From positions 1 through 55,000 of the forward strand of contig JAJDVY010000038.1 of assembly GCA_022825885.1 (NCBI GenBank): DNA of 55,000 nt, written 5' to 3'. The position numbers and the translations under genes are program-made. Below the pieces are notes generated by a model. It worked only from the letters and a program-made list of their open reading frames with translations. It was not told the origin of the DNA and did no database searches. Position 1 is the stretch's first letter. Each line of letters starts with the position of its first letter. This document shows positions 1 to 55,000 of this stretch, one piece after another. Source of the DNA: Nitrospirales bacterium. GTDB taxonomy: Bacteria > Nitrospirota > Nitrospiria > Nitrospirales > UBA8639.

Positions 1-2508
1 CTCGAGGGTCACGCTCCCTTCCGTCGGGATGACGACCTCCCGCGTGCCGGTCTGACCGGCCGCGGTATAGTCGCCGCTCTGGGTCACGGCGAGGCTCACC
101 GTCAGCGCCGCATGCGGCGCCGGGGTCGCCGTGAGGGTGAACGCGGCGGGGGCTCCCTCCGTCACCCCGCTGCCGGCGGCGAGGCGCACCACCGGTGTGA
201 CCGGGGGCGGGTCGTCATCGTCCGAGATCGATACTGTGGCCGTGGCCGGGTCACCGACCGCGTAGCCGTTGCCGTTCGATACCGTGGCCGAGACCCTGCC
301 GTGCGGCTCGTCCGTGCTGTCGTCCACCGTAGCAAGGGTGAGTGTCGCCGAAGGCTGGCCAGCCTGGATGGTCACTGTCTGTGTCCCCTTATCGCCCTGT
401 GCCAGAAAGTCGCTCGTGGCGTCGTCATCCACGCTGAGCGTCACTGTGAGGGGCGCCGCCGGGGCCGGGTCGGCCGCCACCGTGAAGACCGCATTGTCGC
501 CCTCAGTCACACCACTGCCGCCGGTGACCGTCACAGTCGGCTCGGGCGGGGGTGGTGGCGCAATAGTGCTACTCTCCAGACACTCCAGCGCCTCGCGCAC
601 CGGCGTCCAGCCTGACCACACCGTCTCGCCCGCCTCGGCTTCCGCCACGGTGTAGGGCGTGGTCGGTCTGGCCGTCGCACCGTTCCAGTTGGGGAGCGTC
701 TTGTCGCTACGCGCCTGCTTGTACGCAATCAGGACCCGGTACCAGTTCGCCCCGTAGTTCGGGGCCTTGCCCGAGTTGTGGTCGTAGTAGCCCTTGACGG
801 TGTTCCATTGGGCATCGTTCGCACAGTCTGTGGGCGGGGCGGTGTCATCGTCGTTCACGGCAACGGAGGCCGCGCTGCTGGTCGTGGACGGCGTATAACC
901 CTGGCCGCTGGCAATGGTGGCGGTGAGCATGCCGTCAGACTCGTCGGTCGTGTCATTGTTCGTGGTGACCGTGAGCGTGCCCGTGCCACCCGTGCCAATG
1001 ATGACCTGTTGCGCACCGGTCTGGCCGCTGTTGGCAAAGTCACCACTGTCCACGACATCGACGGTCACGGTCAGTGCGGCAGGCGGGGGTGGAACGGCGC
1101 TGAGGGTGAAGGTGGCCGTGCCGCCTTCAGTGATGGCGCTACCGGCGGCGATGCTCACCACCGACTCGCCGTCGTCGCGTACCGCGACCGTGCCGCCGCG
1201 TTCGATCTCGTGCAGCGTCTTCGCAACCTCCACCCAGCGCGTCCAGCCCCGGTCCGCAAATGCCTGCGCCTCCGCCGCGGTCATCGGCGTGAGCGACGAA
1301 TCCGATACGCCCTTCCCGAACGCGAGCAGTGCCCGGTCCCAGCGGTCGGTGTGCGACTTGTAGGTCCGCCACCGCGGGTCGTTGCGCCACTCGACCATCT
1401 GCGCAATCAAGGTGGCGTAGGTCTTGGCCTGCGGGGCTTCGTCGTCGTCCAGAATGGTCAACGTATGGCGGCTCGCGTTGCTGGCCACCGTGTAGCCGTT
1501 GCCGCTGGTGAGCGTCAGGACCACCGTCTCGTTACTCTCGTCGGCACTGTCGTCAATCATCGTGACCGGGATGATGGCCGTGGTCGCCCCCGACGGCACC
1601 AACAACGACCCGGAGCCGCTGATACTGAAGTCGTTGTCCTTCGTCGCCGTACCGCTCACGGTGTAGGTCAGGGTGATGTCGGACGTCGGCGCCGGTCCCA
1701 GGTTCACCGTCACGTTGTGCGTGCCAGCGGCTTCTCCCGCACTCGATGAGGCCGAGGCAAAGGACGCCACTGGCGTGACCGGTGGTGCGCCAGCGGCGAT
1801 TGTTATCGTCGTGTGACATTTTGTCGCGTCAGCACAATTCGGAGCCGTACTATCAAATATCGCCTCGCGTTGCTGGTGCAGGCTAGGCTTGCCGTGGCCG
1901 GGGTATTCATACGTATCCCACACGAGATCGAACGTCTTACCGTCTGAGCCGGGACACAGTTTGATCGGGATTGACACTGAACTGCCGGTTAACGTCTTTC
2001 TGATAAAAATAGTCCCATTCACAATGCTCTGGTCGTCTTCGTCGAACCTGACCTCACGGTTGATGAAATCAGTCCAACTCCCGCAATGCAATCCGCCCCT
2101 TGCAGTCTTTGTCTGAGCAAAAAACGTAATTTTCTTGCCCTGCAAGGATCCCGGTACCGGCATCGTGACAACTTCACTGTTTCTGTAAATAGTCGCCGTT
2201 TCGATGATACGTGCTTTGGCCTGAGCGAAAACCTCGACAGGAGACAGAGTCGTCGCAAAGGCAGAAAGCAAGAGTGCGGTAACGACGCCGTACCGCAGCC
2301 GGCACGCCGCAGGACGGACGTCTGCGGTGCCAGGAACGCGTGCCGGGGCCGGGGAAGAATCGAAGCTGCCGGATGGAGGCGGAACAGCGGGGTTCAAACG
2401 GTGGGGCCGCAGCTCCGTGTCAGGGGCACTCTCAGCCGCAGCGGGATTCGAGTGATAAAAGCCCTTAATGGTATCTGCTTTAACATGAAACAACAGCGAT
2501 CTTGTCAT
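1..2508 (-). CDS. Secreted Calx-beta repeat protein (3' end missing, runs off left edge)
   Basis: An open frame of 836 codons runs from an ATG at 2508 to the window edge without a stop. The start is set by a strong AGGAGG ribosome site five bases upstream. Residues about 1-75 are polar and proline-rich, then a hydrophobic stretch (VVTALLLSAFATTLSP) ends in VFAQA, so the export signal has an unusually long N-terminal extension. A cysteine-containing region follows, then acidic Calx-beta modules recognisable by VTEG starts and DDD linkers. Between them sit two copies of an alpha-helical, tryptophan-rich module of about 80 residues (1195-1440 and 565-835). Calx-beta domains are calcium-binding beta-sandwiches of surface adhesins. 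A cell-surface or secreted adhesive role is inferred. The protein continues outside the window. Confidence 0.85.
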   Translation of the reverse strand, partial: MTRSLLFHVKADTIKGFYHSNPAAAESAPDTELRPHRLNPAVPPPSGSFDSSPAPARVPGTADVRPAACRLRYGVVTALLLSAFATTLSPVEVFAQAKARIIETATIYRNSEVVTMPVPGSLQGKKITFFAQTKTARGGLHCGSWTDFINREVRFDEDDQSIVNGTIFIRKTLTGSSVSIPIKLCPGSDGKTFDLVWDTYEYPGHGKPSLHQQREAIFDSTAPNCADATKCHTTITIAAGAPPVTPVASFASASSSAGEAAGTHNVTVNLGPAPTSDITLTYTVSGTATKDNDFSISGSGSLLVPSGATTAIIPVTMIDDSADESNETVVLTLTSGNGYTVASNASRHTLTILDDDEAPQAKTYATLIAQMVEWRNDPRWRTYKSHTDRWDRALLAFGKGVSDSSLTPMTAAEAQAFADRGWTRWVEVAKTLHEIERGGTVAVRDDGESVVSIAAGSAITEGGTATFTLSAVPPPPAALTVTVDVVDSGDFANSGQTGAQQVIIGTGGTGTLTVTTNNDTTDESDGMLTATIASGQGYTPSTTSSAASVAVNDDDTAPPTDCANDAQWNTVKGYYDHNSGKAPNYGANWYRVLIAYKQARSDKTLPNWNGATARPTTPYTVAEAEAGETVWSGWTPVREALECLESSTIAPPPPPEPTVTVTGGSGVTEGDNAVFTVAADPAPAAPLTVTLSVDDDATSDFLAQGDKGTQTVTIQAGQPSATLTLATVDDSTDEPHGRVSATVSNGNGYAVGDPATATVSISDDDDPPPVTPVVRLAAGSGVTEGAPAAFTLTATPAPHAALTVSLAVTQSGDYTAAGQTGTREVVIPTEGSVTLE

Positions 2509-2550
2509 TACCTCCTCTTTTTTCTTCCATTGCCATCGCGTACAAGGTGA

Positions 2551-2570
2551 CTGCCAATACAAATTGGCAG
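2551..2570. promoter_or_regulatory. Palindrome in the 5' leader of the Calx-beta gene
   Basis: CTGCCAAT and ATTGGCAG form perfect 8-bp arms around ACAA. The palindrome lies between the predicted -10 box (2620-2625) and the ribosome site of the minus-strand gene. It could be an operator or a leader hairpin; nothing in the sequence decides between them. Confidence 0.4.
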
Positions 2571-2619
2571 GTCGGGAATTTCGCGAGAACCCAAAATGTA
2601 CAAGGTCTCTTTATTCGCC

Positions 2620-2647
2620 TTTATAAGAGTTTTTAGTTAGTTGTCAA
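2620..2647 (-). promoter_or_regulatory. Sigma-70-type promoter of the Calx-beta gene
   Basis: On the minus strand TTGACA (2642-2647) and TATAAA (2620-2625) are separated by 16 bases, about 110 bases upstream of the ATG at 2508. The match is close to consensus and correctly oriented. Confidence 0.6.
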
Positions 2648-3136
2648 TACTTGGAATCGGAACGCTTAATCCGGATCAAAATCGACCAATTGGTTGCGAT
2701 TAACCGGTTCCGAAACGGAACGATCAGTTGGGATTTTGATGGGATCCGGATGGGAGTAGACGGGCCGGTTGGCTTGGAAAGACCGAAGAGAAACAGGCAG
2801 AAGTGACTCTTTTGAGGGGTTTCCGGAAGCGCAGTTTTGCTGCTCCGGGGACGACCATTGTCTGCTAACAGGCGCTCCTGTAGGCCGAGTGGCGGTCAGG
2901 AGAGCTTATGCCGTGGCCGTTTGTTCATTCGCGCAAGTGTGGAGACACAGGGCTATCCGGGAACAGTCATTCAAGATGGTCAGGGGATTGTCAATGTCCA
3001 GTCTCTTCGACAGGCTCAGGATAGGCATTCGTTGGCAGGATGGCAGCCTGCTCATACCAGAATAGTCATTCTGAGCCTGTCGAAGAAAATTACTGAACAC
3101 AGACAAGGATGACGGAAGGACAGCGGAGATAAAAGC

Positions 3137-3220
3137 AAAGACACTGGATCCTCGATTAAAAATGTCGAGGATGACAGGAGGGGGGAGTCGAGGATGACGG
3201 GAGGGGAAGTCGAGGATGAC
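3137..3220 (-). repeat. Dispersed repeat family B, copy 1, with tandem tail
   Basis: This copy reads AAAGACACTGGATCC, CTCGATTAAAAATG, then GTCGAGGATGAC. The same sequence recurs at 6756-6795 and twice in inverted orientation at 49995-50094. Here the GTCGAGGATGAC end is iterated at 3164, 3187 and 3209, so the terminal 22-23 bp has been tandemly amplified. Confidence 0.75.
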
Positions 3221-3280
3221 GGAAAGAGGCAACGAATCTTGTCAACGCCTGACCTGCCTGTCCTGAGCGTAGCTGAAGGA

Positions 3281-3380
3281 AGCGGAGCCGACGGACGCGG
3301 AGCCGAAGGAAGCGGAGCCGACGGACGCGGAGCCGAAGGAAGCGGAGCCGACGGACGCGAAGCCGAAGGAAGCGGAGCCG
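3281..3380. repeat. 30-bp tandem repeat, three full copies plus a partial one
   Basis: Copies start at 3281, 3311, 3341 and 3371 (partial). Each 30-bp unit consists of AGCGGAGCCG, ACGGACGCGG and AGCCGAAGGA, and the first three are nearly identical. The unit is itself built of related 10-15 bp blocks. There is no sign of translation; no start or ribosome site precedes it in any frame. Confidence 0.85.
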
Positions 3381-3419
3381 AAGAAACTCTCAATCAGCGA
3401 CCGACTACCTACAAAAAAC

Positions 3420-3447
3420 AGATTCTTCACTGCGTTCAGAATGACAA
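3420..3447 (-). repeat. Dispersed repeat family A, half copy
   Basis: The sequence GATTCTTCACTGCGTTCAG followed by AATGAC is one arm of the inverted-repeat element seen complete at 16321-16407 (CATTCTGAG ... GAAGAATC). Only one arm is present here. Confidence 0.55.
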
Positions 3448-3518
3448 CCTTCGGTTTTTCTTGGGGGCCCCGCCCGGGCGCCACTGGTTTTTGGTCCTTT
3501 TGCCGAAACAAAATGGCT

Positions 3519-3563
3519 TGTCCTGAGCCTGTCCTGCCTGTCCTGCTTGTCCTGCTTGTCCTG
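3519..3563. repeat. TGTCCTG short-period array
   Basis: The heptamer TGTCCTG occurs at 3519, 3530, 3539, 3548 and 3557, spacing 11, 9, 9 and 9 bp. It is followed by more GGAGCCGAAGG blocks like those at 3281-3380. This is one of three short-period heptamer-type arrays in the window. Confidence 0.7.
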
Positions 3564-3759
3564 AGCGGAGCCGAAGGAAGCGGAGCCGAAGGACGCGGAG
3601 TCGAAGGACGCACGGGTCGAAGGGACTGAATACAGACGGGGGGCCGGCGTGAAGCTTGCCGCGTCACTCCGGTGCCGGGAGTGTACAGAAAGCCATGGAG
3701 CAGAGGGCAAGGAGCAGTGGTCTGATCATGTGGCACAGCATTTGAGAAGCGTTTCGTGA

Positions 3760-4602
3760 TTAGACGGCGATGGTTTCGATCCGGGCGACGTCCTCCGGGG
3801 TGAGTTCCACGCGGTCGATGCCCAGATTATCCGTCATCCGTTGCGTGTTGGTCGTGCCGGTTATGGGAAGCATGCCCACCTGCTGGGCAAACCGGAAGAT
3901 GACTTGGGCCGGTCCCGTGTTGCACCGTTTGGCGATGGCGTCAACCTCCGGGGTTTGGAGAACCTCGCGATTCGCGGTGAGCAGTGAAAATCCCTGGTAC
4001 ACGATGCCATGGTCCCGGCAGAGTTCCCTGACGGCGCGGTCCCATCCCAATGCCGCGTAGCAACGGTTCTGCACGACCATGGGTTTCACGCCGGCCAGCT
4101 CGCACAGCAACTGCAGTTGAAGGGCTTGGACGTTGCTGATCCCGATCATTTTGACCCGGCCCGCCTGATACAGGTTTTCAAGCGCCGTCCAGACGTCCCA
4201 ATCTTTTTGTTCGAGCTCCCAGCGCCCGTACGGTCCGTGCAGGATATAGGAATCGATGCAGTCGGTATGCAAGTGTTCGAGCGAGCTTTCAAACGATTGC
4301 GCCACCTGTCTGCCGACGGGGGCCATGGGGTCATAGGGCGTGCGATGATCCTGTCCCGACACGGGGGTGAATTTGGTCTGGAGAAACAGTTGGTCCCGCG
4401 TGATGCCTTGCTTCTCCAAGGCCAGTAAGGCCGCTCCGACTTGGCCTTCGTCGTAATGGATCATCTGGTTTGCGGTATCGATGGCTCGAAAGCCGGCATG
4501 GACGGCCGCTTGCACGTACCGGTCCGTGTCCTCTTTTTTCCACGCGGTGCCGTACATGAAATTGGGAATGGGAACGCCGTTGTGTGCGGTGATGGTTTGC
4601 AT
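3760..4602 (-). CDS. Aldo/keto reductase
   Basis: The 280-residue product has the complete AKR catalytic tetrad: Asp42 (AIDTA), Tyr50 (HYDEGQVG), Lys77 (LQTKF) and His122 (ILHGP). It should be a cytosolic NAD(P)H-dependent carbonyl reductase with a TIM-barrel fold. The ATG at 4602 is preceded by CAGGAG at the right distance. An open frame extends further upstream, but that part overlaps the PEP mutase gene and has no AKR character. The gene starts 23 bases after the PEP mutase stop, so the two are probably co-transcribed. That context suggests the substrate could be a phosphonate intermediate, but the sequence does not show it. Confidence 0.88.
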   Translation of the reverse strand: MQTITAHNGVPIPNFMYGTAWKKEDTDRYVQAAVHAGFRAIDTANQMIHYDEGQVGAALLALEKQGITRDQLFLQTKFTPVSGQDHRTPYDPMAPVGRQVAQSFESSLEHLHTDCIDSYILHGPYGRWELEQKDWDVWTALENLYQAGRVKMIGISNVQALQLQLLCELAGVKPMVVQNRCYAALGWDRAVRELCRDHGIVYQGFSLLTANREVLQTPEVDAIAKRCNTGPAQVIFRFAQQVGMLPITGTTNTQRMTDNLGIDRVELTPEDVARIETIAV

Positions 4603-4625
4603 CGGTTCTCCTGAACATCCTGGGG

Positions 4626-6260
4626 TTAAAATTGTCCGGCCTGCACGAGGTCGTCGAGGCTGTTGATGTCCAGCCAATGCCCGACCGTATAGAGGACGCG
4701 TATCGGCACGTCTCGCTTGAGCAATTCCTGAAATAACTGCGACATGCCGGCTTTTGCGTTGGCGGAGTCGGCGAGTATGTCCCCGAGCATGTCGTGTAAC
4801 TGTGCGGTCGCCTTGGCCGAGACCTTCACAAATCCCATCCATACGCCGTGAATGGATTCTCGCGGCACGTCCCGCCCCAATTGCTTGAGATGGATTTTTG
4901 CATTGAACGCTTTGCGCGAGTTCGGCATCGTACATTCTGCGAATCCCCCGAGCCGGGTATAGGCGGTCTTCCCTTCCCAGACGCTGTCCACGGCGATCAC
5001 CCAATCCTCGGGTTCCTGAAAAAGGATCTGGGGGATGTGCTTGTTGAAGAGCATGTCCCCATACGAAATGATGGTGTCCCGGAAGTCTCCGTTCTTCGAT
5101 TCCAGCGCCTTGAACAGGGAGACCAGTTCCCCGGTTCCGGCAAAATCATCGTTGTCGACGTAGGTCAGGTTGGGCAGCGCGACGGCCTCCTTTTTATAGC
5201 CGCGGACCACGGTAATGTCCTTGATGCCGATGGTATTGTACGCATCGACGATGTGCGACAGGATCGGCAGTCCCTGAATCGGCACCATGGTTTTGGGCCG
5301 GTCTTCCGTCAGGTCCCCGAGTTCGTTTCCGCGGGACGCGGCCAGGACAATCCCGGCCAGGCCGGCGCTGTTGTGCGGGAGGTAGCGTTTCTCGGCTTCC
5401 TGGAGTTCCGCGGCGTCCTGAAGCCTGAAAATCTCGGCCACCGGCGCAATCTTATCTTCAATCGAGAACAGGTTCTCGTTTTCTTTCAGGGTGCGGGCCG
5501 TTTTCTGCATGATGGTTACGGCCGCGCGAAGGAGGTGATTGGCCCAGATCACCAGGGAAAAGCCGTGTTGCCGGAACACGTCCGTGAGCGTCGCGTAATA
5601 CTTGGTTGGCACGATGACCACCGGACAGCGGTTGCCCCACTCCTGCTTGAAGGCCAGGATTTCGTCGGGGACCGACAGGGCACTGTGAATGAGGATGCCG
5701 TCGGCGCCTGCCCGGTGGTAGGCCTCGGCCCGCTTCAAGGCTTCGGACAGACCCCATCCGCAAATAAAGGCTTCGACCCTGGCAATCAGGCAAAAGTCGG
5801 CATCGCTTTGGGCGTCCTTGCCGGCCTTGATTTTTCCGCAGAATTCGTCGATGCCGGCCATGGGTTGGGTTTCGCCCTTCAAAAAACTGTTGGTCTTGGG
5901 GAACTGTTTGTCTTCGATGCACACGGCGGCGATCCGGCGCTGCTCCAGTTTCTTGATCAATCGCTGCATATTGTTGAAATTCCCGTAGCCGGTATCGCCG
6001 TCCAGCAGGATGGGAATCCGCGTGGCGTCGGACATGAATTCCAGGTGGTCGAGGATTTGCGTCCAACTGGCCTCGTTGTTGTCCCGCACGCCGAATTGGG
6101 CGGAGAGTGTCAGCCCGCTGGCCCAAATGCCCTTGAACCCGGCCTCCTCGACGATTTTGGCGCTCAGGCCATTGTGGGCTTCGCAGAGAAACTCCAGTCG
6201 GCCGGATTGCAGCAATTTCTTGAATTGCCGGGTCCTGGAAGGATGGAATGCTTGGCTCAT
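4626..6260 (-). CDS. Phosphoenolpyruvate mutase fused to a nucleotidyltransferase
   Basis: The 544-residue protein has two parts. Residues 1 to about 285 are a PEP mutase/isocitrate-lyase-type barrel with DGDTGYGN (87-94) and the diagnostic [11 protein letters not shown] (116-126), which separates PEP mutases from other members of the superfamily. Residues about 301-544 form a sugar-phosphate-type nucleotidyltransferase with [23 protein letters not shown] mutase isomerises PEP to phosphonopyruvate, the entry to almost all natural phosphonates. Fused nucleotidyltransferases of this kind are known or predicted to activate a phosphonate as its CMP derivative for attachment to a glycan or lipid. 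No phosphonopyruvate decarboxylase or aminotransferase is visible nearby; the only partner is the downstream aldo/keto reductase. Confidence 0.9.
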
Positions 6261-6304
6261 AAGGTTTCGCCCATTTTGTTAATGCCCGTCATGGGTCGTT
6301 ATGA

Positions 6305-6385
6305 CCCTCTCCCTGAATGGAGCGCGTTCGCTCCGTCTACTGTCATTCCCTTTCCCCTGGAGGTGTATAGACCGGAGGGAGAGGG
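6305..6385. repeat. Intergenic inverted repeat (CCCTCTCCC / GGGAGAGGG)
   Basis: CCCTCTCCC (6305-6313) and GGGAGAGGG (6377-6385) form perfect arms about 63 bp apart, followed by TCGGGTGAGGGGG. It lies just upstream of the PEP mutase start. It resembles a non-coding palindromic element of the type often scattered between genes. Confidence 0.55.
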
Positions 6386-6507
6386 TCGGGTGAGGGGGAC
6401 AAAACAAAATAGCAGAATCGAATGAATTTTGCGAAGACCCGCGGCGGTTGCCCTCTCAGTTGCCGGGCCCGCGTTTTTCAGGATTGCATTTTTTGCAATA
6501 GACGAAG

Positions 6508-6592
6508 TTTTGTACATTTTGTAAGGTTTTGTACAAAATGTACAATTTGTACAAATTGTAACATTTGTAATAATTTGTAACTTTTGTACATT
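6508..6592. repeat. TTTGTA array, nine copies with about 9.25 bp period
   Basis: The core TGTA occurs at 6511, 6520, 6530, 6539, 6548, 6557, 6566, 6576 and 6585. It is usually preceded by TT and followed by CA or AA. The stretch is very AT-rich compared with its surroundings, contains several TGTACA palindromes and has no coding potential. It lies between the divergently oriented PEP mutase and restriction-modification genes. Confidence 0.8.
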
Positions 6593-6755
6593 TCGTGGCC
6601 TGGCGGCCACGTGTGACGTTCGCGACAATCGTCTCTCTGTCCTTAAAGCCCTCGCCCAACTAACCAACGTGGTCATTCCGAGCTTGTCCTGTTTGCCCTG
6701 AACAACGCGAAGGAACTAAGCGTAGGACCCGCGAGGGGTCTGTTTTTCCTCTTTT

Positions 6756-6795
6756 GTCATCCCCGACATTTGTAATCGGGGATCCAGTGTCTTTA
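6756..6795 (+). repeat. Dispersed repeat family B, copy 2
   Basis: GTCATCCCCGACATT is followed by AATCGGGGATCCAGTGTCTTT. This is the reverse complement of the element at 3137-3179 and matches the left arm of the pair at 49995-50094. It sits about 110 bases upstream of the restriction-modification gene. Confidence 0.75.
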
Positions 6796-6907
6796 TCGTT
6801 TTTTCGGAAATCCAGCGTCCCTGTATCCCCGTCAATGTCGAGCAAATCTTCATTGAACTTGCGCAGTGTTGTCCTTTCTCTGGCATTCTGTCAGAACATA
6901 AGCAGAA

Positions 6908-9900
6908 ATGATGCGAATGAACACCAAACTCACGGCAGCGGTTGAAACCTACCTCACCGACCTCAGGCGGGTGAGTGCGTCAGGTGGCGCGACCGGGGAG
7001 CGGTCGAACTACGGACCGCTTGCCAATTTGCTGAACGCGGTCGGCGCTATGCTGAACCCCAAAGTCTTCTGCGTCGGCGAACTGGCCGATCAGGGCGCGG
7101 GGCATCCCGACTTCGGCCTCTACGCGGCCAAACAGGTGCAGAAGGGCCGGCCGCGTGAAGGCCAGCTTCCTGAATGCGGTGTGGTCGAGGTGAAGCCGGT
7201 CGATGACCCTGCGTGGCTCACGGCGGAAGGCGCTCAGGTAAGCCGCTATTGGAACCGTTACCGCCTGGTGCTGGTGACCAATATGCGGGACTTTGTGCTG
7301 GTGGGCGAAGACGCAGATGGCCGGCCAGCCAAACTCGAAACCTTCTGCTTGGCCGAAAACGCGGAGGATTTCCGCCTGAGTCTGGAGCATCCCCGTGCAT
7401 TCGCCCAGGAAATCGGCGCGGGCCTCGGTGAATACCTGAGCCGTGCCCTGTCGCATCGGGCCACACTGACCGAGCCCAAGGACCTCGCCTGGCTGCTGGC
7501 TTCCTATGCCCGAGATGGCCTTGCGCGTGTCGAGGCGACAAGCGACACGCCCTTGCTCACGGCGGTGCGCTCCGCGCTTGAGGTTGCGCTCGGCGTCCGC
7601 TTCGAGGACGAACGCGGTGCGCGTTTCTTCCACTCGACCCTGGTCCAGACGCTGTTCTACGGCATCTTCTCCGCCTGGGTGCTGTGGGCACGGTCCAGGC
7701 CGGCGCCGGCAGGCAGATTCGATTGGCGCACCGCGGTTTGGCACCTGCGCGCGCCGGTACTGCGAGCGCTGTTCCACCAACTCTCAGGTCCGAGCCGGTT
7801 GCGACGACTTGATCTCGTCGAAGTGATGGACTGGACCGCGGCGGCGCTCGACCGGGTGGACCGCGCGGCCTTCTTCACCCGCTTCAACGAAGGCGAAGCG
7901 GTGCCGTACTTCTACGAGCCGTTCCTGGAAGCCTTCGATCCCGACCTGCGCAAGCAATTGGGGGTTTGGTACACGCCGGGTGAAGTCGTCCGCTACATGG
8001 TCGCCCGTGTGGACAAGGCACTCAAGGACGATCTTGGCATTTTGGACGGACTTGCGGCGGAGAACGTCTACGTGCTCGACCCCTGCTGCGGCACCGGGGC
8101 CTATCTCGCCGAGGTGCTGCGCCGCATCGCTACGAGCCTCCGAGGCCAAGGTCTTGGCGCACTCGCGGGCGCGCGGGTGAAGCAGGCGGCGATGGAACGG
8201 GTATTCGGCTTCGAGATCATGCCTGCGCCGTTCGTTGTGGCCCACTTGCAAGTCGGGCTTACCATGCAGGATCTTGACGCACCGCTGGTGGCCGACGGCA
8301 CGGAACGGGCGGGCGTCTTCCTTACCAATGCGCTCACCGGCTGGGAACCAAGAACGGCGAAGCCGTTACCTTTCCCCGAACTCGAAGAGGAACGTGACCG
8401 TGCCGAGCGAGTGAAACAGGAGACGCCCATTCTGGTGATTATCGGGAACCCGCCTTACAACGGCTTCGCGGGCATGGCCGTGGATGAGGAACGGGCACTC
8501 TCGGACGCCTACCGTACGACGAAACAGGTGCGCCGGCCGGAAGGCCAGGGATTGAACGATCTCTACGTCCGTTTCTTCCGCATGGCGGAACGGCGCATTA
8601 CGGAGAAGACGGGCCAGGGCGTGGTCTGCTTCATCTCGAATTACTCATGGCTTGACGGGCTGTCGTTTACCGGCATGCGGGAGCGATACCTTGAGGCGTT
8701 CGACGTGGTTCGTATTGATAATTTACATGGCGACCGTATTATCTCGGAGTACGCCCCTGATGGACGAACCAGCGAGACGGTCTTTGCACTTCCGGGGCAA
8801 TCGTCCGGCATCAAGGTGGGTACGAGCATTGCGCTGTTTTCCAAATCGGGGACGACTGCTTCAGCAAAGAGCACGCATATTCTATACCGTGACTTCCATC
8901 AAGCGAAAGCTACTGAACGCCGGCAAGCGTTGCAGGACAGTCTCGACGTTTCGGCGATTGATGCGGGTTATTCGAAATTAGAGCCCGATCTTCGACTCGG
9001 TTTGCCATTTAAGCAACTGATCGTTAGCGAAAACTGGTTTGACTGGCCTGCGCTGCCCGATTTGTTTCCGAAGTCGTTCCCTGGCGTCCAGACCAGCCGA
9101 GATGGGTTTCTTGTCGATACCGATCTCGACCGGCTCAAGGTGCGCGTCGCCGACTACTTCGACGAGATGTTGAGCCATGAGGAGATTGCGCGGCGCTATC
9201 CGGGTGTGATGAAAACCACGGCGCGGTTCGATGCCCGCGCGGTACGTGATACGCTGCTCGCACGTGGTGAGCCTGATGAAGGTGCCTTCATCCGCCATGC
9301 TTACAGGCCGTTTGACAACCGGTGGCTCTATTGGGAAGCGGATACAAAGCTGCTCGACGAAAAACGCGCCGATTACCGACCGCATGTGTTCGATGGGAAT
9401 TTGTGGCTGTCCGCTGCTCAGCACTTGCGGAAGGGCGCAGAAGAATCGCAGACATGTTTCACACTCCATATCGGTGCTCGGCATTTGATAGAGCGCGGTG
9501 CGCATTGGTTTCCCGCTTGGCTCCGCGATGATAGCCTAGGCGTATCAGCCTTGGGGCTTTGCTCGAACATATCAAACGTAGCGCAACGTTACCTTGAGCG
9601 TGTTAGCGCAAGCGTGGGGGACTTGTTTTACCACGTTCTCGCCGTGCTCCACGATCCCGCCTACCGTGAGGCCAATGCCGGGGCGCTTCGCATGGGATGG
9701 CCGCGCATCCCGCTACCGAACTGGCCGGATGGCGATACCGAGGGCGCGGCTAAGGCACTTGCTGCATCGGCGGTGCGAGGCCGTGAACTGGCCCGGTTGC
9801 TCGACCCCGAAGTGCCTGTGCCAGGCGTTACCCAAGGCCCATTGCGCCCGGAAATTGCCACCATCGCCGTTCCCGCCACCGCGGACGGCCGTAACATGAC

Positions 9901-10264
9901 AGGAGACGACTTTGCGGTGACGGCTGGCTGGGGACATTTCGGAACAGGTGATACCGTCATGCCGGGCCAAGGCCGCATCGTCGAACGCGCCTACACACCG
10001 GACGAAAAGGCCGCAATGGGCGATAACATCCCCACGCTCGGCGAAACCACCTTCGACATCTACCTGAACGACCGCACCTTCTGGCGCAACGTCCCTGCTG
10101 CCGTCTGGACCTACAAACTCGGCGGCTACCAGGTCCTCAAGAAATGGCTCTCCTACCGCGAACGCGCCATCCTTGACCGCCCCCTCAAACCCGAAGAAGT
10201 CCAGCACTTCGCCGACACCGCAAGACGGATTGCGGCGATATTGGACATCGTACGAGAAAAATAA
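6908..10264 (+). CDS. Single-chain restriction-modification enzyme (adenine methyltransferase with PD-ExK-like N-terminus)
   Basis: The 1118-residue protein carries the adenine-methylase motifs DPCCGTG (391-397, SAM binding) and NPPY (514-517, catalysis). The N-terminal region has a plausible nuclease site: Asp68 in HPDF, and Glu94/Lys96 in VVEVKP. The last 90 residues (VWTYKLGGYQVLKKWL) resemble the C-terminal domain of Type ISP restriction enzymes, which contributes to target recognition. No helicase motifs are seen, unlike true Type ISP enzymes, so a Type IIG-like architecture is inferred. The enzyme should methylate and, at unmodified sites, cut DNA. The start is the first of ATGATGCGAATG at 6908; the ribosome site is weak. 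There is no separate specificity or restriction gene, and accessory genes follow, which is consistent with acquisition by transfer. Confidence 0.82.
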   Translation: MMRMNTKLTAAVETYLTDLRRVSASGGATGERSNYGPLANLLNAVGAMLNPKVFCVGELADQGAGHPDFGLYAAKQVQKGRPREGQLPECGVVEVKPVDDPAWLTAEGAQVSRYWNRYRLVLVTNMRDFVLVGEDADGRPAKLETFCLAENAEDFRLSLEHPRAFAQEIGAGLGEYLSRALSHRATLTEPKDLAWLLASYARDGLARVEATSDTPLLTAVRSALEVALGVRFEDERGARFFHSTLVQTLFYGIFSAWVLWARSRPAPAGRFDWRTAVWHLRAPVLRALFHQLSGPSRLRRLDLVEVMDWTAAALDRVDRAAFFTRFNEGEAVPYFYEPFLEAFDPDLRKQLGVWYTPGEVVRYMVARVDKALKDDLGILDGLAAENVYVLDPCCGTGAYLAEVLRRIATSLRGQGLGALAGARVKQAAMERVFGFEIMPAPFVVAHLQVGLTMQDLDAPLVADGTERAGVFLTNALTGWEPRTAKPLPFPELEEERDRAERVKQETPILVIIGNPPYNGFAGMAVDEERALSDAYRTTKQVRRPEGQGLNDLYVRFFRMAERRITEKTGQGVVCFISNYSWLDGLSFTGMRERYLEAFDVVRIDNLHGDRIISEYAPDGRTSETVFALPGQSSGIKVGTSIALFSKSGTTASAKSTHILYRDFHQAKATERRQALQDSLDVSAIDAGYSKLEPDLRLGLPFKQLIVSENWFDWPALPDLFPKSFPGVQTSRDGFLVDTDLDRLKVRVADYFDEMLSHEEIARRYPGVMKTTARFDARAVRDTLLARGEPDEGAFIRHAYRPFDNRWLYWEADTKLLDEKRADYRPHVFDGNLWLSAAQHLRKGAEESQTCFTLHIGARHLIERGAHWFPAWLRDDSLGVSALGLCSNISNVAQRYLERVSASVGDLFYHVLAVLHDPAYREANAGALRMGWPRIPLPNWPDGDTEGAAKALAASAVRGRELARLLDPEVPVPGVTQGPLRPEIATIAVPATADGRNMTGDDFAVTAGWGHFGTGDTVMPGQGRIVERAYTPDEKAAMGDNIPTLGETTFDIYLNDRTFWRNVPAAVWTYKLGGYQVLKKWLSYRERAILDRPLKPEEVQHFADTARRIAAILDIVREK

Positions 10265-10353
10265 GAGGAGACAAATGACATGACCCAAAAGCTGAAGCCG
10301 CGATGTATGGCTGTCCGACCTACAAGGCTCGTTGAATAGATGAAGGAAGGGGC

Positions 10354-10917
10354 ATGTATGATTTTATAGTCGAAAACCCTAGGAAGTTCGTAGAGATAGC
10401 GGCAATTGTGGTGATGGCGTTAGCTACGGTTGTTTTAGCATGTTTCACATTGTGGCTTGCGCTGGAGAGTAGATGGAGCGGGAAAGATGCAAAGAAGCCG
10501 CGTTTGAGTGCAAAACTGAAACCAAAGGCTGACTGTGGAGAGTTCATGGATCTCGTGATATGTAATGTAGGAAAAGGTGTAGCATTGAACGTTGCCTTTC
10601 ATATCGAAGGATTGGACGAAGAAGACTTTGATCGCTATGAGATAAAAGTGTGAGGAACCTCTAGGCCCATCAATTTCCTAGTGTCAAAGGAATCTGAAAT
10701 CTGTGATTTTGGGGTTAATCATATTTTATTTGCACAAGAGAAAAACCATCAGCCCTTGAAGCCTTTTTTAGTGAAGCTGGCATATGAGGATATAGACGGC
10801 AAAAGATACGAAGAAACGTGTCAGGTTGATGTTCGTCGATTTGATGGTTTGGCGTGGCGACAGATGAAGGCTATAGAGGAAATAGCAAAATCCTTAATAT
10901 CCCCGCAGAGCGGCTGA
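10354..10917 (+). pseudogene. Membrane-anchored hypothetical protein interrupted by an in-frame TGA
   Basis: A 188-codon frame starts at an ATG with a good AAGGAAGGGG ribosome site. It encodes an N-terminal membrane segment (IAAIVVMALATVVLACFTLWLAL, residues about 17-39) and a soluble domain. A single TGA at 10651-10653 interrupts it. The frame resumes without shift (GTSRPINFL, then about 80 more residues to the stop at 10917). The joined sequence reads as one domain of the kind used by small anchored proteins of unknown function. A GTG at 10681 could restart translation of the second half. A Trp codon (TGG) mutated to TGA is the simplest explanation. I do not recognise a function. It follows the restriction-modification gene by 89 bases. 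Confidence 0.65.
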
Positions 10918-10944
10918 TCAAAGCGTAAGCCGACAAGCCGGGCC

Positions 10945-10976
10945 GTCGGATTACGCCTACGGCTAATCCGACCTAC
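10945..10976. repeat. Dispersed repeat family C (hairpin GTCGGATTA / TAATCCGAC)
   Basis: GTCGGATTACG and CTAATCCGACCTAC are the arms of a compact hairpin. Degenerate relatives occur at 49946-49977 and 50108-50143. A partial family B motif (GTCATCCCCG) follows at about 10992-11001. The hairpin may also serve as a transcription end for the gene before it. Confidence 0.6.
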
Positions 10977-11025
10977 AGGACTTCTTCACTCTGTCATCCC
11001 CGTATATTTTTAAGCGTGAAGCCGA

Positions 11026-11483
11026 TTATAGATTTTGAAGATGCGTGAAGTTCACCACCGTATCCCGTCCTTTGGCCAATGCCGCGAGATAGAGGTCAAG
11101 ATCTACGGTCAGCAGCGGGGTTTCCGCAGTCACAACCTCCAGAGTGCCGCGTCGGTCAACCCAAGCCGCTTGAATGCGTTGTTGCGCGAGGCGACCGTGC
11201 TGGCGACGACGACTTCCTTGCTCTCTTGGATGATGAACTTGAGTCTGTCGAAGAAGCGGGAACGTTCAGGTTCTTTATGTTGAGCGAGCAGGTTGGATGT
11301 TTCGGTAAGCGTATTTGGAGTGACAAATACCTGCTCTGGGTAGAGCAGGTTAATCAGGTTATCGAAATCTTCCCCTGTGAATCTTCGCAATCGGCGATGC
11401 TTGGCGATCAGGTCTCTCCCGACACTGCCTACGATGAGTAACAGGAGAAGGTTCGTATCGATAAAGAACCCGGAAGGAGTCAT
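11026..11483 (-). pseudogene. PIN-domain toxin gene with a frameshift near its 3' end
   Basis: The frame from ATG 11483 encodes a PIN-domain protein (FIDTNLLLLL at the N-terminus, first catalytic Asp) and meets a TGA at 11130-11132 after LTDAAL. Adding one base near 11141-11146 restores a typical PIN ending: LEVVTAETPLLTVDLDLYLAA, then KGRDTVVNF, stopping at 11026. The span is 458 bases, one short of a multiple of three, as expected for a single-base deletion. The last acidic residue of the active site lies beyond the break, so the truncated product should be inactive as an RNase. The gene follows its small partner by four bases. Confidence 0.75.
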
Positions 11484-11487
11484 GAAC

Positions 11488-11802
11488 TCATTGAGAAACA
11501 GTCAGGACGCGATCCTTGAGCGATAGCACCTGACCGCTATCGTCATTGATGCACACCAGTTTATAGGAGCGTACTGCAGGTCGGTTGGTGTTGCGCTCGG
11601 TTAGGGGGTTGGCGAGGGCCTCGGCTATGGGATTCCGAAATTTTTCGTAATTCCACGGTCGCGAGAAACCGATGGTGACTTCCCAGTTGTTTGACGTGTC
11701 GTTGAACTCAACTTCTTCCAGGCCGACGTTTGTGATCGTTTCAGCAGTGAAGAGTTCAGTAATATAATTTTTTGCCGTTTGCACGGCTTCCTTTACATCC
11801 AT
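11488..11802 (-). CDS. Small acidic protein paired with the PIN gene (antitoxin candidate)
   Basis: The product has 104 residues, starting MDVKEAVQTAKNYITELF and continuing with NNWEVTIGFSRPWNY. It has no membrane segment and no recognisable DNA-binding motif. The ATG at 11802 was preferred because the conserved-looking part starts there; ATG 11814 is an alternative four codons upstream. It ends four bases before the frameshifted PIN gene, the arrangement of a toxin-antitoxin pair. The antitoxin role rests only on this linkage. If the PIN gene is dead, this partner may be a relic that is still intact. Confidence 0.6.
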   Translation of the reverse strand: MDVKEAVQTAKNYITELFTAETITNVGLEEVEFNDTSNNWEVTIGFSRPWNYEKFRNPIAEALANPLTERNTNRPAVRSYKLVCINDDSGQVLSLKDRVLTVSQ

Positions 11803-11899
11803 TCCAGCCCCCATTCCATCGAATGGTGCAATCGTAGCACCGTGCGGCGGTCGAGACAAGGAAGATGCCTCGTGGAGAATTTGTATGTATATGTGAGTA

Positions 11900-12028
11900 A
11901 TGGTGTCAACCCAAAGCCGAAATGTCCCCTTTGGCCTGATCTCTCAGGAGGCCGATATCGGACGAGAAGCCGAGACGAGGGAATGGATAGAGGGCATGGC
12001 CGAGGATATCCGTGATGAAGCGCGGTGA
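11900..12028 (+). CDS. Very short unrecognised frame upstream of the second PIN pair
   Basis: An ATG at 11900 opens a 42-codon frame with a charged helical C-terminus (REAETREWIEGMAEDIRDEA). It has no clear ribosome site. The C-terminal part looks like a real protein end, perhaps the remains of an antitoxin or CopG-type protein, but I cannot identify it. It may be a chance frame or a decayed gene. Confidence 0.22.
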   Translation: MVSTQSRNVPFGLISQEADIGREAETREWIEGMAEDIRDEAR

Positions 12029-12065
12029 AGTCTGGTAGGTCTGATCGACCTAGGGATCATTGCAA

Positions 12066-12097
12066 TACTGATGATCGCATGGCACGATCATCCAGTA
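12066..12097. promoter_or_regulatory. Long palindrome, candidate operator of the PIN/partner operon
   Basis: TACTGATGATCG (12066-12077) and CGATCATCCAGTA (12085-12097) are inverted repeats with one extra base, around the spacer CATGGCA. The palindrome ends 17 bases before the ATG of the PIN gene. Toxin-antitoxin operons are usually autorepressed at such sites. Confidence 0.6.
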
Positions 12098-12113
12098 CTC
12101 GAATGCTCGTCTC

Positions 12114-12626
12114 ATGGATGATATGCCCGAGATGAATCCCACCGCATACATCGAGACATCGGTTGTCAGTTACCTCACTGCGCGACCTTCCCGAGATGTC
12201 GTGATTGCCGCGTATCAGGAGGTGACGCGCGAATGGTGGCGTAGGGCTCCGCGCAGGTTCGATCTTGTTGCGTCAGAGCTTGTCGTCACGGAAGCTGGTG
12301 CAGGCGACACGGATGCCGCCCGAACTCGTCTGAAGTCGCTCGAAGCCGTTACGCTTCTCGACGCGACCTCGGACGCGGAAGAACTTGCCCGGAACCTGCT
12401 TGATCTCGGGGCAGTTCCGCGCAAGGCTGCTGCAGATGCCGCGCATATTGCCATTGCAGCAACGAATGGAATCGATTATCTGATAACGTGGAATTTCCAA
12501 CATATCGCCAATGCCACCATGCGGTCTAGGATCGAACGGGTATGCCGACTGGCGGGTTATGAGCCACCTGTCATCTGTACCCCTAACGAACTTATGGAGC
12601 CCGACGATGCAGACGACGCAGATTGA
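12114..12626 (+). CDS. PIN-domain toxin-like protein
   Basis: The 170-residue protein begins its PIN fold with AYIETSVVSYL and continues with acidic residues at ELVVTEAG and AADAAHIAIA, then YLITWNFQHIAN. This is a VapC-like metal-dependent RNase fold, where four acidic residues bind Mg2+ or Mn2+; Glu replaces the usual first Asp. VapC toxins cut tRNA or rRNA when freed from their antitoxin. The start could be ATG 12114 or, 18 bases later, ATG 12132; neither has a strong ribosome site. The next gene overlaps it by 20 bases, so the pair is translationally coupled. The toxin-first order is unusual for VapBC. Confidence 0.75.
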   Translation: MDDMPEMNPTAYIETSVVSYLTARPSRDVVIAAYQEVTREWWRRAPRRFDLVASELVVTEAGAGDTDAARTRLKSLEAVTLLDATSDAEELARNLLDLGAVPRKAAADAAHIAIAATNGIDYLITWNFQHIANATMRSRIERVCRLAGYEPPVICTPNELMEPDDADDAD

Positions 12627-12801
12627 TCCAATCATTGCTGAAGTCCGAGCCGTGCGAGACGATCACGCGGCCCGGTTCGGCTACGACGTGGAAGCTATTT
12701 TCAGGGATATTCGATCCAGGCAGGCGGCTTCTGGTCGTGCATATGTCCGCTATCCCGCCCGCCGTGCAGTTTCCCAGTCGGAAGGCCATGCGACACCGTA
12801 G
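12607..12801 (+). CDS. Small partner of the PIN protein (antitoxin candidate)
   Basis: The product has 64 residues and starts MQTTQIDPIIAEVRAVRDDH, then FGYDVEAIFRDIRSRQ. The predicted helices and the C-terminal tyrosine/arginine motif (RAYVRYPARRA) are typical of the small proteins encoded directly after this type of PIN gene. Its ATG lies inside the PIN gene, 20 bases before the toxin stop. The antitoxin function is inferred from size, overlap and order; no DNA-binding motif is evident. Confidence 0.62.
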   Translation: MQTTQIDPIIAEVRAVRDDHAARFGYDVEAIFRDIRSRQAASGRAYVRYPARRAVSQSEGHATP

Positions 12802-12803
12802 CG

Positions 12804-12929
12804 CTACCCCTGTTTCTTTGGCGGCGGGGGTGGAGGCGGTGGTGGCTTGACGGCCGTCGTGGGTTTTGGCGACACGCTCTCATTCACGCTTGCTCTCTTC
12901 GTTGGCGGTGGTGTCGGTTCCTTGGCCAT
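12804..12929 (-). CDS. 41-residue proline-rich protein
   Basis: ATG 12929 is preceded by AAGGAG at the right distance. The product starts MAKEPTPPPTKRASVNESV and ends in eight consecutive prolines followed by KKQG. It is basic, without a membrane segment or signal. The strong ribosome site and the three-base gap from the gene before it argue that it is translated. Eight consecutive prolines would stall ribosomes without EF-P. Its function is unknown. Confidence 0.55.
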   Translation of the reverse strand: MAKEPTPPPTKRASVNESVSPKPTTAVKPPPPPPPPPKKQG

Positions 12930-12932
12930 GGG

Positions 12933-13091
12933 TTACTCCTTAGTCTCTTTAAGGAGCCGGCCGGTCTCCTCCGGTTGCCTCCAGCCTTGCTTCAACCTTG
13001 GTGGTTCGAAATCGATGTCGGCAACTTCCGGCATGGACAACAAGTCAGCGACACTTGCTTCTTTTTCTGTGTTCTCTGGGTCGTCTTTCAT
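12933..13091 (-). CDS. 52-residue acidic protein downstream of yqgE
   Basis: The frame from ATG 13091 encodes a highly charged peptide (MKDDPENTEKEASVADLL, then MPEVADIDFEPPRLKQGW), ending KETKE. The frame extends upstream to the yqgE stop codon, to which it is in phase (GKAFLVHL precedes the ATG), so it may be a read-through continuation or a former fusion. Its last codons overlap the ribosome site of the proline-rich gene. No homologous family is recognised. Confidence 0.45.
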   Translation of the reverse strand: MKDDPENTEKEASVADLLSMPEVADIDFEPPRLKQGWRQPEETGRLLKETKE

Positions 13092-13121
13092 GAGGTGAAC
13101 GAGGAAGGCTTTGCCGCCGGC

Positions 13122-13685
13122 TCAATTCATCTGCGGGTCGGCGGGCATGTCGGCGTACAGGGCCATGTTCTCACCCAGGGATCTGAGGATATTGCCCCAC
13201 AGGCGATGGTGGTCCTTGCCGAACATCGTGGTGGTGTCGGCCGGTACCGTCAGCCATGATCCGGTTCGCATTTCGTTTTCCAGTTGGCCGGGCGCCCAGC
13301 CCGAATATCCCATGAAGGCGCGAACGTTTCCCAGGGACGATGGATCTTGTAACAGATCCTCCAGGACTTTCTTCATGTCGCCGCCCATATAGACGCCGTT
13401 GAAGACGTGGTGGGAGTTTTCCGGTCCTTCGGGTGTCCGATAGAGGAGCAGGAGATTGTTGCGTTGGACCGGGCCTCCGGAAAAGACCCTGTACTGTTGG
13501 CCTTCCAGGATGGGGACTTGTGGGAGGACTTCGGTGATATTGATCTCCGTCGGCCGGTTGACGACGACGCCGAGTGCGCCTTCCGGACCGTGTTTGCACA
13601 GCAGGATGACGGTCTGCCGGAAATTCGGGTCGCGCAGGCCGGGGCTTGCCACCAGGAAGATGCCTTTGCCAAGCGGGATATCCAT
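13122..13685 (-). CDS. YqgE/AlgH family protein (UPF0301)
   Basis: The 187-residue protein starts MDIPLGKGIFLVASPGLRD and continues with the family motifs VILLCKHGPEGALGVVVNRP and VFSGGPV, then YMGGDM and GYSGWAPGQLE. The family is widespread in Gram-negative bacteria and has a known fold but no agreed biochemical function. The start at 13685 was chosen because the family motif begins there and GGATGG precedes it; the frame remains open further upstream but only as overlap with the next gene. It follows the YggX-like gene after one base, so the two are coupled. Confidence 0.9.
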   Translation of the reverse strand: MDIPLGKGIFLVASPGLRDPNFRQTVILLCKHGPEGALGVVVNRPTEINITEVLPQVPILEGQQYRVFSGGPVQRNNLLLLYRTPEGPENSHHVFNGVYMGGDMKKVLEDLLQDPSSLGNVRAFMGYSGWAPGQLENEMRTGSWLTVPADTTTMFGKDHHRLWGNILRSLGENMALYADMPADPQMN

Positions 13686-13686
13686 C

Positions 13687-13959
13687 CTATGTTCGATAGT
13701 CTTTGAATTCCGCGTCGGCGTCAGGCAGCTTGAAAAACGCCCGCATTTGTTTTTTGAGCGTGGCGCGGCCATTTTCGTCACCGAGGTTCAGGTGGTATTC
13801 GTTGATGACCATGGTCTTGACCCCGCCGGGTTTGTTCCATTCGGTCCAACAGTTCAGGCAGACGCTGTTCTTGATTTCTTCTTCGAGTTTTCCCATGAAC
13901 AGGGGCTCGGTTATTTTTTCCGCCGGCTGTTCACATTTGAGACATTGAATCTCCGACAT
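13687..13959 (-). CDS. YggX-like Fe(II)-trafficking protein with a zinc-ribbon N-terminus
   Basis: The 90-residue product combines two CxxC pairs (Cys6/Cys9 and Cys34/Cys37) with a YggX-type core (CWTEWNKPGGVKTMVINEY, then LKKQMRAFF). YggX proteins protect Fe-S clusters from oxidative damage and take part in iron trafficking. Classical YggX has one conserved cysteine and no ribbon, so the added pairs suggest a metal site of its own. The ATG has a strong AAGGAGGAA site. It is the first gene of a minus-strand group with yqgE and two tiny genes. Confidence 0.75.
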   Translation of the reverse strand: MSEIQCLKCEQPAEKITEPLFMGKLEEEIKNSVCLNCWTEWNKPGGVKTMVINEYHLNLGDENGRATLKKQMRAFFKLPDADAEFKDYRT

Positions 13960-14070
13960 AACGGTTCCTCCTTGTCTGCAATCTTCTTGGCGTCTTTTGG
14001 ACGTCTGTGTGTTCCCAGGTCATGAATCTTAGCATGCCGGATAAAAGTCTGAAAAGGAGAAGCCCGTTGA

Positions 14071-14099
14071 TTGACGTGACCCGGTGATCATGCTAGAAA
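14071..14099 (+). promoter_or_regulatory. Promoter of tRNA-Leu
   Basis: TTGACG (14071-14076), a 17-base spacer and TAGAAA (14094-14099) lie 13 bases before the tRNA 5' end. Confidence 0.55.
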
Positions 14100-14112
14100 A
14101 CAGGAATCGGGT

Positions 14113-14199
14113 GCCCGGATGGCGGAACTGGCAGACGCGCCAGACTCAAAATCTGGTTCTCGCAAGAGAGTCCGAGTTCGACCCTCGGTCCGGGCACCA
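14113..14199 (+). tRNA. tRNA-Leu (anticodon CAA)
   Basis: The 87-nt sequence folds as a class II tRNA: acceptor GCCCGGA pairs with TCCGGGC, A is the discriminator, and CCA is encoded. The anticodon stem CCAGA/TCTGG encloses CTCAAAA, giving anticodon CAA, which reads UUG. The variable arm and T arm (GAGTTCGACCC) are typical. Confidence 0.96.
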
Positions 14200-14225
14200 T
14201 CATAAAGATTTCAAAGAGAAACCCC

Positions 14226-14254
14226 TTGACACTGTTTGAGCAGATCACTATAGT
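14226..14254 (+). promoter_or_regulatory. Strong sigma-70-type promoter of the secreted protein gene
   Basis: TTGACA (14226-14231), a 17-base spacer and TATAGT (14249-14254) form a near-consensus promoter. About 115 bases of leader follow before the ATG at 14372. Confidence 0.7.
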
Positions 14255-14371
14255 TAGGACACTTTAGGACTGGACAACAACCTAAGTCTCGAAGAAGGAC
14301 TGATTATTCCAGCTATCATTCCTTATTATTAGTGTTCGATTATTAACTTACACTTCCTAAGGAGGAGCCAC

Positions 14372-15127
14372 ATGCGGAAGTTAGGGTATTTTGGAGCAGC
14401 AATCATTCTTGTAGGCTCAGTTAGCGTAGCAGTGGCGCAAGAGCGTGCGCCTCAACACTCCGGCTTCGGCACGGGTGTTGGAGAATCTCAAGGGTCTGGA
14501 ACGCGCTCCCGTGTCTTCGACCAGGATGACATGGAACGTTATCTTTCAGCTCCTGAGACGATTCAGGGAGAAGTGGTGGCCATCGATTATGCGGCGGGCA
14601 AACTGTATCTTGACATGGGCGGCAGTTCTCATGATGAACGCCAGACCCTGCGCGGCGGTTTGAACTTGAAGGAACTGTGGTTTGATGCCGAAACCAACAT
14701 GGAGAACCTCAAGGCCGTGAACAAAGGGGATTATGTCGCCGTTTCCGCCAAGGACGAAACCACTGCATCGCAGAAGTTCAGTACGGGCCGGAAAATGGTT
14801 CGTACCGTGTACGTTCTCGAAGGGTCCCAGGTGCTTGGTGGCGCAGATAATCCGGATTTCGGCGGCGGGTTAGGTCAACGTCCGGATCCCACCAATTTCC
14901 GTGGCATTGCGACCCCGACGGCCGGCTACACCGGTGTTCCTGAGGGCGGTCTGCAGGAAGGTGCCGTGCAGGGAGGGATTACCTCCAGCCTTGGCACCGT
15001 GACGGGTGCCGCGCCTTGCTGGCAATGCGCTCCTCAGCCGGATACGGTGAACAAGAGAATCGACAAAACGATTGCCACCGATTACGGTGACAAGCGGGAT
15101 AACTTCAACAAAGGGACAGTGCAATAA
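14372..15127 (+). CDS. Secreted protein of unknown function
   Basis: The 251-residue product has a clear signal peptide (MRKLGYFGAAIILVGSVSV, cleavage after AVA-QE). The mature part has a beta-rich segment (IQGEVVAIDYAAGKLYLDMG, then DYVAVSAKDE) resembling a small OB-like or DUF5666-type fold. It is followed by a glycine-rich, low-complexity half with a CWQC motif near the end. The AAGGAGGAG ribosome site, near-consensus promoter and strong terminator mark it as a single-gene, probably highly expressed unit. Periplasmic or extracellular location is expected. I do not recognise the family. Confidence 0.8.
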   Translation: MRKLGYFGAAIILVGSVSVAVAQERAPQHSGFGTGVGESQGSGTRSRVFDQDDMERYLSAPETIQGEVVAIDYAAGKLYLDMGGSSHDERQTLRGGLNLKELWFDAETNMENLKAVNKGDYVAVSAKDETTASQKFSTGRKMVRTVYVLEGSQVLGGADNPDFGGGLGQRPDPTNFRGIATPTAGYTGVPEGGLQEGAVQGGITSSLGTVTGAAPCWQCAPQPDTVNKRIDKTIATDYGDKRDNFNKGTVQ

Positions 15128-15158
15128 GAGCTGATCCCGGCGGGAAAAGTTGTAGATT

Positions 15159-15206
15159 CAAAGAGAGCGTGTCGGCGTTGTTGCCGGCACGCTCTCTTTG
15201 TTTGTG
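15159..15206 (+). terminator. Strong intrinsic terminator
   Basis: CAAAGAGAGCGTGTCGGC and GCCGGCACGCTCTCTTTG form an 18-bp hairpin around GTTGTT, followed by TTTGTG. It lies 32 bases after the stop of the secreted protein gene. Confidence 0.85.
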
Positions 15207-15269
15207 TGACGGATCCGGTAATCGTCCGGTCCGTTCATCGCTTTACCCCTATGAAAGAGTTCGGAGACA

Positions 15270-15515
15270 ATGAGCCAGGAAGTTGATTCCCATGCCGTGT
15301 TGGACCTCCGGGGCGTGATCTGTCCGTACAATTTCGTCAAAACCAAACTACGGCTGGAAACGATGGAGCCCGGACAGGTCCTGGAGGTCTTTCTGGATGA
15401 CGGGGAGCCCATCAGAAACGTCCCGCAGAGCGTCGAAAACGAAGGCCACAATATTGTTCGGTGTGAGGTAGCCGGCTCGTATCATCGTGTCTTCATTCAG
15501 AAGGCCGATGACTGA
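15270..15515 (+). CDS. TusA-family sulfur carrier protein
   Basis: This 81-residue protein has the TusA core: LDLRGVICPYN with the acceptor Cys18, then an amphipathic helix (VKTKLRLETM) and the VLEVFLDDGEP strand. TusA proteins carry persulfide sulfur on this Cys for tRNA thiolation, molybdenum cofactor synthesis or sulfur oxidation; which applies here cannot be told. Its 3' end overlaps the convergent rsmI gene by 23 bases. Confidence 0.88.
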   Translation: MSQEVDSHAVLDLRGVICPYNFVKTKLRLETMEPGQVLEVFLDDGEPIRNVPQSVENEGHNIVRCEVAGSYHRVFIQKADD

Positions 15516-16227
15516 CTTCCGGTTGTTGTTCCTGCCTGATCCGTTTTGTCCGTTTCTCTTTTCCCTGGATGACGAGCGTCATTTCTCCTTTGAACACTCG
15601 GGATGAATATGAGGAAAGAATGTCTTGGGCTGTGCCTCGAATGATTTCTTCGTGGGTTTTTGTGAGTTCCCGGCCGATGGCAACCCGCCGGTCTCCGAAG
15701 ATTTCCCGGATGACCAGAAGTGTCGCCTTTATCCGGTGAGGTGTTTCAAACAGGATGATGCTTTTGGAATCCTCACGCAGGCTTTCCAGGAGGCGGGTCC
15801 GGGCCGCTGGTTTCTTGGGCAGGAATCCGATAAACGTAAATGCATCGGTTGGTAATCCGGCAACGGAGATGGCGGCGAGCACTGAAGAGGGACCAGGAAT
15901 CGGGACAATCGGGAAATCCCTGGCAATGGCGCGGGTCACCAGGTAATAACCCGGGTCTGAAATGAGCGGTGTGCCGGCATCCGAAACCAGGGCGATAGAC
16001 TGTTCTTCTTGCAAAAATTCAAGGAGAACCGGAGTTTTTTCTTCTTTGTTGAAATCATGATAACTTGTCAGACGGGTATGGATTTGGTAATGGCGACAGA
16101 GTTTTTGGGTATGACGGGTATCCTCGGCCGCGATGACCGATACTTCCTGTAAAACCCTGAGGGCTCGGAACGTGAGGTCTTCCAGGTTTCCGATCGGTGT
16201 ACTGACGAGATACAAGGTTCCCGGCAT
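15493..16227 (-). CDS. rsmI: 16S rRNA (cytidine-1402-2'-O)-methyltransferase RsmI
   Basis: The 244-residue product starts MPGTLYLVSTPIGNLEDLTF and contains ALVSDAGTPLISDPGY, PGPSSVLAAISVAGLP and FIGFLPKK, the motifs of the RsmI branch of tetrapyrrole-methylase-like enzymes. It uses SAM to 2'-O-methylate C1402 in the 30S decoding centre. The family's normal start is at 16227; codons upstream show no similarity. A near-consensus promoter lies upstream. Confidence 0.95.
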   Translation of the reverse strand: MPGTLYLVSTPIGNLEDLTFRALRVLQEVSVIAAEDTRHTQKLCRHYQIHTRLTSYHDFNKEEKTPVLLEFLQEEQSIALVSDAGTPLISDPGYYLVTRAIARDFPIVPIPGPSSVLAAISVAGLPTDAFTFIGFLPKKPAARTRLLESLREDSKSIILFETPHRIKATLLVIREIFGDRRVAIGRELTKTHEEIIRGTAQDILSSYSSRVFKGEMTLVIQGKEKRTKRIRQEQQPEVSHRPSE

Positions 16228-16268
16228 AAAAAGGCCTTTGTTCGGTTGAGTTTGGCGTACGGACGGCC

Positions 16269-16297
16269 ATTGTACCCCTTCACGCAGCCGTTGACAA
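16269..16297 (-). promoter_or_regulatory. Sigma-70-type promoter of rsmI
   Basis: On the minus strand TTGTCA (16292-16297), a 17-base spacer and TACAAT (16269-16274) lie 42 bases upstream of the rsmI ATG. Confidence 0.65.
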
Positions 16298-16320
16298 AAT
16301 AAAGGGCCGGCCATAGCACA

Positions 16321-16407
16321 TGTCATTCTGAGCCGGAGGCGAAGAATCTCTCGCTGAACTACCGAACGCCCAGAAAAGCAGATCCTTCGCTTCGCTCAGG
16401 ATGACCA
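16321..16407. repeat. Dispersed repeat family A, complete inverted-repeat element
   Basis: TGTCATTCTGAGC ... GAAGAATCT at the left is mirrored by AGATCCTTCGC ... GCTCAGGATGACCA at the right. The arms have several mismatches and enclose about 30 unrelated bases. Half copies occur at 3420-3447 and in fragments near 3065. It resembles a small non-autonomous palindromic element. Confidence 0.7.
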
Positions 16408-16500
16408 CTTTGGTGCGCTGTTCGGGAATTGCTGAATTCCTGATGACTATGTCGGATAACAGGTTTCTGTGTGCATTTTGAGTAAGGGAGGGAGCAGGTG

Positions 16501-17277
16501 ATGTTGAAAGGTCGTGTGGCTCTTGTGACGGGGGGCGGGTCGGGAATCGGCAGGGGAATCGCCCGGGGGTTCGCGGATAAAGGCGTTCACGTGGCCGTGT
16601 GCGGGCGGCGTGGTGATTTGCTCGACCAGACGGTTTCTCAGATCCGTGAGGGTGGAGGAAGCGTCATGAGCATGCCCGCGGATGTCACCCGTCGTGACGA
16701 GGTGGAGCGATTTGTTGCGTCAGTCGTCAACGAGTGGGGGCAGATCGATATCCTGGTCAACAACGCCGGGGTTTCAGGCCGGACTCCGATAGACGATCCT
16801 GATGACACGCGTTGGCTGAATATTCTCGACGTGAATTTGACGGGATCGTATCTTTGTTCAAAAGTCGTGTTGCCGCATATGAAAGATCCCGGTCGTATTG
16901 TGAATATGTCTTCTGTCCTCGGCCGGTTCGGCGTCCCCGGTTATGCGGCCTATTGCACGGCCAAACATGGCATTATCGGGTTTACCAAGGCTTTGGCGCT
17001 TGAGGTGGCCGGGCGGGGTATTACGGTGAATGCCATCTGTCCTACCTGGGTCGATACCGATATGGCGCGTCAGGGCATTGAAGAAACAGCGGCTATCCTG
17101 GGGATGCCCGCCGAAGAATTCCGTGCCCAAGCCGTGGCCGCGGTCCCCATCAAAAGAATGGCGGAGGTTGGAGAGGTCGTTGCCCTGACGATGTATCTTT
17201 GCCACGCGGATGCGGCTTCGATTACGGGGCAGGTCATCAACGTGTGCGGCGGCGCAACGGCAGGGTCTGGCGGTTGA
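16501..17277 (+). CDS. Short-chain dehydrogenase/reductase
   Basis: The protein of 258 residues has the classical SDR signature: TGGGSGIG for cofactor binding, NNAG, the catalytic Ser in MSSV, and YCTAK with catalytic Tyr and Lys. The C-terminal ITGQVINVCGG is the usual family end. It should be a cytosolic NAD(P)-dependent alcohol or ketone reductase; FabG-like or 3-hydroxybutyrate dehydrogenase-like roles are both possible. ATG 16501 was chosen over GTG 16498 because GGGAGGGAGCAGG is better placed. The ccsA-like gene follows, and the two may be transcribed together. Confidence 0.88.
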   Translation: MLKGRVALVTGGGSGIGRGIARGFADKGVHVAVCGRRGDLLDQTVSQIREGGGSVMSMPADVTRRDEVERFVASVVNEWGQIDILVNNAGVSGRTPIDDPDDTRWLNILDVNLTGSYLCSKVVLPHMKDPGRIVNMSSVLGRFGVPGYAAYCTAKHGIIGFTKALALEVAGRGITVNAICPTWVDTDMARQGIEETAAILGMPAEEFRAQAVAAVPIKRMAEVGEVVALTMYLCHADAASITGQVINVCGGATAGSGG

Positions 17278-17376
17278 GTGGCCTCGCCGCTCGGTCTCGC
17301 TCCCTTTCTTGCTATCTTCAAACGGCCTCTCTATACTTCCACACTAGGTGTATACGACTATTTTCCGGGGGTACCG

Positions 17377-18177
17377 ATGACCGTTGCCTTTTTGCAACTG
17401 ACGTTGGGGTTGTATTTTATCGGGATCTTGCTCTCCCTGGTCTACCTGCTCCGGCGGTCCGACGTTCTTGCCAGGGTGGCGCTTGCGGCGACGTGCATCG
17501 GGTTTGCCATCCATACCGTGGTCTTGGCCATACAAGTCTTTTCCGGAGAAGCCGGTGTCACGTTCCATAAGGCCCTCTCGTTTTTTTCGTGGTCCCTGAT
17601 CCTGGTTTTTTTGCTGGTCGTCCTTCTCCAACGGATTTACGTCCTGGGTGCCTTCCTGTTGCCCATTGCCTTCCTTTCGCTGATCTCGACGGCGGTGTTG
17701 CCCTCGGAAACCCCGGTGCTTCACCCCATGTTTCAAGCGGTGTGGGTCCACGTCACGCTCAGCATGTTGGGGGCGGTCGGGTTTGCCGTGGCTTTTGTGG
17801 CAGGAGTCATGTATCTGATGCAGGAGCGGCTCCTGAAATCCAAACAATTCAACGTCCTGTTCTTTAAGTTGCCGCCGCTGGATTTCCTGGACACGTTGAA
17901 CCAGCGCTCGATGTTGTTGGGATTCCCATTCCTCACACTCGGTATCCTGACGGGAGCCATCTCCGCCCAGGTCACGCTGGGCGCCTACGTGAGTTGGAAT
18001 CCGGAACAGGTTTGGGCGCTTGTCACGTGGGTCTTTTATTTCGTGGTGCTGATGGGCCGGGTCACCGTAGGCTGGCGGGCAAAAAAGGCGGCCTATCTGA
18101 CGATCGTAGGCTTCGCAGGCGTGCTGTTGACGTTTCTCGGGGTCGTGCTGAAAGGGAACGGGATTTCCGTAAGCTGA
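17377..18177 (+). CDS. CcsA/HemX-type membrane protein
   Basis: The 266-residue product has about eight hydrophobic segments and the CcsA/ResC family end GAYVSWNPEQVWALVTW, a weakened version of the heme-handling WWD motif. Family members deliver heme for c-type cytochromes; the HemX branch sits before hemA and modulates glutamyl-tRNA reductase levels. The gene position before hemA favours HemX. The frame is open back to 17278, but ATG 17377 is preceded by a G-rich site and begins right at the first membrane segment. Its stop overlaps the hemA start (TGATGA). Confidence 0.82.
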   Translation: MTVAFLQLTLGLYFIGILLSLVYLLRRSDVLARVALAATCIGFAIHTVVLAIQVFSGEAGVTFHKALSFFSWSLILVFLLVVLLQRIYVLGAFLLPIAFLSLISTAVLPSETPVLHPMFQAVWVHVTLSMLGAVGFAVAFVAGVMYLMQERLLKSKQFNVLFFKLPPLDFLDTLNQRSMLLGFPFLTLGILTGAISAQVTLGAYVSWNPEQVWALVTWVFYFVVLMGRVTVGWRAKKAAYLTIVGFAGVLLTFLGVVLKGNGISVS

Positions 18178-19577
18178 TGAATATCATCCTTGTCGGAATG
18201 AGTCATAAAACCGCTCCCATCGAGCTTCGGGAACTGCTTGCGGTTCCCGACAGCCGGATGGGCGAAGCCCTCAACCGGCTCATGGCTCATGAAGGTATTC
18301 GAGAAGGGATGTTGTTGCAGACCTGCAATCGCGTGGAAGTGTACGCAGTGGCCGACCAGGTGGAGCAAGGATTTTCCGCGATCCAGGAATTTTTCGTGGA
18401 TACGCACCTTTCGGTGTCCGCGGAACAATTGATGCCCCGCCTGTATTGTCACGCGGAAGACCGGGCCATTACGCATCTGTTTCGCGTGGCGTCAAGTCTC
18501 GATTCCCTGGTGGTGGGAGAGCCGCAAATCCTGCGTCAAGTGAAGGATTCCTTCCAGGAGGCGTTGACCCATAATGCTACCGGGGTCATCCTGAACAAGT
18601 TGATCAAAAAGGCGATTTCCGTGGCCAAGCGCGTTCGTACGGAGACCCGGATCGCGGAAAACGCGGTGTCCGTGAGCTATGCCGCCGTCGAACTGGCCAA
18701 GAAAGTCTTCAGCGACCTGTCGGCCAGGACGGTGATGCTGGTCGGGGCCGGAGAAATGGCCAAATTGGCGGCGCAGCATCTGGTGAATCACGGGGTCCAC
18801 GAGGTGTTGCTCACCACGCGCGACCCGGTCAGAGCGGCGGATATGGCTGCCAGGTTCAATGGGGTGTCCATTCCCTTTGAAGATTTTCGTGCGAACATGC
18901 ACCGGGCCGATATTGTGCTGTGTTCCACCGGGGCGTCCCACTACCTGATCGCTCCCGAGGACGTGGAACGGGCGGTTCGCGCACGCTGGAACCAGCCGAT
19001 TTTTCTGATCGACGTCTCGGTTCCTCGCAATATCGATCCCGACGTTCGTCAGGTCGATAATGCGTTCCTGTTCGATATCGACGATCTCGAATCGCATATC
19101 GAACAGAACCGTGAAGAGCGCCGGTTGGAAGCCACCCATGCCGAATCCATCGTCAAAGACGAAGTTGAAGTGATCCTGAAATGGCTCCAGTCTTTAAAGG
19201 CGACCCCCACGATTATTGCTTTGCGTAAACGGGCGGATGCCTTGAAGCAGGCGGAGTTGCAAAAAGCCCTGAGCCGGCTTGGGCCGTTGACGCCGGAGCA
19301 GCAGGAGGCCGTGGAAGGGCTCGCTTCCGGGATCGTCAACAAACTGCTTCACGGCCCATTGGTGGCCTTGAAATCCGCGGCCCAATCATCCAACGGGTTT
19401 GTGTATATCGAAGCGGCGAGACGGTTTTATGATTTGGGACGGAGTCTTCCCGGGCAGGAGTCCGTCAATGATCATGATGTCCGGGCCGGGACAGACGTGG
19501 CGATGGACGAGATTGCCTCCACGTCGACCGAAGACCCGGAACAGGAAAGGATTCCCCGGCGGGCTTCGGGCCTGTAG
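18177..19577 (+). CDS. hemA: Glutamyl-tRNA reductase
   Basis: The 466-residue enzyme reduces glutamyl-tRNA to glutamate-1-semialdehyde, the committed step of C5-pathway tetrapyrrole synthesis. Visible hallmarks are GMSHKTAPIELRE at the N-terminus, catalytic Cys50 in LLQTCNRVEVY, SSLDSLVVGEPQI, the NADPH-binding VGAGEMAKLAAQHL, and the C-terminal dimerisation helix. The C-terminus extends about 35 residues beyond the usual end (rich in acidic and serine/threonine residues). Its ATG overlaps the stop of the ccsA-like gene, so translation is coupled. Confidence 0.97.
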   Translation: MNIILVGMSHKTAPIELRELLAVPDSRMGEALNRLMAHEGIREGMLLQTCNRVEVYAVADQVEQGFSAIQEFFVDTHLSVSAEQLMPRLYCHAEDRAITHLFRVASSLDSLVVGEPQILRQVKDSFQEALTHNATGVILNKLIKKAISVAKRVRTETRIAENAVSVSYAAVELAKKVFSDLSARTVMLVGAGEMAKLAAQHLVNHGVHEVLLTTRDPVRAADMAARFNGVSIPFEDFRANMHRADIVLCSTGASHYLIAPEDVERAVRARWNQPIFLIDVSVPRNIDPDVRQVDNAFLFDIDDLESHIEQNREERRLEATHAESIVKDEVEVILKWLQSLKATPTIIALRKRADALKQAELQKALSRLGPLTPEQQEAVEGLASGIVNKLLHGPLVALKSAAQSSNGFVYIEAARRFYDLGRSLPGQESVNDHDVRAGTDVAMDEIASTSTEDPEQERIPRRASGL

Positions 19578-19618
19578 CGACGAGGCCGGTCCCGGGGACG
19601 GCTGATAAAGGAAGCGGA

Positions 19619-20566
19619 GTGAGCTTGACGAATGGACGGCGGGCCTCTCTCGTCATTGGTACACGCGGCAGTCAACTGGCCCTCTGGCAGGCGGAATGGG
19701 TTCAGGCTCGGCTTCGGGAAATCGCGCCGTCCGTGTCGGTCCGGCTTGAACGGATTCGGACAAGCGGCGATAAGATTCTCGACGTGCCGTTAGCCAAAAT
19801 CGGAGGGAAAGGGTTATTCGTCAAGGAAATCGAGGAGGCGTTATCCAGGGGAGACATCGATCTCGCGGTCCATAGTATGAAAGACGTGCCTTCCGTGTTG
19901 CCGGAGGGATTGGCCATCGTTTGTGTTCCGGAGCGGGAGGATGCCCGGGATGCCTTACTCACCAGGGACGACGTGGCGTTCCGGGATCTTCCGTCCGGTG
20001 CGAAGGTGGGGACCAGTAGTCTGCGACGGCAAGCCCAGTTGTTGGCTCACCGCCAAGATCTGAACGTGAGCATGCTTCGAGGCAACGTGAATACCCGTCT
20101 GAGAAAGCTTCAGGACGGCGAATACGACGCAATTGTCCTGGCGGCGGCGGGTCTTGCCCGGTTGGGTTGGGCCGAGCACGTCACCGAGTATCTCTCCCCG
20201 TCCTTGAGTCTTCCGGCGGTCGGCCAGGGTGCCTTGGGGATCGAATCTCGCGCGGATGACACGTTTGTTCGAGGATTGCTGGAGCCCATCAACGATGCCA
20301 TGACCTCTATGGCGGTTTCAGCCGAACGGGCCTTCCTGGATCGATTGGAGGGGGGGTGTCAGGTGCCGATTGCCGGTCACGCGGTTGTGGAGAACCAGTC
20401 GGTGCGGTTTGAAGGACTCGTTGCCAGCGTCGATGGAACACGGGTCATTCGTGACCGGATCGAGGGACCGGTGGAACAGGCGGCCCAACTCGGGACGTCC
20501 TTGGCCGAGCGGATCCTGGAGGCGGGAGGAAAGCCTATTTTAGATCAAATCTATGGACGCGCGTAA
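19619..20566 (+). CDS. hemC: Porphobilinogen deaminase (hydroxymethylbilane synthase)
   Basis: The 315-residue enzyme polymerises four porphobilinogens to hydroxymethylbilane. It shows IGTRGSQLALWQ, VHSMKDVPS, the arginine-rich GTSSLRRQAQ and LRGNVNTRL, and Cys247 (EGGCQVPIAG), which carries the dipyrromethane cofactor. The GTG start at 19619 follows AAAGGAAGCGGA. The last residues (ILDQIYGRA) reappear at the end of the next gene, described under findings. It belongs to the heme operon. Confidence 0.97.
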   Translation: MSLTNGRRASLVIGTRGSQLALWQAEWVQARLREIAPSVSVRLERIRTSGDKILDVPLAKIGGKGLFVKEIEEALSRGDIDLAVHSMKDVPSVLPEGLAIVCVPEREDARDALLTRDDVAFRDLPSGAKVGTSSLRRQAQLLAHRQDLNVSMLRGNVNTRLRKLQDGEYDAIVLAAAGLARLGWAEHVTEYLSPSLSLPAVGQGALGIESRADDTFVRGLLEPINDAMTSMAVSAERAFLDRLEGGCQVPIAGHAVVENQSVRFEGLVASVDGTRVIRDRIEGPVEQAAQLGTSLAERILEAGGKPILDQIYGRA

Positions 20567-20643
20567 ACCGGACCGATTGAAGGTGGTGATCCCATGGAGG
20601 CTCGGGCTTTCTTCGCGTCGCGTCCTGATCCAAGGAGCATGGT

Positions 20644-21090
20644 ATGATTCCGGTGAAATCGTTCATGACCCCTGCTGAAAAGTTTGTTGTCGTTGATTGT
20701 GCGACCAGTGTCCGGAAGGCGTCGGAAATCATGAGGGATAGGCGTATCGGCAGTGTGTTTGTTGCCAGGGACAAGGAACTCATCGGCATTTTGACCGAAA
20801 CGGATTTTGCCCGCCGTTTGGTGGCGGTACGATTGGACCCGGACCGGACGACCGTCGAACACATCATGTCTTCTCCCATTTTGCACATTGATGAGAACAA
20901 GGGGCTGTTGGATGCCAGTGACCTGATGGCTGATAAACGTATCCGGCATTTGGGCGTCTCGCGGGATGGGGAACTGGTTGGGATGATTTCCGTCAGAGAT
21001 CTGGTCATGACTGTGGCCTATATTCCCAGGAAATGGATTATGGGCGTAGGCGGGGAGCATATTTTGGCGCAAATCTATGGACGTGCGTAA
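20644..21090 (+). CDS. CBS-domain protein 1, with a C-terminal tail copied from hemC
   Basis: The 148-residue protein consists of two CBS motifs (VRKASEIMRDRRIGSVFVA and LLDASDLMADKRIRHLGVS). CBS pairs bind adenine nucleotides or SAM and sense energy state. It is roughly 70% identical (hand alignment) to the second CBS protein at 22725-23117, but continues past the shared ending IPRK with WIMGVGGEHILAQIYGRA. The last eight residues and their DNA match the hemC end. The hemD fusion gene begins directly after its stop. A regulatory role for heme synthesis would fit the position but is inference. Confidence 0.88.
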   Translation: MIPVKSFMTPAEKFVVVDCATSVRKASEIMRDRRIGSVFVARDKELIGILTETDFARRLVAVRLDPDRTTVEHIMSSPILHIDENKGLLDASDLMADKRIRHLGVSRDGELVGMISVRDLVMTVAYIPRKWIMGVGGEHILAQIYGRA

Positions 21091-22638
21091 ATGGCCGAAC
21101 TTCGACCGTCCGGGAAAATCTATCTGGTAGGGGCGGGTCCGGGGGATCCCGGTCTCCTGACGCTTCGCGGCAAAGTCTGCCTTCAGGAGGCAGACGTCGT
21201 GTTATATGACCATCTTGCCAATCCTGCGTTGTTGCAGTACGCCTCCTCCGAGGCAGAGCGGATTTACGTGGGGCGCCGCGGGTGCGGGATTTACCGGCCT
21301 CAAGACGAAATCCATCGGTTGATGCTGGAGAAAGTTCGTGAAGGGAAGTGTGTGGTCCGTTTGAAGGGCGGAGACCCCTTCGTGTTCGGACGGGGCGGAG
21401 AAGAAGCCGAGTGGATCGTTGAACACCGGATCCCTTTTGAAGTGGTGCCGGGCGTGACTTCGGCGGTCGCGGTCCCCGCGTACGCGGGCATTCCCGTCAC
21501 GCATCGGACCCTGGCGTCGACTGTGGCCTTTATCACGGGCCATGAAGACCCGGACAAGGACGAGACGGCGTTGGAATGGCCACGCTTCGCTGCCGCAGAG
21601 GGGACCCTGGTGTTTTTGATGGGTGTCAAAAATCTGCCCATGATCGTGTCCCGGTTGCTTGAGGAAGGGAAAACCGTGGATACTCCCGTGGCGCTGGTCC
21701 GGTGGGGGACTTATGCCAAACAACGGACGGTGGTCGGAACCTTGCGCGACGTTGTCGAGCGCGCGAAAGCGGCTGATATTCGCCCTCCCACGGTGATGGT
21801 GGTGGGGGAAGTCGTCCGGTTGCGGGAGCAACTCAACTGGTTTGAGACGAAACCCTTATTCGGCAAGCGCGTCCTCGTGACGCGCGCCAAAGCTCAGGCG
21901 TCGGAATTGTCGGATCTGATCAGGGCACAGGGCGGGGAACCGATTGAATGCCCGACCATTGACTTCATTCCCCCCGACGATTGGGCGGAAGTCGATGCGG
22001 CCATTGAGCAGCTTGCCACGTATCACTGGCTTGTGTTGACCAGCGTCAATGGGGTAAAGGCATTTATGCAGCGTCTGTGGCACCATGGGCGGGACGCGCG
22101 GGCGTTGGCAGGGTTGCAGGTCTGTTGTATCGGACCACGGACGGCTGAGGAAGTAAGACGATTCGGCATCGATGCCGATCTGGTGCCGGAGACGTTCCAG
22201 GCTGAAGGGTTGATCGACGTTCTGAAGCGAGCCGGGGTGTCCGGCCAACGGGTGTTGCTTGCGCGGGCCGCGCAAGCCCGTGAGATCCTGCCGGAGGAAT
22301 TGGAGCGGTCCGGGGCCTTTGTGCGCGTCGTGAAGGTCTATAAGACCGTGGTGCCGGCGATTGAGCGGGAGCGCGTTCAGCAACTGTTTCGAGACCATTT
22401 GATTGACGTGGTCACGTTTGCCAGTTCGTCCACCGTTCGCAACTTTTTTCAACTTTTTGACGAAGCCCGTGACTTGAGACAACGTTTGAATGGAACGATT
22501 ATTGCGAGTATCGGACCAATTACGGCGAACACGATTCGGGAAATGGGACTGGACGTTCACGTGATGGCGACCCGGAATACGATCCCGGCGTTGGTTCAGT
22601 CGTTGGTCGATTACGTTCAACACGAGGTCCCTTCTTGA
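21091..22638 (+). CDS. cobA-hemD: Fused uroporphyrinogen-III C-methyltransferase / uroporphyrinogen-III synthase
   Basis: The 515-residue protein is a two-enzyme fusion. Residues 1 to about 250 are a SUMT/CobA methylase (VGAGPGDPGLLTLRG, VVRLKGGDPFVFGRGGEE, AGIPVTHR), which makes precorrin-2 for siroheme or cobalamin. Residues about 258-515 are HemD (VLVTRAKAQASEL, LTSVNGVKAF, FASSSTVRNFF), which closes hydroxymethylbilane to uroporphyrinogen III. The fusion places the branch point to siroheme on one chain. ATG 21091 is adjacent to the preceding stop, suggesting translational coupling. Confidence 0.95.
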   Translation: MAELRPSGKIYLVGAGPGDPGLLTLRGKVCLQEADVVLYDHLANPALLQYASSEAERIYVGRRGCGIYRPQDEIHRLMLEKVREGKCVVRLKGGDPFVFGRGGEEAEWIVEHRIPFEVVPGVTSAVAVPAYAGIPVTHRTLASTVAFITGHEDPDKDETALEWPRFAAAEGTLVFLMGVKNLPMIVSRLLEEGKTVDTPVALVRWGTYAKQRTVVGTLRDVVERAKAADIRPPTVMVVGEVVRLREQLNWFETKPLFGKRVLVTRAKAQASELSDLIRAQGGEPIECPTIDFIPPDDWAEVDAAIEQLATYHWLVLTSVNGVKAFMQRLWHHGRDARALAGLQVCCIGPRTAEEVRRFGIDADLVPETFQAEGLIDVLKRAGVSGQRVLLARAAQAREILPEELERSGAFVRVVKVYKTVVPAIERERVQQLFRDHLIDVVTFASSSTVRNFFQLFDEARDLRQRLNGTIIASIGPITANTIREMGLDVHVMATRNTIPALVQSLVDYVQHEVPS

Positions 22639-22724
22639 CGGCGCATGGATTGTCGAACGTTCTTCTCTTCATGGACGATGGGCATTGTTTGTTCAATGAG
22701 GCGTGTTAATCCAAGGAGAATTTT

Positions 22725-23117
22725 ATGGTTCCAGTGAAATCGTTTATGGTCCCTGCTGAAAAATTTATGACCGTTGATCGTGACACCAGTGTCCGGAAGG
22801 CGGCGGAAATCATGAAGGATAGTGGTATCGGCAGCGTGTTCATCTCCCGGGACAAGGAGGTCATCGGAATTTTGACCGATACGGATCTCGTCCGTCGTTT
22901 GGTGGCGGCGGGATTGGATTCGGACCGGACGACCGTTGAACAAATCATGTCGGCACCAGTGTTGAAAATTGACGAAAACAAGACGCTGTTGGATGCCAAC
23001 GACCTGATGGCCAAGGAACACGTCCGGCATTTGGGGGTTGCGCGGAACGGAGAACTCGTCGGGATGATCTCCGTGCGGGATCTGGTGGTTTTTCTCACGA
23101 ATCTTCCGAGGAAATAA
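22725..23117 (+). CDS. CBS-domain protein 2 (paralogue of the gene at 20644)
   Basis: The protein of 130 residues has two CBS motifs and aligns without gaps to CBS protein 1, ending at LPRK where the other continues. The short leader before each gene also shares AATCCAAGGAG or TGATCCAAGGAG directly upstream of the start. It lies between cobA-hemD and hemB in the operon. The two copies probably form homo- or hetero-dimers that bind a nucleotide, with the ligand unknown. Confidence 0.88.
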   Translation: MVPVKSFMVPAEKFMTVDRDTSVRKAAEIMKDSGIGSVFISRDKEVIGILTDTDLVRRLVAAGLDSDRTTVEQIMSAPVLKIDENKTLLDANDLMAKEHVRHLGVARNGELVGMISVRDLVVFLTNLPRK

Positions 23118-23195
23118 ACGTGACGCTGCCGGCCGGGCTCGTCCGCTGAGCCGCAAGTCCGGGAACTCTTTTTCAAGCCGGCTTTTGGACCGATA

Positions 23196-24179
23196 ATGGG
23201 ATTTCCTCATCAGCGAATGCGACGCTTGCGTGAATCCGAGCCGCTTCGGCGAATGGTACGGGAAACTGCGCTGGCATCGAGTGATCTGATTTATCCACTG
23301 TTCGTGAAAGAAGGGACGGATCAACGGGAGGCGATCCTGTCGATGCCCGGCCAATTCCGGTGGTCCATCGATCGCTTAATCACGGAAGCGACGGACGCCC
23401 ATCGGCTTGGCATCCCGGCGGTCATGCTGTTCGGGATCCCTGATCACAAGGACGAACGCGGGTCGTCAGGTTATGATCCGAACGGGATCGTGCAACGGGC
23501 CGTTCGTGCGCTCAAGGACCGGGTCCCGGACCTGTTCGTCGTGACGGACGTCTGTATCGATGAATATACGTCCCATGGGCATTGCGGCATCGTGCAAGAC
23601 GGTCGCATCCTGAATGATGAAACCCTCGACTGCTTGCGTCTGATGGCGAAAACTCATGCGGAAGCCGGGGCCGACATGGTGGCGCCTTCCGACATGATGG
23701 ACGGGCGCGTTGCGGCGATTCGTGACGAATTGGATCAGGGCGGGTTCGAGCGCGTGCCCATCATGTCCTATGCCGCCAAGTATGCGTCCTGCCTGTATGC
23801 GCCGTTCAGGGAGGCGGCTTCTTCCAGCCCTGCGTTCGGCGACCGGTGTTCGTACCAAATGGATCCTGCCAATGCGCGTGAAGCCGTCCGTGAAGTGCGA
23901 GCCGACGTGGAGGAAGGTGCGGACGTGATCATGGTGAAACCGGCGTTGCCGTACCTGGATATTATTTCGCGGACGCGGGCCGAGGTGGACGTGCCCGTCG
24001 CGGCGTTTCAAGTGAGCGGCGAATACAGCATGATCAAGGCCGCGGCCCAACAAGGATGGCTTGACGACTCCAAGGCGATATTGGAAACGTTGCTGTCCAT
24101 CAAACGTGCCGGGGCCGATCTGATCCTTACGTACTTTGCCAAGGACGCGGCTCGGTTGCTGAATGCCGCTACCTCATGA
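23196..24179 (+). CDS. hemB: Delta-aminolevulinic acid dehydratase (porphobilinogen synthase)
   Basis: The 327-residue enzyme condenses two aminolevulinates into porphobilinogen. Schiff-base Lys residues are Lys195 (YAAKYAS) and Lys248 ([10 protein letters not shown]). The metal loop is [14 protein letters not shown], so positions 120/122/130 are Cys/Asp/Cys instead of the zinc type Cys/Cys/Cys or the magnesium type without cysteines. Its stop overlaps the ribF start (ATGA). It closes the heme part of the operon. Confidence 0.97.
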
Positions 24180-25099
24180 ACGTTTCACACGGGCTTCCAT
24201 GCCTTCCTTTGCCGTCCAATCCGGTACTGACGATCGGCAATTTTGACGGGCAGCACGTCGGTCATCGACAACTGCTGGCCGCCGTCGTTCAATGCGCGCG
24301 CGAACAACGGGGCACGCCGATGGTGTTGACCTTCGATCCCCATCCGGTGTCGGTGTTGAGTCCCGGAACCGCCTTTCAATTCTTGACGTCCCCTTCGGAT
24401 AAGTTGGCTTGGTTCGAGGCGCAGGGCGTCGAGCACCTCGTGGTCTTGAATTTCACCAGGACGTTTGCCGCGTTGAGCCCGCAGGAATTTGTGTGGTCGA
24501 TTCTCAAGGATGGGTTGGGTGTCAAGGACCTGTTCGTGGGGGAGCATTTTGTGTTTGGCAGAAACCGGGCCGGCAATGCGGAGACCTTGCGGGAGTTGGC
24601 CGGACAAGCCGGGTTCCGGGTTCATTTTCTCAAACCCGTGAGTTCCCGGGAAGCGATCGTGAGCTCGACCCGTATTCGCCAGTTCATCCGGGCGGGGAAA
24701 ATGGAACAAGCGATGGACGATCTGGGACGTCCGTATTCCCTGAAAGGCACGGTGATTGAAGGTGAACGCCGAGGGCAGGGGTTGGGCTACCGCACGGCTA
24801 ATCTTCGGCCGGACACGGACCGGGTTCTTCCGCCGGACGGGGTGTATGCCACGAAAATGGTGTGGCACGGTACGGTGTTTCCCGCGGTGAGTTATCTCGG
24901 GACTCGTCCCACCTTCGGAGAGGGGGAACGGTTGCTGGAAGTGCACGTCCTGGATGGCGTCCGTGACCTGTACGGGCAACCTATTGAAGTTCAATTCTTA
25001 CAATACATTCGAGGCGATGAACGGTTTGATGATTCCGGGCAGCTTGCCGAACGAATCGCGCAGGACGTTCAGCAGACTCGACGCGTATTTGCCGCATAA
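24176..25099 (+). CDS. ribF: Bifunctional riboflavin kinase / FAD synthetase
   Basis: This 307-residue protein has the N-terminal adenylyltransferase motif [10 protein letters not shown] and [12 protein letters not shown]. Its C-terminal flavokinase carries GYRTANL, then YLGTRPTFG. It phosphorylates riboflavin and adenylates FMN. The four-base ATGA overlap with hemB indicates translational coupling, which links flavin and heme supply. Confidence 0.95.
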
Positions 25100-25134
25100 A
25101 TCGAGCCGTACGTCCATCACCATCGGTGGCGATT

Positions 25135-26562
25135 ATGCCCCCTCTCTCAGCTTTTGAACATAAATTATTGAAAGACGTGAGACAACGCGGTCTCTTGTCT
25201 CCGGGCGACCGGGTCGTGGTTGCCGTGTCCGGAGGGGCGGATTCCACTGCCCTCTTGCAGGTTCTGTCTTCCTGGCGGAAACACATGGATCTGACGTTGG
25301 CCGTGGTGTACGTCGAGCACGGGTTACGGGGAGAGGAATCCCTGGAGGACGCGACGTTTGTCGAGCAACTTGCCCGGCAATTGGCCCTCCCGTTTTTCTT
25401 GAGGCGGATCGACCTGAAATCGCATTCGGACAAGCGAAAAGGGGAGTCGGTTCAGGCCGTTGCCCGCGAAAGGAGATACGCAGCGTTGCAGGCGGTCGCC
25501 CGGGAATGGGAAGGCACCAGAATAGCGGTCGGGCATACTCAGGACGATCAAGCGGAAACCGTGCTGCTGTCCATGCTGCGTGGAGCCGGGCTTGCCGGGC
25601 TGTCGGGCATGCCGGCTCAGCGGGAACCGTGCGTCATCCGGCCGTTCCTGCAGGTGAGTCGATCTGAAATCTTGCAGTACCTTGATGAAAAATGCTGTGG
25701 GTTTCGCGTCGATTCGACTAATGCAAGCACGAAATACACCAGGAATCGCCTTCGCCGTGAATTGATCCCCATGCTGAAGACGTTCAATCCCAACCTGGTG
25801 AGCGTCCTGTCCAGGCAGGCTGCCATTTTGCGAGCGGAACATCAGTACTTGGACGAAGTCGCGAAGTCCTCGCTGGAATCGGTGGAGATCGCCCGCTCGA
25901 AGGACCGCGTCGTCTGGAGTCGTTCACGGTTTCTGCACGTTCCCGTCTCTATTCAGCGAAGGATCATCCTTTTAACGGTGGAAGCCCTGTGCGGCAAGCC
26001 GAGTCCGCTCGGGTTCGAGACCGTGGAGACGCTGTTGCAGCACGCTGTCCACGGAACATCGGGTTCATCCGGTCGTTTTGCCGGTGTCGCGGTTGCCAGA
26101 GAATATGACCGGGTGACGTTTGCGAAAATTCCCGTGGGCCGGCACAGCCGCGTTCAACGTGAATGGTCCTGTGTCTGGTTTTTCCCGGGGTCGATCCAGT
26201 GGCCGGTTACGGGCCAGACCATTGAGGGGAAGATCAAGGCGACGAAGACGATTCCCTCGCGGCGGAATGATTCCGTGGCCTATTTGGATGCGGACCGATT
26301 CAGTCACGAGTTGGTTGTTCGCTCCTGGAAGCCCGGAGATTATTTTTTTCCTTATGGGATGGGAGGCCGACGCAAAAAGCTCCAGGATTTTTTCTCTGAT
26401 GCCAAAATTCATCAAGCCGAACGAAGCGCCGTGCCTCTTGTCGTGGCCCCGGAAGGGATCTTGTGGGTCGGGGGGTATCGTTCCGATCATCGGTTTCGAG
26501 TGACCGAGGAGACCAGGCGCGTTGCCGTTGTCCGAATTCGTGCGGCCGGAAGAACGGCTTGA
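25135..26562 (+). CDS. tilS: tRNA(Ile)-lysidine synthase
   Basis: The 475-residue PP-loop ATPase carries SGGADS (32-37), VYVEHGLRGEES and VGHTQDDQAETVLL in the N-terminal domain. A C-terminal domain ends with KPGDYFFPYGMGGRRKKLQDFF. It converts C34 of tRNA-Ile(CAU) to lysidine so that AUA is read as Ile. ATG 25135 was chosen because GGTGG lies at a suitable distance; GTG 25126 is three codons upstream. Confidence 0.93.
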   Translation: MPPLSAFEHKLLKDVRQRGLLSPGDRVVVAVSGGADSTALLQVLSSWRKHMDLTLAVVYVEHGLRGEESLEDATFVEQLARQLALPFFLRRIDLKSHSDKRKGESVQAVARERRYAALQAVAREWEGTRIAVGHTQDDQAETVLLSMLRGAGLAGLSGMPAQREPCVIRPFLQVSRSEILQYLDEKCCGFRVDSTNASTKYTRNRLRRELIPMLKTFNPNLVSVLSRQAAILRAEHQYLDEVAKSSLESVEIARSKDRVVWSRSRFLHVPVSIQRRIILLTVEALCGKPSPLGFETVETLLQHAVHGTSGSSGRFAGVAVAREYDRVTFAKIPVGRHSRVQREWSCVWFFPGSIQWPVTGQTIEGKIKATKTIPSRRNDSVAYLDADRFSHELVVRSWKPGDYFFPYGMGGRRKKLQDFFSDAKIHQAERSAVPLVVAPEGILWVGGYRSDHRFRVTEETRRVAVVRIRAAGRTA

Positions 26563-26620
26563 GAAAACCGGAATCGCCTTGCAACGCACCATCAGGCGGG
26601 CTTACGTAAAGGGCAGTAGG

Positions 26621-26649
26621 TTGCAGATGCTCGATCCTCATGGTAGTAT
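26621..26649 (+). promoter_or_regulatory. Sigma-70-type promoter of ftsH
   Basis: TTGCAG (26621-26626), a 17-base spacer and TAGTAT (26644-26649) lie in the only sizeable gap of this gene block, 67 bases before the ftsH ATG. Confidence 0.5.
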
Positions 26650-26715
26650 TTCTGGAGTTTCTAAAGCGATGTCGATTTTCCCGGAAAGGTTGAGAGAGAC
26701 AAGGAACGGATTGAG

Positions 26716-28533
26716 ATGAATTCTCGCGTCAAGAATTTGCTTTTTTGGGTGGTGGTCGGACTGTTCATGGTCCTGCTATTCAACCTGTTCACCGTGCCGT
26801 CCCAACCGCCGGAAGAAGAAGTGATGTTCAGTGACTTCATGGCCCATCTCGAGCGAGGAGAGATTTCGAAGGTCACCATGAAGGACAGTCACATCAGTGC
26901 AATTTTGAAGGATGGCAACCGGATTAGGACCTATACCGTTGAATATCCGGACCTGGTCAAAGCCCTGAGAGAGCAATCGGTGCAGATCGAAGCCAAACCG
27001 CCCGATGAAAGTCCCTGGTATATTACGTTTCTCGTCACGTGGGGCCCGTTTATCCTGTTTTTGGGGTTGTGGTTTTTCCTGATGCGGCAAATGCAGATTG
27101 GCGGCAATCGTGCCCTCTCGTTCGGGAAGAGTCGAGCGCGTCTCCTGACCGAGGAAAAGAAAAAGGTGACCTTTGCCGACGTGGCCGGGGTGGAAGAGGC
27201 CAAAGAAGAAGTCGTTGAAATCATTGAATTTCTGAAAGATCCCCAAAAATTTCAAAAACTTGGCGGGCGAATTCCCAAAGGGGTTCTGATTGTCGGCCCT
27301 CCCGGAACGGGGAAAACCCTGTTGGCGAAAGCCATTGCCGGAGAAGCGGGCGTTCCGTTCTTCAGTATCAGCGGTTCCGATTTTGTGGAAATGTTTGTGG
27401 GAGTGGGGGCGTCTCGCGTGCGCGACCTGTTTGAACAGGGGAAGAAGCATGCGCCCTGTATCATTTTCATTGACGAAATCGATGCCGTCGGGCGGTTGCG
27501 CGGCGCGGGGTTGGGCGGGGGGCATGACGAGCGGGAACAGACCTTGAACCAGTTGCTCGTGGAGATGGATGGCTTCGATACGACCGAAGGCGTCATTCTT
27601 GTTGCGGCCACGAACCGTCCCGACGTTCTCGATCCTGCCTTGTTGCGGCCGGGCCGGTTCGATCGACAGGTGGTGGTCAATCGTCCCGACGTGCGGGGTC
27701 GCGTGGAAATTCTCAAGGTCCACACGAAGAAGGTGCCCGTCGCGTCCGACGTGAATCTCGATCAAATCGCCAGGGGAACGCCAGGTTTTTCAGGCGCCGA
27801 TTTGGAAAACCTCGTGAACGAGGCGGCACTCTGGGCTGCGAGACTGGACAAGAAGTTGGTGGAACTCATCGATTTTGAAAATGCCAAAGATAAAGTCATG
27901 ATGGGGGCCGAGCGCAAGAGTCTGGTCCTGAGTGAAGATGAAAAGCGCACCACGGCGTATCATGAGGCGGGACACGCCCTCATGGCGAAGTTGTTGCCGG
28001 GTGCCGACCCCGTCCACAAAGTCACGATCATCCCCAGGGGGCGCGCCATGGGCATGACCATGCAGCTTCCCATCGATGATCGGCACAGCTATTCCGAGGA
28101 TTTCTTGTATAACACCCTGTCGATTTTGCTGGGTGGCCGCGTGGCCGAAGAGTTGATTTTGAAAAACGTCACCACCGGTGCGGGAAACGATATTGAGCGG
28201 GCCACTGAACTCGCCAGGAAAATGGTGTGTGAGTGGGGAATGAGCGACAAATTGGGGCCGTTGGCCTTCGGCAAAAAGGATGAGGAAATTTTCCTGGGTC
28301 GAGAGATTACGGCGCGCCGCGACTTCAGCGAGCAAGTGGCCCTGGAGATCGATCATGAAGTCAAACGGTTGATCGTGGAAGCCTATGAGCGGACGAAGCG
28401 CATGCTCACGGAACATATTCACACCCTGCGGGCTTTGGCCGAAGCCCTGTTGGAAAAAGAAGTCCTGGATTCCTTGGAGATCGATCAAATCATCAATCGA
28501 GGAACCATCGTTCGAGAGCCGGCGCAAGTGTGA
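26716..28533 (+). CDS. ftsH: ATP-dependent zinc metalloprotease FtsH
   Basis: The membrane-bound AAA+ protease has 605 residues. Two transmembrane segments (about 8-26 and 104-123) flank a periplasmic domain. The ATPase has Walker A GPPGTGKT (194-201), Walker B FIDEID and the second region of homology. The protease has HEAGH (416-420) and Asp492 (GAGNDIERA) as the third zinc ligand. It degrades misfolded membrane proteins and regulators. The folP and glmM genes follow, an order seen in many bacteria. Confidence 0.97.
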
Positions 28534-28628
28534 CGGCATCGCGCTTTTGTGCCCACCATCCCTGCCTTCTTTAGGTATTCGAATTTTTCTTCATCGGTGT
28601 CGATTGGCGGGCGTCCCCGCTTTTCATC

Positions 28629-29534
28629 GTGAGTGACGCTTTCCCTGCGTTGACCGGGGCCTCCCTCGAATCGTGGCTCTCCATGGATGAAACGCATTCC
28701 GCATACCTGCAAGCCTGTCGCGTCAGGATTCCCTGTTTCCGTCACGTCCTGGTGATGGGCATCCTGAACGTGACCCCGGATTCTTTCTCTGACGGTGGGC
28801 GTTTTCTTGATCCTCAACGCGCCTTGGCTCATTGTGAACGCATGGTGAATGAAGGGGCTGATCTCGTTGACATCGGCGCCGAGTCGACGCGACCCGGTTC
28901 GGCGGCCATTGACGAGCGGGAGGAACTGCGTCGCTTGAAGCCGGTCGTGGAGGTTATCGGCAGGCATGCGACGGTCCCGTTGTCCATCGACACCCGGAAA
29001 GCCGGAGTTGCGGAACGGGCCATTGACTGGGGCGCGTCGATCATCAACGATATTAGCGCGTTGGAGCATGATTCCCGGATGGGTGACGTCATCGCACGGA
29101 CCAAGGCCGGACTCGTGCTGATGCATATGCGAGGCACGCCTCAGACGATGCGGCAGTATTGCCGATACGACAACGTGGTTGAGGAGGTACGGGAGTATTT
29201 ACGAATTCGCATGGATCATGCCGGGGAAATGGGAATCGCTCGCGAGCAAATGCTGATCGATCCGGGGATCGGGTTTGCAAAAAACGAACAGCAGAATCTA
29301 TCCTTACTGAAAGGGCTCGGCGTATTGCGGCAGTTGGGGCGTCCCGTCCTGGTCGGTGTGTCGAACAAATCCTTTATCGGAACGGTCACCGGTCAACCGG
29401 TCGAGCAACGTCTCATGGGGACCGCCGCTGCCGTGACGGCTGCGGTTTTGGGTGGAGCCGGGATCGTTCGCGTGCATGACGTCGGGTCGGTCCGGGAGGT
29501 GGTGCGAATGGCGGAAGCGATTGCGCAGGCTTGA
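28629..29534 (+). CDS. folP: Dihydropteroate synthase
   Basis: The enzyme joins p-aminobenzoate to dihydropterin pyrophosphate in folate synthesis, and is the target of sulfonamides. Motifs are MGILNVTPDSFSDGG, DIGAESTRPG, SIDTRKAGVAE, MHMRGTPQTM and LIDPGIGFAKN, then VGVSNKSFIG. The GTG at 28629 gives 301 residues, but the first about 35 are not family-like and no ribosome site is obvious; ATG 28683 is a reasonable alternative. Confidence 0.94.
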   Translation: MSDAFPALTGASLESWLSMDETHSAYLQACRVRIPCFRHVLVMGILNVTPDSFSDGGRFLDPQRALAHCERMVNEGADLVDIGAESTRPGSAAIDEREELRRLKPVVEVIGRHATVPLSIDTRKAGVAERAIDWGASIINDISALEHDSRMGDVIARTKAGLVLMHMRGTPQTMRQYCRYDNVVEEVREYLRIRMDHAGEMGIAREQMLIDPGIGFAKNEQQNLSLLKGLGVLRQLGRPVLVGVSNKSFIGTVTGQPVEQRLMGTAAAVTAAVLGGAGIVRVHDVGSVREVVRMAEAIAQA

Positions 29535-29545
29535 AGGGAGGCAGC

Positions 29546-30910
29546 GTGTCAGAAGGTCCAGTGCGGAGGTTATTCGGAACCGACGGGGTGCGGGGCGTTG
29601 CCAACCTGGAACCCATGAACAGTGAAACGGTGCTCAAGTTGGGCAGGGCCGTGGCATACGTGTTCAAGGGGATGGCCGGACACCATCAAATCGTGATCGG
29701 GAAAGACACCCGTTTGTCAGGCTACATGTTGGAATCGGCGTTGATTTCCGGCATTTGTTCCATGGGCGTCGACGTTTTGCTGGTTGGGCCGATGCCCTCG
29801 CCGGGCGTGGCATTCTTGACGCGCAGCCTCCGGGCTGACGCCGGGGTAATGATTTCAGCCTCCCACAATCCCTACCAGGACAATGGGATCAAATTCTTTT
29901 CACACGATGGTTTCAAACTTCCCGATGAACTGGAATCGCGCATTGAAGAATTGATCCTGACGAACGAGATCGAACATCTTCGTCCTACGGCCGATGAAAT
30001 TGGCAAGGCGTTTCGTATTGCCGATGCCGAAGGACGCTATATCGAATTCGTGAAACGGTCCCTGCCGCGGGAAATGGATTATCAGGGGATGAAGGTGGTC
30101 GTCGATTGCGCCCATGGCGCCGCGTATTCGGTCTTTCCCAAGGTCGTCCGGGAATTGGGTGCCGACGTTTCCATCATCGGGGATGAGCCGGATGGCACGA
30201 ACATCAATGCGGGGTATGGAGCCCTGTATCCGGAGCGACTGCAGGAGGCCGTTCGCGCGCGTCGGGGGGACGTGGGGATTGCCTTGGACGGCGACGCGGA
30301 CCGGGCGGTGTTTGTGAATGAAGAGGGTGACGTGGTTCATGGAGATCAGGCGTTGGCTGCGTTTGCGTTGGATTCACAGCGACGCGGCAGGCTCAACCGC
30401 GATACCGTCGTCGGAACCGTCATGACGAATTTCGGGTTTGAATTGGCCATGCGGAAGAATGAGATCAATCTGATCCGGACCCCCGTTGGTGACCGGGCCA
30501 TCCTGGAACGTATGTTGGCCGAAGGCTACAACCTGGGTGGGGAACAATCGGGGCACGTCATTTTTCTCGACTATAATACAACCGGAGACGGACTGATTTC
30601 CGGCCTGCAAATGCTTAAGTTAGTCAAGCGGTCGGGGGTTCCCGTTTCGGAGTTGACCCACTGCTTCGAGACGGTTCCGCAGGTCTTGTTGGGCATCAAG
30701 GTCAACCGGAAACCCGACCTGGGTTCTTTTCCCGAATTACGGGAGGCCATTCGATCCGGTGAAGAACGGCTGGATGGAACGGGACGGATTCTGGTCCGGT
30801 ATTCCGGAACCGAGCCGTTGGTCCGGGTTATGGTCGAGGGACGGGATCATTCGCAGATCAAAGAAGTCGCGGATGACTTGGCCGGCGTGGTCAAAACCGC
30901 CATCGGATAA
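29546..30910 (+). CDS. glmM: Phosphoglucosamine mutase
   Basis: The 454-residue enzyme interconverts glucosamine-6-phosphate and -1-phosphate for UDP-GlcNAc. Visible are RLFGTDGVRGVAN, the phosphorylated Ser106 in ISASHNPYQDNGIKFF, the Mg-binding DGDADR, and the phosphate loop RYSGTEPLVRVM. GTG 29546 was chosen because GGGAGG precedes it at a good distance. The start lies 11 bases after the folP stop. Confidence 0.96.
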   Translation: MSEGPVRRLFGTDGVRGVANLEPMNSETVLKLGRAVAYVFKGMAGHHQIVIGKDTRLSGYMLESALISGICSMGVDVLLVGPMPSPGVAFLTRSLRADAGVMISASHNPYQDNGIKFFSHDGFKLPDELESRIEELILTNEIEHLRPTADEIGKAFRIADAEGRYIEFVKRSLPREMDYQGMKVVVDCAHGAAYSVFPKVVRELGADVSIIGDEPDGTNINAGYGALYPERLQEAVRARRGDVGIALDGDADRAVFVNEEGDVVHGDQALAAFALDSQRRGRLNRDTVVGTVMTNFGFELAMRKNEINLIRTPVGDRAILERMLAEGYNLGGEQSGHVIFLDYNTTGDGLISGLQMLKLVKRSGVPVSELTHCFETVPQVLLGIKVNRKPDLGSFPELREAIRSGEERLDGTGRILVRYSGTEPLVRVMVEGRDHSQIKEVADDLAGVVKTAIG

Positions 30911-30990
30911 CTTGCCGGTCAAACGCGTAACGGAAGAGCTTCTGTCCCGATCAGGGTACGGCAGGGGGGTGAGTGTTGCCGTAAATTAGA

Positions 30991-31018
30991 TTGACTGGTC
31001 GAAATAAAGTTGTATAAT
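30991..31018 (+). promoter_or_regulatory. Near-consensus sigma-70 promoter of comEC
   Basis: TTGACT (30991-30996), a 16-base spacer and a perfect TATAAT (31013-31018) lie 68 bases before the predicted start of comEC. Confidence 0.72.
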
Positions 31019-31085
31019 CCTTAAGGTGTCTCGCCTCTAAGGTTCCGTAAAAGACGACAATTTTCAATCGTATCGAATTCTTCCG

Positions 31086-33644
31086 TTGGTCTTATTGCTC
31101 GGCATTGCCGCTTTTCTCGTTGGGCTTCTGCTGGGTTCCTACCTGGTTTTTCTTCCTCTTACCATCATGAGTCTTCTGGTCTTCGTCGCCGGGGCGTTGT
31201 CCTGGTGTGAAAAAGAGGCCCGCATTTCCAGGAAGCAGGGACTCGTTCTGTATGTCTGTGTCTTGATCGGCGTGGTCTATTGGTCGTTCGACGAGGGCCA
31301 GCATAACGATGTTGATCTGCCGTTCCACGCCGGTCAACGGGCCGTGACGCTCTCAGGCGTTGTGACGGCACCGGTCGAACATGCTCCGGGTCGAGTGACG
31401 ATGATCGTGGCCGTGGAATCCGTCCATCAGAACGCCGCAAGCCGTGACGTTGGCGGTCATCTGCGTTTGACGTGGCTTCCGTGTGAATCCGGCAACGAAT
31501 GCAAACCGGATACGGACGTCTTTCGAGGAGACAGGATCACGGTCCGTGCCCGCATACGTCCGCCTTTCGGCACGCGTAATCCCGGCGGGTTCGATTACGG
31601 TGCCTACCTCGGAAATCGAGGGATTCATGCGGTTGCAGTCGTCAGGGGCCTTCATCAGATAGAGGTTCAACGTCCGGCTTTCTTCGACTTCAAGGAATGG
31701 ATCTGGTCGCAGGTTGATCGTGGGAGAAATCACGTGCGCCAAGCTGTCATCTCAACGCTCCGGCAGCCGGCCCGTGGTTTGTTCCTGGGTATGATCGTGG
31801 GAGAGCAGAACGATATTCCTCCGGATGTCCGTGACGACTTTATGACGACGGGGACGGTCCACATCATTTCCATATCGGGCTCGCATTTGGGCTTGCTGGC
31901 CTTTGTCTCCTTCCTGGGTGTGAGGGGAATCACCCGCCGCATGCCGGCCCGATGGCTGGAAAGACTCTCGTGCATCCTGACTCCCGGGCAACTTGCCGTA
32001 CTGGTCACCGTTCCCATGGTCCTGTTTTATACGCTGTTGTCCGGCGCGCACGTGGCAACCGTTCGATCATTGCTGATGATCTTGCTCTATCTCTTCGCGG
32101 TTTGGATCGGTCACGAACGGCACATTTTCATTGCGTTGGGTCTTGCCGCTTTCAGTACGACCTTGGCTGATCCCAAGGCGTTGTACGATCTGTCTTTTCA
32201 ACTTTCGTATGTGTCCGTCCTGGCTATCGCGCTGGTGTTCCGGTGGAACACCAGCGACGACGAAGAAGAGAAGAGTCCTCAAACCGCCGTGGTCAAATTG
32301 AAGAATTGGGGAAGACAGTATGCGATGATGACCCTTGCCGCCACCGTGGGGACCGTTCCACTCGTGGCGTACTATTTTAATCAGGTGGCGTGGTTGGGAC
32401 TCTTTGCCAATGCGGTTGTCGTCCCTTTCGTCGGCATGTTGGTCGTGCCGTTGGGACTCGGCGCGTCGATGATCGTCTTGCTTGGCGGGCTGGAATCCTT
32501 GCCTTTCGGCTGGGTGCATCAGGAACTCATGGGCGGCCTGACGTCCGTGATCGATACGTTGGCGATGATTCCCGGTGCCGAATGGCACGTGGCGTCGCCG
32601 ACAATCCTGTCCATGGCGGGATTCTATCTGTGTCTCGTTATCGCGTTGATCAGCCGGAACGTGACGTTTCGAGTCATCAGCATGAGTGCGCTGATCTTCT
32701 GCCTATTGTGGTGGGTGTGGTCGCCGCGATACGTATTTGACGACGAGACGTTGCGCGTGACGTTTCTGGACGTCGGGCAAGGCGACGCCACGGTGCTTGA
32801 GCTTCCCGGCGGCGATGCGATCCTGGTGGACGGCGGGGTTGCCTATGAACGGTGGGATATCGGCCGAATGGTAGTGGGACCGTATCTATGGGATCGAGGC
32901 ATCAGGCGGTTGACTCACGTGATTGCCACTCATCCGCAATTGGATCACGTGGGCGGGCTTGCCTGGATCATCGACAACTTCGAGGTCGATCACTATTGGA
33001 GTAACGGAATCCGGCGAACAACCCCTTTTTATCAACGCCTCCGACGTGCGATTGCGAAACAAGGACTCGTTGAGCGTATTGCTTTAGAAGGAGAAACATT
33101 GGTTCAGGAAGGGCCCTGCCGGCTCATATCGCTGAACCCGCCGTTGACGGAAGGCGACGCCGCGTTGCACGACCTTCGAGGAACGGAATTGAACAATCTC
33201 TCCGTCGTCCTGAGTCTGACTTGCGGGAAGCACTCCATTCTGCTGATGGCCGATGCGGAAGTCGAAGCCCTGACGAGATTGATCCATCATCCCTTGGTCG
33301 CGTCGGCGACCGTCGTCAAGATCCCGCATCATGGGGCGAAGAGTTCGCTGAATCGACAATGGATTCGGCGACTCAACGCGAAGACCGCTGTGGTGTCCGC
33401 CGGACCAGGCAACCGTTATGGACACCCGGCTCAAGACGTTTTACGGGCGTACGAGCACATGACCATTCATCGAACGGATTCCCATGGCGCGATCGTATTT
33501 TCCGCGAAGCCGAATTCCGGGGAAATCCGCATCCGCCGTACGACGGACCGTCAGCCCGTTCCTCTCGATTTGAGCGACTATTCGCTGGGTCGTGAATGGG
33601 AGAACCTATCTCGGTTTTGGCAAAACTGGGTGCGAAACGTGTAA
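31086..33644 (+). CDS. comEC: ComEC/Rec2 DNA-uptake channel protein
   Basis: The 852-residue product has N-terminal membrane helices and a soluble beta-domain (DRITVRARIRPPFGTRNPGG). The competence transmembrane domain follows (GMIVGEQNDIPPDVRDDF, then TGTVHIISISGSHLG). The protein ends in a metallo-beta-lactamase-like domain (VTFLDVGQGDATVLELPGG, THPQLDHVGG, IPHHGAKSS). ComEC forms the inner-membrane channel for single-stranded DNA during transformation, and the last domain is thought to degrade the non-transported strand. No ATG or GTG precedes the first helix in this frame, so a TTG start at 31086 is assumed. Confidence 0.9.
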   Translation: MVLLLGIAAFLVGLLLGSYLVFLPLTIMSLLVFVAGALSWCEKEARISRKQGLVLYVCVLIGVVYWSFDEGQHNDVDLPFHAGQRAVTLSGVVTAPVEHAPGRVTMIVAVESVHQNAASRDVGGHLRLTWLPCESGNECKPDTDVFRGDRITVRARIRPPFGTRNPGGFDYGAYLGNRGIHAVAVVRGLHQIEVQRPAFFDFKEWIWSQVDRGRNHVRQAVISTLRQPARGLFLGMIVGEQNDIPPDVRDDFMTTGTVHIISISGSHLGLLAFVSFLGVRGITRRMPARWLERLSCILTPGQLAVLVTVPMVLFYTLLSGAHVATVRSLLMILLYLFAVWIGHERHIFIALGLAAFSTTLADPKALYDLSFQLSYVSVLAIALVFRWNTSDDEEEKSPQTAVVKLKNWGRQYAMMTLAATVGTVPLVAYYFNQVAWLGLFANAVVVPFVGMLVVPLGLGASMIVLLGGLESLPFGWVHQELMGGLTSVIDTLAMIPGAEWHVASPTILSMAGFYLCLVIALISRNVTFRVISMSALIFCLLWWVWSPRYVFDDETLRVTFLDVGQGDATVLELPGGDAILVDGGVAYERWDIGRMVVGPYLWDRGIRRLTHVIATHPQLDHVGGLAWIIDNFEVDHYWSNGIRRTTPFYQRLRRAIAKQGLVERIALEGETLVQEGPCRLISLNPPLTEGDAALHDLRGTELNNLSVVLSLTCGKHSILLMADAEVEALTRLIHHPLVASATVVKIPHHGAKSSLNRQWIRRLNAKTAVVSAGPGNRYGHPAQDVLRAYEHMTIHRTDSHGAIVFSAKPNSGEIRIRRTTDRQPVPLDLSDYSLGREWENLSRFWQNWVRNV

Positions 33645-33703
33645 CGGATGGCTGCAAATATTGACGACGGAGATATGTGTTCATTTGTGTAACTTTTCTG
33701 TTT

Positions 33704-33823
33704 GCCCCTCCTTTGTAAGGAGGGGCAAGGGGAGGTAGAGTCTGCGGCCAGGACAAAGACATCTCGTGCTCCACTGGCATGTGACTCTACCCCTCCTATC
33801 CTCCCCTTACAAAGGGGAGGAAC
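33704..33823. repeat. Palindromic intergenic element after comEC (family E)
   Basis: A compact hairpin (GCCCCTCC-TTTGTAA-GGAGGGGC, 33704-33726) and a second one (CCTCCCCTT-ACA-AAGGGGAGG, 33800-33820) are inverted relative to each other. Between them GGTAGAGT and ACTCTACC form further complementary arms. The whole is one large imperfect palindrome between two convergent genes. It could end transcription in both directions. Confidence 0.65.
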
Positions 33824-33842
33824 CATTAGTTGGTCTCCATCA

Positions 33843-36800
33843 TCAAGCCTGCATGCTCTCGAAGATTGATCGGGGATTTTGCAAGGGTTCCCATCCGAGG
33901 GTCGTCAAGGAATCCTCAACGTAATCCGTGGTGCGGATACCGTTCAGGACACAGGTGACACCGGGAGTGCTGGTCAGACTCCACAGCGCTTTTCGCGACA
34001 ATGGCTCTCCGCGTTTTTCTTCAGGAAGGAATCGGTCGAGCGTCGCGGTGACGGCTTGCAGGTGGTGCGCACTCTTCTTTGCCGCTTCCTGTCGCATGAT
34101 TTTGAGCAAGAGCAGCAGTTTGGAGACGTACCGGGTCCGCCAAGTTTCCCAGTCTGTTACTTTGTCCCGGTCCAGGTGCCCGGCGGTGACCTGAAAGGCC
34201 TGATTGACGTGTGGCGCAATCATCTGCGATTCGATCTGATCCCAGTGCTCCAGGTTGTGGATCTGAGAGCGCAGGTCACGAAGTTCGTCGGACAGGGAAA
34301 AGAAGTCTTTGGGTTCAAGCCCTTTTCCCGCATAGGAGATCAGGGGCGCAAATTCTTTCCGAAACGTTTCTTCCAACGTGACGACGGCTTGGCGTTGCGT
34401 CTCAAAGGGCGTTCCCACGGGTTCATATTGGGGGTCGGCCAGCCTCATCATGCCCCGGCGTTGAGCCGGTATGGCGTTCAGGGGCCTGTTGACCAGGATG
34501 GCCACGTCATGGGCTTGGGCAAACTCCAGGACGGTGGCCGTCTGGTCCGGTCCGGTATTGGGGGTCAGCAAGGCTCCCGACTCGAAGAGGTTCATGGGCA
34601 ATTGAAGCACGCGAAACCCATGGTGTGACTTGCCGGCCTGTTGAGCCGCCCGTTGGGCGGCTTCGAACATGCGCGACAGTGAGGTCGCTTCCGGGTTGTC
34701 GGGCCTGGCCGTACTCGTGTTGGAAGAAACTCCGTAGTATTGAATGCGGCCTGAATCGATCCGTTGTTCGAAATAGACAAACGCTTGCTCAAGTCGCCGG
34801 TAGAATTCGGTTCGCAGTTCGTCGAGCGTGGAAGCGTCGACGACGAGTTTTCGTTGCTTCGCGTCGGAGAGGAAATATTCGGGGTTGTGCAAAAGGCAGA
34901 CGTCGAGTGTGGAGAGTCCGAGGCGGTCGAGTGAGCCCGCGAGTTGATCATCGAGAAACTCAGGGTGGAGACAGTGCCAGATGTCGTCTCCGTATTTGAC
35001 CATGTCGGAATAGGCGCGCCCGGCTTGTTCTCTGGCTTTGGCGTATTGGAGATTGTTCCCCTGCACGTAGCCGATTTTGGAGACGACGATCACGTTGTCG
35101 CGAGTCAGTTCATTTTGGGCAAACAACTCCTGAAGGACGCTGCCCACCAAACGCTCACTGTCGCCGTCCGCATAGTTCGTGGAGGTATCGATGAGGTTGC
35201 AGCCTCCCCGAATGGCTTTCATCAGTGCGGCCCGGTGGTTGTCCTGGTCGATGCCGGTTCTGTAGCCGCCGAACCCGATCTTGGAGTTGGTGAGGCCCGT
35301 GGACCCCAGGGTTGTATACCCGTGAGCCTTGGCGCCGGATGAGCGCGCCAGGATTCGTGACACGTAGGCCGCGGTGCCATGAGCGGTTGCCGTTCCCGGC
35401 AGACCCTGAGAGGCCAGCGTGCGTGCCGGCGAATTCTCACGTGGCGTGCCGGTCAAGGCTTGTGCCACGTCATCCGCATGGGTGACGGGAGCCTGGCAAG
35501 CATAGTTTCGACACACGTATAAGGCCGCTCGTCCCTCGACGAGGCCCTTGTCTTTTAGAAGTGGATGCTGGGGTTCGGGATCATCAGGATTGCCGTGGGC
35601 GATGATGCGATGGGGAACGAAATGACGAGCAACGGCATCGAGTAGCCGGTTGTTCCCTTTGTCGCCCGGCGCCCCGATGAATGCCAATTCCAGCGGGCCG
35701 TTCAACAGGAAATCCGCCGTGATAATGGTTTTGGCAAATCCCCTGGGTATGCGGCTGATCTGTTGCCCATAGGCCCGAATCGCCCGTGTGGCGGCCTCTC
35801 GAAAATCTTCACGGTCCTGGTGGAAGGAGAGGCGGGCCAGGGCCATGGCCGCCACGGCGTTACCGCTCGGAGTGGCGCCGTCGGGGCCTTCGCGTCCTCG
35901 CAGGATGAGAACTTCGTGATCATTGGCCGTGGTGAAAAATCCGCCGTGCGTCTTGTCGAGAAAATCGCTCAACAGTCGTTCGCCCAACCGCACGGCCTCC
36001 ATGAGGTATCGTTCCCTGCCACCGGCTTCGTAGACGTCGATGAGGGCTTCTGCGAGATAGGCATAATCTTCCAGGTACGCGTTGAGATGGGCTTTGCCTG
36101 CCCGGCAGGTGCGGTACAGGCCTCCGTCGGGACGGGAGAGCGTATTGAGCAGAAAATCCGCGGCACGGGAAGCACTGTCCAGATAGGGACCGTGTCTCAG
36201 GACCCGTGCAGCTTCGGCCATGGCGCTGATCATCATCCCGTTCCAGGCCGTGATGATTTTATCGTCCAACCCCGGAGGTACGCGTTTCAGCCGTGCGTTG
36301 TACACGAGTGGTTTGACCCGGTCGATTGTCTGCCGAAGTTCTTCCGGGGAGCAGGAAAGTTTTTCGGCCGCTTGTTCAAGCGTGTGGGGGGTATTGGGAA
36401 TACTGTGGTGCTCCCAATTGCCGTCAGTTGTAATATCGTAGTACGCGCAGAATTGTACTGCGTCCTGTTCCGATGGAACAATTTCCCGGATCTCTTCGGG
36501 GTCCCACACGAAAAACTTTCCTTCAACGCCTTCCGAGTCGGCATCCGTGGCGGAGTAATACCCGCCGTCGGGTGAGGTCATTTCCCGAAGGATGTAATCC
36601 AGAATTTCGCAAGTGACGCGTTTGTAATCGAGGTTGCCGGTCACCTGGAATGCTTCGAGGTACGTCTTGGCGAGTAAGGCGTTGTCGTAGAGCATTTTTT
36701 CAAAGTGGGGAACCAGCCAGCGTTCATCGGTGGAATACCGGGCAAACCCTCCCCCGATATGGTCGTACATGCCTCCGGCGGCCATGGCGTCCAACGTTTT

Positions 36801-37517
36801 ACAGACCACGTGCAGGACGTGGTCCGTCCCGGTTCGTTGGTATTGCCGGAGGAGAAACGCGAGCCCGGTGGCCGGGGGAAATTTCGGGGCTTGGCCAAAT
36901 CCCCCATAGATCGGGTCGAAGTCCGCTGAAAATTGTTCAACCGCGGAGTCAAGCTCCTGTTGCCCGACCGTCGTGGAGGCGGGGACGCGCATGGCCGTTT
37001 GCAACCGGTCGGTGAAACGCATGGCGCTGTCGGCAATGGCGGCGCGGTCTCGTTCCCAACCTTCGGCAATCTTTTTGAGGACCGTGCCGAAGCCGGGCCT
37101 GCCCCATTTGTCCGTCGGGGGAAAGTACGTGCCGGCGAAGATCGGTTGCTGGTCCGGCGTCAGAAACACCGTCATGGGCCAACCGCCGTTTCCCTGATTC
37201 ATGGCGATGGTGGCTTGCATGTAGATCTCGTCGAGATCCGGACGTTCTTCGCGGTCGACCTTGACGCAGACGTAATAGCGATTCATGAGTGCGGCGATTT
37301 CATCGTTCTCAAACGATTCCCGTTCCATGACGTGGCACCAATGACACGCGGAATACCCAATGGACAGGAGCAGGGGCTTATCCTGAGCCTTGGCCAACTT
37401 CAACGCTTCCGGACCCCAGGGATGCCACTCCACCGGGTTGTAGGCATGTTGCAGCAAGTACGGGCTGGTTTCGTGAATGAGCCGGTTCGGAGAACGGGTC
37501 GGGTGGGGAGCAGTCAT
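33843..37517 (-). CDS. YyaL-type thioredoxin-domain protein fused to an aldo/keto reductase
   Basis: The 1224-residue protein joins two families that are normally separate. Residues 1 to about 170 form the DUF255 thioredoxin-like domain ([13 protein letters not shown], Cys58 and Cys61 in [14 protein letters not shown]). Residues about 190-680 are the alpha/alpha barrel of the YyaL/SPATA20 family. From about 735 a complete aldo/keto reductase follows ([29 protein letters not shown] with catalytic Asp and Tyr; VSKIGY; LLHNPEY), with an unusually long C-terminal extension. No stop or restart separates the parts. The function of YyaL proteins is not settled; the fused reductase suggests a redox step on a carbohydrate or aldehyde. 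Confidence 0.9.
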
Positions 37518-37676
37518 GGACCGGACAGTAGCACCGGGCGAAAAAACGGGTCAACTTGAGTCTCTTGATTCCTGTTCTTACAACCTTTTTCGCCAACGCG
37601 GTGAGAGGTTGAGAATCCGGATCGGCGAATTTGAGAAAGAGAATCGTTTATATGTACTAAAACCTAGTGTTTTTTA

Positions 37677-37705
37677 TTGACATCCATCATGGGTCAAGGT
37701 AACCT
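37677..37705 (+). promoter_or_regulatory. Promoter candidate of bacterioferritin
   Basis: TTGACA (37677-37682), a 17-base spacer and TAACCT (37700-37705) precede the gene by about 90 bases. AT-rich sequence just upstream (37645-37676) may be an UP-like element or Fur site, but no clear Fur box is seen. Confidence 0.5.
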
Positions 37706-37794
37706 GAAGGCAGGATGATGATTCAAGTTCTGAAACGTTCTTGATTCAGAGAGTTCACGAACATATACAGCCGGTATTGAAAAAGGAGGCAGCG

Positions 37795-38274
37795 ATGAAA
37801 GCCAAACAGGGAGTCGTCGATCTTCTCAACAAGCTGTTGACCGAAGAATTGACGGTCATCAACCAGTATTTCCTGCATGCCAAAATGTGCAAGAACTGGG
37901 GGTATGACCGATTGCATCATCACGTATTGGACCGTAGCTACGGAGAAATGAAAGACGCGAAAGAGGTGATCGATCGCATTCTGTTTCTGGAAGGCCTTCC
38001 CAACATGCAGCGGCTGGGAACGGTCAAAATCGGGGAGACCGTCACGGAACAGTTGAAAGCCGACTTGGACAAGGAAAAAGCCATGGTCAAGATGATGACC
38101 GAAGGCATCCAGCATTGTACGAAGGTCGGCGATTTTACAACGCGCCACATGCTGGAAGACATGGCGAAAGAGGAAGAAGAACACATCGATTGGATCGAAA
38201 CGCAGTTGGAAACCATCAAGCAGGTCGGGTTGCAAAATTACCTGAGCGAACAAATCCACGAAGAAGGCAGTTAA
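37795..38274 (+). CDS. bfr: Bacterioferritin
   Basis: The 159-residue four-helix protein closely follows E. coli bacterioferritin (LLTEELTVINQYFLHAKM, RILFLEGLPNMQ, EEEEHIDWIETQL, LQNYLSEQI). Met52, which ligates the shared heme between two subunits, is present (YGEMKDAK), as are the ferroxidase glutamates and histidine. Twenty-four subunits store iron and detoxify Fe(II) with peroxide. AAAAGGAGG precedes the ATG. It has its own promoter and terminator, so it is a single-gene unit. Confidence 0.96.
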   Translation: MKAKQGVVDLLNKLLTEELTVINQYFLHAKMCKNWGYDRLHHHVLDRSYGEMKDAKEVIDRILFLEGLPNMQRLGTVKIGETVTEQLKADLDKEKAMVKMMTEGIQHCTKVGDFTTRHMLEDMAKEEEEHIDWIETQLETIKQVGLQNYLSEQIHEEGS

Positions 38275-38295
38275 GCGGTCGTTCGTTTCGTCCAA

Positions 38296-38347
38296 GCCTT
38301 GAAGGGGAAAAGCCGGATAGGGGCTTTTCCTTTTCAAGGCCTTTTTG
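38296..38347 (+). terminator. Intrinsic terminator of bacterioferritin
   Basis: GCCTTGAAGGGGAAAAGCC pairs with GGCTTTTCCTTTTCAAGGC around GGATAGG, followed by CTTTTTG, 21 bases after the stop. Confidence 0.85.
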
Positions 38348-38399
38348 TGACGTCATAAGCGTTGCCGGAACTCTTTCTTTTCCGTAAAGGAGACGTTAT

Positions 38400-38954
38400 A
38401 TGGCTTTGACCCATTCGACGATGTTGGAATTGGGAACGATCATTCCAGATTTTCAGTTGCCTGACGTCGTGTCAGGCGTCATGATCCGTCCTGGCCAATT
38501 TGCCGAACAACACGGATTGCTGGTGATGTTCATTTGCCGGCATTGCCCTTATGTCGTTCACGTGCAGCAGGAGTTGGGCCGGTTGGGCCGGGATTATGCC
38601 GGGACATCGCTTGGCGTGATTGCGATCAGCAGTAACGACGCGGATAACTATCCGGATGACCATCCGGATCGTTTGCGGGCCATGGCCCGGGAACTCGAAT
38701 TCACGTTCCCTTACTGTTACGACGAAACCCAGGCCGTGGCCAAGGCCTTCACGGCGGCCTGCACACCGGATTTCTTCTTATTCGACAAGACGCGGAAGCT
38801 GGTGTACCGGGGACAGTTGGATGACAGTCGTCCGGGGAACGGGAAGCCGGTGACGGGAAAAGATTTGCGTGCGGCGATCGAGGCCGTCCTGTCGGATCGA
38901 CCCGTGGTCCGCGACCAACGCCCAAGCGCCGGGTGCAACATCAAGTGGAAATAG
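38400..38954 (+). CDS. Thioredoxin-like (AhpC/TSA-type) protein
   Basis: The 184-residue product has an AhpC/TSA fold start (LGTIIPDFQLPDVVSG) and a CRHC motif (Cys46/Cys49) followed by PYVVH. The later elements are GVIAISSNDADNYPDDHPD and the cis-Pro strand CTPDFFLFDKTRKLVYRGQLDD. This matches the thioredoxin-family redox proteins often annotated as peroxiredoxin-like. It lacks a signal peptide and is probably cytosolic. An AAAGGAGACGTTAT site precedes the ATG. Confidence 0.85.
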   Translation: MALTHSTMLELGTIIPDFQLPDVVSGVMIRPGQFAEQHGLLVMFICRHCPYVVHVQQELGRLGRDYAGTSLGVIAISSNDADNYPDDHPDRLRAMARELEFTFPYCYDETQAVAKAFTAACTPDFFLFDKTRKLVYRGQLDDSRPGNGKPVTGKDLRAAIEAVLSDRPVVRDQRPSAGCNIKWK

Positions 38955-39017
38955 GGAATAACGATCGTTATGCCGGGACATCCCCTGGTTGTCCTGATCC
39001 GATTGCCGAATCGCTTC

Positions 39018-40571
39018 CTACCGCCTCCAGGCAAACAATTTCTTGAGGAATCGTTTCTTGCCCTCGGTAAGGGTGGTTTTTCTCCAGGCGTTGGCGACTT
39101 TTTTGATGACTTCGGCTTGGGTGGGGTAGGGATGAATCGTGCCGGTGATCGTTCCCAAGCCGAGCCCCCCTTTCATGGCCAACGTGAATTCGCTGATCAG
39201 GTCACCGGCATGGGCCGCCACGATTGTCGCGCCCACGATGGCGTCGGTTCCCTTCTTCACGTGTACGCGGGCAAATCCTCGATCCTCCCCGTCCAGAACC
39301 GCCCGGTCGACTTCATCGAGTTTGAACGTAAAGGTATCGACCTCGATGCCCTTGTTTTTGGCCTCGGCCTCGTACAACCCGACGTGTGCGATTTCCGGGT
39401 CCGTATAGGTCGCCCAGGGGATCGTGAGCGAATCCGTTTTGGCGTAACCCAATCCAAGGGGATGAGGGAACAAAGCGTTTTGAATGACAATTTGGGCCAT
39501 GGCATCCGCTGCATGCGTGAACTTGAACGGGAAACACACGTCACCGGCGGCATAGACGTGGGGGTTAGTCGTCTGTAGTCGATTGTTGACCTTGACCCCG
39601 GTTTTTGTATCGTGTTCCACCCCGGCCGTTTCGAGTCCGAGATTGTCCACGTTAGGCGCACGTCCCACCCCGACGAGTATCTCATCGACCACGAGTTCGT
39701 GCTGCTCACCGTGGCTCTCGTAATGCAGAATTTTCTCCTGTCCGCGAGCTTCGATGGTTGTGATCCGTGAATCAAAGGCGAAAGCGACGCCGTCTTCGGT
39801 CATTTGCGTTTGAACGATTTCCGCGGCATCCGCGTCTTCCCGGGGAAGAATGTGCCCAGTTTGTTCGAATAACCACACGCGGCTGCCGAATCGAGCGAAG
39901 GCTTGGGCCAGCTCACAGCCGATCGGACCGGCGCCGATGACGGCTAGTCTTGGCGGGAGCCGGGTTAAGGAAAAAACGGTCTCGTTCGTCAGATAGCCTG
40001 TCGCTTCCAGTCCGTGAATGGGCGGGGCTGCCGCACGTGCGCCGGTGCAGATCGCGGCCTTTGCGAATGCGAGTGTGGTGCCGTCCACGTTGATCGTATT
40101 CGATCCGGTAAACTGGCCTTCGCCCATGAACACGTCGACTCCCAGGCTGGTAAAGCGATGGGCCGAATCGATCCGGCTGAGGCGCGCTCGCAGTTTTCGC
40201 ATTCTCGCCATGGCGACCCCGAAATCGGCGTTGGCTCCATCAGGAACGGTCACACCGAATTCTTGAGCACGCTGCACCGCGTTCCACGCACGGGACGCGC
40301 GAATGACGCCTTTGGACGGCACACATCCGACGTTCAGGCAATCTCCGCCCATCAAATGCCGTTCGACCAGGGCTGCCTTTGCGCCAAGCCCGGCGGCCAC
40401 CGCCGCGGTGACCAGCCCGGCGGTCCCGGCGCCGATAACGACGATGTTGTATCGACCGTCGGGCGTGGGGTTGTTCCAGGTTGGAGGATGGACGTTGTGA
40501 ATGAGTTGTTGATTGAATTCGTCCATCGGGGCCATGCTCACGGATTCATCTCGATGCTCGTCAGTCGGCAT
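39018..40571 (-). CDS. Mercuric reductase-like pyridine nucleotide-disulfide oxidoreductase
   Basis: This 517-residue flavoenzyme has the FAD motif VVIGAGTAGLVTAA, the redox pair Cys78/Cys83 in GGDCLNVGCVPSK, the NAD motif AVIGAGPIGCELAQ, and AAGDVCF. Family members include dihydrolipoamide dehydrogenase and MerA. The vicinal Cys pair that MerA needs at its C-terminus is missing (the end is FAWRR), so mercury reduction is unlikely. The first about 40 residues are an extra polar segment. ATG 40571 follows AAAGGA. It lies downstream of a TVP38 gene, with which it is probably co-transcribed. Confidence 0.88.
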   Translation of the reverse strand: MPTDEHRDESVSMAPMDEFNQQLIHNVHPPTWNNPTPDGRYNIVVIGAGTAGLVTAAVAAGLGAKAALVERHLMGGDCLNVGCVPSKGVIRASRAWNAVQRAQEFGVTVPDGANADFGVAMARMRKLRARLSRIDSAHRFTSLGVDVFMGEGQFTGSNTINVDGTTLAFAKAAICTGARAAAPPIHGLEATGYLTNETVFSLTRLPPRLAVIGAGPIGCELAQAFARFGSRVWLFEQTGHILPREDADAAEIVQTQMTEDGVAFAFDSRITTIEARGQEKILHYESHGEQHELVVDEILVGVGRAPNVDNLGLETAGVEHDTKTGVKVNNRLQTTNPHVYAAGDVCFPFKFTHAADAMAQIVIQNALFPHPLGLGYAKTDSLTIPWATYTDPEIAHVGLYEAEAKNKGIEVDTFTFKLDEVDRAVLDGEDRGFARVHVKKGTDAIVGATIVAAHAGDLISEFTLAMKGGLGLGTITGTIHPYPTQAEVIKKVANAWRKTTLTEGKKRFLKKLFAWRR

Positions 40572-40646
40572 GATGTATCCTTTCTTCCAATATGGTCCTC
40601 CCGGATCTTTCCCTGAACCACGTGAGGGATAAAACCGGGGCATCGA

Positions 40647-41345
40647 TCACGATGGTTTCTTTCCGGCGAATTTGCGATGAAGAATGGGAATAAGCGCCAG
40701 CAAACCCAGAAAGGTAAACGCCAGCAACACGGGCGGCGAGGCAATTTCCGCCAACGAGTTGATGGACCCCAGTTGTCTCCCCGCAAACGCGTAGACAAAG
40801 CTGCCCGGGATAATGCCGACGGAGGTGCCGATGACGTAAGTGCCGAGCGGGATCCGGGTCAGACCGGACACGAGATTCACGAGAAAAAATGGAAAGGCCG
40901 GGATCAACCGTAAGGTCAACAGATAGCTGAAAGCGTTTTGCGCGAATCCGGCCTGAATCGGCTCAATGCGCTCGCCGAATTTGCGTTCGACCCAATCGCG
41001 CAAGACGTACCGCGCCGCCAGAAAGGCCAAGGTTGCGCCCGTGGTGGCCCCGACGTTGACGAAGATTGTCCCGAGGACGCTGCCGAAGAGAAATCCTCCG
41101 GCCAAGGTCATGATGGCTCCGCCGGGTAACGAAAACGCGGTTTGCAGGATATAGGTTGCCACGTAGAGGACGACTGCGGTGGTAAAATTGGCGTTGGTAA
41201 ATTCCAGCAACTGGTCCCGGTTGGCTTTCAGGGCTTCGAGTGAAACGTAACGGCCCAAGTCGAAATAGAAGAATGCCCCGATGCCCAGTGCCAGAATTCC
41301 GAGAATGACAATTTTCCCGAGGGGCGAGGAAGATTTATCGGTCAT
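40647..41345 (-). CDS. TVP38/TMEM64 family membrane protein
   Basis: The 232-residue protein has about six hydrophobic segments and the VTT-domain signatures FSLPGGAIMTLAGGFLFG, GATTGATLAFLAARY and LRLIPAFPFFLVNLVSG. These proteins belong to the DedA/VTT superfamily of lipid-handling or ion-coupled membrane proteins. ATG 41345 is chosen because GGAG precedes it; an in-frame ATG lies four codons upstream. It is flanked by two disulfide flavoreductases on the same strand, an arrangement that suggests a shared role. Confidence 0.88.
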   Translation of the reverse strand: MTDKSSSPLGKIVILGILALGIGAFFYFDLGRYVSLEALKANRDQLLEFTNANFTTAVVLYVATYILQTAFSLPGGAIMTLAGGFLFGSVLGTIFVNVGATTGATLAFLAARYVLRDWVERKFGERIEPIQAGFAQNAFSYLLTLRLIPAFPFFLVNLVSGLTRIPLGTYVIGTSVGIIPGSFVYAFAGRQLGSINSLAEIASPPVLLAFTFLGLLALIPILHRKFAGKKPS

Positions 41346-41414
41346 TGCAGACTCCATTCTTACCGTCGCCACGGTGGACTTGGCTTGTGTTGGCGGGTCG
41401 CATGGTCCTTCCAC

Positions 41415-42848
41415 TCATGAGCCCGCACTCGAATGTTGGCCCGTTGAGCGAGTTCGTTGTTTCGGCTGCACGTTGCCGATGGAAAGAGCGGCTAATTCCT
41501 CTGCCGGATACGTGATGATCTCGGCAAGGGTCGGGTGATAATGGGGGATCCGAGCGAGATCATGAACCGTGCCCTGATAATACATGACGGCGATGAGTTC
41601 GTGAATCAGTTCCGCGGCTTCCGGTCCGACAATATGGGCTCCCAAAATTTTGCCGTTTTCCGGCGAAGCCAGAAGTTTGACGTGACCGTGGGTCTCACCC
41701 AACGTCATTGATTTCCCATGGTCGGCAAACGGATACGAAGCCGCGTGATAGGCGATTTGCCCGTCCCGGCATTCTTTTTCGCTTAATCCGACGCTGGCAA
41801 TTTGAGGATCGGTAAAGACGACTTGGGTTTTGAGCCGGTCGTCATATCGACGAAGCGACTCCCCGGAATGAACAGCGTTCCATCCGGCTATTTCTCCTTG
41901 CTGAATGGCAATATGGACGATTTCATGGAGTCCGTTCACGTCACCCACGGCGTAGATGTGGGGTTGGTTTGTCCGCATCGCGTCGTCTACCGCGATGTTG
42001 CCTTGCCGAACCTCGACCCGTGCAGCCTCCACGTTCAACCCGTCGATGTTAGGTTGTCGCCCCAGGGCTTGGAGAATGACCTCTGCGGTAACGGTTTTCT
42101 CCTTCCCTTCATGGGTGAGGTAAGCCGTTTTTTGTGTACCGTCACGAGTAAATGTATGGAGCCGGGTATTGGTCAAGACCGTCATGCCTTCTTCCCGGAG
42201 CCGTGTTTCCACTGGGCGGGCCAGGTCTTCATCCCCTTGGGACATGACGTGAGTGCTTCGCTGGATCAACGTGACGCGGGTGCCGATACGCTGGAAGAAT
42301 TGGGCCAGTTCCAAGGCCACGGGCCCGCCGCCGAGGACGATCATGGACCGGGGGACGTTGCGCAGTTCCAGGGCTTCATCGCTGGTGAGGTAGCCGACTT
42401 CTTCAAGCCCGGCTATCGGGACACGGGAGACCACGGACCCCGTGGAGATAATGAACGTCTTGGCTGCCAGTTTGTGTGGACCGGTCTGGACTTCGTGGGG
42501 AGACAGGAACGCCGCGCGTTCCTCATAGAGGGTGAAACGGGAATCTTTCAACGCATGAATGCGGTCCTCGACAAACTCTTCGACGAGGCGAGCTTTGCGA
42601 CTGATGATGGCGGACAACTCGGCTTTGGCGGCCACGGGCCTCAGCCCGAACTCTTCCGCGCGTCTCATGAGCGACATGACGTCGGAGGAACGCAGGATCG
42701 TCTTGGTCGGCATACATCCGCGTAAAATGCAGAGCCCTCCCAACGGTCCATGATCGATAATGCCGACGTCCGCGCCTTCATCGCGTGCCGTACGTGCCGC
42801 GGCATACCCTGCGGACCCTCCTCCGATGATGAGGACGTCATGTGTCAT
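41415..42848 (-). CDS. Second pyridine nucleotide-disulfide oxidoreductase
   Basis: The 477-residue product starts MTHDVLIIGGGSAGYAAART and carries the redox pair Cys40/Cys45 in GGLCILRGCMPTK. It continues with the NAD motif VLGGGPVALELAQ, YAVGDVNG and the dimer-interface motif HYHPTLAEI. It resembles the MerA/lipoamide dehydrogenase class but differs from its neighbour, with which it shares only family-level similarity. The substrate is unknown. The upstream frame (to ATG 42896) does not resemble the family. Confidence 0.86.
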   Translation of the reverse strand: MTHDVLIIGGGSAGYAAARTARDEGADVGIIDHGPLGGLCILRGCMPTKTILRSSDVMSLMRRAEEFGLRPVAAKAELSAIISRKARLVEEFVEDRIHALKDSRFTLYEERAAFLSPHEVQTGPHKLAAKTFIISTGSVVSRVPIAGLEEVGYLTSDEALELRNVPRSMIVLGGGPVALELAQFFQRIGTRVTLIQRSTHVMSQGDEDLARPVETRLREEGMTVLTNTRLHTFTRDGTQKTAYLTHEGKEKTVTAEVILQALGRQPNIDGLNVEAARVEVRQGNIAVDDAMRTNQPHIYAVGDVNGLHEIVHIAIQQGEIAGWNAVHSGESLRRYDDRLKTQVVFTDPQIASVGLSEKECRDGQIAYHAASYPFADHGKSMTLGETHGHVKLLASPENGKILGAHIVGPEAAELIHELIAVMYYQGTVHDLARIPHYHPTLAEIITYPAEELAALSIGNVQPKQRTRSTGQHSSAGS

Positions 42849-42952
42849 GGCATGGCGAATAAAGGACAACGATCCTGTTTCAGATCCATGAGGCATAGTA
42901 GCCCAAGCGTCTTCCGTGTACAATGCCGTGTCCAGAGATTGGTTGATGATTC

Positions 42953-44269
42953 ATGACAGCGATCGCAAACGGGCGTGGGTGCCGGTACGTGGACCTGGTC
43001 GGTCTGTGGTGCGCGTTGGGATATGCTGCCTTGGCCTTTTTGTCGCGGCGTCCCGGCGAACCCGACCTGCTGATGTTTTTTCTCCTCGTTGCCTGGACCA
43101 GCCTCCCGGTCTTCGTCCTCTACCTGTACTTCCACCGGCGTGGCGAATCTTTTCCCTTGGGACGTCTGGTCTTCTGGGCGGTGGCGTTTCGCATCTGCGG
43201 GTTGGCGGGTGCCCCGTTTTTCGAAGACGACTTTTACCGTTACTTGTGGGACGGTTACCGCTTTGCGACGGCCGGAACGCCATACGGCGCCGCCCCTGAA
43301 GCGTTCTTCAGCGACCCCGGTGTTCCCGCGATCTTTCACGGCATCCTGGATAGGATCAATTATCCTGAATTGCCGACGATCTACGCTCCGGTCACGCAGG
43401 CTGTGTTCCTGCTCGGCTACTGGTTGAAACCGGGCAGCCTCGCAGCATTGCAGACGATCCTGATTCTCGTCGATCTCGTGACCATGGTGCTGCTGCTGCG
43501 CCTGACCCCGGCCGTGAACGTTATGCTCTATGCCTGGTGTCCGCTGGTCGTCAAGGAAATCGCCTTTACCGCACATCCTGACGGTCTTGGCATCTGTCTG
43601 CTGTTGGCGGCGATTGTGCTGGCCCGAAAGCATCGCTGGTGGGGTGCCGCCGTCTGTCTGGGGATGGCCGCGGGTGCCAAGATTTTCGCGCTGGTACTGG
43701 TTCCGTTGGTGCTGGTCGGCGCGGGCTTTGGGCCTTGGACCCTGTTCGCCGGTACGCTGGCCGGTTTGTACGTGCCGTTTGTCCTGCAAGGCGGGACGGA
43801 CGTCGAATCGCTGTTGGTCTTTGCGCGGGAGTGGGAGTTCAATTCGGCTGCCTTCGGGTTGCTTGCCACCGTCCTGCAACCCTTTGAGGCCAAGGTGGTG
43901 TTGGGTCTGTTGTGCGCCGCCTTCTGGGGACGCTATTATTTGCGATATTCTCAGACCGGCGCGCGTGATGTCCCCAGAGGCGACTGGCTCTATGGCGTGT
44001 TCCTTGCTGCCTCGCCGGTCATCAATCCGTGGTATCTGCTCTGGCTGCTACCGTTTGCCGCGATGACACCGAGTGTCTCTGCGTGGACGGCCTCAGTCGC
44101 GGTCTTCCTTAGCTACGTGACCGGGCTCAACCTGATTGACGGTGATCTGCAACCGTACCAGCAGCCGGTGTGGGTGCGGCCCCTGGAGTTTGGCCTGATC
44201 CTCCTGGCATTGGCCTTCGATCTGTTCCGGCGGCAGTCGACCGGTCTCGGCAACAGAGCAAACAATTGA
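42953..44269 (+). CDS. Multi-spanning GT-C-type glycosyltransferase (GT87-like)
   Basis: The 438-residue protein has about ten hydrophobic segments and the luminal-loop motif FFEDDFYRYLWDGY. Acidic residues at this place are catalytic in GT-C enzymes that use polyprenyl-phosphate sugars. The end of the protein (SPVINPWYLLWLLPF) is typical of the mannosyltransferase-like branch. It should act in the inner membrane on the periplasmic side. It is the first gene of a three-gene unit with a GT2 and a DUF547 protein. Confidence 0.78.
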   Translation: MTAIANGRGCRYVDLVGLWCALGYAALAFLSRRPGEPDLLMFFLLVAWTSLPVFVLYLYFHRRGESFPLGRLVFWAVAFRICGLAGAPFFEDDFYRYLWDGYRFATAGTPYGAAPEAFFSDPGVPAIFHGILDRINYPELPTIYAPVTQAVFLLGYWLKPGSLAALQTILILVDLVTMVLLLRLTPAVNVMLYAWCPLVVKEIAFTAHPDGLGICLLLAAIVLARKHRWWGAAVCLGMAAGAKIFALVLVPLVLVGAGFGPWTLFAGTLAGLYVPFVLQGGTDVESLLVFAREWEFNSAAFGLLATVLQPFEAKVVLGLLCAAFWGRYYLRYSQTGARDVPRGDWLYGVFLAASPVINPWYLLWLLPFAAMTPSVSAWTASVAVFLSYVTGLNLIDGDLQPYQQPVWVRPLEFGLILLALAFDLFRRQSTGLGNRANN

Positions 44270-44286
44270 GATAGCAACGGGATGCG

Positions 44287-45039
44287 ATGTATAAAGGCTT
44301 GAGTGTCGGAGTCGTGATTCCGGCGTGCAACGAAGAAGACAACATTGGCCCGGTGGTCAGCGCGTTGCTGGATCTTCGTGCGGATGCCGGGCCCCGGGTC
44401 ATCGACGACGTTGTGGTGTGCGACAACGGATCGACGGACGACACCGCCGCGCATGCGCGCGCGGCGGGCGCCCGTGTCGTCGTCGAGGAGACGCCAGGCT
44501 ATGGCAGGGCGTGTTTGACGGCCATCGCCGCTCTCCACCCGGTGGACGTCGTCCTGTTCGTCGACGGCGACCAGTCGTTCGAGACCCGGCAGGCACTTGA
44601 TCTGCTGGCGGCTATCGCGGACGGCGCCGATTTGGCTATCGGGTCCCGTGCGCTGGGGCACATGGAACCGGGTGCCATGTCAATGCCGCAAATCGTCGGT
44701 AATCGCGTGGCAGGTCTGCTGATCCGGCTGCTGTGGGGGCAGGTGGTTACCGACCTGGGGCCTTTCCGGGCCATTCGCGCGGATGCCCTGCAACGGCTCG
44801 GCATGCGCGATCTTGCCTATGGCTGGACGGTGGAGATGCAGGTCAAAGCCATCCAATTGAACATGCGGCTCGTCGAGACGCCGGTGAATACTCTGCGACG
44901 GCGTTTTGGAATATCCAAGGTTGGAGGGACCCTGAAGGGCGTTATCGGCGCCGGCATCGGCATTCTCGGGATGATTGCCACGTTGCGATGCCGTCGCGTG
45001 GAGTCCGGCAGAACGGACAAGGAGGGCGAACGACCATGA
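44287..45039 (+). CDS. Family 2 glycosyltransferase
   Basis: The 250-residue enzyme has the GT2 A-fold: VVIPACNEEDNIGPVV, VVCDNGSTDDTA and FVDGDQSFE as the metal-binding acidic motif. It resembles the polyprenyl-phosphate sugar synthases (DPM1-like) that would make the donor for a GT-C enzyme such as the preceding gene. The DUF547 gene overlaps its stop by four bases. Confidence 0.87.
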   Translation: MYKGLSVGVVIPACNEEDNIGPVVSALLDLRADAGPRVIDDVVVCDNGSTDDTAAHARAAGARVVVEETPGYGRACLTAIAALHPVDVVLFVDGDQSFETRQALDLLAAIADGADLAIGSRALGHMEPGAMSMPQIVGNRVAGLLIRLLWGQVVTDLGPFRAIRADALQRLGMRDLAYGWTVEMQVKAIQLNMRLVETPVNTLRRRFGISKVGGTLKGVIGAGIGILGMIATLRCRRVESGRTDKEGERP

Positions 45040-45908
45040 AATCAACCCTGATTACGACAGAACGTGCAACGCGTCGCCTGCGGATTGCCTTATGCCTGTT
45101 CGTGGCGATGCTGCCCGCCGTTGCCGCACATGCCCAGTCCCCGAAACTGATTCCGGCGTGGGACGCGAGCGACGAAAACAACGTTGAGCATATCGATCAT
45201 GCGGCTTGGCAGAAAATCCTGGATGATTATCTGCGCGTGCATGACTCGGGCGTGAATCGCTTTGCCTATGGGGCGCTCAAGGACAATGCGGGGGACAACG
45301 CCAAGCTGGCGGCGTACCTGACGTCTTTGCAATCGCTTGATCCGAGGAACTATTCCCGTGCGGAGCAGAAAGCGTATTGGATCAATTTCTACAATGCCCT
45401 GACCGTCAAGGTTGTGACGGACGCCTATCCCGTGGCTTCCATCAGGGACATCAGCGAAAGCCTGCTCGGCAAATTGGGGAGCATCTTCGGCGGGCCCTGG
45501 GACGACGTGCATGCCAGCGTCGCCGGTCTGGACCTGACGCTGAATAACATTGAGCACGGCATCCTGAGACCTGTTTGGCGGGACAACCGAATCCATTATG
45601 CGGTGAACTGCGCCAGCTACGGCTGTCCGAACTTGAATCCCACGGCCTTTACCGCGGACAACACCGAGAAATTGCTCGATGCCGGCGCGCGTGCCTACGT
45701 GAACCATCCGCGGGGCGTCGAGTTCGTGGATGACGATTTCATCATCATTTCGAGCATTTACAAATGGTATGCGGCTGACTTCGGGGGCACCGAGAAGTCG
45801 GTGATCAACCACCTCGTCACGTATGCGGACAAGGCGCTCGCAACGCGCCTCAGGAAGTTTTCCGGCTCAGTGGACTACGAATATGACTGGAGCCTGAACC
45901 GGCCCTGA
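45036..45908 (+). CDS. Exported DUF547 domain protein
   Basis: This 290-residue protein has a signal peptide (LRIALCLFVAMLPAVAAHAQ) and the DUF547 signature: QKAYWINFYNALTVKVV, the IRDIS loop, LDLTLNNIEHGILRP and YAVNCASYGCPNL. Family members have a papain-like fold with an apparent Cys/His site and unknown substrate. ATG 45036 overlaps the preceding gene's stop. The periplasmic location matches a role with the glycosyltransferases. Confidence 0.88.
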   Translation: MKSTLITTERATRRLRIALCLFVAMLPAVAAHAQSPKLIPAWDASDENNVEHIDHAAWQKILDDYLRVHDSGVNRFAYGALKDNAGDNAKLAAYLTSLQSLDPRNYSRAEQKAYWINFYNALTVKVVTDAYPVASIRDISESLLGKLGSIFGGPWDDVHASVAGLDLTLNNIEHGILRPVWRDNRIHYAVNCASYGCPNLNPTAFTADNTEKLLDAGARAYVNHPRGVEFVDDDFIIISSIYKWYAADFGGTEKSVINHLVTYADKALATRLRKFSGSVDYEYDWSLNRP

Positions 45909-45932
45909 GGCGCATCAAGCCACGCGGGGACA

Positions 45933-46823
45933 TCAGAACGTGTCGAACTGGTATCCCATCGTCACGCTGAATACTTTTGATTTCGACGTGTTGCGGCCGT
46001 CGATGACCTCACCGTAAGTCACGCCAACGTTCATTGTGTCTGTCACGTTGAAATTCATCGTCCCGCTGAGGAATTGGATGTCTTCTTCCAGTTTGGGAAA
46101 AACGCGCCCACCGGGAGTGAATGGCGGAACACCGATTTGGAGGCCGGACTGGGCGTCAACGAGCTTGTAATTGATACTCAACCCGATGTTATCCACCAGC
46201 ACGCCGCCCGATACGTTCACGAAAACGTCCGCCGGAACGTCCCCTTCTCGGTCACGATACCCGACTTCGCCGGATACGGCGAACCGGTCCGCAAAAAATT
46301 TCCCTGCCAGGGCCGACACTTCCACGCCGCTCGCTCCGTCGCCGATGGAATTGATGTAGCCGGCATCGTAGGATCCGGCGATAATCGCGCCGACGCGCAG
46401 GGCGAGGCTCGGCGATGAAGGCTTCACCAGTTCGTCCACGATTCGCCACGTGACGCCGACATTGCTGTCCGTCACACCAGAGTATTTGTCACGTCCGCCG
46501 GTTGGTCCAGCCGAGGCGTAGCTTCTGGCAGCGCCCACGCGGAAATCTATGGCGATTGAATCCGACCAGCCGTACATGCCGTTCAGCCATACGGTGTGCT
46601 GACCGAGGTTTGGGCCTTTCCCGTCGGGTACGCCATTCATGGGAGGAGTGCCTCTCAAGTTATCCTGGACGTAGAACTGGTTGGCGTTCTGGGAGACATA
46701 GGAAAGGTTGACGAATCCGGCACCCGGCGCGGGGAGCCACGGCGACACGCCGTCGGCGAATGCGGATGACCCCATGGCCGTCATGATTGTAACCATGAGG
46801 GCAATCAATCTTGCTCTGTACAT
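45933..46823 (-). CDS. Outer-membrane beta-barrel protein
   Basis: The 296-residue product has a signal peptide ending SSAFA-DG and alternating amphipathic strands through to the terminal GYQFDTF, with Phe as the last residue, as needed for outer-membrane insertion. It resembles transporter or porin-like proteins. GGAGGAAGG precedes ATG 46823. It shares an operon with the small exported protein upstream. Confidence 0.82.
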   Translation of the reverse strand: MYRARLIALMVTIMTAMGSSAFADGVSPWLPAPGAGFVNLSYVSQNANQFYVQDNLRGTPPMNGVPDGKGPNLGQHTVWLNGMYGWSDSIAIDFRVGAARSYASAGPTGGRDKYSGVTDSNVGVTWRIVDELVKPSSPSLALRVGAIIAGSYDAGYINSIGDGASGVEVSALAGKFFADRFAVSGEVGYRDREGDVPADVFVNVSGGVLVDNIGLSINYKLVDAQSGLQIGVPPFTPGGRVFPKLEEDIQFLSGTMNFNVTDTMNVGVTYGEVIDGRNTSKSKVFSVTMGYQFDTF

Positions 46824-46870
46824 GATGACCTTCCTCCATTCGTAGAAAATCATGATGAAGCCCGACGTGA

Positions 46871-47245
46871 TTACATTTTAAAGCGTCGCTTCAGGTAATA
46901 GTGGACGAGTTCCTGTTCGTCCGGTTTCCCGTCGCAACCGGTGGCACGACTGCCCGGGCAGAGTATGGCGATGTGTTCGTCATCCGGGGTGCCCGGCTTG
47001 TTCGTCGCGTCACGAGCTTCGAGACTGTTTTTCAGGCTCACGGCGCGTTCTTTGGTTAAATCAGCCGCCTTGAGAGGACAGGAGGGGCATACGAGCTTTT
47101 GGAAGGTGAGGGCTTTGCCCATGGCATAGGCGCTCCTGGCGCTAATGCCATGGCCGCCTGCATGGGAACCGGATGCGTAAGCCGATGCCTGCCAGAGGCC
47201 ACCGACGATGATCATCAACGTCAGAAAACCAATCGTCTGTTTCAT
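46871..47245 (-). CDS. Small exported cysteine-motif protein
   Basis: The product has 124 residues: a signal peptide (MKQTIGFLTLMIIVGGLW, cleavage near AYA-SG), a CPSC motif (LVCPSCPLKAADL) and a second cysteine pair (CPGSRATGC). It lacks a CxxCH heme motif. The CPSC and the repeated Cys could form disulfides or bind metal. It lies 47 bases upstream of the barrel gene. No family is recognised. Confidence 0.68.
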   Translation of the reverse strand: MKQTIGFLTLMIIVGGLWQASAYASGSHAGGHGISARSAYAMGKALTFQKLVCPSCPLKAADLTKERAVSLKNSLEARDATNKPGTPDDEHIAILCPGSRATGCDGKPDEQELVHYYLKRRFKM

Positions 47246-47455
47246 CTGTTGACTCCTTCCATGAGAGTAAAAGAGCGAAGTGCAATTCATGACCGATCAT
47301 TCCATATAAAGAGGATGCACGTTACTATACGCTCGAAATGCTGAGAAGTCCATATTGCAGTTGAACGTCACATGGCCGAATCATGGCGTTGCTATTTGTG
47401 CGCGCATGGTGACACAATTTGACAGAGTTCGTGACGGAGGCAGGCAGGGAACCGC

Positions 47456-47854
47456 ATGCATCGTGGAATGAAATTGACCATCTTGGGATGCTTCTTGATG
47501 GCGACAGGGTGTATCACGCCGTCAGGACCTCTTGCCGTCCTGCCCATGACGAGCCCATCTGCGGCCCGTCATAACCTGGAAGGCATTCAGCAGTATCATG
47601 CAGGCAAGTGGCAAGAGGCGAAGAGCCGTTTCGAATCGGCGACGCAGGCCGACCCCGATTTGCCGGAAGCCCATTTCAATTTGGCCTTGACTCTTCACAA
47701 GCTGAGGGAGCACCGGGAAGCCACGGTTCATTTCAAACGAGCCGGTGAACTGGCTCCGACCAATAAGGAAATCGTGGAGTCTTCGGCCTATCGCAATCAT
47801 CTCGGGCTGTCTTCGACTTTGGAGAAGCACCTGAGCGGCGGTTACCGGTATTGA
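47456..47854 (+). CDS. TPR-repeat lipoprotein
   Basis: The 132-residue product has a lipoprotein signal with a lipobox-like MATGC, then two tetratricopeptide repeats (NLEGIQQYHAGKWQEAKSRF and AHFNLALTLHKLREHREATV). TPR lipoproteins on the inner or outer membrane assist assembly of envelope complexes. The lipidated Cys is the only cysteine near the N-terminus. Confidence 0.8.
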   Translation: MHRGMKLTILGCFLMATGCITPSGPLAVLPMTSPSAARHNLEGIQQYHAGKWQEAKSRFESATQADPDLPEAHFNLALTLHKLREHREATVHFKRAGELAPTNKEIVESSAYRNHLGLSSTLEKHLSGGYRY

Positions 47855-47894
47855 GAGACATTTCGTCCCGGTGTTTCTCCGCCCCGGCTTGAAC

Positions 47895-48338
47895 ATGAAA
47901 CGCCAATCCGTCAGATCCTACGTTCTCGTGGGCGTTCAATTTGTCTGCATGGGAGCGATCCTGTTGACCGGCCCATGGTTTGCCGGGCATGCCGGGTTTT
48001 TCACGTTGGAACTGTTGGGAATCCTGTTGGTCGCGTGGGCGATCTTTACCATGAGGATCACGAAGGTCAACGTGTTCCCCGAGGTCAGGACCGGGAGCAG
48101 GCTGGTCACCAATGGTCCGTATCGATGGATCCGGCATCCCATGTACACGGCGGGGCTGATGATCCTGCTGGCCTTGGTATGTGAATTCTTTTCATACTGG
48201 CGGGGGTTCTGGTGGGTGCTTTTGAGTGCCGACCTGATCGCCAAACTTTGCTATGAAGAGAAGTTGTTGCGGGAGGTCTTTGATGATTATGAAGCCTACT
48301 GCTTGCGGACGTGGCGGCTGGTTCCCTGGATATTTTAA
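47895..48338 (+). CDS. Isoprenylcysteine carboxyl methyltransferase-family membrane protein
   Basis: The 147-residue protein has four or so hydrophobic segments and the ICMT/PEMT signature: LVTNGPYRWIRHPMYTAGL and EEKLLREVFDDYEAY. This fold binds SAM at the membrane surface and methylates lipids or small molecules; bacterial substrates are mostly unknown. ATG 47895 was preferred to the upstream GTG at 47871. Confidence 0.85.
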   Translation: MKRQSVRSYVLVGVQFVCMGAILLTGPWFAGHAGFFTLELLGILLVAWAIFTMRITKVNVFPEVRTGSRLVTNGPYRWIRHPMYTAGLMILLALVCEFFSYWRGFWWVLLSADLIAKLCYEEKLLREVFDDYEAYCLRTWRLVPWIF

Positions 48339-48474
48339 GAGTTCGTCCGGGCAGGATGTCGTTATGCCCGCCCTTGAGCCCGTCGATGAACTCGGGTGGA
48401 CCGTGAGGGAGCCATTGTTTCGGGCAGGTTCCCCGCGGTATCCGGATTATGGTGATGGGTAAGCCGGGAGCGCC

Positions 48475-49728
48475 TTATTCATCCCCAAGCATATGAACGA
48501 ATAGCCCGTCACGCAGCTTGGGCTCAAACCACGTGCTCTTGGGCGGCATGATGTCTTGGGCATCGGCAACGGCCATGAGTTCGTCAACAGTCGTGGGATA
48601 CAGCCAGAACGCAACGGCCCATTCTCCTGCATCCACCTTTGCGGCCAACGCGGTCGGTGGGTGGATCCCGCCGACGAAATCGATCCTGGAATCGGAGCGT
48701 TGGTCCGTAATCCCCAGCAGCGGGGTCAAGATACGTTCGGTGAGCACGGACACGGCCAACGCGTTCACCGGATGTTGTTCCATCCCGGCCCGTTGTTCCG
48801 GCGTCAATTTGGGATGCGCACGATGCCAATGGCCTTCCAGGTACAGATCAAACCCGGCTTCCGGTGTCTGCCCCGGTTCTGTCGTGGGTTGTAATTCATA
48901 GCCCACTCTCACTGATTCGAGAAATTGTTGCGGGGTATACCCGTTCAGATCCCGCACCACGCGGTTATAGGGGAGGATCTGCAATTCATCGTGAGGAAAA
49001 ATGACGCTCAAAAATCCTTCTTCGTGTTGTCGAGAGGGCTGTGCGGTGCCGGATGCGCGGGAAGCTCGCACCCGGCTGGCGGCCGCAGAGCGATGGTGCC
49101 CGTCGGCAATATACAACGCGTCGAGGTTCTTGAACTTTTCGACCATTGTTTCAATGGCTGCGTCGTCGCGTAGGCTCCAGACGGTGTGCTCCACACCGTC
49201 ATTTGCCGTGAACCGGCAGTCCGGTTCCATGGCCGTGACGTCCGCAAGCCAATCCTTGAATTGAGTCGTACGGCGAAAAAACAAGAGGACGGGTCCGGAT
49301 TGAGATTCGTGCGTTTCAATCACCCGTACACGGTCCATTTCCTTGACCGGCTTGGTGAGTTCGTGTTTCTTGATGATCCCGCGATCGTAGTCGTCGATCG
49401 AGGCCAGGGCAACGAGACCGGTTTGTTCGTGATCCCCCCACCGTTGTCGGTACACCCCGAATATGGGGCCGTCTTCCCGTACCAGGCTGCCGTCTTCGAG
49501 AAATTTCCGGAGGTTCGCGGCCCCTTTTTCGTAGACTTCCGTGGAATAGGGATCAACGCCGTCAGTCAATTCCAACTCGGCTCGCCCGATCCGAAGAAAA
49601 CAGTAAGGATTGCCGCCGGCAATGTTCCGTGCCTCGTCCAAGGAGACGACGTCGTAGGGGGGAGCCGCCACTTGGGCGGCGTGTTCCGGCTTGGGCCGTA
49701 CGGCGCGAAAAGGCATGATAGTTGCCAC
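48475..49728 (-). CDS. DUF1015 family protein
   Basis: The 417-residue protein starts MPFRAVRPKPEHAAQVAAPPYDVV four codons after the GTG and carries IADGHHRSAAA. This motif also occurs in ParB/SerK-like kinases. A DUF1015 role in serine phosphorylation or cofactor metabolism has been suggested by this resemblance but is not settled. GTG 49728 is preceded by AAAGGAG. A helically phased CATAGC array lies about 70 bases upstream. Confidence 0.85.
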   Translation of the reverse strand: MATIMPFRAVRPKPEHAAQVAAPPYDVVSLDEARNIAGGNPYCFLRIGRAELELTDGVDPYSTEVYEKGAANLRKFLEDGSLVREDGPIFGVYRQRWGDHEQTGLVALASIDDYDRGIIKKHELTKPVKEMDRVRVIETHESQSGPVLLFFRRTTQFKDWLADVTAMEPDCRFTANDGVEHTVWSLRDDAAIETMVEKFKNLDALYIADGHHRSAAASRVRASRASGTAQPSRQHEEGFLSVIFPHDELQILPYNRVVRDLNGYTPQQFLESVRVGYELQPTTEPGQTPEAGFDLYLEGHWHRAHPKLTPEQRAGMEQHPVNALAVSVLTERILTPLLGITDQRSDSRIDFVGGIHPPTALAAKVDAGEWAVAFWLYPTTVDELMAVADAQDIMPPKSTWFEPKLRDGLFVHMLGDE

Positions 49729-49797
49729 GAGTTCTCCTTTCTGCGTTGCTATGAAGAGCAGTCGTAGATGGGGCTAGTGTAGCATATCGGAGAATGG

Positions 49798-49939
49798 CAT
49801 AGCAGAACATAACAAAAACATAGCAATTCATAGCACTTTCATAGCAAAAACATAGCGCGACATAGCAGAATCATAGCAAGACATAGCAAGAACATAGCAG
49901 GTCATAGCAAACATAGCATGTTCATAGCAAAACATAGCA
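49798..49939. repeat. CATAGC array, 14 copies at helical spacing
   Basis: CATAGC (one copy CATAAC) starts at 49798, 49808, 49819, 49829, 49840, 49851, 49861, 49872, 49882, 49893, 49903, 49912, 49923 and 49933. Spacings are 9-11 bp, mean 10.4, matching one turn of B-DNA. An inverted copy (TGCTATG) lies at 49747-49753, in the leader of the DUF1015 gene. Linkers of three to five bases vary in sequence, so the motif rather than the unit is conserved. No coding potential is seen. Confidence 0.9.
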
Positions 49940-49945
49940 GAGCCG

Positions 49946-49977
49946 GTACGTTAGGGTATCCGCAGGCGTAACCCGAC
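49946..49977. repeat. Dispersed repeat family C, degenerate copy
   Basis: GTACGTTAGGGTATCCGC and GGCGTAACCCGAC resemble the arms of the hairpin at 10945-10976 with substitutions. A second degenerate copy spans 50108-50143 and overlaps the stop codon of the next gene. Confidence 0.5.
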
Positions 49978-49994
49978 AATTCCGCATTTCTTCT

Positions 49995-50094
49995 GTCATC
50001 CCCGACCCCGATCGGGGATCCAGTGTCTTTGTTTTTTCCTGCGTTCGAAGAATAAAGACACTTGATTCCCGATTAAAAATGTCGGGAATGACAG
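49995..50094. repeat. Dispersed repeat family B, complete inverted pair
   Basis: The left arm (GTCATCCCCGA ... GGGGATCCAGTGTCTTT) and the right arm (AAAGACACTTGATTCCCG ... GTCGGGAATGAC) are inverted copies around a 22-base loop. Single arms occur at 3137-3179 and 6756-6795. This pair shows that the basic unit is an inverted-repeat element. Confidence 0.8.
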
Positions 50095-50139
50095 AGGGGA
50101 GGAGACCGTAAGTCGGGTTAGTCACAGGCGTCAATCGGC

Positions 50140-50949
50140 CTACTTGACGAACTCAAAATCAACCGGGAGTCGACCATTTGCACTAACGGTCACGCGTTGT
50201 TTTTTTGTGCCGAGAACCGGATGCCACGCCACCAGGGTGTAGTCGCCTGGGGGGACATGGCCGATCTCGAAATTTCCTGATTCACCCGAAATCGCGTAAT
50301 AGGGATTCTTGACCATATACAACCAATTTTCCATAAAGTCGTGACGATCACAAGTCAACACCACGGCGGAGGCGTGACGCAGCTTTTTTGCGGGAAAGAC
50401 TTTGTCCGTTTGTCCCTGGGCGCGAAGACTCTGGGTATGCATGGTTCTCATGATGTTGGCTTTACGGCCCTTTAACGAATACGTATGAAGGGTATGTTTG
50501 ATAGGGTCATGATTGACGAATCGGACGGGCTCATCAGCCCGAATCACGCCGGTGAACGGGCCGAAGCTGCATTTTTCGAGCTGAACGCCAAGGTTCATCG
50601 CGTGCCCGCCGGCATACTGAAATGCTCCGCGCCCCTGTCCCGTGGCTGTCTCGCGATGTGAGGGGAACGGTTTGCCCTTTTCCACGCCTTCCAGGGCGAT
50701 GACGACGCCTTGCACCCGGCCTTCGCGCACGACGAGTTTCGTCAGCACACGTTCCGGCCCGCACACCTCAGGCCCGTTCCTTACCTCAAAACGTCTTGGG
50801 ACGTGGGGAAGGGTGCCCGTGAACGCCACCTTCCCCGTAATGGTTGCCCCGTTCTTGACATCGACCACGTCGTAGGCAAACCCCACACCTGCGAACCCTG
50901 ACAAGGTGATGAGAGAGAACCAGGCTATTGGACAAATGCGGGGCCACAT
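50140..50949 (-). CDS. Exported protein with cupredoxin-like and carboxypeptidase-regulatory-like parts
   Basis: The 269-residue protein has a signal peptide (WFSLITLSGFAGVGFA) and starts its mature part YDVVDVKNGATITGKVAFTG. The middle contains MNLGVQLEKCSFGPF, HDPIKHTLHTYS and CDRHDFMENWLY, where Cys and His residues resemble a cupredoxin-like metal site. The end (GNFEIGHVPPGDYTLVAWHP) is a carboxypeptidase-regulatory-like beta-sandwich. It lies downstream of an outer-membrane protein gene and a His-rich gene. Metal handling in the envelope is inferred. Confidence 0.75.
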   Translation of the reverse strand: MWPRICPIAWFSLITLSGFAGVGFAYDVVDVKNGATITGKVAFTGTLPHVPRRFEVRNGPEVCGPERVLTKLVVREGRVQGVVIALEGVEKGKPFPSHRETATGQGRGAFQYAGGHAMNLGVQLEKCSFGPFTGVIRADEPVRFVNHDPIKHTLHTYSLKGRKANIMRTMHTQSLRAQGQTDKVFPAKKLRHASAVVLTCDRHDFMENWLYMVKNPYYAISGESGNFEIGHVPPGDYTLVAWHPVLGTKKQRVTVSANGRLPVDFEFVK

Positions 50950-51002
50950 GTGATGTCTCCTTTGTCAAGATATTTCAAGCTTCTTTTTTCTTCTGGCTTG
51001 AA

Positions 51003-52172
51003 TTAATAGACCGCCTGCCACCCGAACGTCACGACAGAATCGGTCTCAAGTTGTCCGTCCAGGTACTGGTAAATCGGGAACCCGCCTTCCACTGCCAGCC
51101 GGTTCTCCAGACCCATGAAATCCGGGAACAGGACGTTGATCCCGAACAGGAGATCCAGGCGTTGTCCGCCCAACAGGTCAGGAAACGCCGTTTGAACGAT
51201 CCGCATTCGATTCATCTGGTGATTCGTATGAATATTAGGGTCCATCCCGTCATAGGCGTCCCAGTGATTCCAACTCAGCCGGACCGAGCCGCTCAGCGTA
51301 TCCGGGATCGCTTCATAGGCACCATGGACGTTGATGGTATAGGCATCGCCCTTGGAAAAATCATTGGAATTTCTGCCCGCCCGCAAGGTGCCGATGGTTT
51401 GGATGCCCCAGGAGGCTCGCCCCATCTCCCCTCCATATGTAATCCCGGGATAAAAATCGACGGTCCCGGAACCAAGATGCATGGGGTAGGGCAATCGGGT
51501 GTTCGGTCCCATGGGCGTCCGGTCCGTGGTTTCAATGTCTCCCGTAGGCACACTCAGCGACAGGTTCAAATGGAACCGATGTGCCCCGAGGCTCGGGGCT
51601 TCCACGGCCCACAGCCGCCATAGCGACCCGAACCGGATGTCGCCGAAGCCGTCGGAACGGGTCGTAAACTTCCCTCCCATACGCGTAACATGATTCATGC
51701 TGTTGTGCAGGTACGGCACCATGACCGTCAGCGTCACGATGTCGTTCCATCCATACATGAACCCGAACATGTGCATCCACATGCGCATGGATTCCGGCGC
51801 CACCAGATAGCCTGACGGCACGCTCCCCGGGGTGAAGACTTCTTCGTTGCTCAACCTGTCGGTCCCGTAGCGATTTCCTTCCATAAACATGTGCATCAAG
51901 CGATAGGAGAACATGACTTCTCCTGCTTCATGCGTGTGATCTCCCATCATCCCGATGGGAGCATGCGCGTTCGGTTTATCGTCGGTGTAAAAATTGCCCG
52001 TGGTCAGTTTTTCTCCTTCTTTTGCCAAGCCCTCAGCTAACGATTCCTCGACTCCGTCGAGCAAGCCGTCCAATAATGCCGCGTGAACCTCTTGCGTGCC
52101 GGCCCACGTCAGGCAGAATAAAGAAAGCACAAATATCAGTCCCGGCTTCACCGGGTTTCGTACTCCGTTCAT
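51003..52172 (-). CDS. Met/His-rich outer-membrane transporter-like protein
   Basis: The 389-residue product has a signal peptide (LIFVLSLFCLTWAGTQEVHA) and, after a helical segment, DKPNAHAPIGMMGDHTHEAG followed by VMFSYRLMHMFMEGNRY. Repeated methionines and histidines recur (MRMWMHMFGFMYGW). The remainder is beta-strand rich and ends in aromatic TFGWQAVY, as in the MetA/phenol-degradation type barrels. ATG 52172 has AGAGG upstream. The Met/His pattern suggests copper or another soft metal, but transport is not demonstrated. Confidence 0.78.
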   Translation of the reverse strand: MNGVRNPVKPGLIFVLSLFCLTWAGTQEVHAALLDGLLDGVEESLAEGLAKEGEKLTTGNFYTDDKPNAHAPIGMMGDHTHEAGEVMFSYRLMHMFMEGNRYGTDRLSNEEVFTPGSVPSGYLVAPESMRMWMHMFGFMYGWNDIVTLTVMVPYLHNSMNHVTRMGGKFTTRSDGFGDIRFGSLWRLWAVEAPSLGAHRFHLNLSLSVPTGDIETTDRTPMGPNTRLPYPMHLGSGTVDFYPGITYGGEMGRASWGIQTIGTLRAGRNSNDFSKGDAYTINVHGAYEAIPDTLSGSVRLSWNHWDAYDGMDPNIHTNHQMNRMRIVQTAFPDLLGGQRLDLLFGINVLFPDFMGLENRLAVEGGFPIYQYLDGQLETDSVVTFGWQAVY

Positions 52173-52335
52173 GTGCAAACCTCTTCTCGCAAAACATGAA
52201 TGATGCCGATTGTGACAATTCCCCGGATCGAGTCATCGAGTCCTCCGTTCGGAAAAATAGTAAACACTACCTCCCGCAAGGGGACATCCCCAGGCGGAAA
52301 AAGCGCTCTAACGTGAAAAAGGGAAGACTTGAGAC

Positions 52336-52635
52336 TTAGAAGCGGGGAGGGCCGCGAGAGAAGTGAAGCGTGGGAACGGTGAGTGTGACCGGATGAACAA
52401 TGGAAGCTTCTATGGCGTGTAAAACGGTCAGCGGAGCATCGAAAACGGGTTCGGCAACACTGACCACCTGACCTGCCGCACACATCAGGGAGCAGAGAAT
52501 CGTCGAATGGGTGGCCGCGTTATGATGAACGTGGTGAAGGGAATGAGCGGCAGCTTGGCTGGCAACCACGCCACTCATGACCAGGAAACAGGCCAGAACC
52601 CCAAGAACGAGTGTTGTGCGGGATAAACGTGTCAT
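52336..52635 (-). CDS. Small exported His-rich protein
   Basis: The 99-residue product starts MTRLSRTTLVLGVLACFLVM and has a signal segment, then HSLHHVHHNAATHST and the motif CSLMC. This is the pattern of short envelope proteins found near copper genes (DUF2946-like). It shares strand and neighbourhood with the Met/His-rich barrel, 163 bases upstream of it. Metal binding is inferred from composition. Confidence 0.62.
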   Translation of the reverse strand: MTRLSRTTLVLGVLACFLVMSGVVASQAAAHSLHHVHHNAATHSTILCSLMCAAGQVVSVAEPVFDAPLTVLHAIEASIVHPVTLTVPTLHFSRGPPRF

Positions 52636-52928
52636 CACATCAAGTGACCTTGAATTCAGCATAGGGTAAGATCTCCCGGGTGTCAAGCGAGGCGGAGGTC
52701 TTCAAGGTACGGTTGATCCGTTGTAGGCTCCGGAATCACGAGCGGGTTGTGAATAGACGGGTGGAGCCTGATGGTGATGATGTACGTCCGTGCCGGCGAC
52801 GTCCGAGAAGTGAGACAAATTTGGGGGATGGTCCTGCGGATGCTGGAAGGGGTCCTGCGGGCTTACTGGGATGAGAGATGAAAGGGGAGAAGGCTCATGC
52901 CTTGCCCCCTTTCTCTCTGACGACGCGA

Positions 52929-53237
52929 TTAACGATCGTGCCGTCCACCTCGTCCGCCGAACCCGCCGCCGCGTCCGCCGGGCCGCGCTTCTTGCGGCCG
53001 GGCCTGGTTCACGGTCAACGTCCGGCCGTCCAATTGGGTGCCGTTCAGCGCCGCAATGGCGGCTTTGCCTTCCTCTTCCGATGGCATTTCGACAAAACCG
53101 AAACCCCGCGACCGGCCGGTGTATTTATCGGTGATGATTTTCGCCGAATCCACGTTGCCATGTTGGACAAACAGATCGGTCAACTCCGTTTCGGTTGTCG
53201 GATATGGCAATCCGCCGACGTAAATTTTAAACGGCAT
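52929..53237 (-). CDS. RRM-type RNA-binding protein
   Basis: The 102-residue protein is a single RNA recognition motif: RNP2 is IYVGGLPY, RNP1 is RGFGFVEM. A Gly/Arg-rich tail (RPGGRGGGFGGRGGRHDR) follows. It resembles the cold-inducible RRM proteins of cyanobacteria and some other bacteria. AAAGGAGTTG precedes ATG 53237. It probably binds single-stranded RNA in stress or cold. Confidence 0.9.
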   Translation of the reverse strand: MPFKIYVGGLPYPTTETELTDLFVQHGNVDSAKIITDKYTGRSRGFGFVEMPSEEEGKAAIAALNGTQLDGRTLTVNQARPQEARPGGRGGGFGGRGGRHDR

Positions 53238-53581
53238 AAAACAACTCCTTTGAAAGTATTGGGGATTTACACTCGAAAAACGGGAAAGGAGGGCCGAAGC
53301 ACGACTGGAGAAAATGCGGCTTGGGTCAGCTTTCGATCAGATTTCCGATTGCAACCTCGATTAATAAATCGGGCATGCCTCATAAAGACATAACCGCTAC
53401 ACGACGACAACCGTACCATACTTCTTTCAGGAACACAACATCACCCACGAGAAAGACGTAAGCAGGGCGAACACGTTGTCCGTCCGATGGCGTGCCTGCT
53501 ATCTTCGGGAAGGGTCTTGCGAACAGGGGAACGTGCTTGTTCGTGAAACGAGAAAAACTTTCAACGGAAGGAGCATGAACA
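53238..53581. other. Intergenic region between divergent genes
   Basis: This 344-base gap separates the divergently transcribed RRM and SnoaL-like genes and should contain both promoters. I see no gene, no repeat of the families found elsewhere and no clear terminator. Confidence 0.6.
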
Positions 53582-53929
53582 ATGAGCACCCGAGACAACG
53601 TTCAAGCCGTTATCGACGGCATTCTGGCTGGGAAGATTCTGGAAACGTTTGATGCCTGGTATGCCGACGACGTGGTCATGAGCGAGAACAAGCAGGACGA
53701 GCGCGTGGGCAAGGCCAACAATCGAGAGTACGAGGTGCAATTTCTCGAAAACGTACAGGAGTTCCATGGTGCCCAGGTCGGGAGAATCCTGGTTGAGGGC
53801 GACGACGCGGCCGTGGAATGGACGTTCGACCTGACCTTCAAGGGAGGCAACCGGGTCGTGATGCGTCAGGTCGCCCTGCAAACCTGGAAAAACGGGAAAA
53901 TCGTCAGGGAAGATTTCTATCATGCATAG
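53582..53929 (+). CDS. SnoaL-like (NTF2 fold) protein
   Basis: The 115-residue product has the SnoaL-like pattern: an N-terminal helix (VQAVIDGILAGKILETFDAWY), DVVMSENK and alternating strands ending in VALQTWKNGKIVREDFYHA. These small proteins catalyse various reactions or bind ligands; the substrate here is unknown. GGAAGGAG lies upstream of the ATG. Its stop codon coincides with the first base of the CRISPR-like repeat. Confidence 0.82.
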   Translation: MSTRDNVQAVIDGILAGKILETFDAWYADDVVMSENKQDERVGKANNREYEVQFLENVQEFHGAQVGRILVEGDDAAVEWTFDLTFKGGNRVVMRQVALQTWKNGKIVREDFYHA

Positions 53930-53965
53930 TTTCAGTTGCTGGGTAATTGGTTATACTGGTGAAAC
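53929..53965. CRISPR. Single CRISPR-like repeat
   Basis: The 37-base stretch starts with GTTTCA and ends with TGAAAC, the inverted ends of many CRISPR repeats; the length is also typical. Only one copy is present, so no spacer can be defined. It lies at the broken end of the cas1 fragment, which is the usual side for an array. The identification depends on this context. Confidence 0.5.
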
Positions 53966-54401
53966 CGTAATCATTGTCAACGTGTAACTGTAATTCACCA
54001 CTCGCGGATTGGAGCGCCGGATGCTGATGGTATTTATCGAGATGGTTGAGTACGGCTCGCTGGTTTTTGATTTTTGCGATGACGATTTGTTTGGCCAGAG
54101 ATAGGGTGTCCCGTTGACAGAATGCCATTTGCGCCATGCGTACGGCCACCACGCCGTGCTGCGATTGTCCAAGGATGGCCGAGTGTGTGATGCCGCGAAA
54201 ATCCAGGAAAAACAGCTTAATGCTACGGCTGCTAAAGGCTTCGATCAAATCACTCGAAACCCCGACGCCGCGCTTGGCGATAGAGACGGTGCAGAGGCGA
54301 TTAAGTGGGTAGTATCTGGTCTCATCATCCTGTTTGACCGCCAATCGGTGACTGTTCAGTCCCAGAAAGGCGCCGTAGTCACAGATAACGAGATGTTTCA
54401 C
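53966..54401 (-). pseudogene. cas1: cas1 fragment (N-terminal part only)
   Basis: A GTG at 54401 opens a frame whose first about 128 residues are the N-terminal beta-domain and first helices of Cas1: MKHLVICDYGAFLGLNSHRL, PLNRLCTVSIAKRGVGVSSD, KLFFLDFRG, and KNQRAVLNHLDKYHQHPAL. Similarity ends near 54010 and the frame stops at 53904, after passing through the CRISPR-like repeat. Full Cas1 has about 330 residues and its metal-binding active site lies in the missing half, so this is inactive. Its start overlaps the stop of the DUF2442 gene. No cas2 or effector genes are in the window. Confidence 0.83.
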
Positions 54402-54667
54402 TACGTCGTTTTTGCTTTCAGGGGAAAGCGGTCGGGATTTTTGATGATTTCCTTGGTTAAGTCGACGTCAATCACCGGCCAATAATAGTGGTCCCGGGAT
54501 AACTGTACGACGTGTAATATCGCTTGAACAGGCTGGGCTTTGAACCAAGGGAAATCATCATACGACATAAAAAGCTCCTCGCCCTGGGCGAATAGCCATA
54601 CTCCGTGTGAAGAGATATGAGTAACCTCAAGGACCGAAGTGTCGTTCCCACGCGATTGTAAACTCAT
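54401..54667 (-). CDS. DUF2442 protein
   Basis: The 88-residue protein (LEVTHISSHGVWLFAQGEEL, DFPWFKAQPVQAI) matches the DUF2442 family, small proteins often encoded beside DUF4160 genes in toxin-antitoxin-like pairs. It overlaps the 3' end of the truncated DUF4160 gene by 41 bases. Its stop codon overlaps the GTG of the cas1 fragment. Confidence 0.78.
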   Translation of the reverse strand: MSLQSRGNDTSVLEVTHISSHGVWLFAQGEELFMSYDDFPWFKAQPVQAILHVVQLSRDHYYWPVIDVDLTKEIIKNPDRFPLKAKTT

Positions 54668-54809
54668 GGTAATGCTCCTCTACGAGGCTTTCGATCTTTC
54701 TTAGCTGTTTTCTGGAATAACGGTAGTTTCTTGCAAGTTCAATCTCCGGGTCCAGCCAGAATTTGGCTTCGCCTTCCGCTGAAAAGACATGGACATGTTT
54801 TCGCTGCTC
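54627..54809 (-). pseudogene. DUF4160 gene truncated by an insertion sequence
   Basis: The frame reads EQRKHVHVFSAEGEAKFWL, then ELARNYRYSRKQLRKIESLVEEHY, the C-terminal two-thirds of DUF4160. The N-terminal residues (normally about 20) are absent; the frame instead continues into the IS end at 54810. A chance ATG inside the IS gives an artificial start. With DUF2442 it would form a toxin-antitoxin-like pair. Confidence 0.72.
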
Positions 54810-55000
54810 TGACCTTCCCCCCACTTTAGGTCCACGGCGAAAGTGAGGAAATGCCCGAATGGTCCTGCCCCCGAAGTTGGTCCAGTTTCTATGCGATTTT
54901 TCTGGCCTCGTGAGCTTGGCGCGCGAAGGCCCTCGGCGTCAAATTGCCGAGCGCCGAGGGCGGCCGAGCGGTGTTGTAGTCCTGTCTCCAACGTTCGAGC
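54810..55000 (-). mobile_element. IS3-type insertion sequence, right part, running off the edge
   Basis: The element is recognised by the transposase end at 54889-55000 and by the terminal sequence TGACCTTCCCCCCACTTTAG starting at 54810, which resembles IS3-family inverted-repeat ends. The end coincides with the point where DUF4160 similarity stops. The opposite end and any target duplication are outside the window. Confidence 0.68.
54889..55000 (-). CDS. IS3-family transposase OrfB, C-terminal end (partial)
   Basis: The last 36 codons before a TAG at 54889 read LERWRQDYNTARPPSALGN, then LTPRAFARQAHEARKIA. This is the end of the DDE transposase OrfB in IS3 elements (WRxDYNxxRPHSALG). The upstream part lies beyond the window. 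Confidence 0.82.
   Translation of the reverse strand, partial: LERWRQDYNTARPPSALGNLTPRAFARQAHEARKIA

Follow-up and report, generated by a model that had tools for sequence, protein, structure and literature searches.

The window, that is the whole stretch of 55,000 nucleotides that was analysed, harbors an array of short direct repeats between two tandem genes (Table 1). One of these we take to be a DUF1015-family gene, following the name given in a preliminary description of the sequence; the other encodes a protein of 269 amino acids. Exact copies of the hexamer CATAGC start on the forward strand at positions 49798, 49819, 49829, 49840, 49851, 49861, 49872, 49882, 49893, 49903, 49912, 49923 and 49933. 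The preliminary description had counted fourteen CATAGC copies. Thirteen are exact, and the number of fourteen units is obtained if a degenerate CATAAC is included. With this unit the described spacing of 9-11 bp was reproduced across the 14 units, with a mean of (49933-49798)/13 = 10.4 bp. The whole window contains 23 CATAGC hexamers versus 10.3 expected, a number reached by none of 100 shuffles, and 13 of them are packed into 141 bp. Judging from its letters, a TGTAGCA that precedes the first exact copy by 20 bp, or two turns, is possibly a further degenerate unit. The DUF1015 leader also contains the inverted copy that had been described there. Inverted copies near an array end also occur elsewhere in the genus, for example CATAGCAGCACGCTATG at a site linked to thiC. 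A dispersed repeat (GTCATCCCCGAC..GATCGGGGATCCAGTGTC, positions 49994-50100) adjoins the array, and similar repeats are present in many of the stretches examined.

Table 1. Positions of the array, its neighbours and the candidate binder gene.
Feature	Position	Strand	Remarks
DUF1015-family gene (presumed)	48475..49728	-	GTG start at 49728; array neighbour
Inverted CATAGC	49748..49753	-	in the DUF1015 gene leader, ~20 bp upstream of the GTG start
Putative extra degenerate unit TGTAGCA	49778..49784	+	inferred from sequence
CATAGC(A) array, 14 units (13 exact, 1 degenerate)	49798..49938	+	motif search, sequence
Degenerate unit CATAAC	49808-49813	+	fills the single 21-bp double gap
269-aa gene	50140..50949	-	far side of the array, in tandem with the DUF1015 gene
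139-aa protein gene	G000:C31:670-1089		beside thiC; source genome, different contig

The single array noticed at first is real, but it is one among 15 sites in the source genome (G000, 2.38 Mb) at which CATAGC pairs occur at one-turn spacing. A triple-pattern search of this genome yielded 46 matches, versus none for the reversed control. Of 13 further genomes of the genus, eight also contain the triple pattern (G001, G003, G005, G006, G009, G011, G012 and G013), and a ninth, G004, contains one degenerate array that represents a decayed remnant. No arrays were detected in other genera of the order among 46 genomes searched. The source genome was placed by kinship with its relatives in the GTDB genus bin75, which corresponds to Ca. 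Nitrosymbion and originates mostly from marine sponges (PMC11812461). The genus comprises sponge-associated nitrite oxidisers.

The arrays contain 3 to 13 exact copies, and in a set with one array per site none is located inside a called gene, genes having been called by a simple longest-ORF script instead of a gene finder. The 22 sites with callable neighbours comprise 13 tandem, five divergent and four convergent gene pairs; within the tandem pairs the array has the strand of the genes in seven cases and the opposite one in six. Among the neighbours are ThiC, AIR carboxylase, a NuoF-like protein, arginine decarboxylase, HsdM, an RND transporter and a proton pyrophosphatase. A CATAGC array also adjoins the gene of a protein whose TIR-like domain is of the ThsB type (Pfam Thoeris ThsB; L026:1506-1922), and the gene of an HsdM-like methyltransferase with an N-terminal helix-turn-helix (L032:6116-7993) is separated by 54-65 bp from an array in which inverted copies also occur. 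No Rfam match was obtained on the arrays searched (the window, L030, L028, L026 and L048). An RNA leader element was rejected on this ground and because the arrays show no fixed orientation relative to the genes. A strict replication polarity was likewise rejected, as the array strand shows a weak GC-skew bias. GC skew on the array strand is positive at about 20 of 28 independent sites, and at 12 of the 15 sites of G005 (L274-L299) in windows of 20-40 kb; a weak replication polarity of the arrays is possible.

The DUF1015 site itself carries an array in G000, G003, G005 and G009, and is without one in eight of the 11 other genomes read. In three of the eight (G001, G012 and G013) a relative of the 269-aa gene directly abuts the DUF1015 gene with nothing arrayed between them. 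The remaining five (G004, G006, G007, G010 and G011) have an array-free gap at this site; in G011 the DUF1015 leader has close to it a stretch that strongly resembles the flank on the far side of the G000 array (GTAACCCGACAAT..), and the two are not separated by an array. Since the array is missing from most of these genomes and other arrays adjoin unrelated housekeeping genes, the specific link to DUF1015 drawn in the preliminary description was abandoned, and a DUF1015-specific operator was rejected as a general explanation. Relatives lacking an array at this place had been named in advance as a sign of neutral slippage; they exist for this position, but the statement does not extend to the array family as a whole.

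The helical phase of the repeats is maintained throughout the family. Spacings in 75 arrays fall, with few exceptions, at 9-12, 19-22, 29-33 and 41-43 bp, and in most of the double gaps there is a degenerate unit, for example TATAGC, CATCGC or AATAGC. Phase statistics were calculated with one array per orthologous site, comprising 30 arrays and 277 copies, and coherence was maximal at 10.4-10.5 bp. The 60 skipped-turn gaps deviate from whole turns by a mean of 0.62 bp versus 2.61 bp expected. Successive spacings compensate each other (r = -0.47, 0 of 5000 shuffles, globally or within runs), and the spread increases less with distance than independent steps predict, the standard deviation at lag 8 being 1.43 versus 2.10 bp (all arrays).

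A comparison of motif and linker divergence, as proposed at the outset, revealed a clear difference. In ungapped orthologous stretches (n = 25) changes occurred in 38 of 780 motif columns (4.9%) versus 293 of 1241 linker columns (23.6%). Gapped alignments gave 5.6% for the motif, 26.4% for linkers and 16.1% for flanks. Because gapped alignments of repeats can misregister and thereby inflate linker rates, the ungapped figures are safer, as is the clean pair of the window array and its counterpart in G005: with identical spacing, these differ at 0 of 84 motif, 4 of 57 linker and 18 of 210 flank positions. Across the genus 110 different linkers occur in 375 steps, in disagreement with the constant unit of a slippage repeat. 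The variation of the linkers that had been noted is real, but it is not free, as the first linker base is an A in 362 of the 375 cases and the remainder is A-rich. The real unit is therefore closer to CATAGCA followed by 2-5 variable bases. As a slippage control, 84,980 species genomes and viral contigs were scanned for the triple pattern. Among the matches listed, CATAGC repeats in other taxa mainly have constant or near-constant units. Among the cases read, a fixed motif with variable linkers is a feature of the bin75 genus. The initial view that motif and phase are conserved while linkers are not, which sets the arrays apart from iterated slippage, agrees with both the change rates and the phase statistics. 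A phage or plasmid origin was considered and rejected; 20 viral stretches fit the array pattern, but mostly as constant-unit repeats.

The array sites were also analyzed for a potential binding protein. A single site is common to all eight array-rich genomes, and there the array is positioned 38-62 bp from the start of a gene for a 139-aa protein next to thiC. This protein is intact in G000, G001, G003, G005, G006, G009, G012 and G013, which are exactly the genomes with at least three arrays. It is absent from G002, G004, G007, G008 and G011 (0-1 arrays each) and in G010 (no arrays) all that remains is a truncated match of 43 aa, located about 1.1 kb before thiC. G011 retains one fairly intact array despite the absence of the protein; its array and that of G004 are each located at a site shared with array-rich genomes. 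In a ThiC nucleotide tree, G006, which possesses both the protein and arrays, clusters with G004, G011 and G007, which lack the protein and have 0-1 arrays (support 84-86 for the relevant grouping, 61 for G011-G007). This suggests a joint loss of protein and arrays as the simplest reading. The match between presence of the protein and array number is suggestive and no proof, because the search for candidates was limited to neighbours of conserved arrays, the most conserved of which adjoins this gene, and because the 14 genomes compared are related and hence not independent data points; other genes could have the same genome distribution. A relative of the protein with 37% identity is encoded in G210, where no phased array was found upstream of its gene and no CATAGC pair in the genome. 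This shows that the protein family is not always accompanied by a CATAGC array. No match to the 139-aa protein was found in phages, plasmids or viral contigs. A TPP riboswitch is located between its gene and thiC, outside the array.

An AlphaFold2 model of the 139-aa protein, built with 13 relatives, has a mean pLDDT of 77, whereas the eight close orthologues alone gave an unusable model (pLDDT 47). The model with 13 relatives predicts a helix at residues 3-36, a segment of low confidence at 51-57 and a winged helix at 70-133, where the predicted order of elements is H-H-H-E-E and block means of pLDDT are 78-89. VIA structure matches reached Z values of up to 8.7 for linker-histone domains and about 7-8 for Zalpha, Fur, forkhead and RNA polymerase delta. 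Overall, the matches of the model comprise linker-histone, RNA polymerase delta, forkhead and Fur/MarR winged helices, all of them weak, and Foldseek gave no match below E 0.05. The Pfam profile HARE-HTH (PF05066) matched over its full length in four orthologues with 17.0-21.6 bits, below the cut-off of 25.9, but not in distant relatives. Sequence searches of solved structures returned nothing but repeat-protein and coiled-coil noise. The model indicates that the protein likely has a common DNA-binding fold.

The pattern as a whole is best read as a cooperative protein-binding array. This part of the preliminary description is retained as an inference, but for a genus-wide set of sites instead of a single operator. 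In the reading preferred here, which we hold with belief and doubt in even balance, the window array is one member of a dispersed set of multivalent sites that present their units on one face of the DNA to a cooperative protein, probably the 139-aa winged-helix protein. Each CATAGCA unit would be one recognition site. With units one DNA turn (~10.45 bp) apart, a protein with some reach could bind every unit from the same side of the helix and polymerise cooperatively along the array; occupancy would depend on how many units an array has (3 to 13 exact copies). The 139-aa protein, the most likely binder, is predicted to consist of an N-terminal helix, which may plausibly serve dimerisation or oligomerisation, joined by a flexible linker to a winged helix at the C-terminus. 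The protein may tune its own gene via the array beside that gene and coat the remaining ones. Its overall role would then most likely be organisation, silencing or anchoring of the chromosome, in a nucleoid-associated or centromere-like manner, rather than control of each neighbour gene. A more specific form is put forward tentatively: a genus-specific system in which the winged-helix protein polymerises along one DNA face at about fifteen dispersed arrays, as a multi-site centromere or chromatin nucleator of the chromosome of a bacterial symbiont, the arrays decaying after loss of the protein.

The alternative that survives best, though we consider it unlikely, assumes the same kind of array but another sequence-specific binder, with the thiC-linked winged-helix gene as just one of its targets. 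The evidence from phase and motif names no binder, and the HsdM-like protein with its N-terminal helix-turn-helix is also encoded beside arrays, at a site present in five genomes only. However, the winged-helix gene tracks array number in 14 of 14 genomes and adjoins the only array site common to all eight array-rich ones. An improbable explanation is neutral slippage or a MITE-like dispersed repeat, which would have spread with short flanking arms and gained and lost units without function. It would accommodate that orthologous arrays differ by whole units, that several arrays of G000 share a left arm ending ..GCTTTGCGGAA, that all eight arm matches adjoin an array (in 1.12 Mb examined, much of it picked around arrays) and that other dispersed repeats occur in many array flanks. 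Slippage yields constant linkers, however, as in the other taxa among the matches listed, and neither a conserved motif with variable linkers nor compensating spacings and in-phase skipped turns are expected from it. Quite improbable, too, is a regulon in which the arrays are operators of the adjoining genes. The arrays are intergenic, and some lie about 50-150 bp from a start codon (DUF1015, a purE-like gene and the thiC-linked winged-helix gene), but the neighbours are functionally unrelated, arrays also occur between convergent genes and at 3' ends, and presence at the DUF1015 site differs between species. Selection for intrinsically curved DNA, with A-rich stretches phased at 10.5 bp, fits the A-rich linkers and TA steps that recur every ~10.45 bp but is scarcely credible, since curvature does not require an exact hexamer, whereas the conservation of CATAGC far exceeds that of the A-rich linkers.

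Most iteron arrays known to have such geometry occur singly, as plasmid centromeres, origins or operators. Their role as plasmid centromeres is exemplified by type II parC/ParR, in which direct iterons about 10-11 bp apart each bind one ParR dimer, with formation of a superhelical complex and with autorepression (PMC5016525). The CATAGC arrays likewise consist of direct repeats about one helical turn apart (period 10.4-10.5 bp). Unlike parC they are dispersed over many chromosomal sites and have variable linkers, and no ParM-like gene was found among the part of the array neighbours scanned with Pfam. ParR has a ribbon-helix-helix fold, in contrast to the winged helix predicted for the candidate, a difference that applies only if the candidate is the binder. 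TubR of type III systems, a helix-turn-helix protein with a wing, binds a repeat array (tubC), and omega binds several separate parS sites of pSM19035 that differ in iteron number, on which the affinity depends (PMC5016525). The candidate is predicted to have a wing like TubR, and the multiple separate arrays of differing unit number resemble omega/parS, but no TubZ or delta partner was identified here, and the omega sites, unlike these, are plasmid-borne. H-NS nucleates at helically phased high-affinity sites, from which a bridging assembly forms cooperatively on bacterial chromatin (PMC5418058). The CATAGC sites are phased similarly, whereas H-NS sites do not present a strict hexamer every turn at fifteen loci, and the candidate is not H-NS-like. 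FoxP3, a forkhead winged-helix protein, multimerises on TnG repeats, a pairing of this fold with short-unit repeat DNA that the candidate would share. The structure matches of the candidate model include complexes of FoxP3 with repeats; however, FoxP3 is eukaryotic, the likeness of fold is weak and no relation by descent is shown. The candidate also weakly resembles HARE-HTH proteins (RNA polymerase delta, ASXL) in both profile, below the Pfam cut-off, and structure.

The pattern suggests that a bacterial chromosome may be coated or anchored in a manner not described before. If true, about fifteen arrays kept in helical phase by compensating spacings, with a candidate protein that tracks them across a genus, would amount to bacterial chromatin encoded in the sequence itself, an unusual situation. 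The idea is testable in vitro, since it involves a defined motif, a defined spacing rule and one small protein, even though the organisms are known here from metagenome-assembled genomes alone.

Other repeats were observed in the same genome. A second short-unit array in the window (6507-6590) consists of TTTGTA at a spacing of 9-10 bp, with a mean of about 9.3 bp that is off the B-DNA repeat. TTTGTA arrays are dispersed in G000 (C10, C13, C32 and C33) and also present in G004, G006, G007 and G009, a distribution that does not track the winged-helix gene. This family demonstrates that short-unit arrays can form in this genome without B-DNA phase, which was counted against the reading preferred here. 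Positions 3266-3383 of the window are occupied by 7.9 copies of a 15-bp tandem repeat, AGCGGAGCCGAAGGA.
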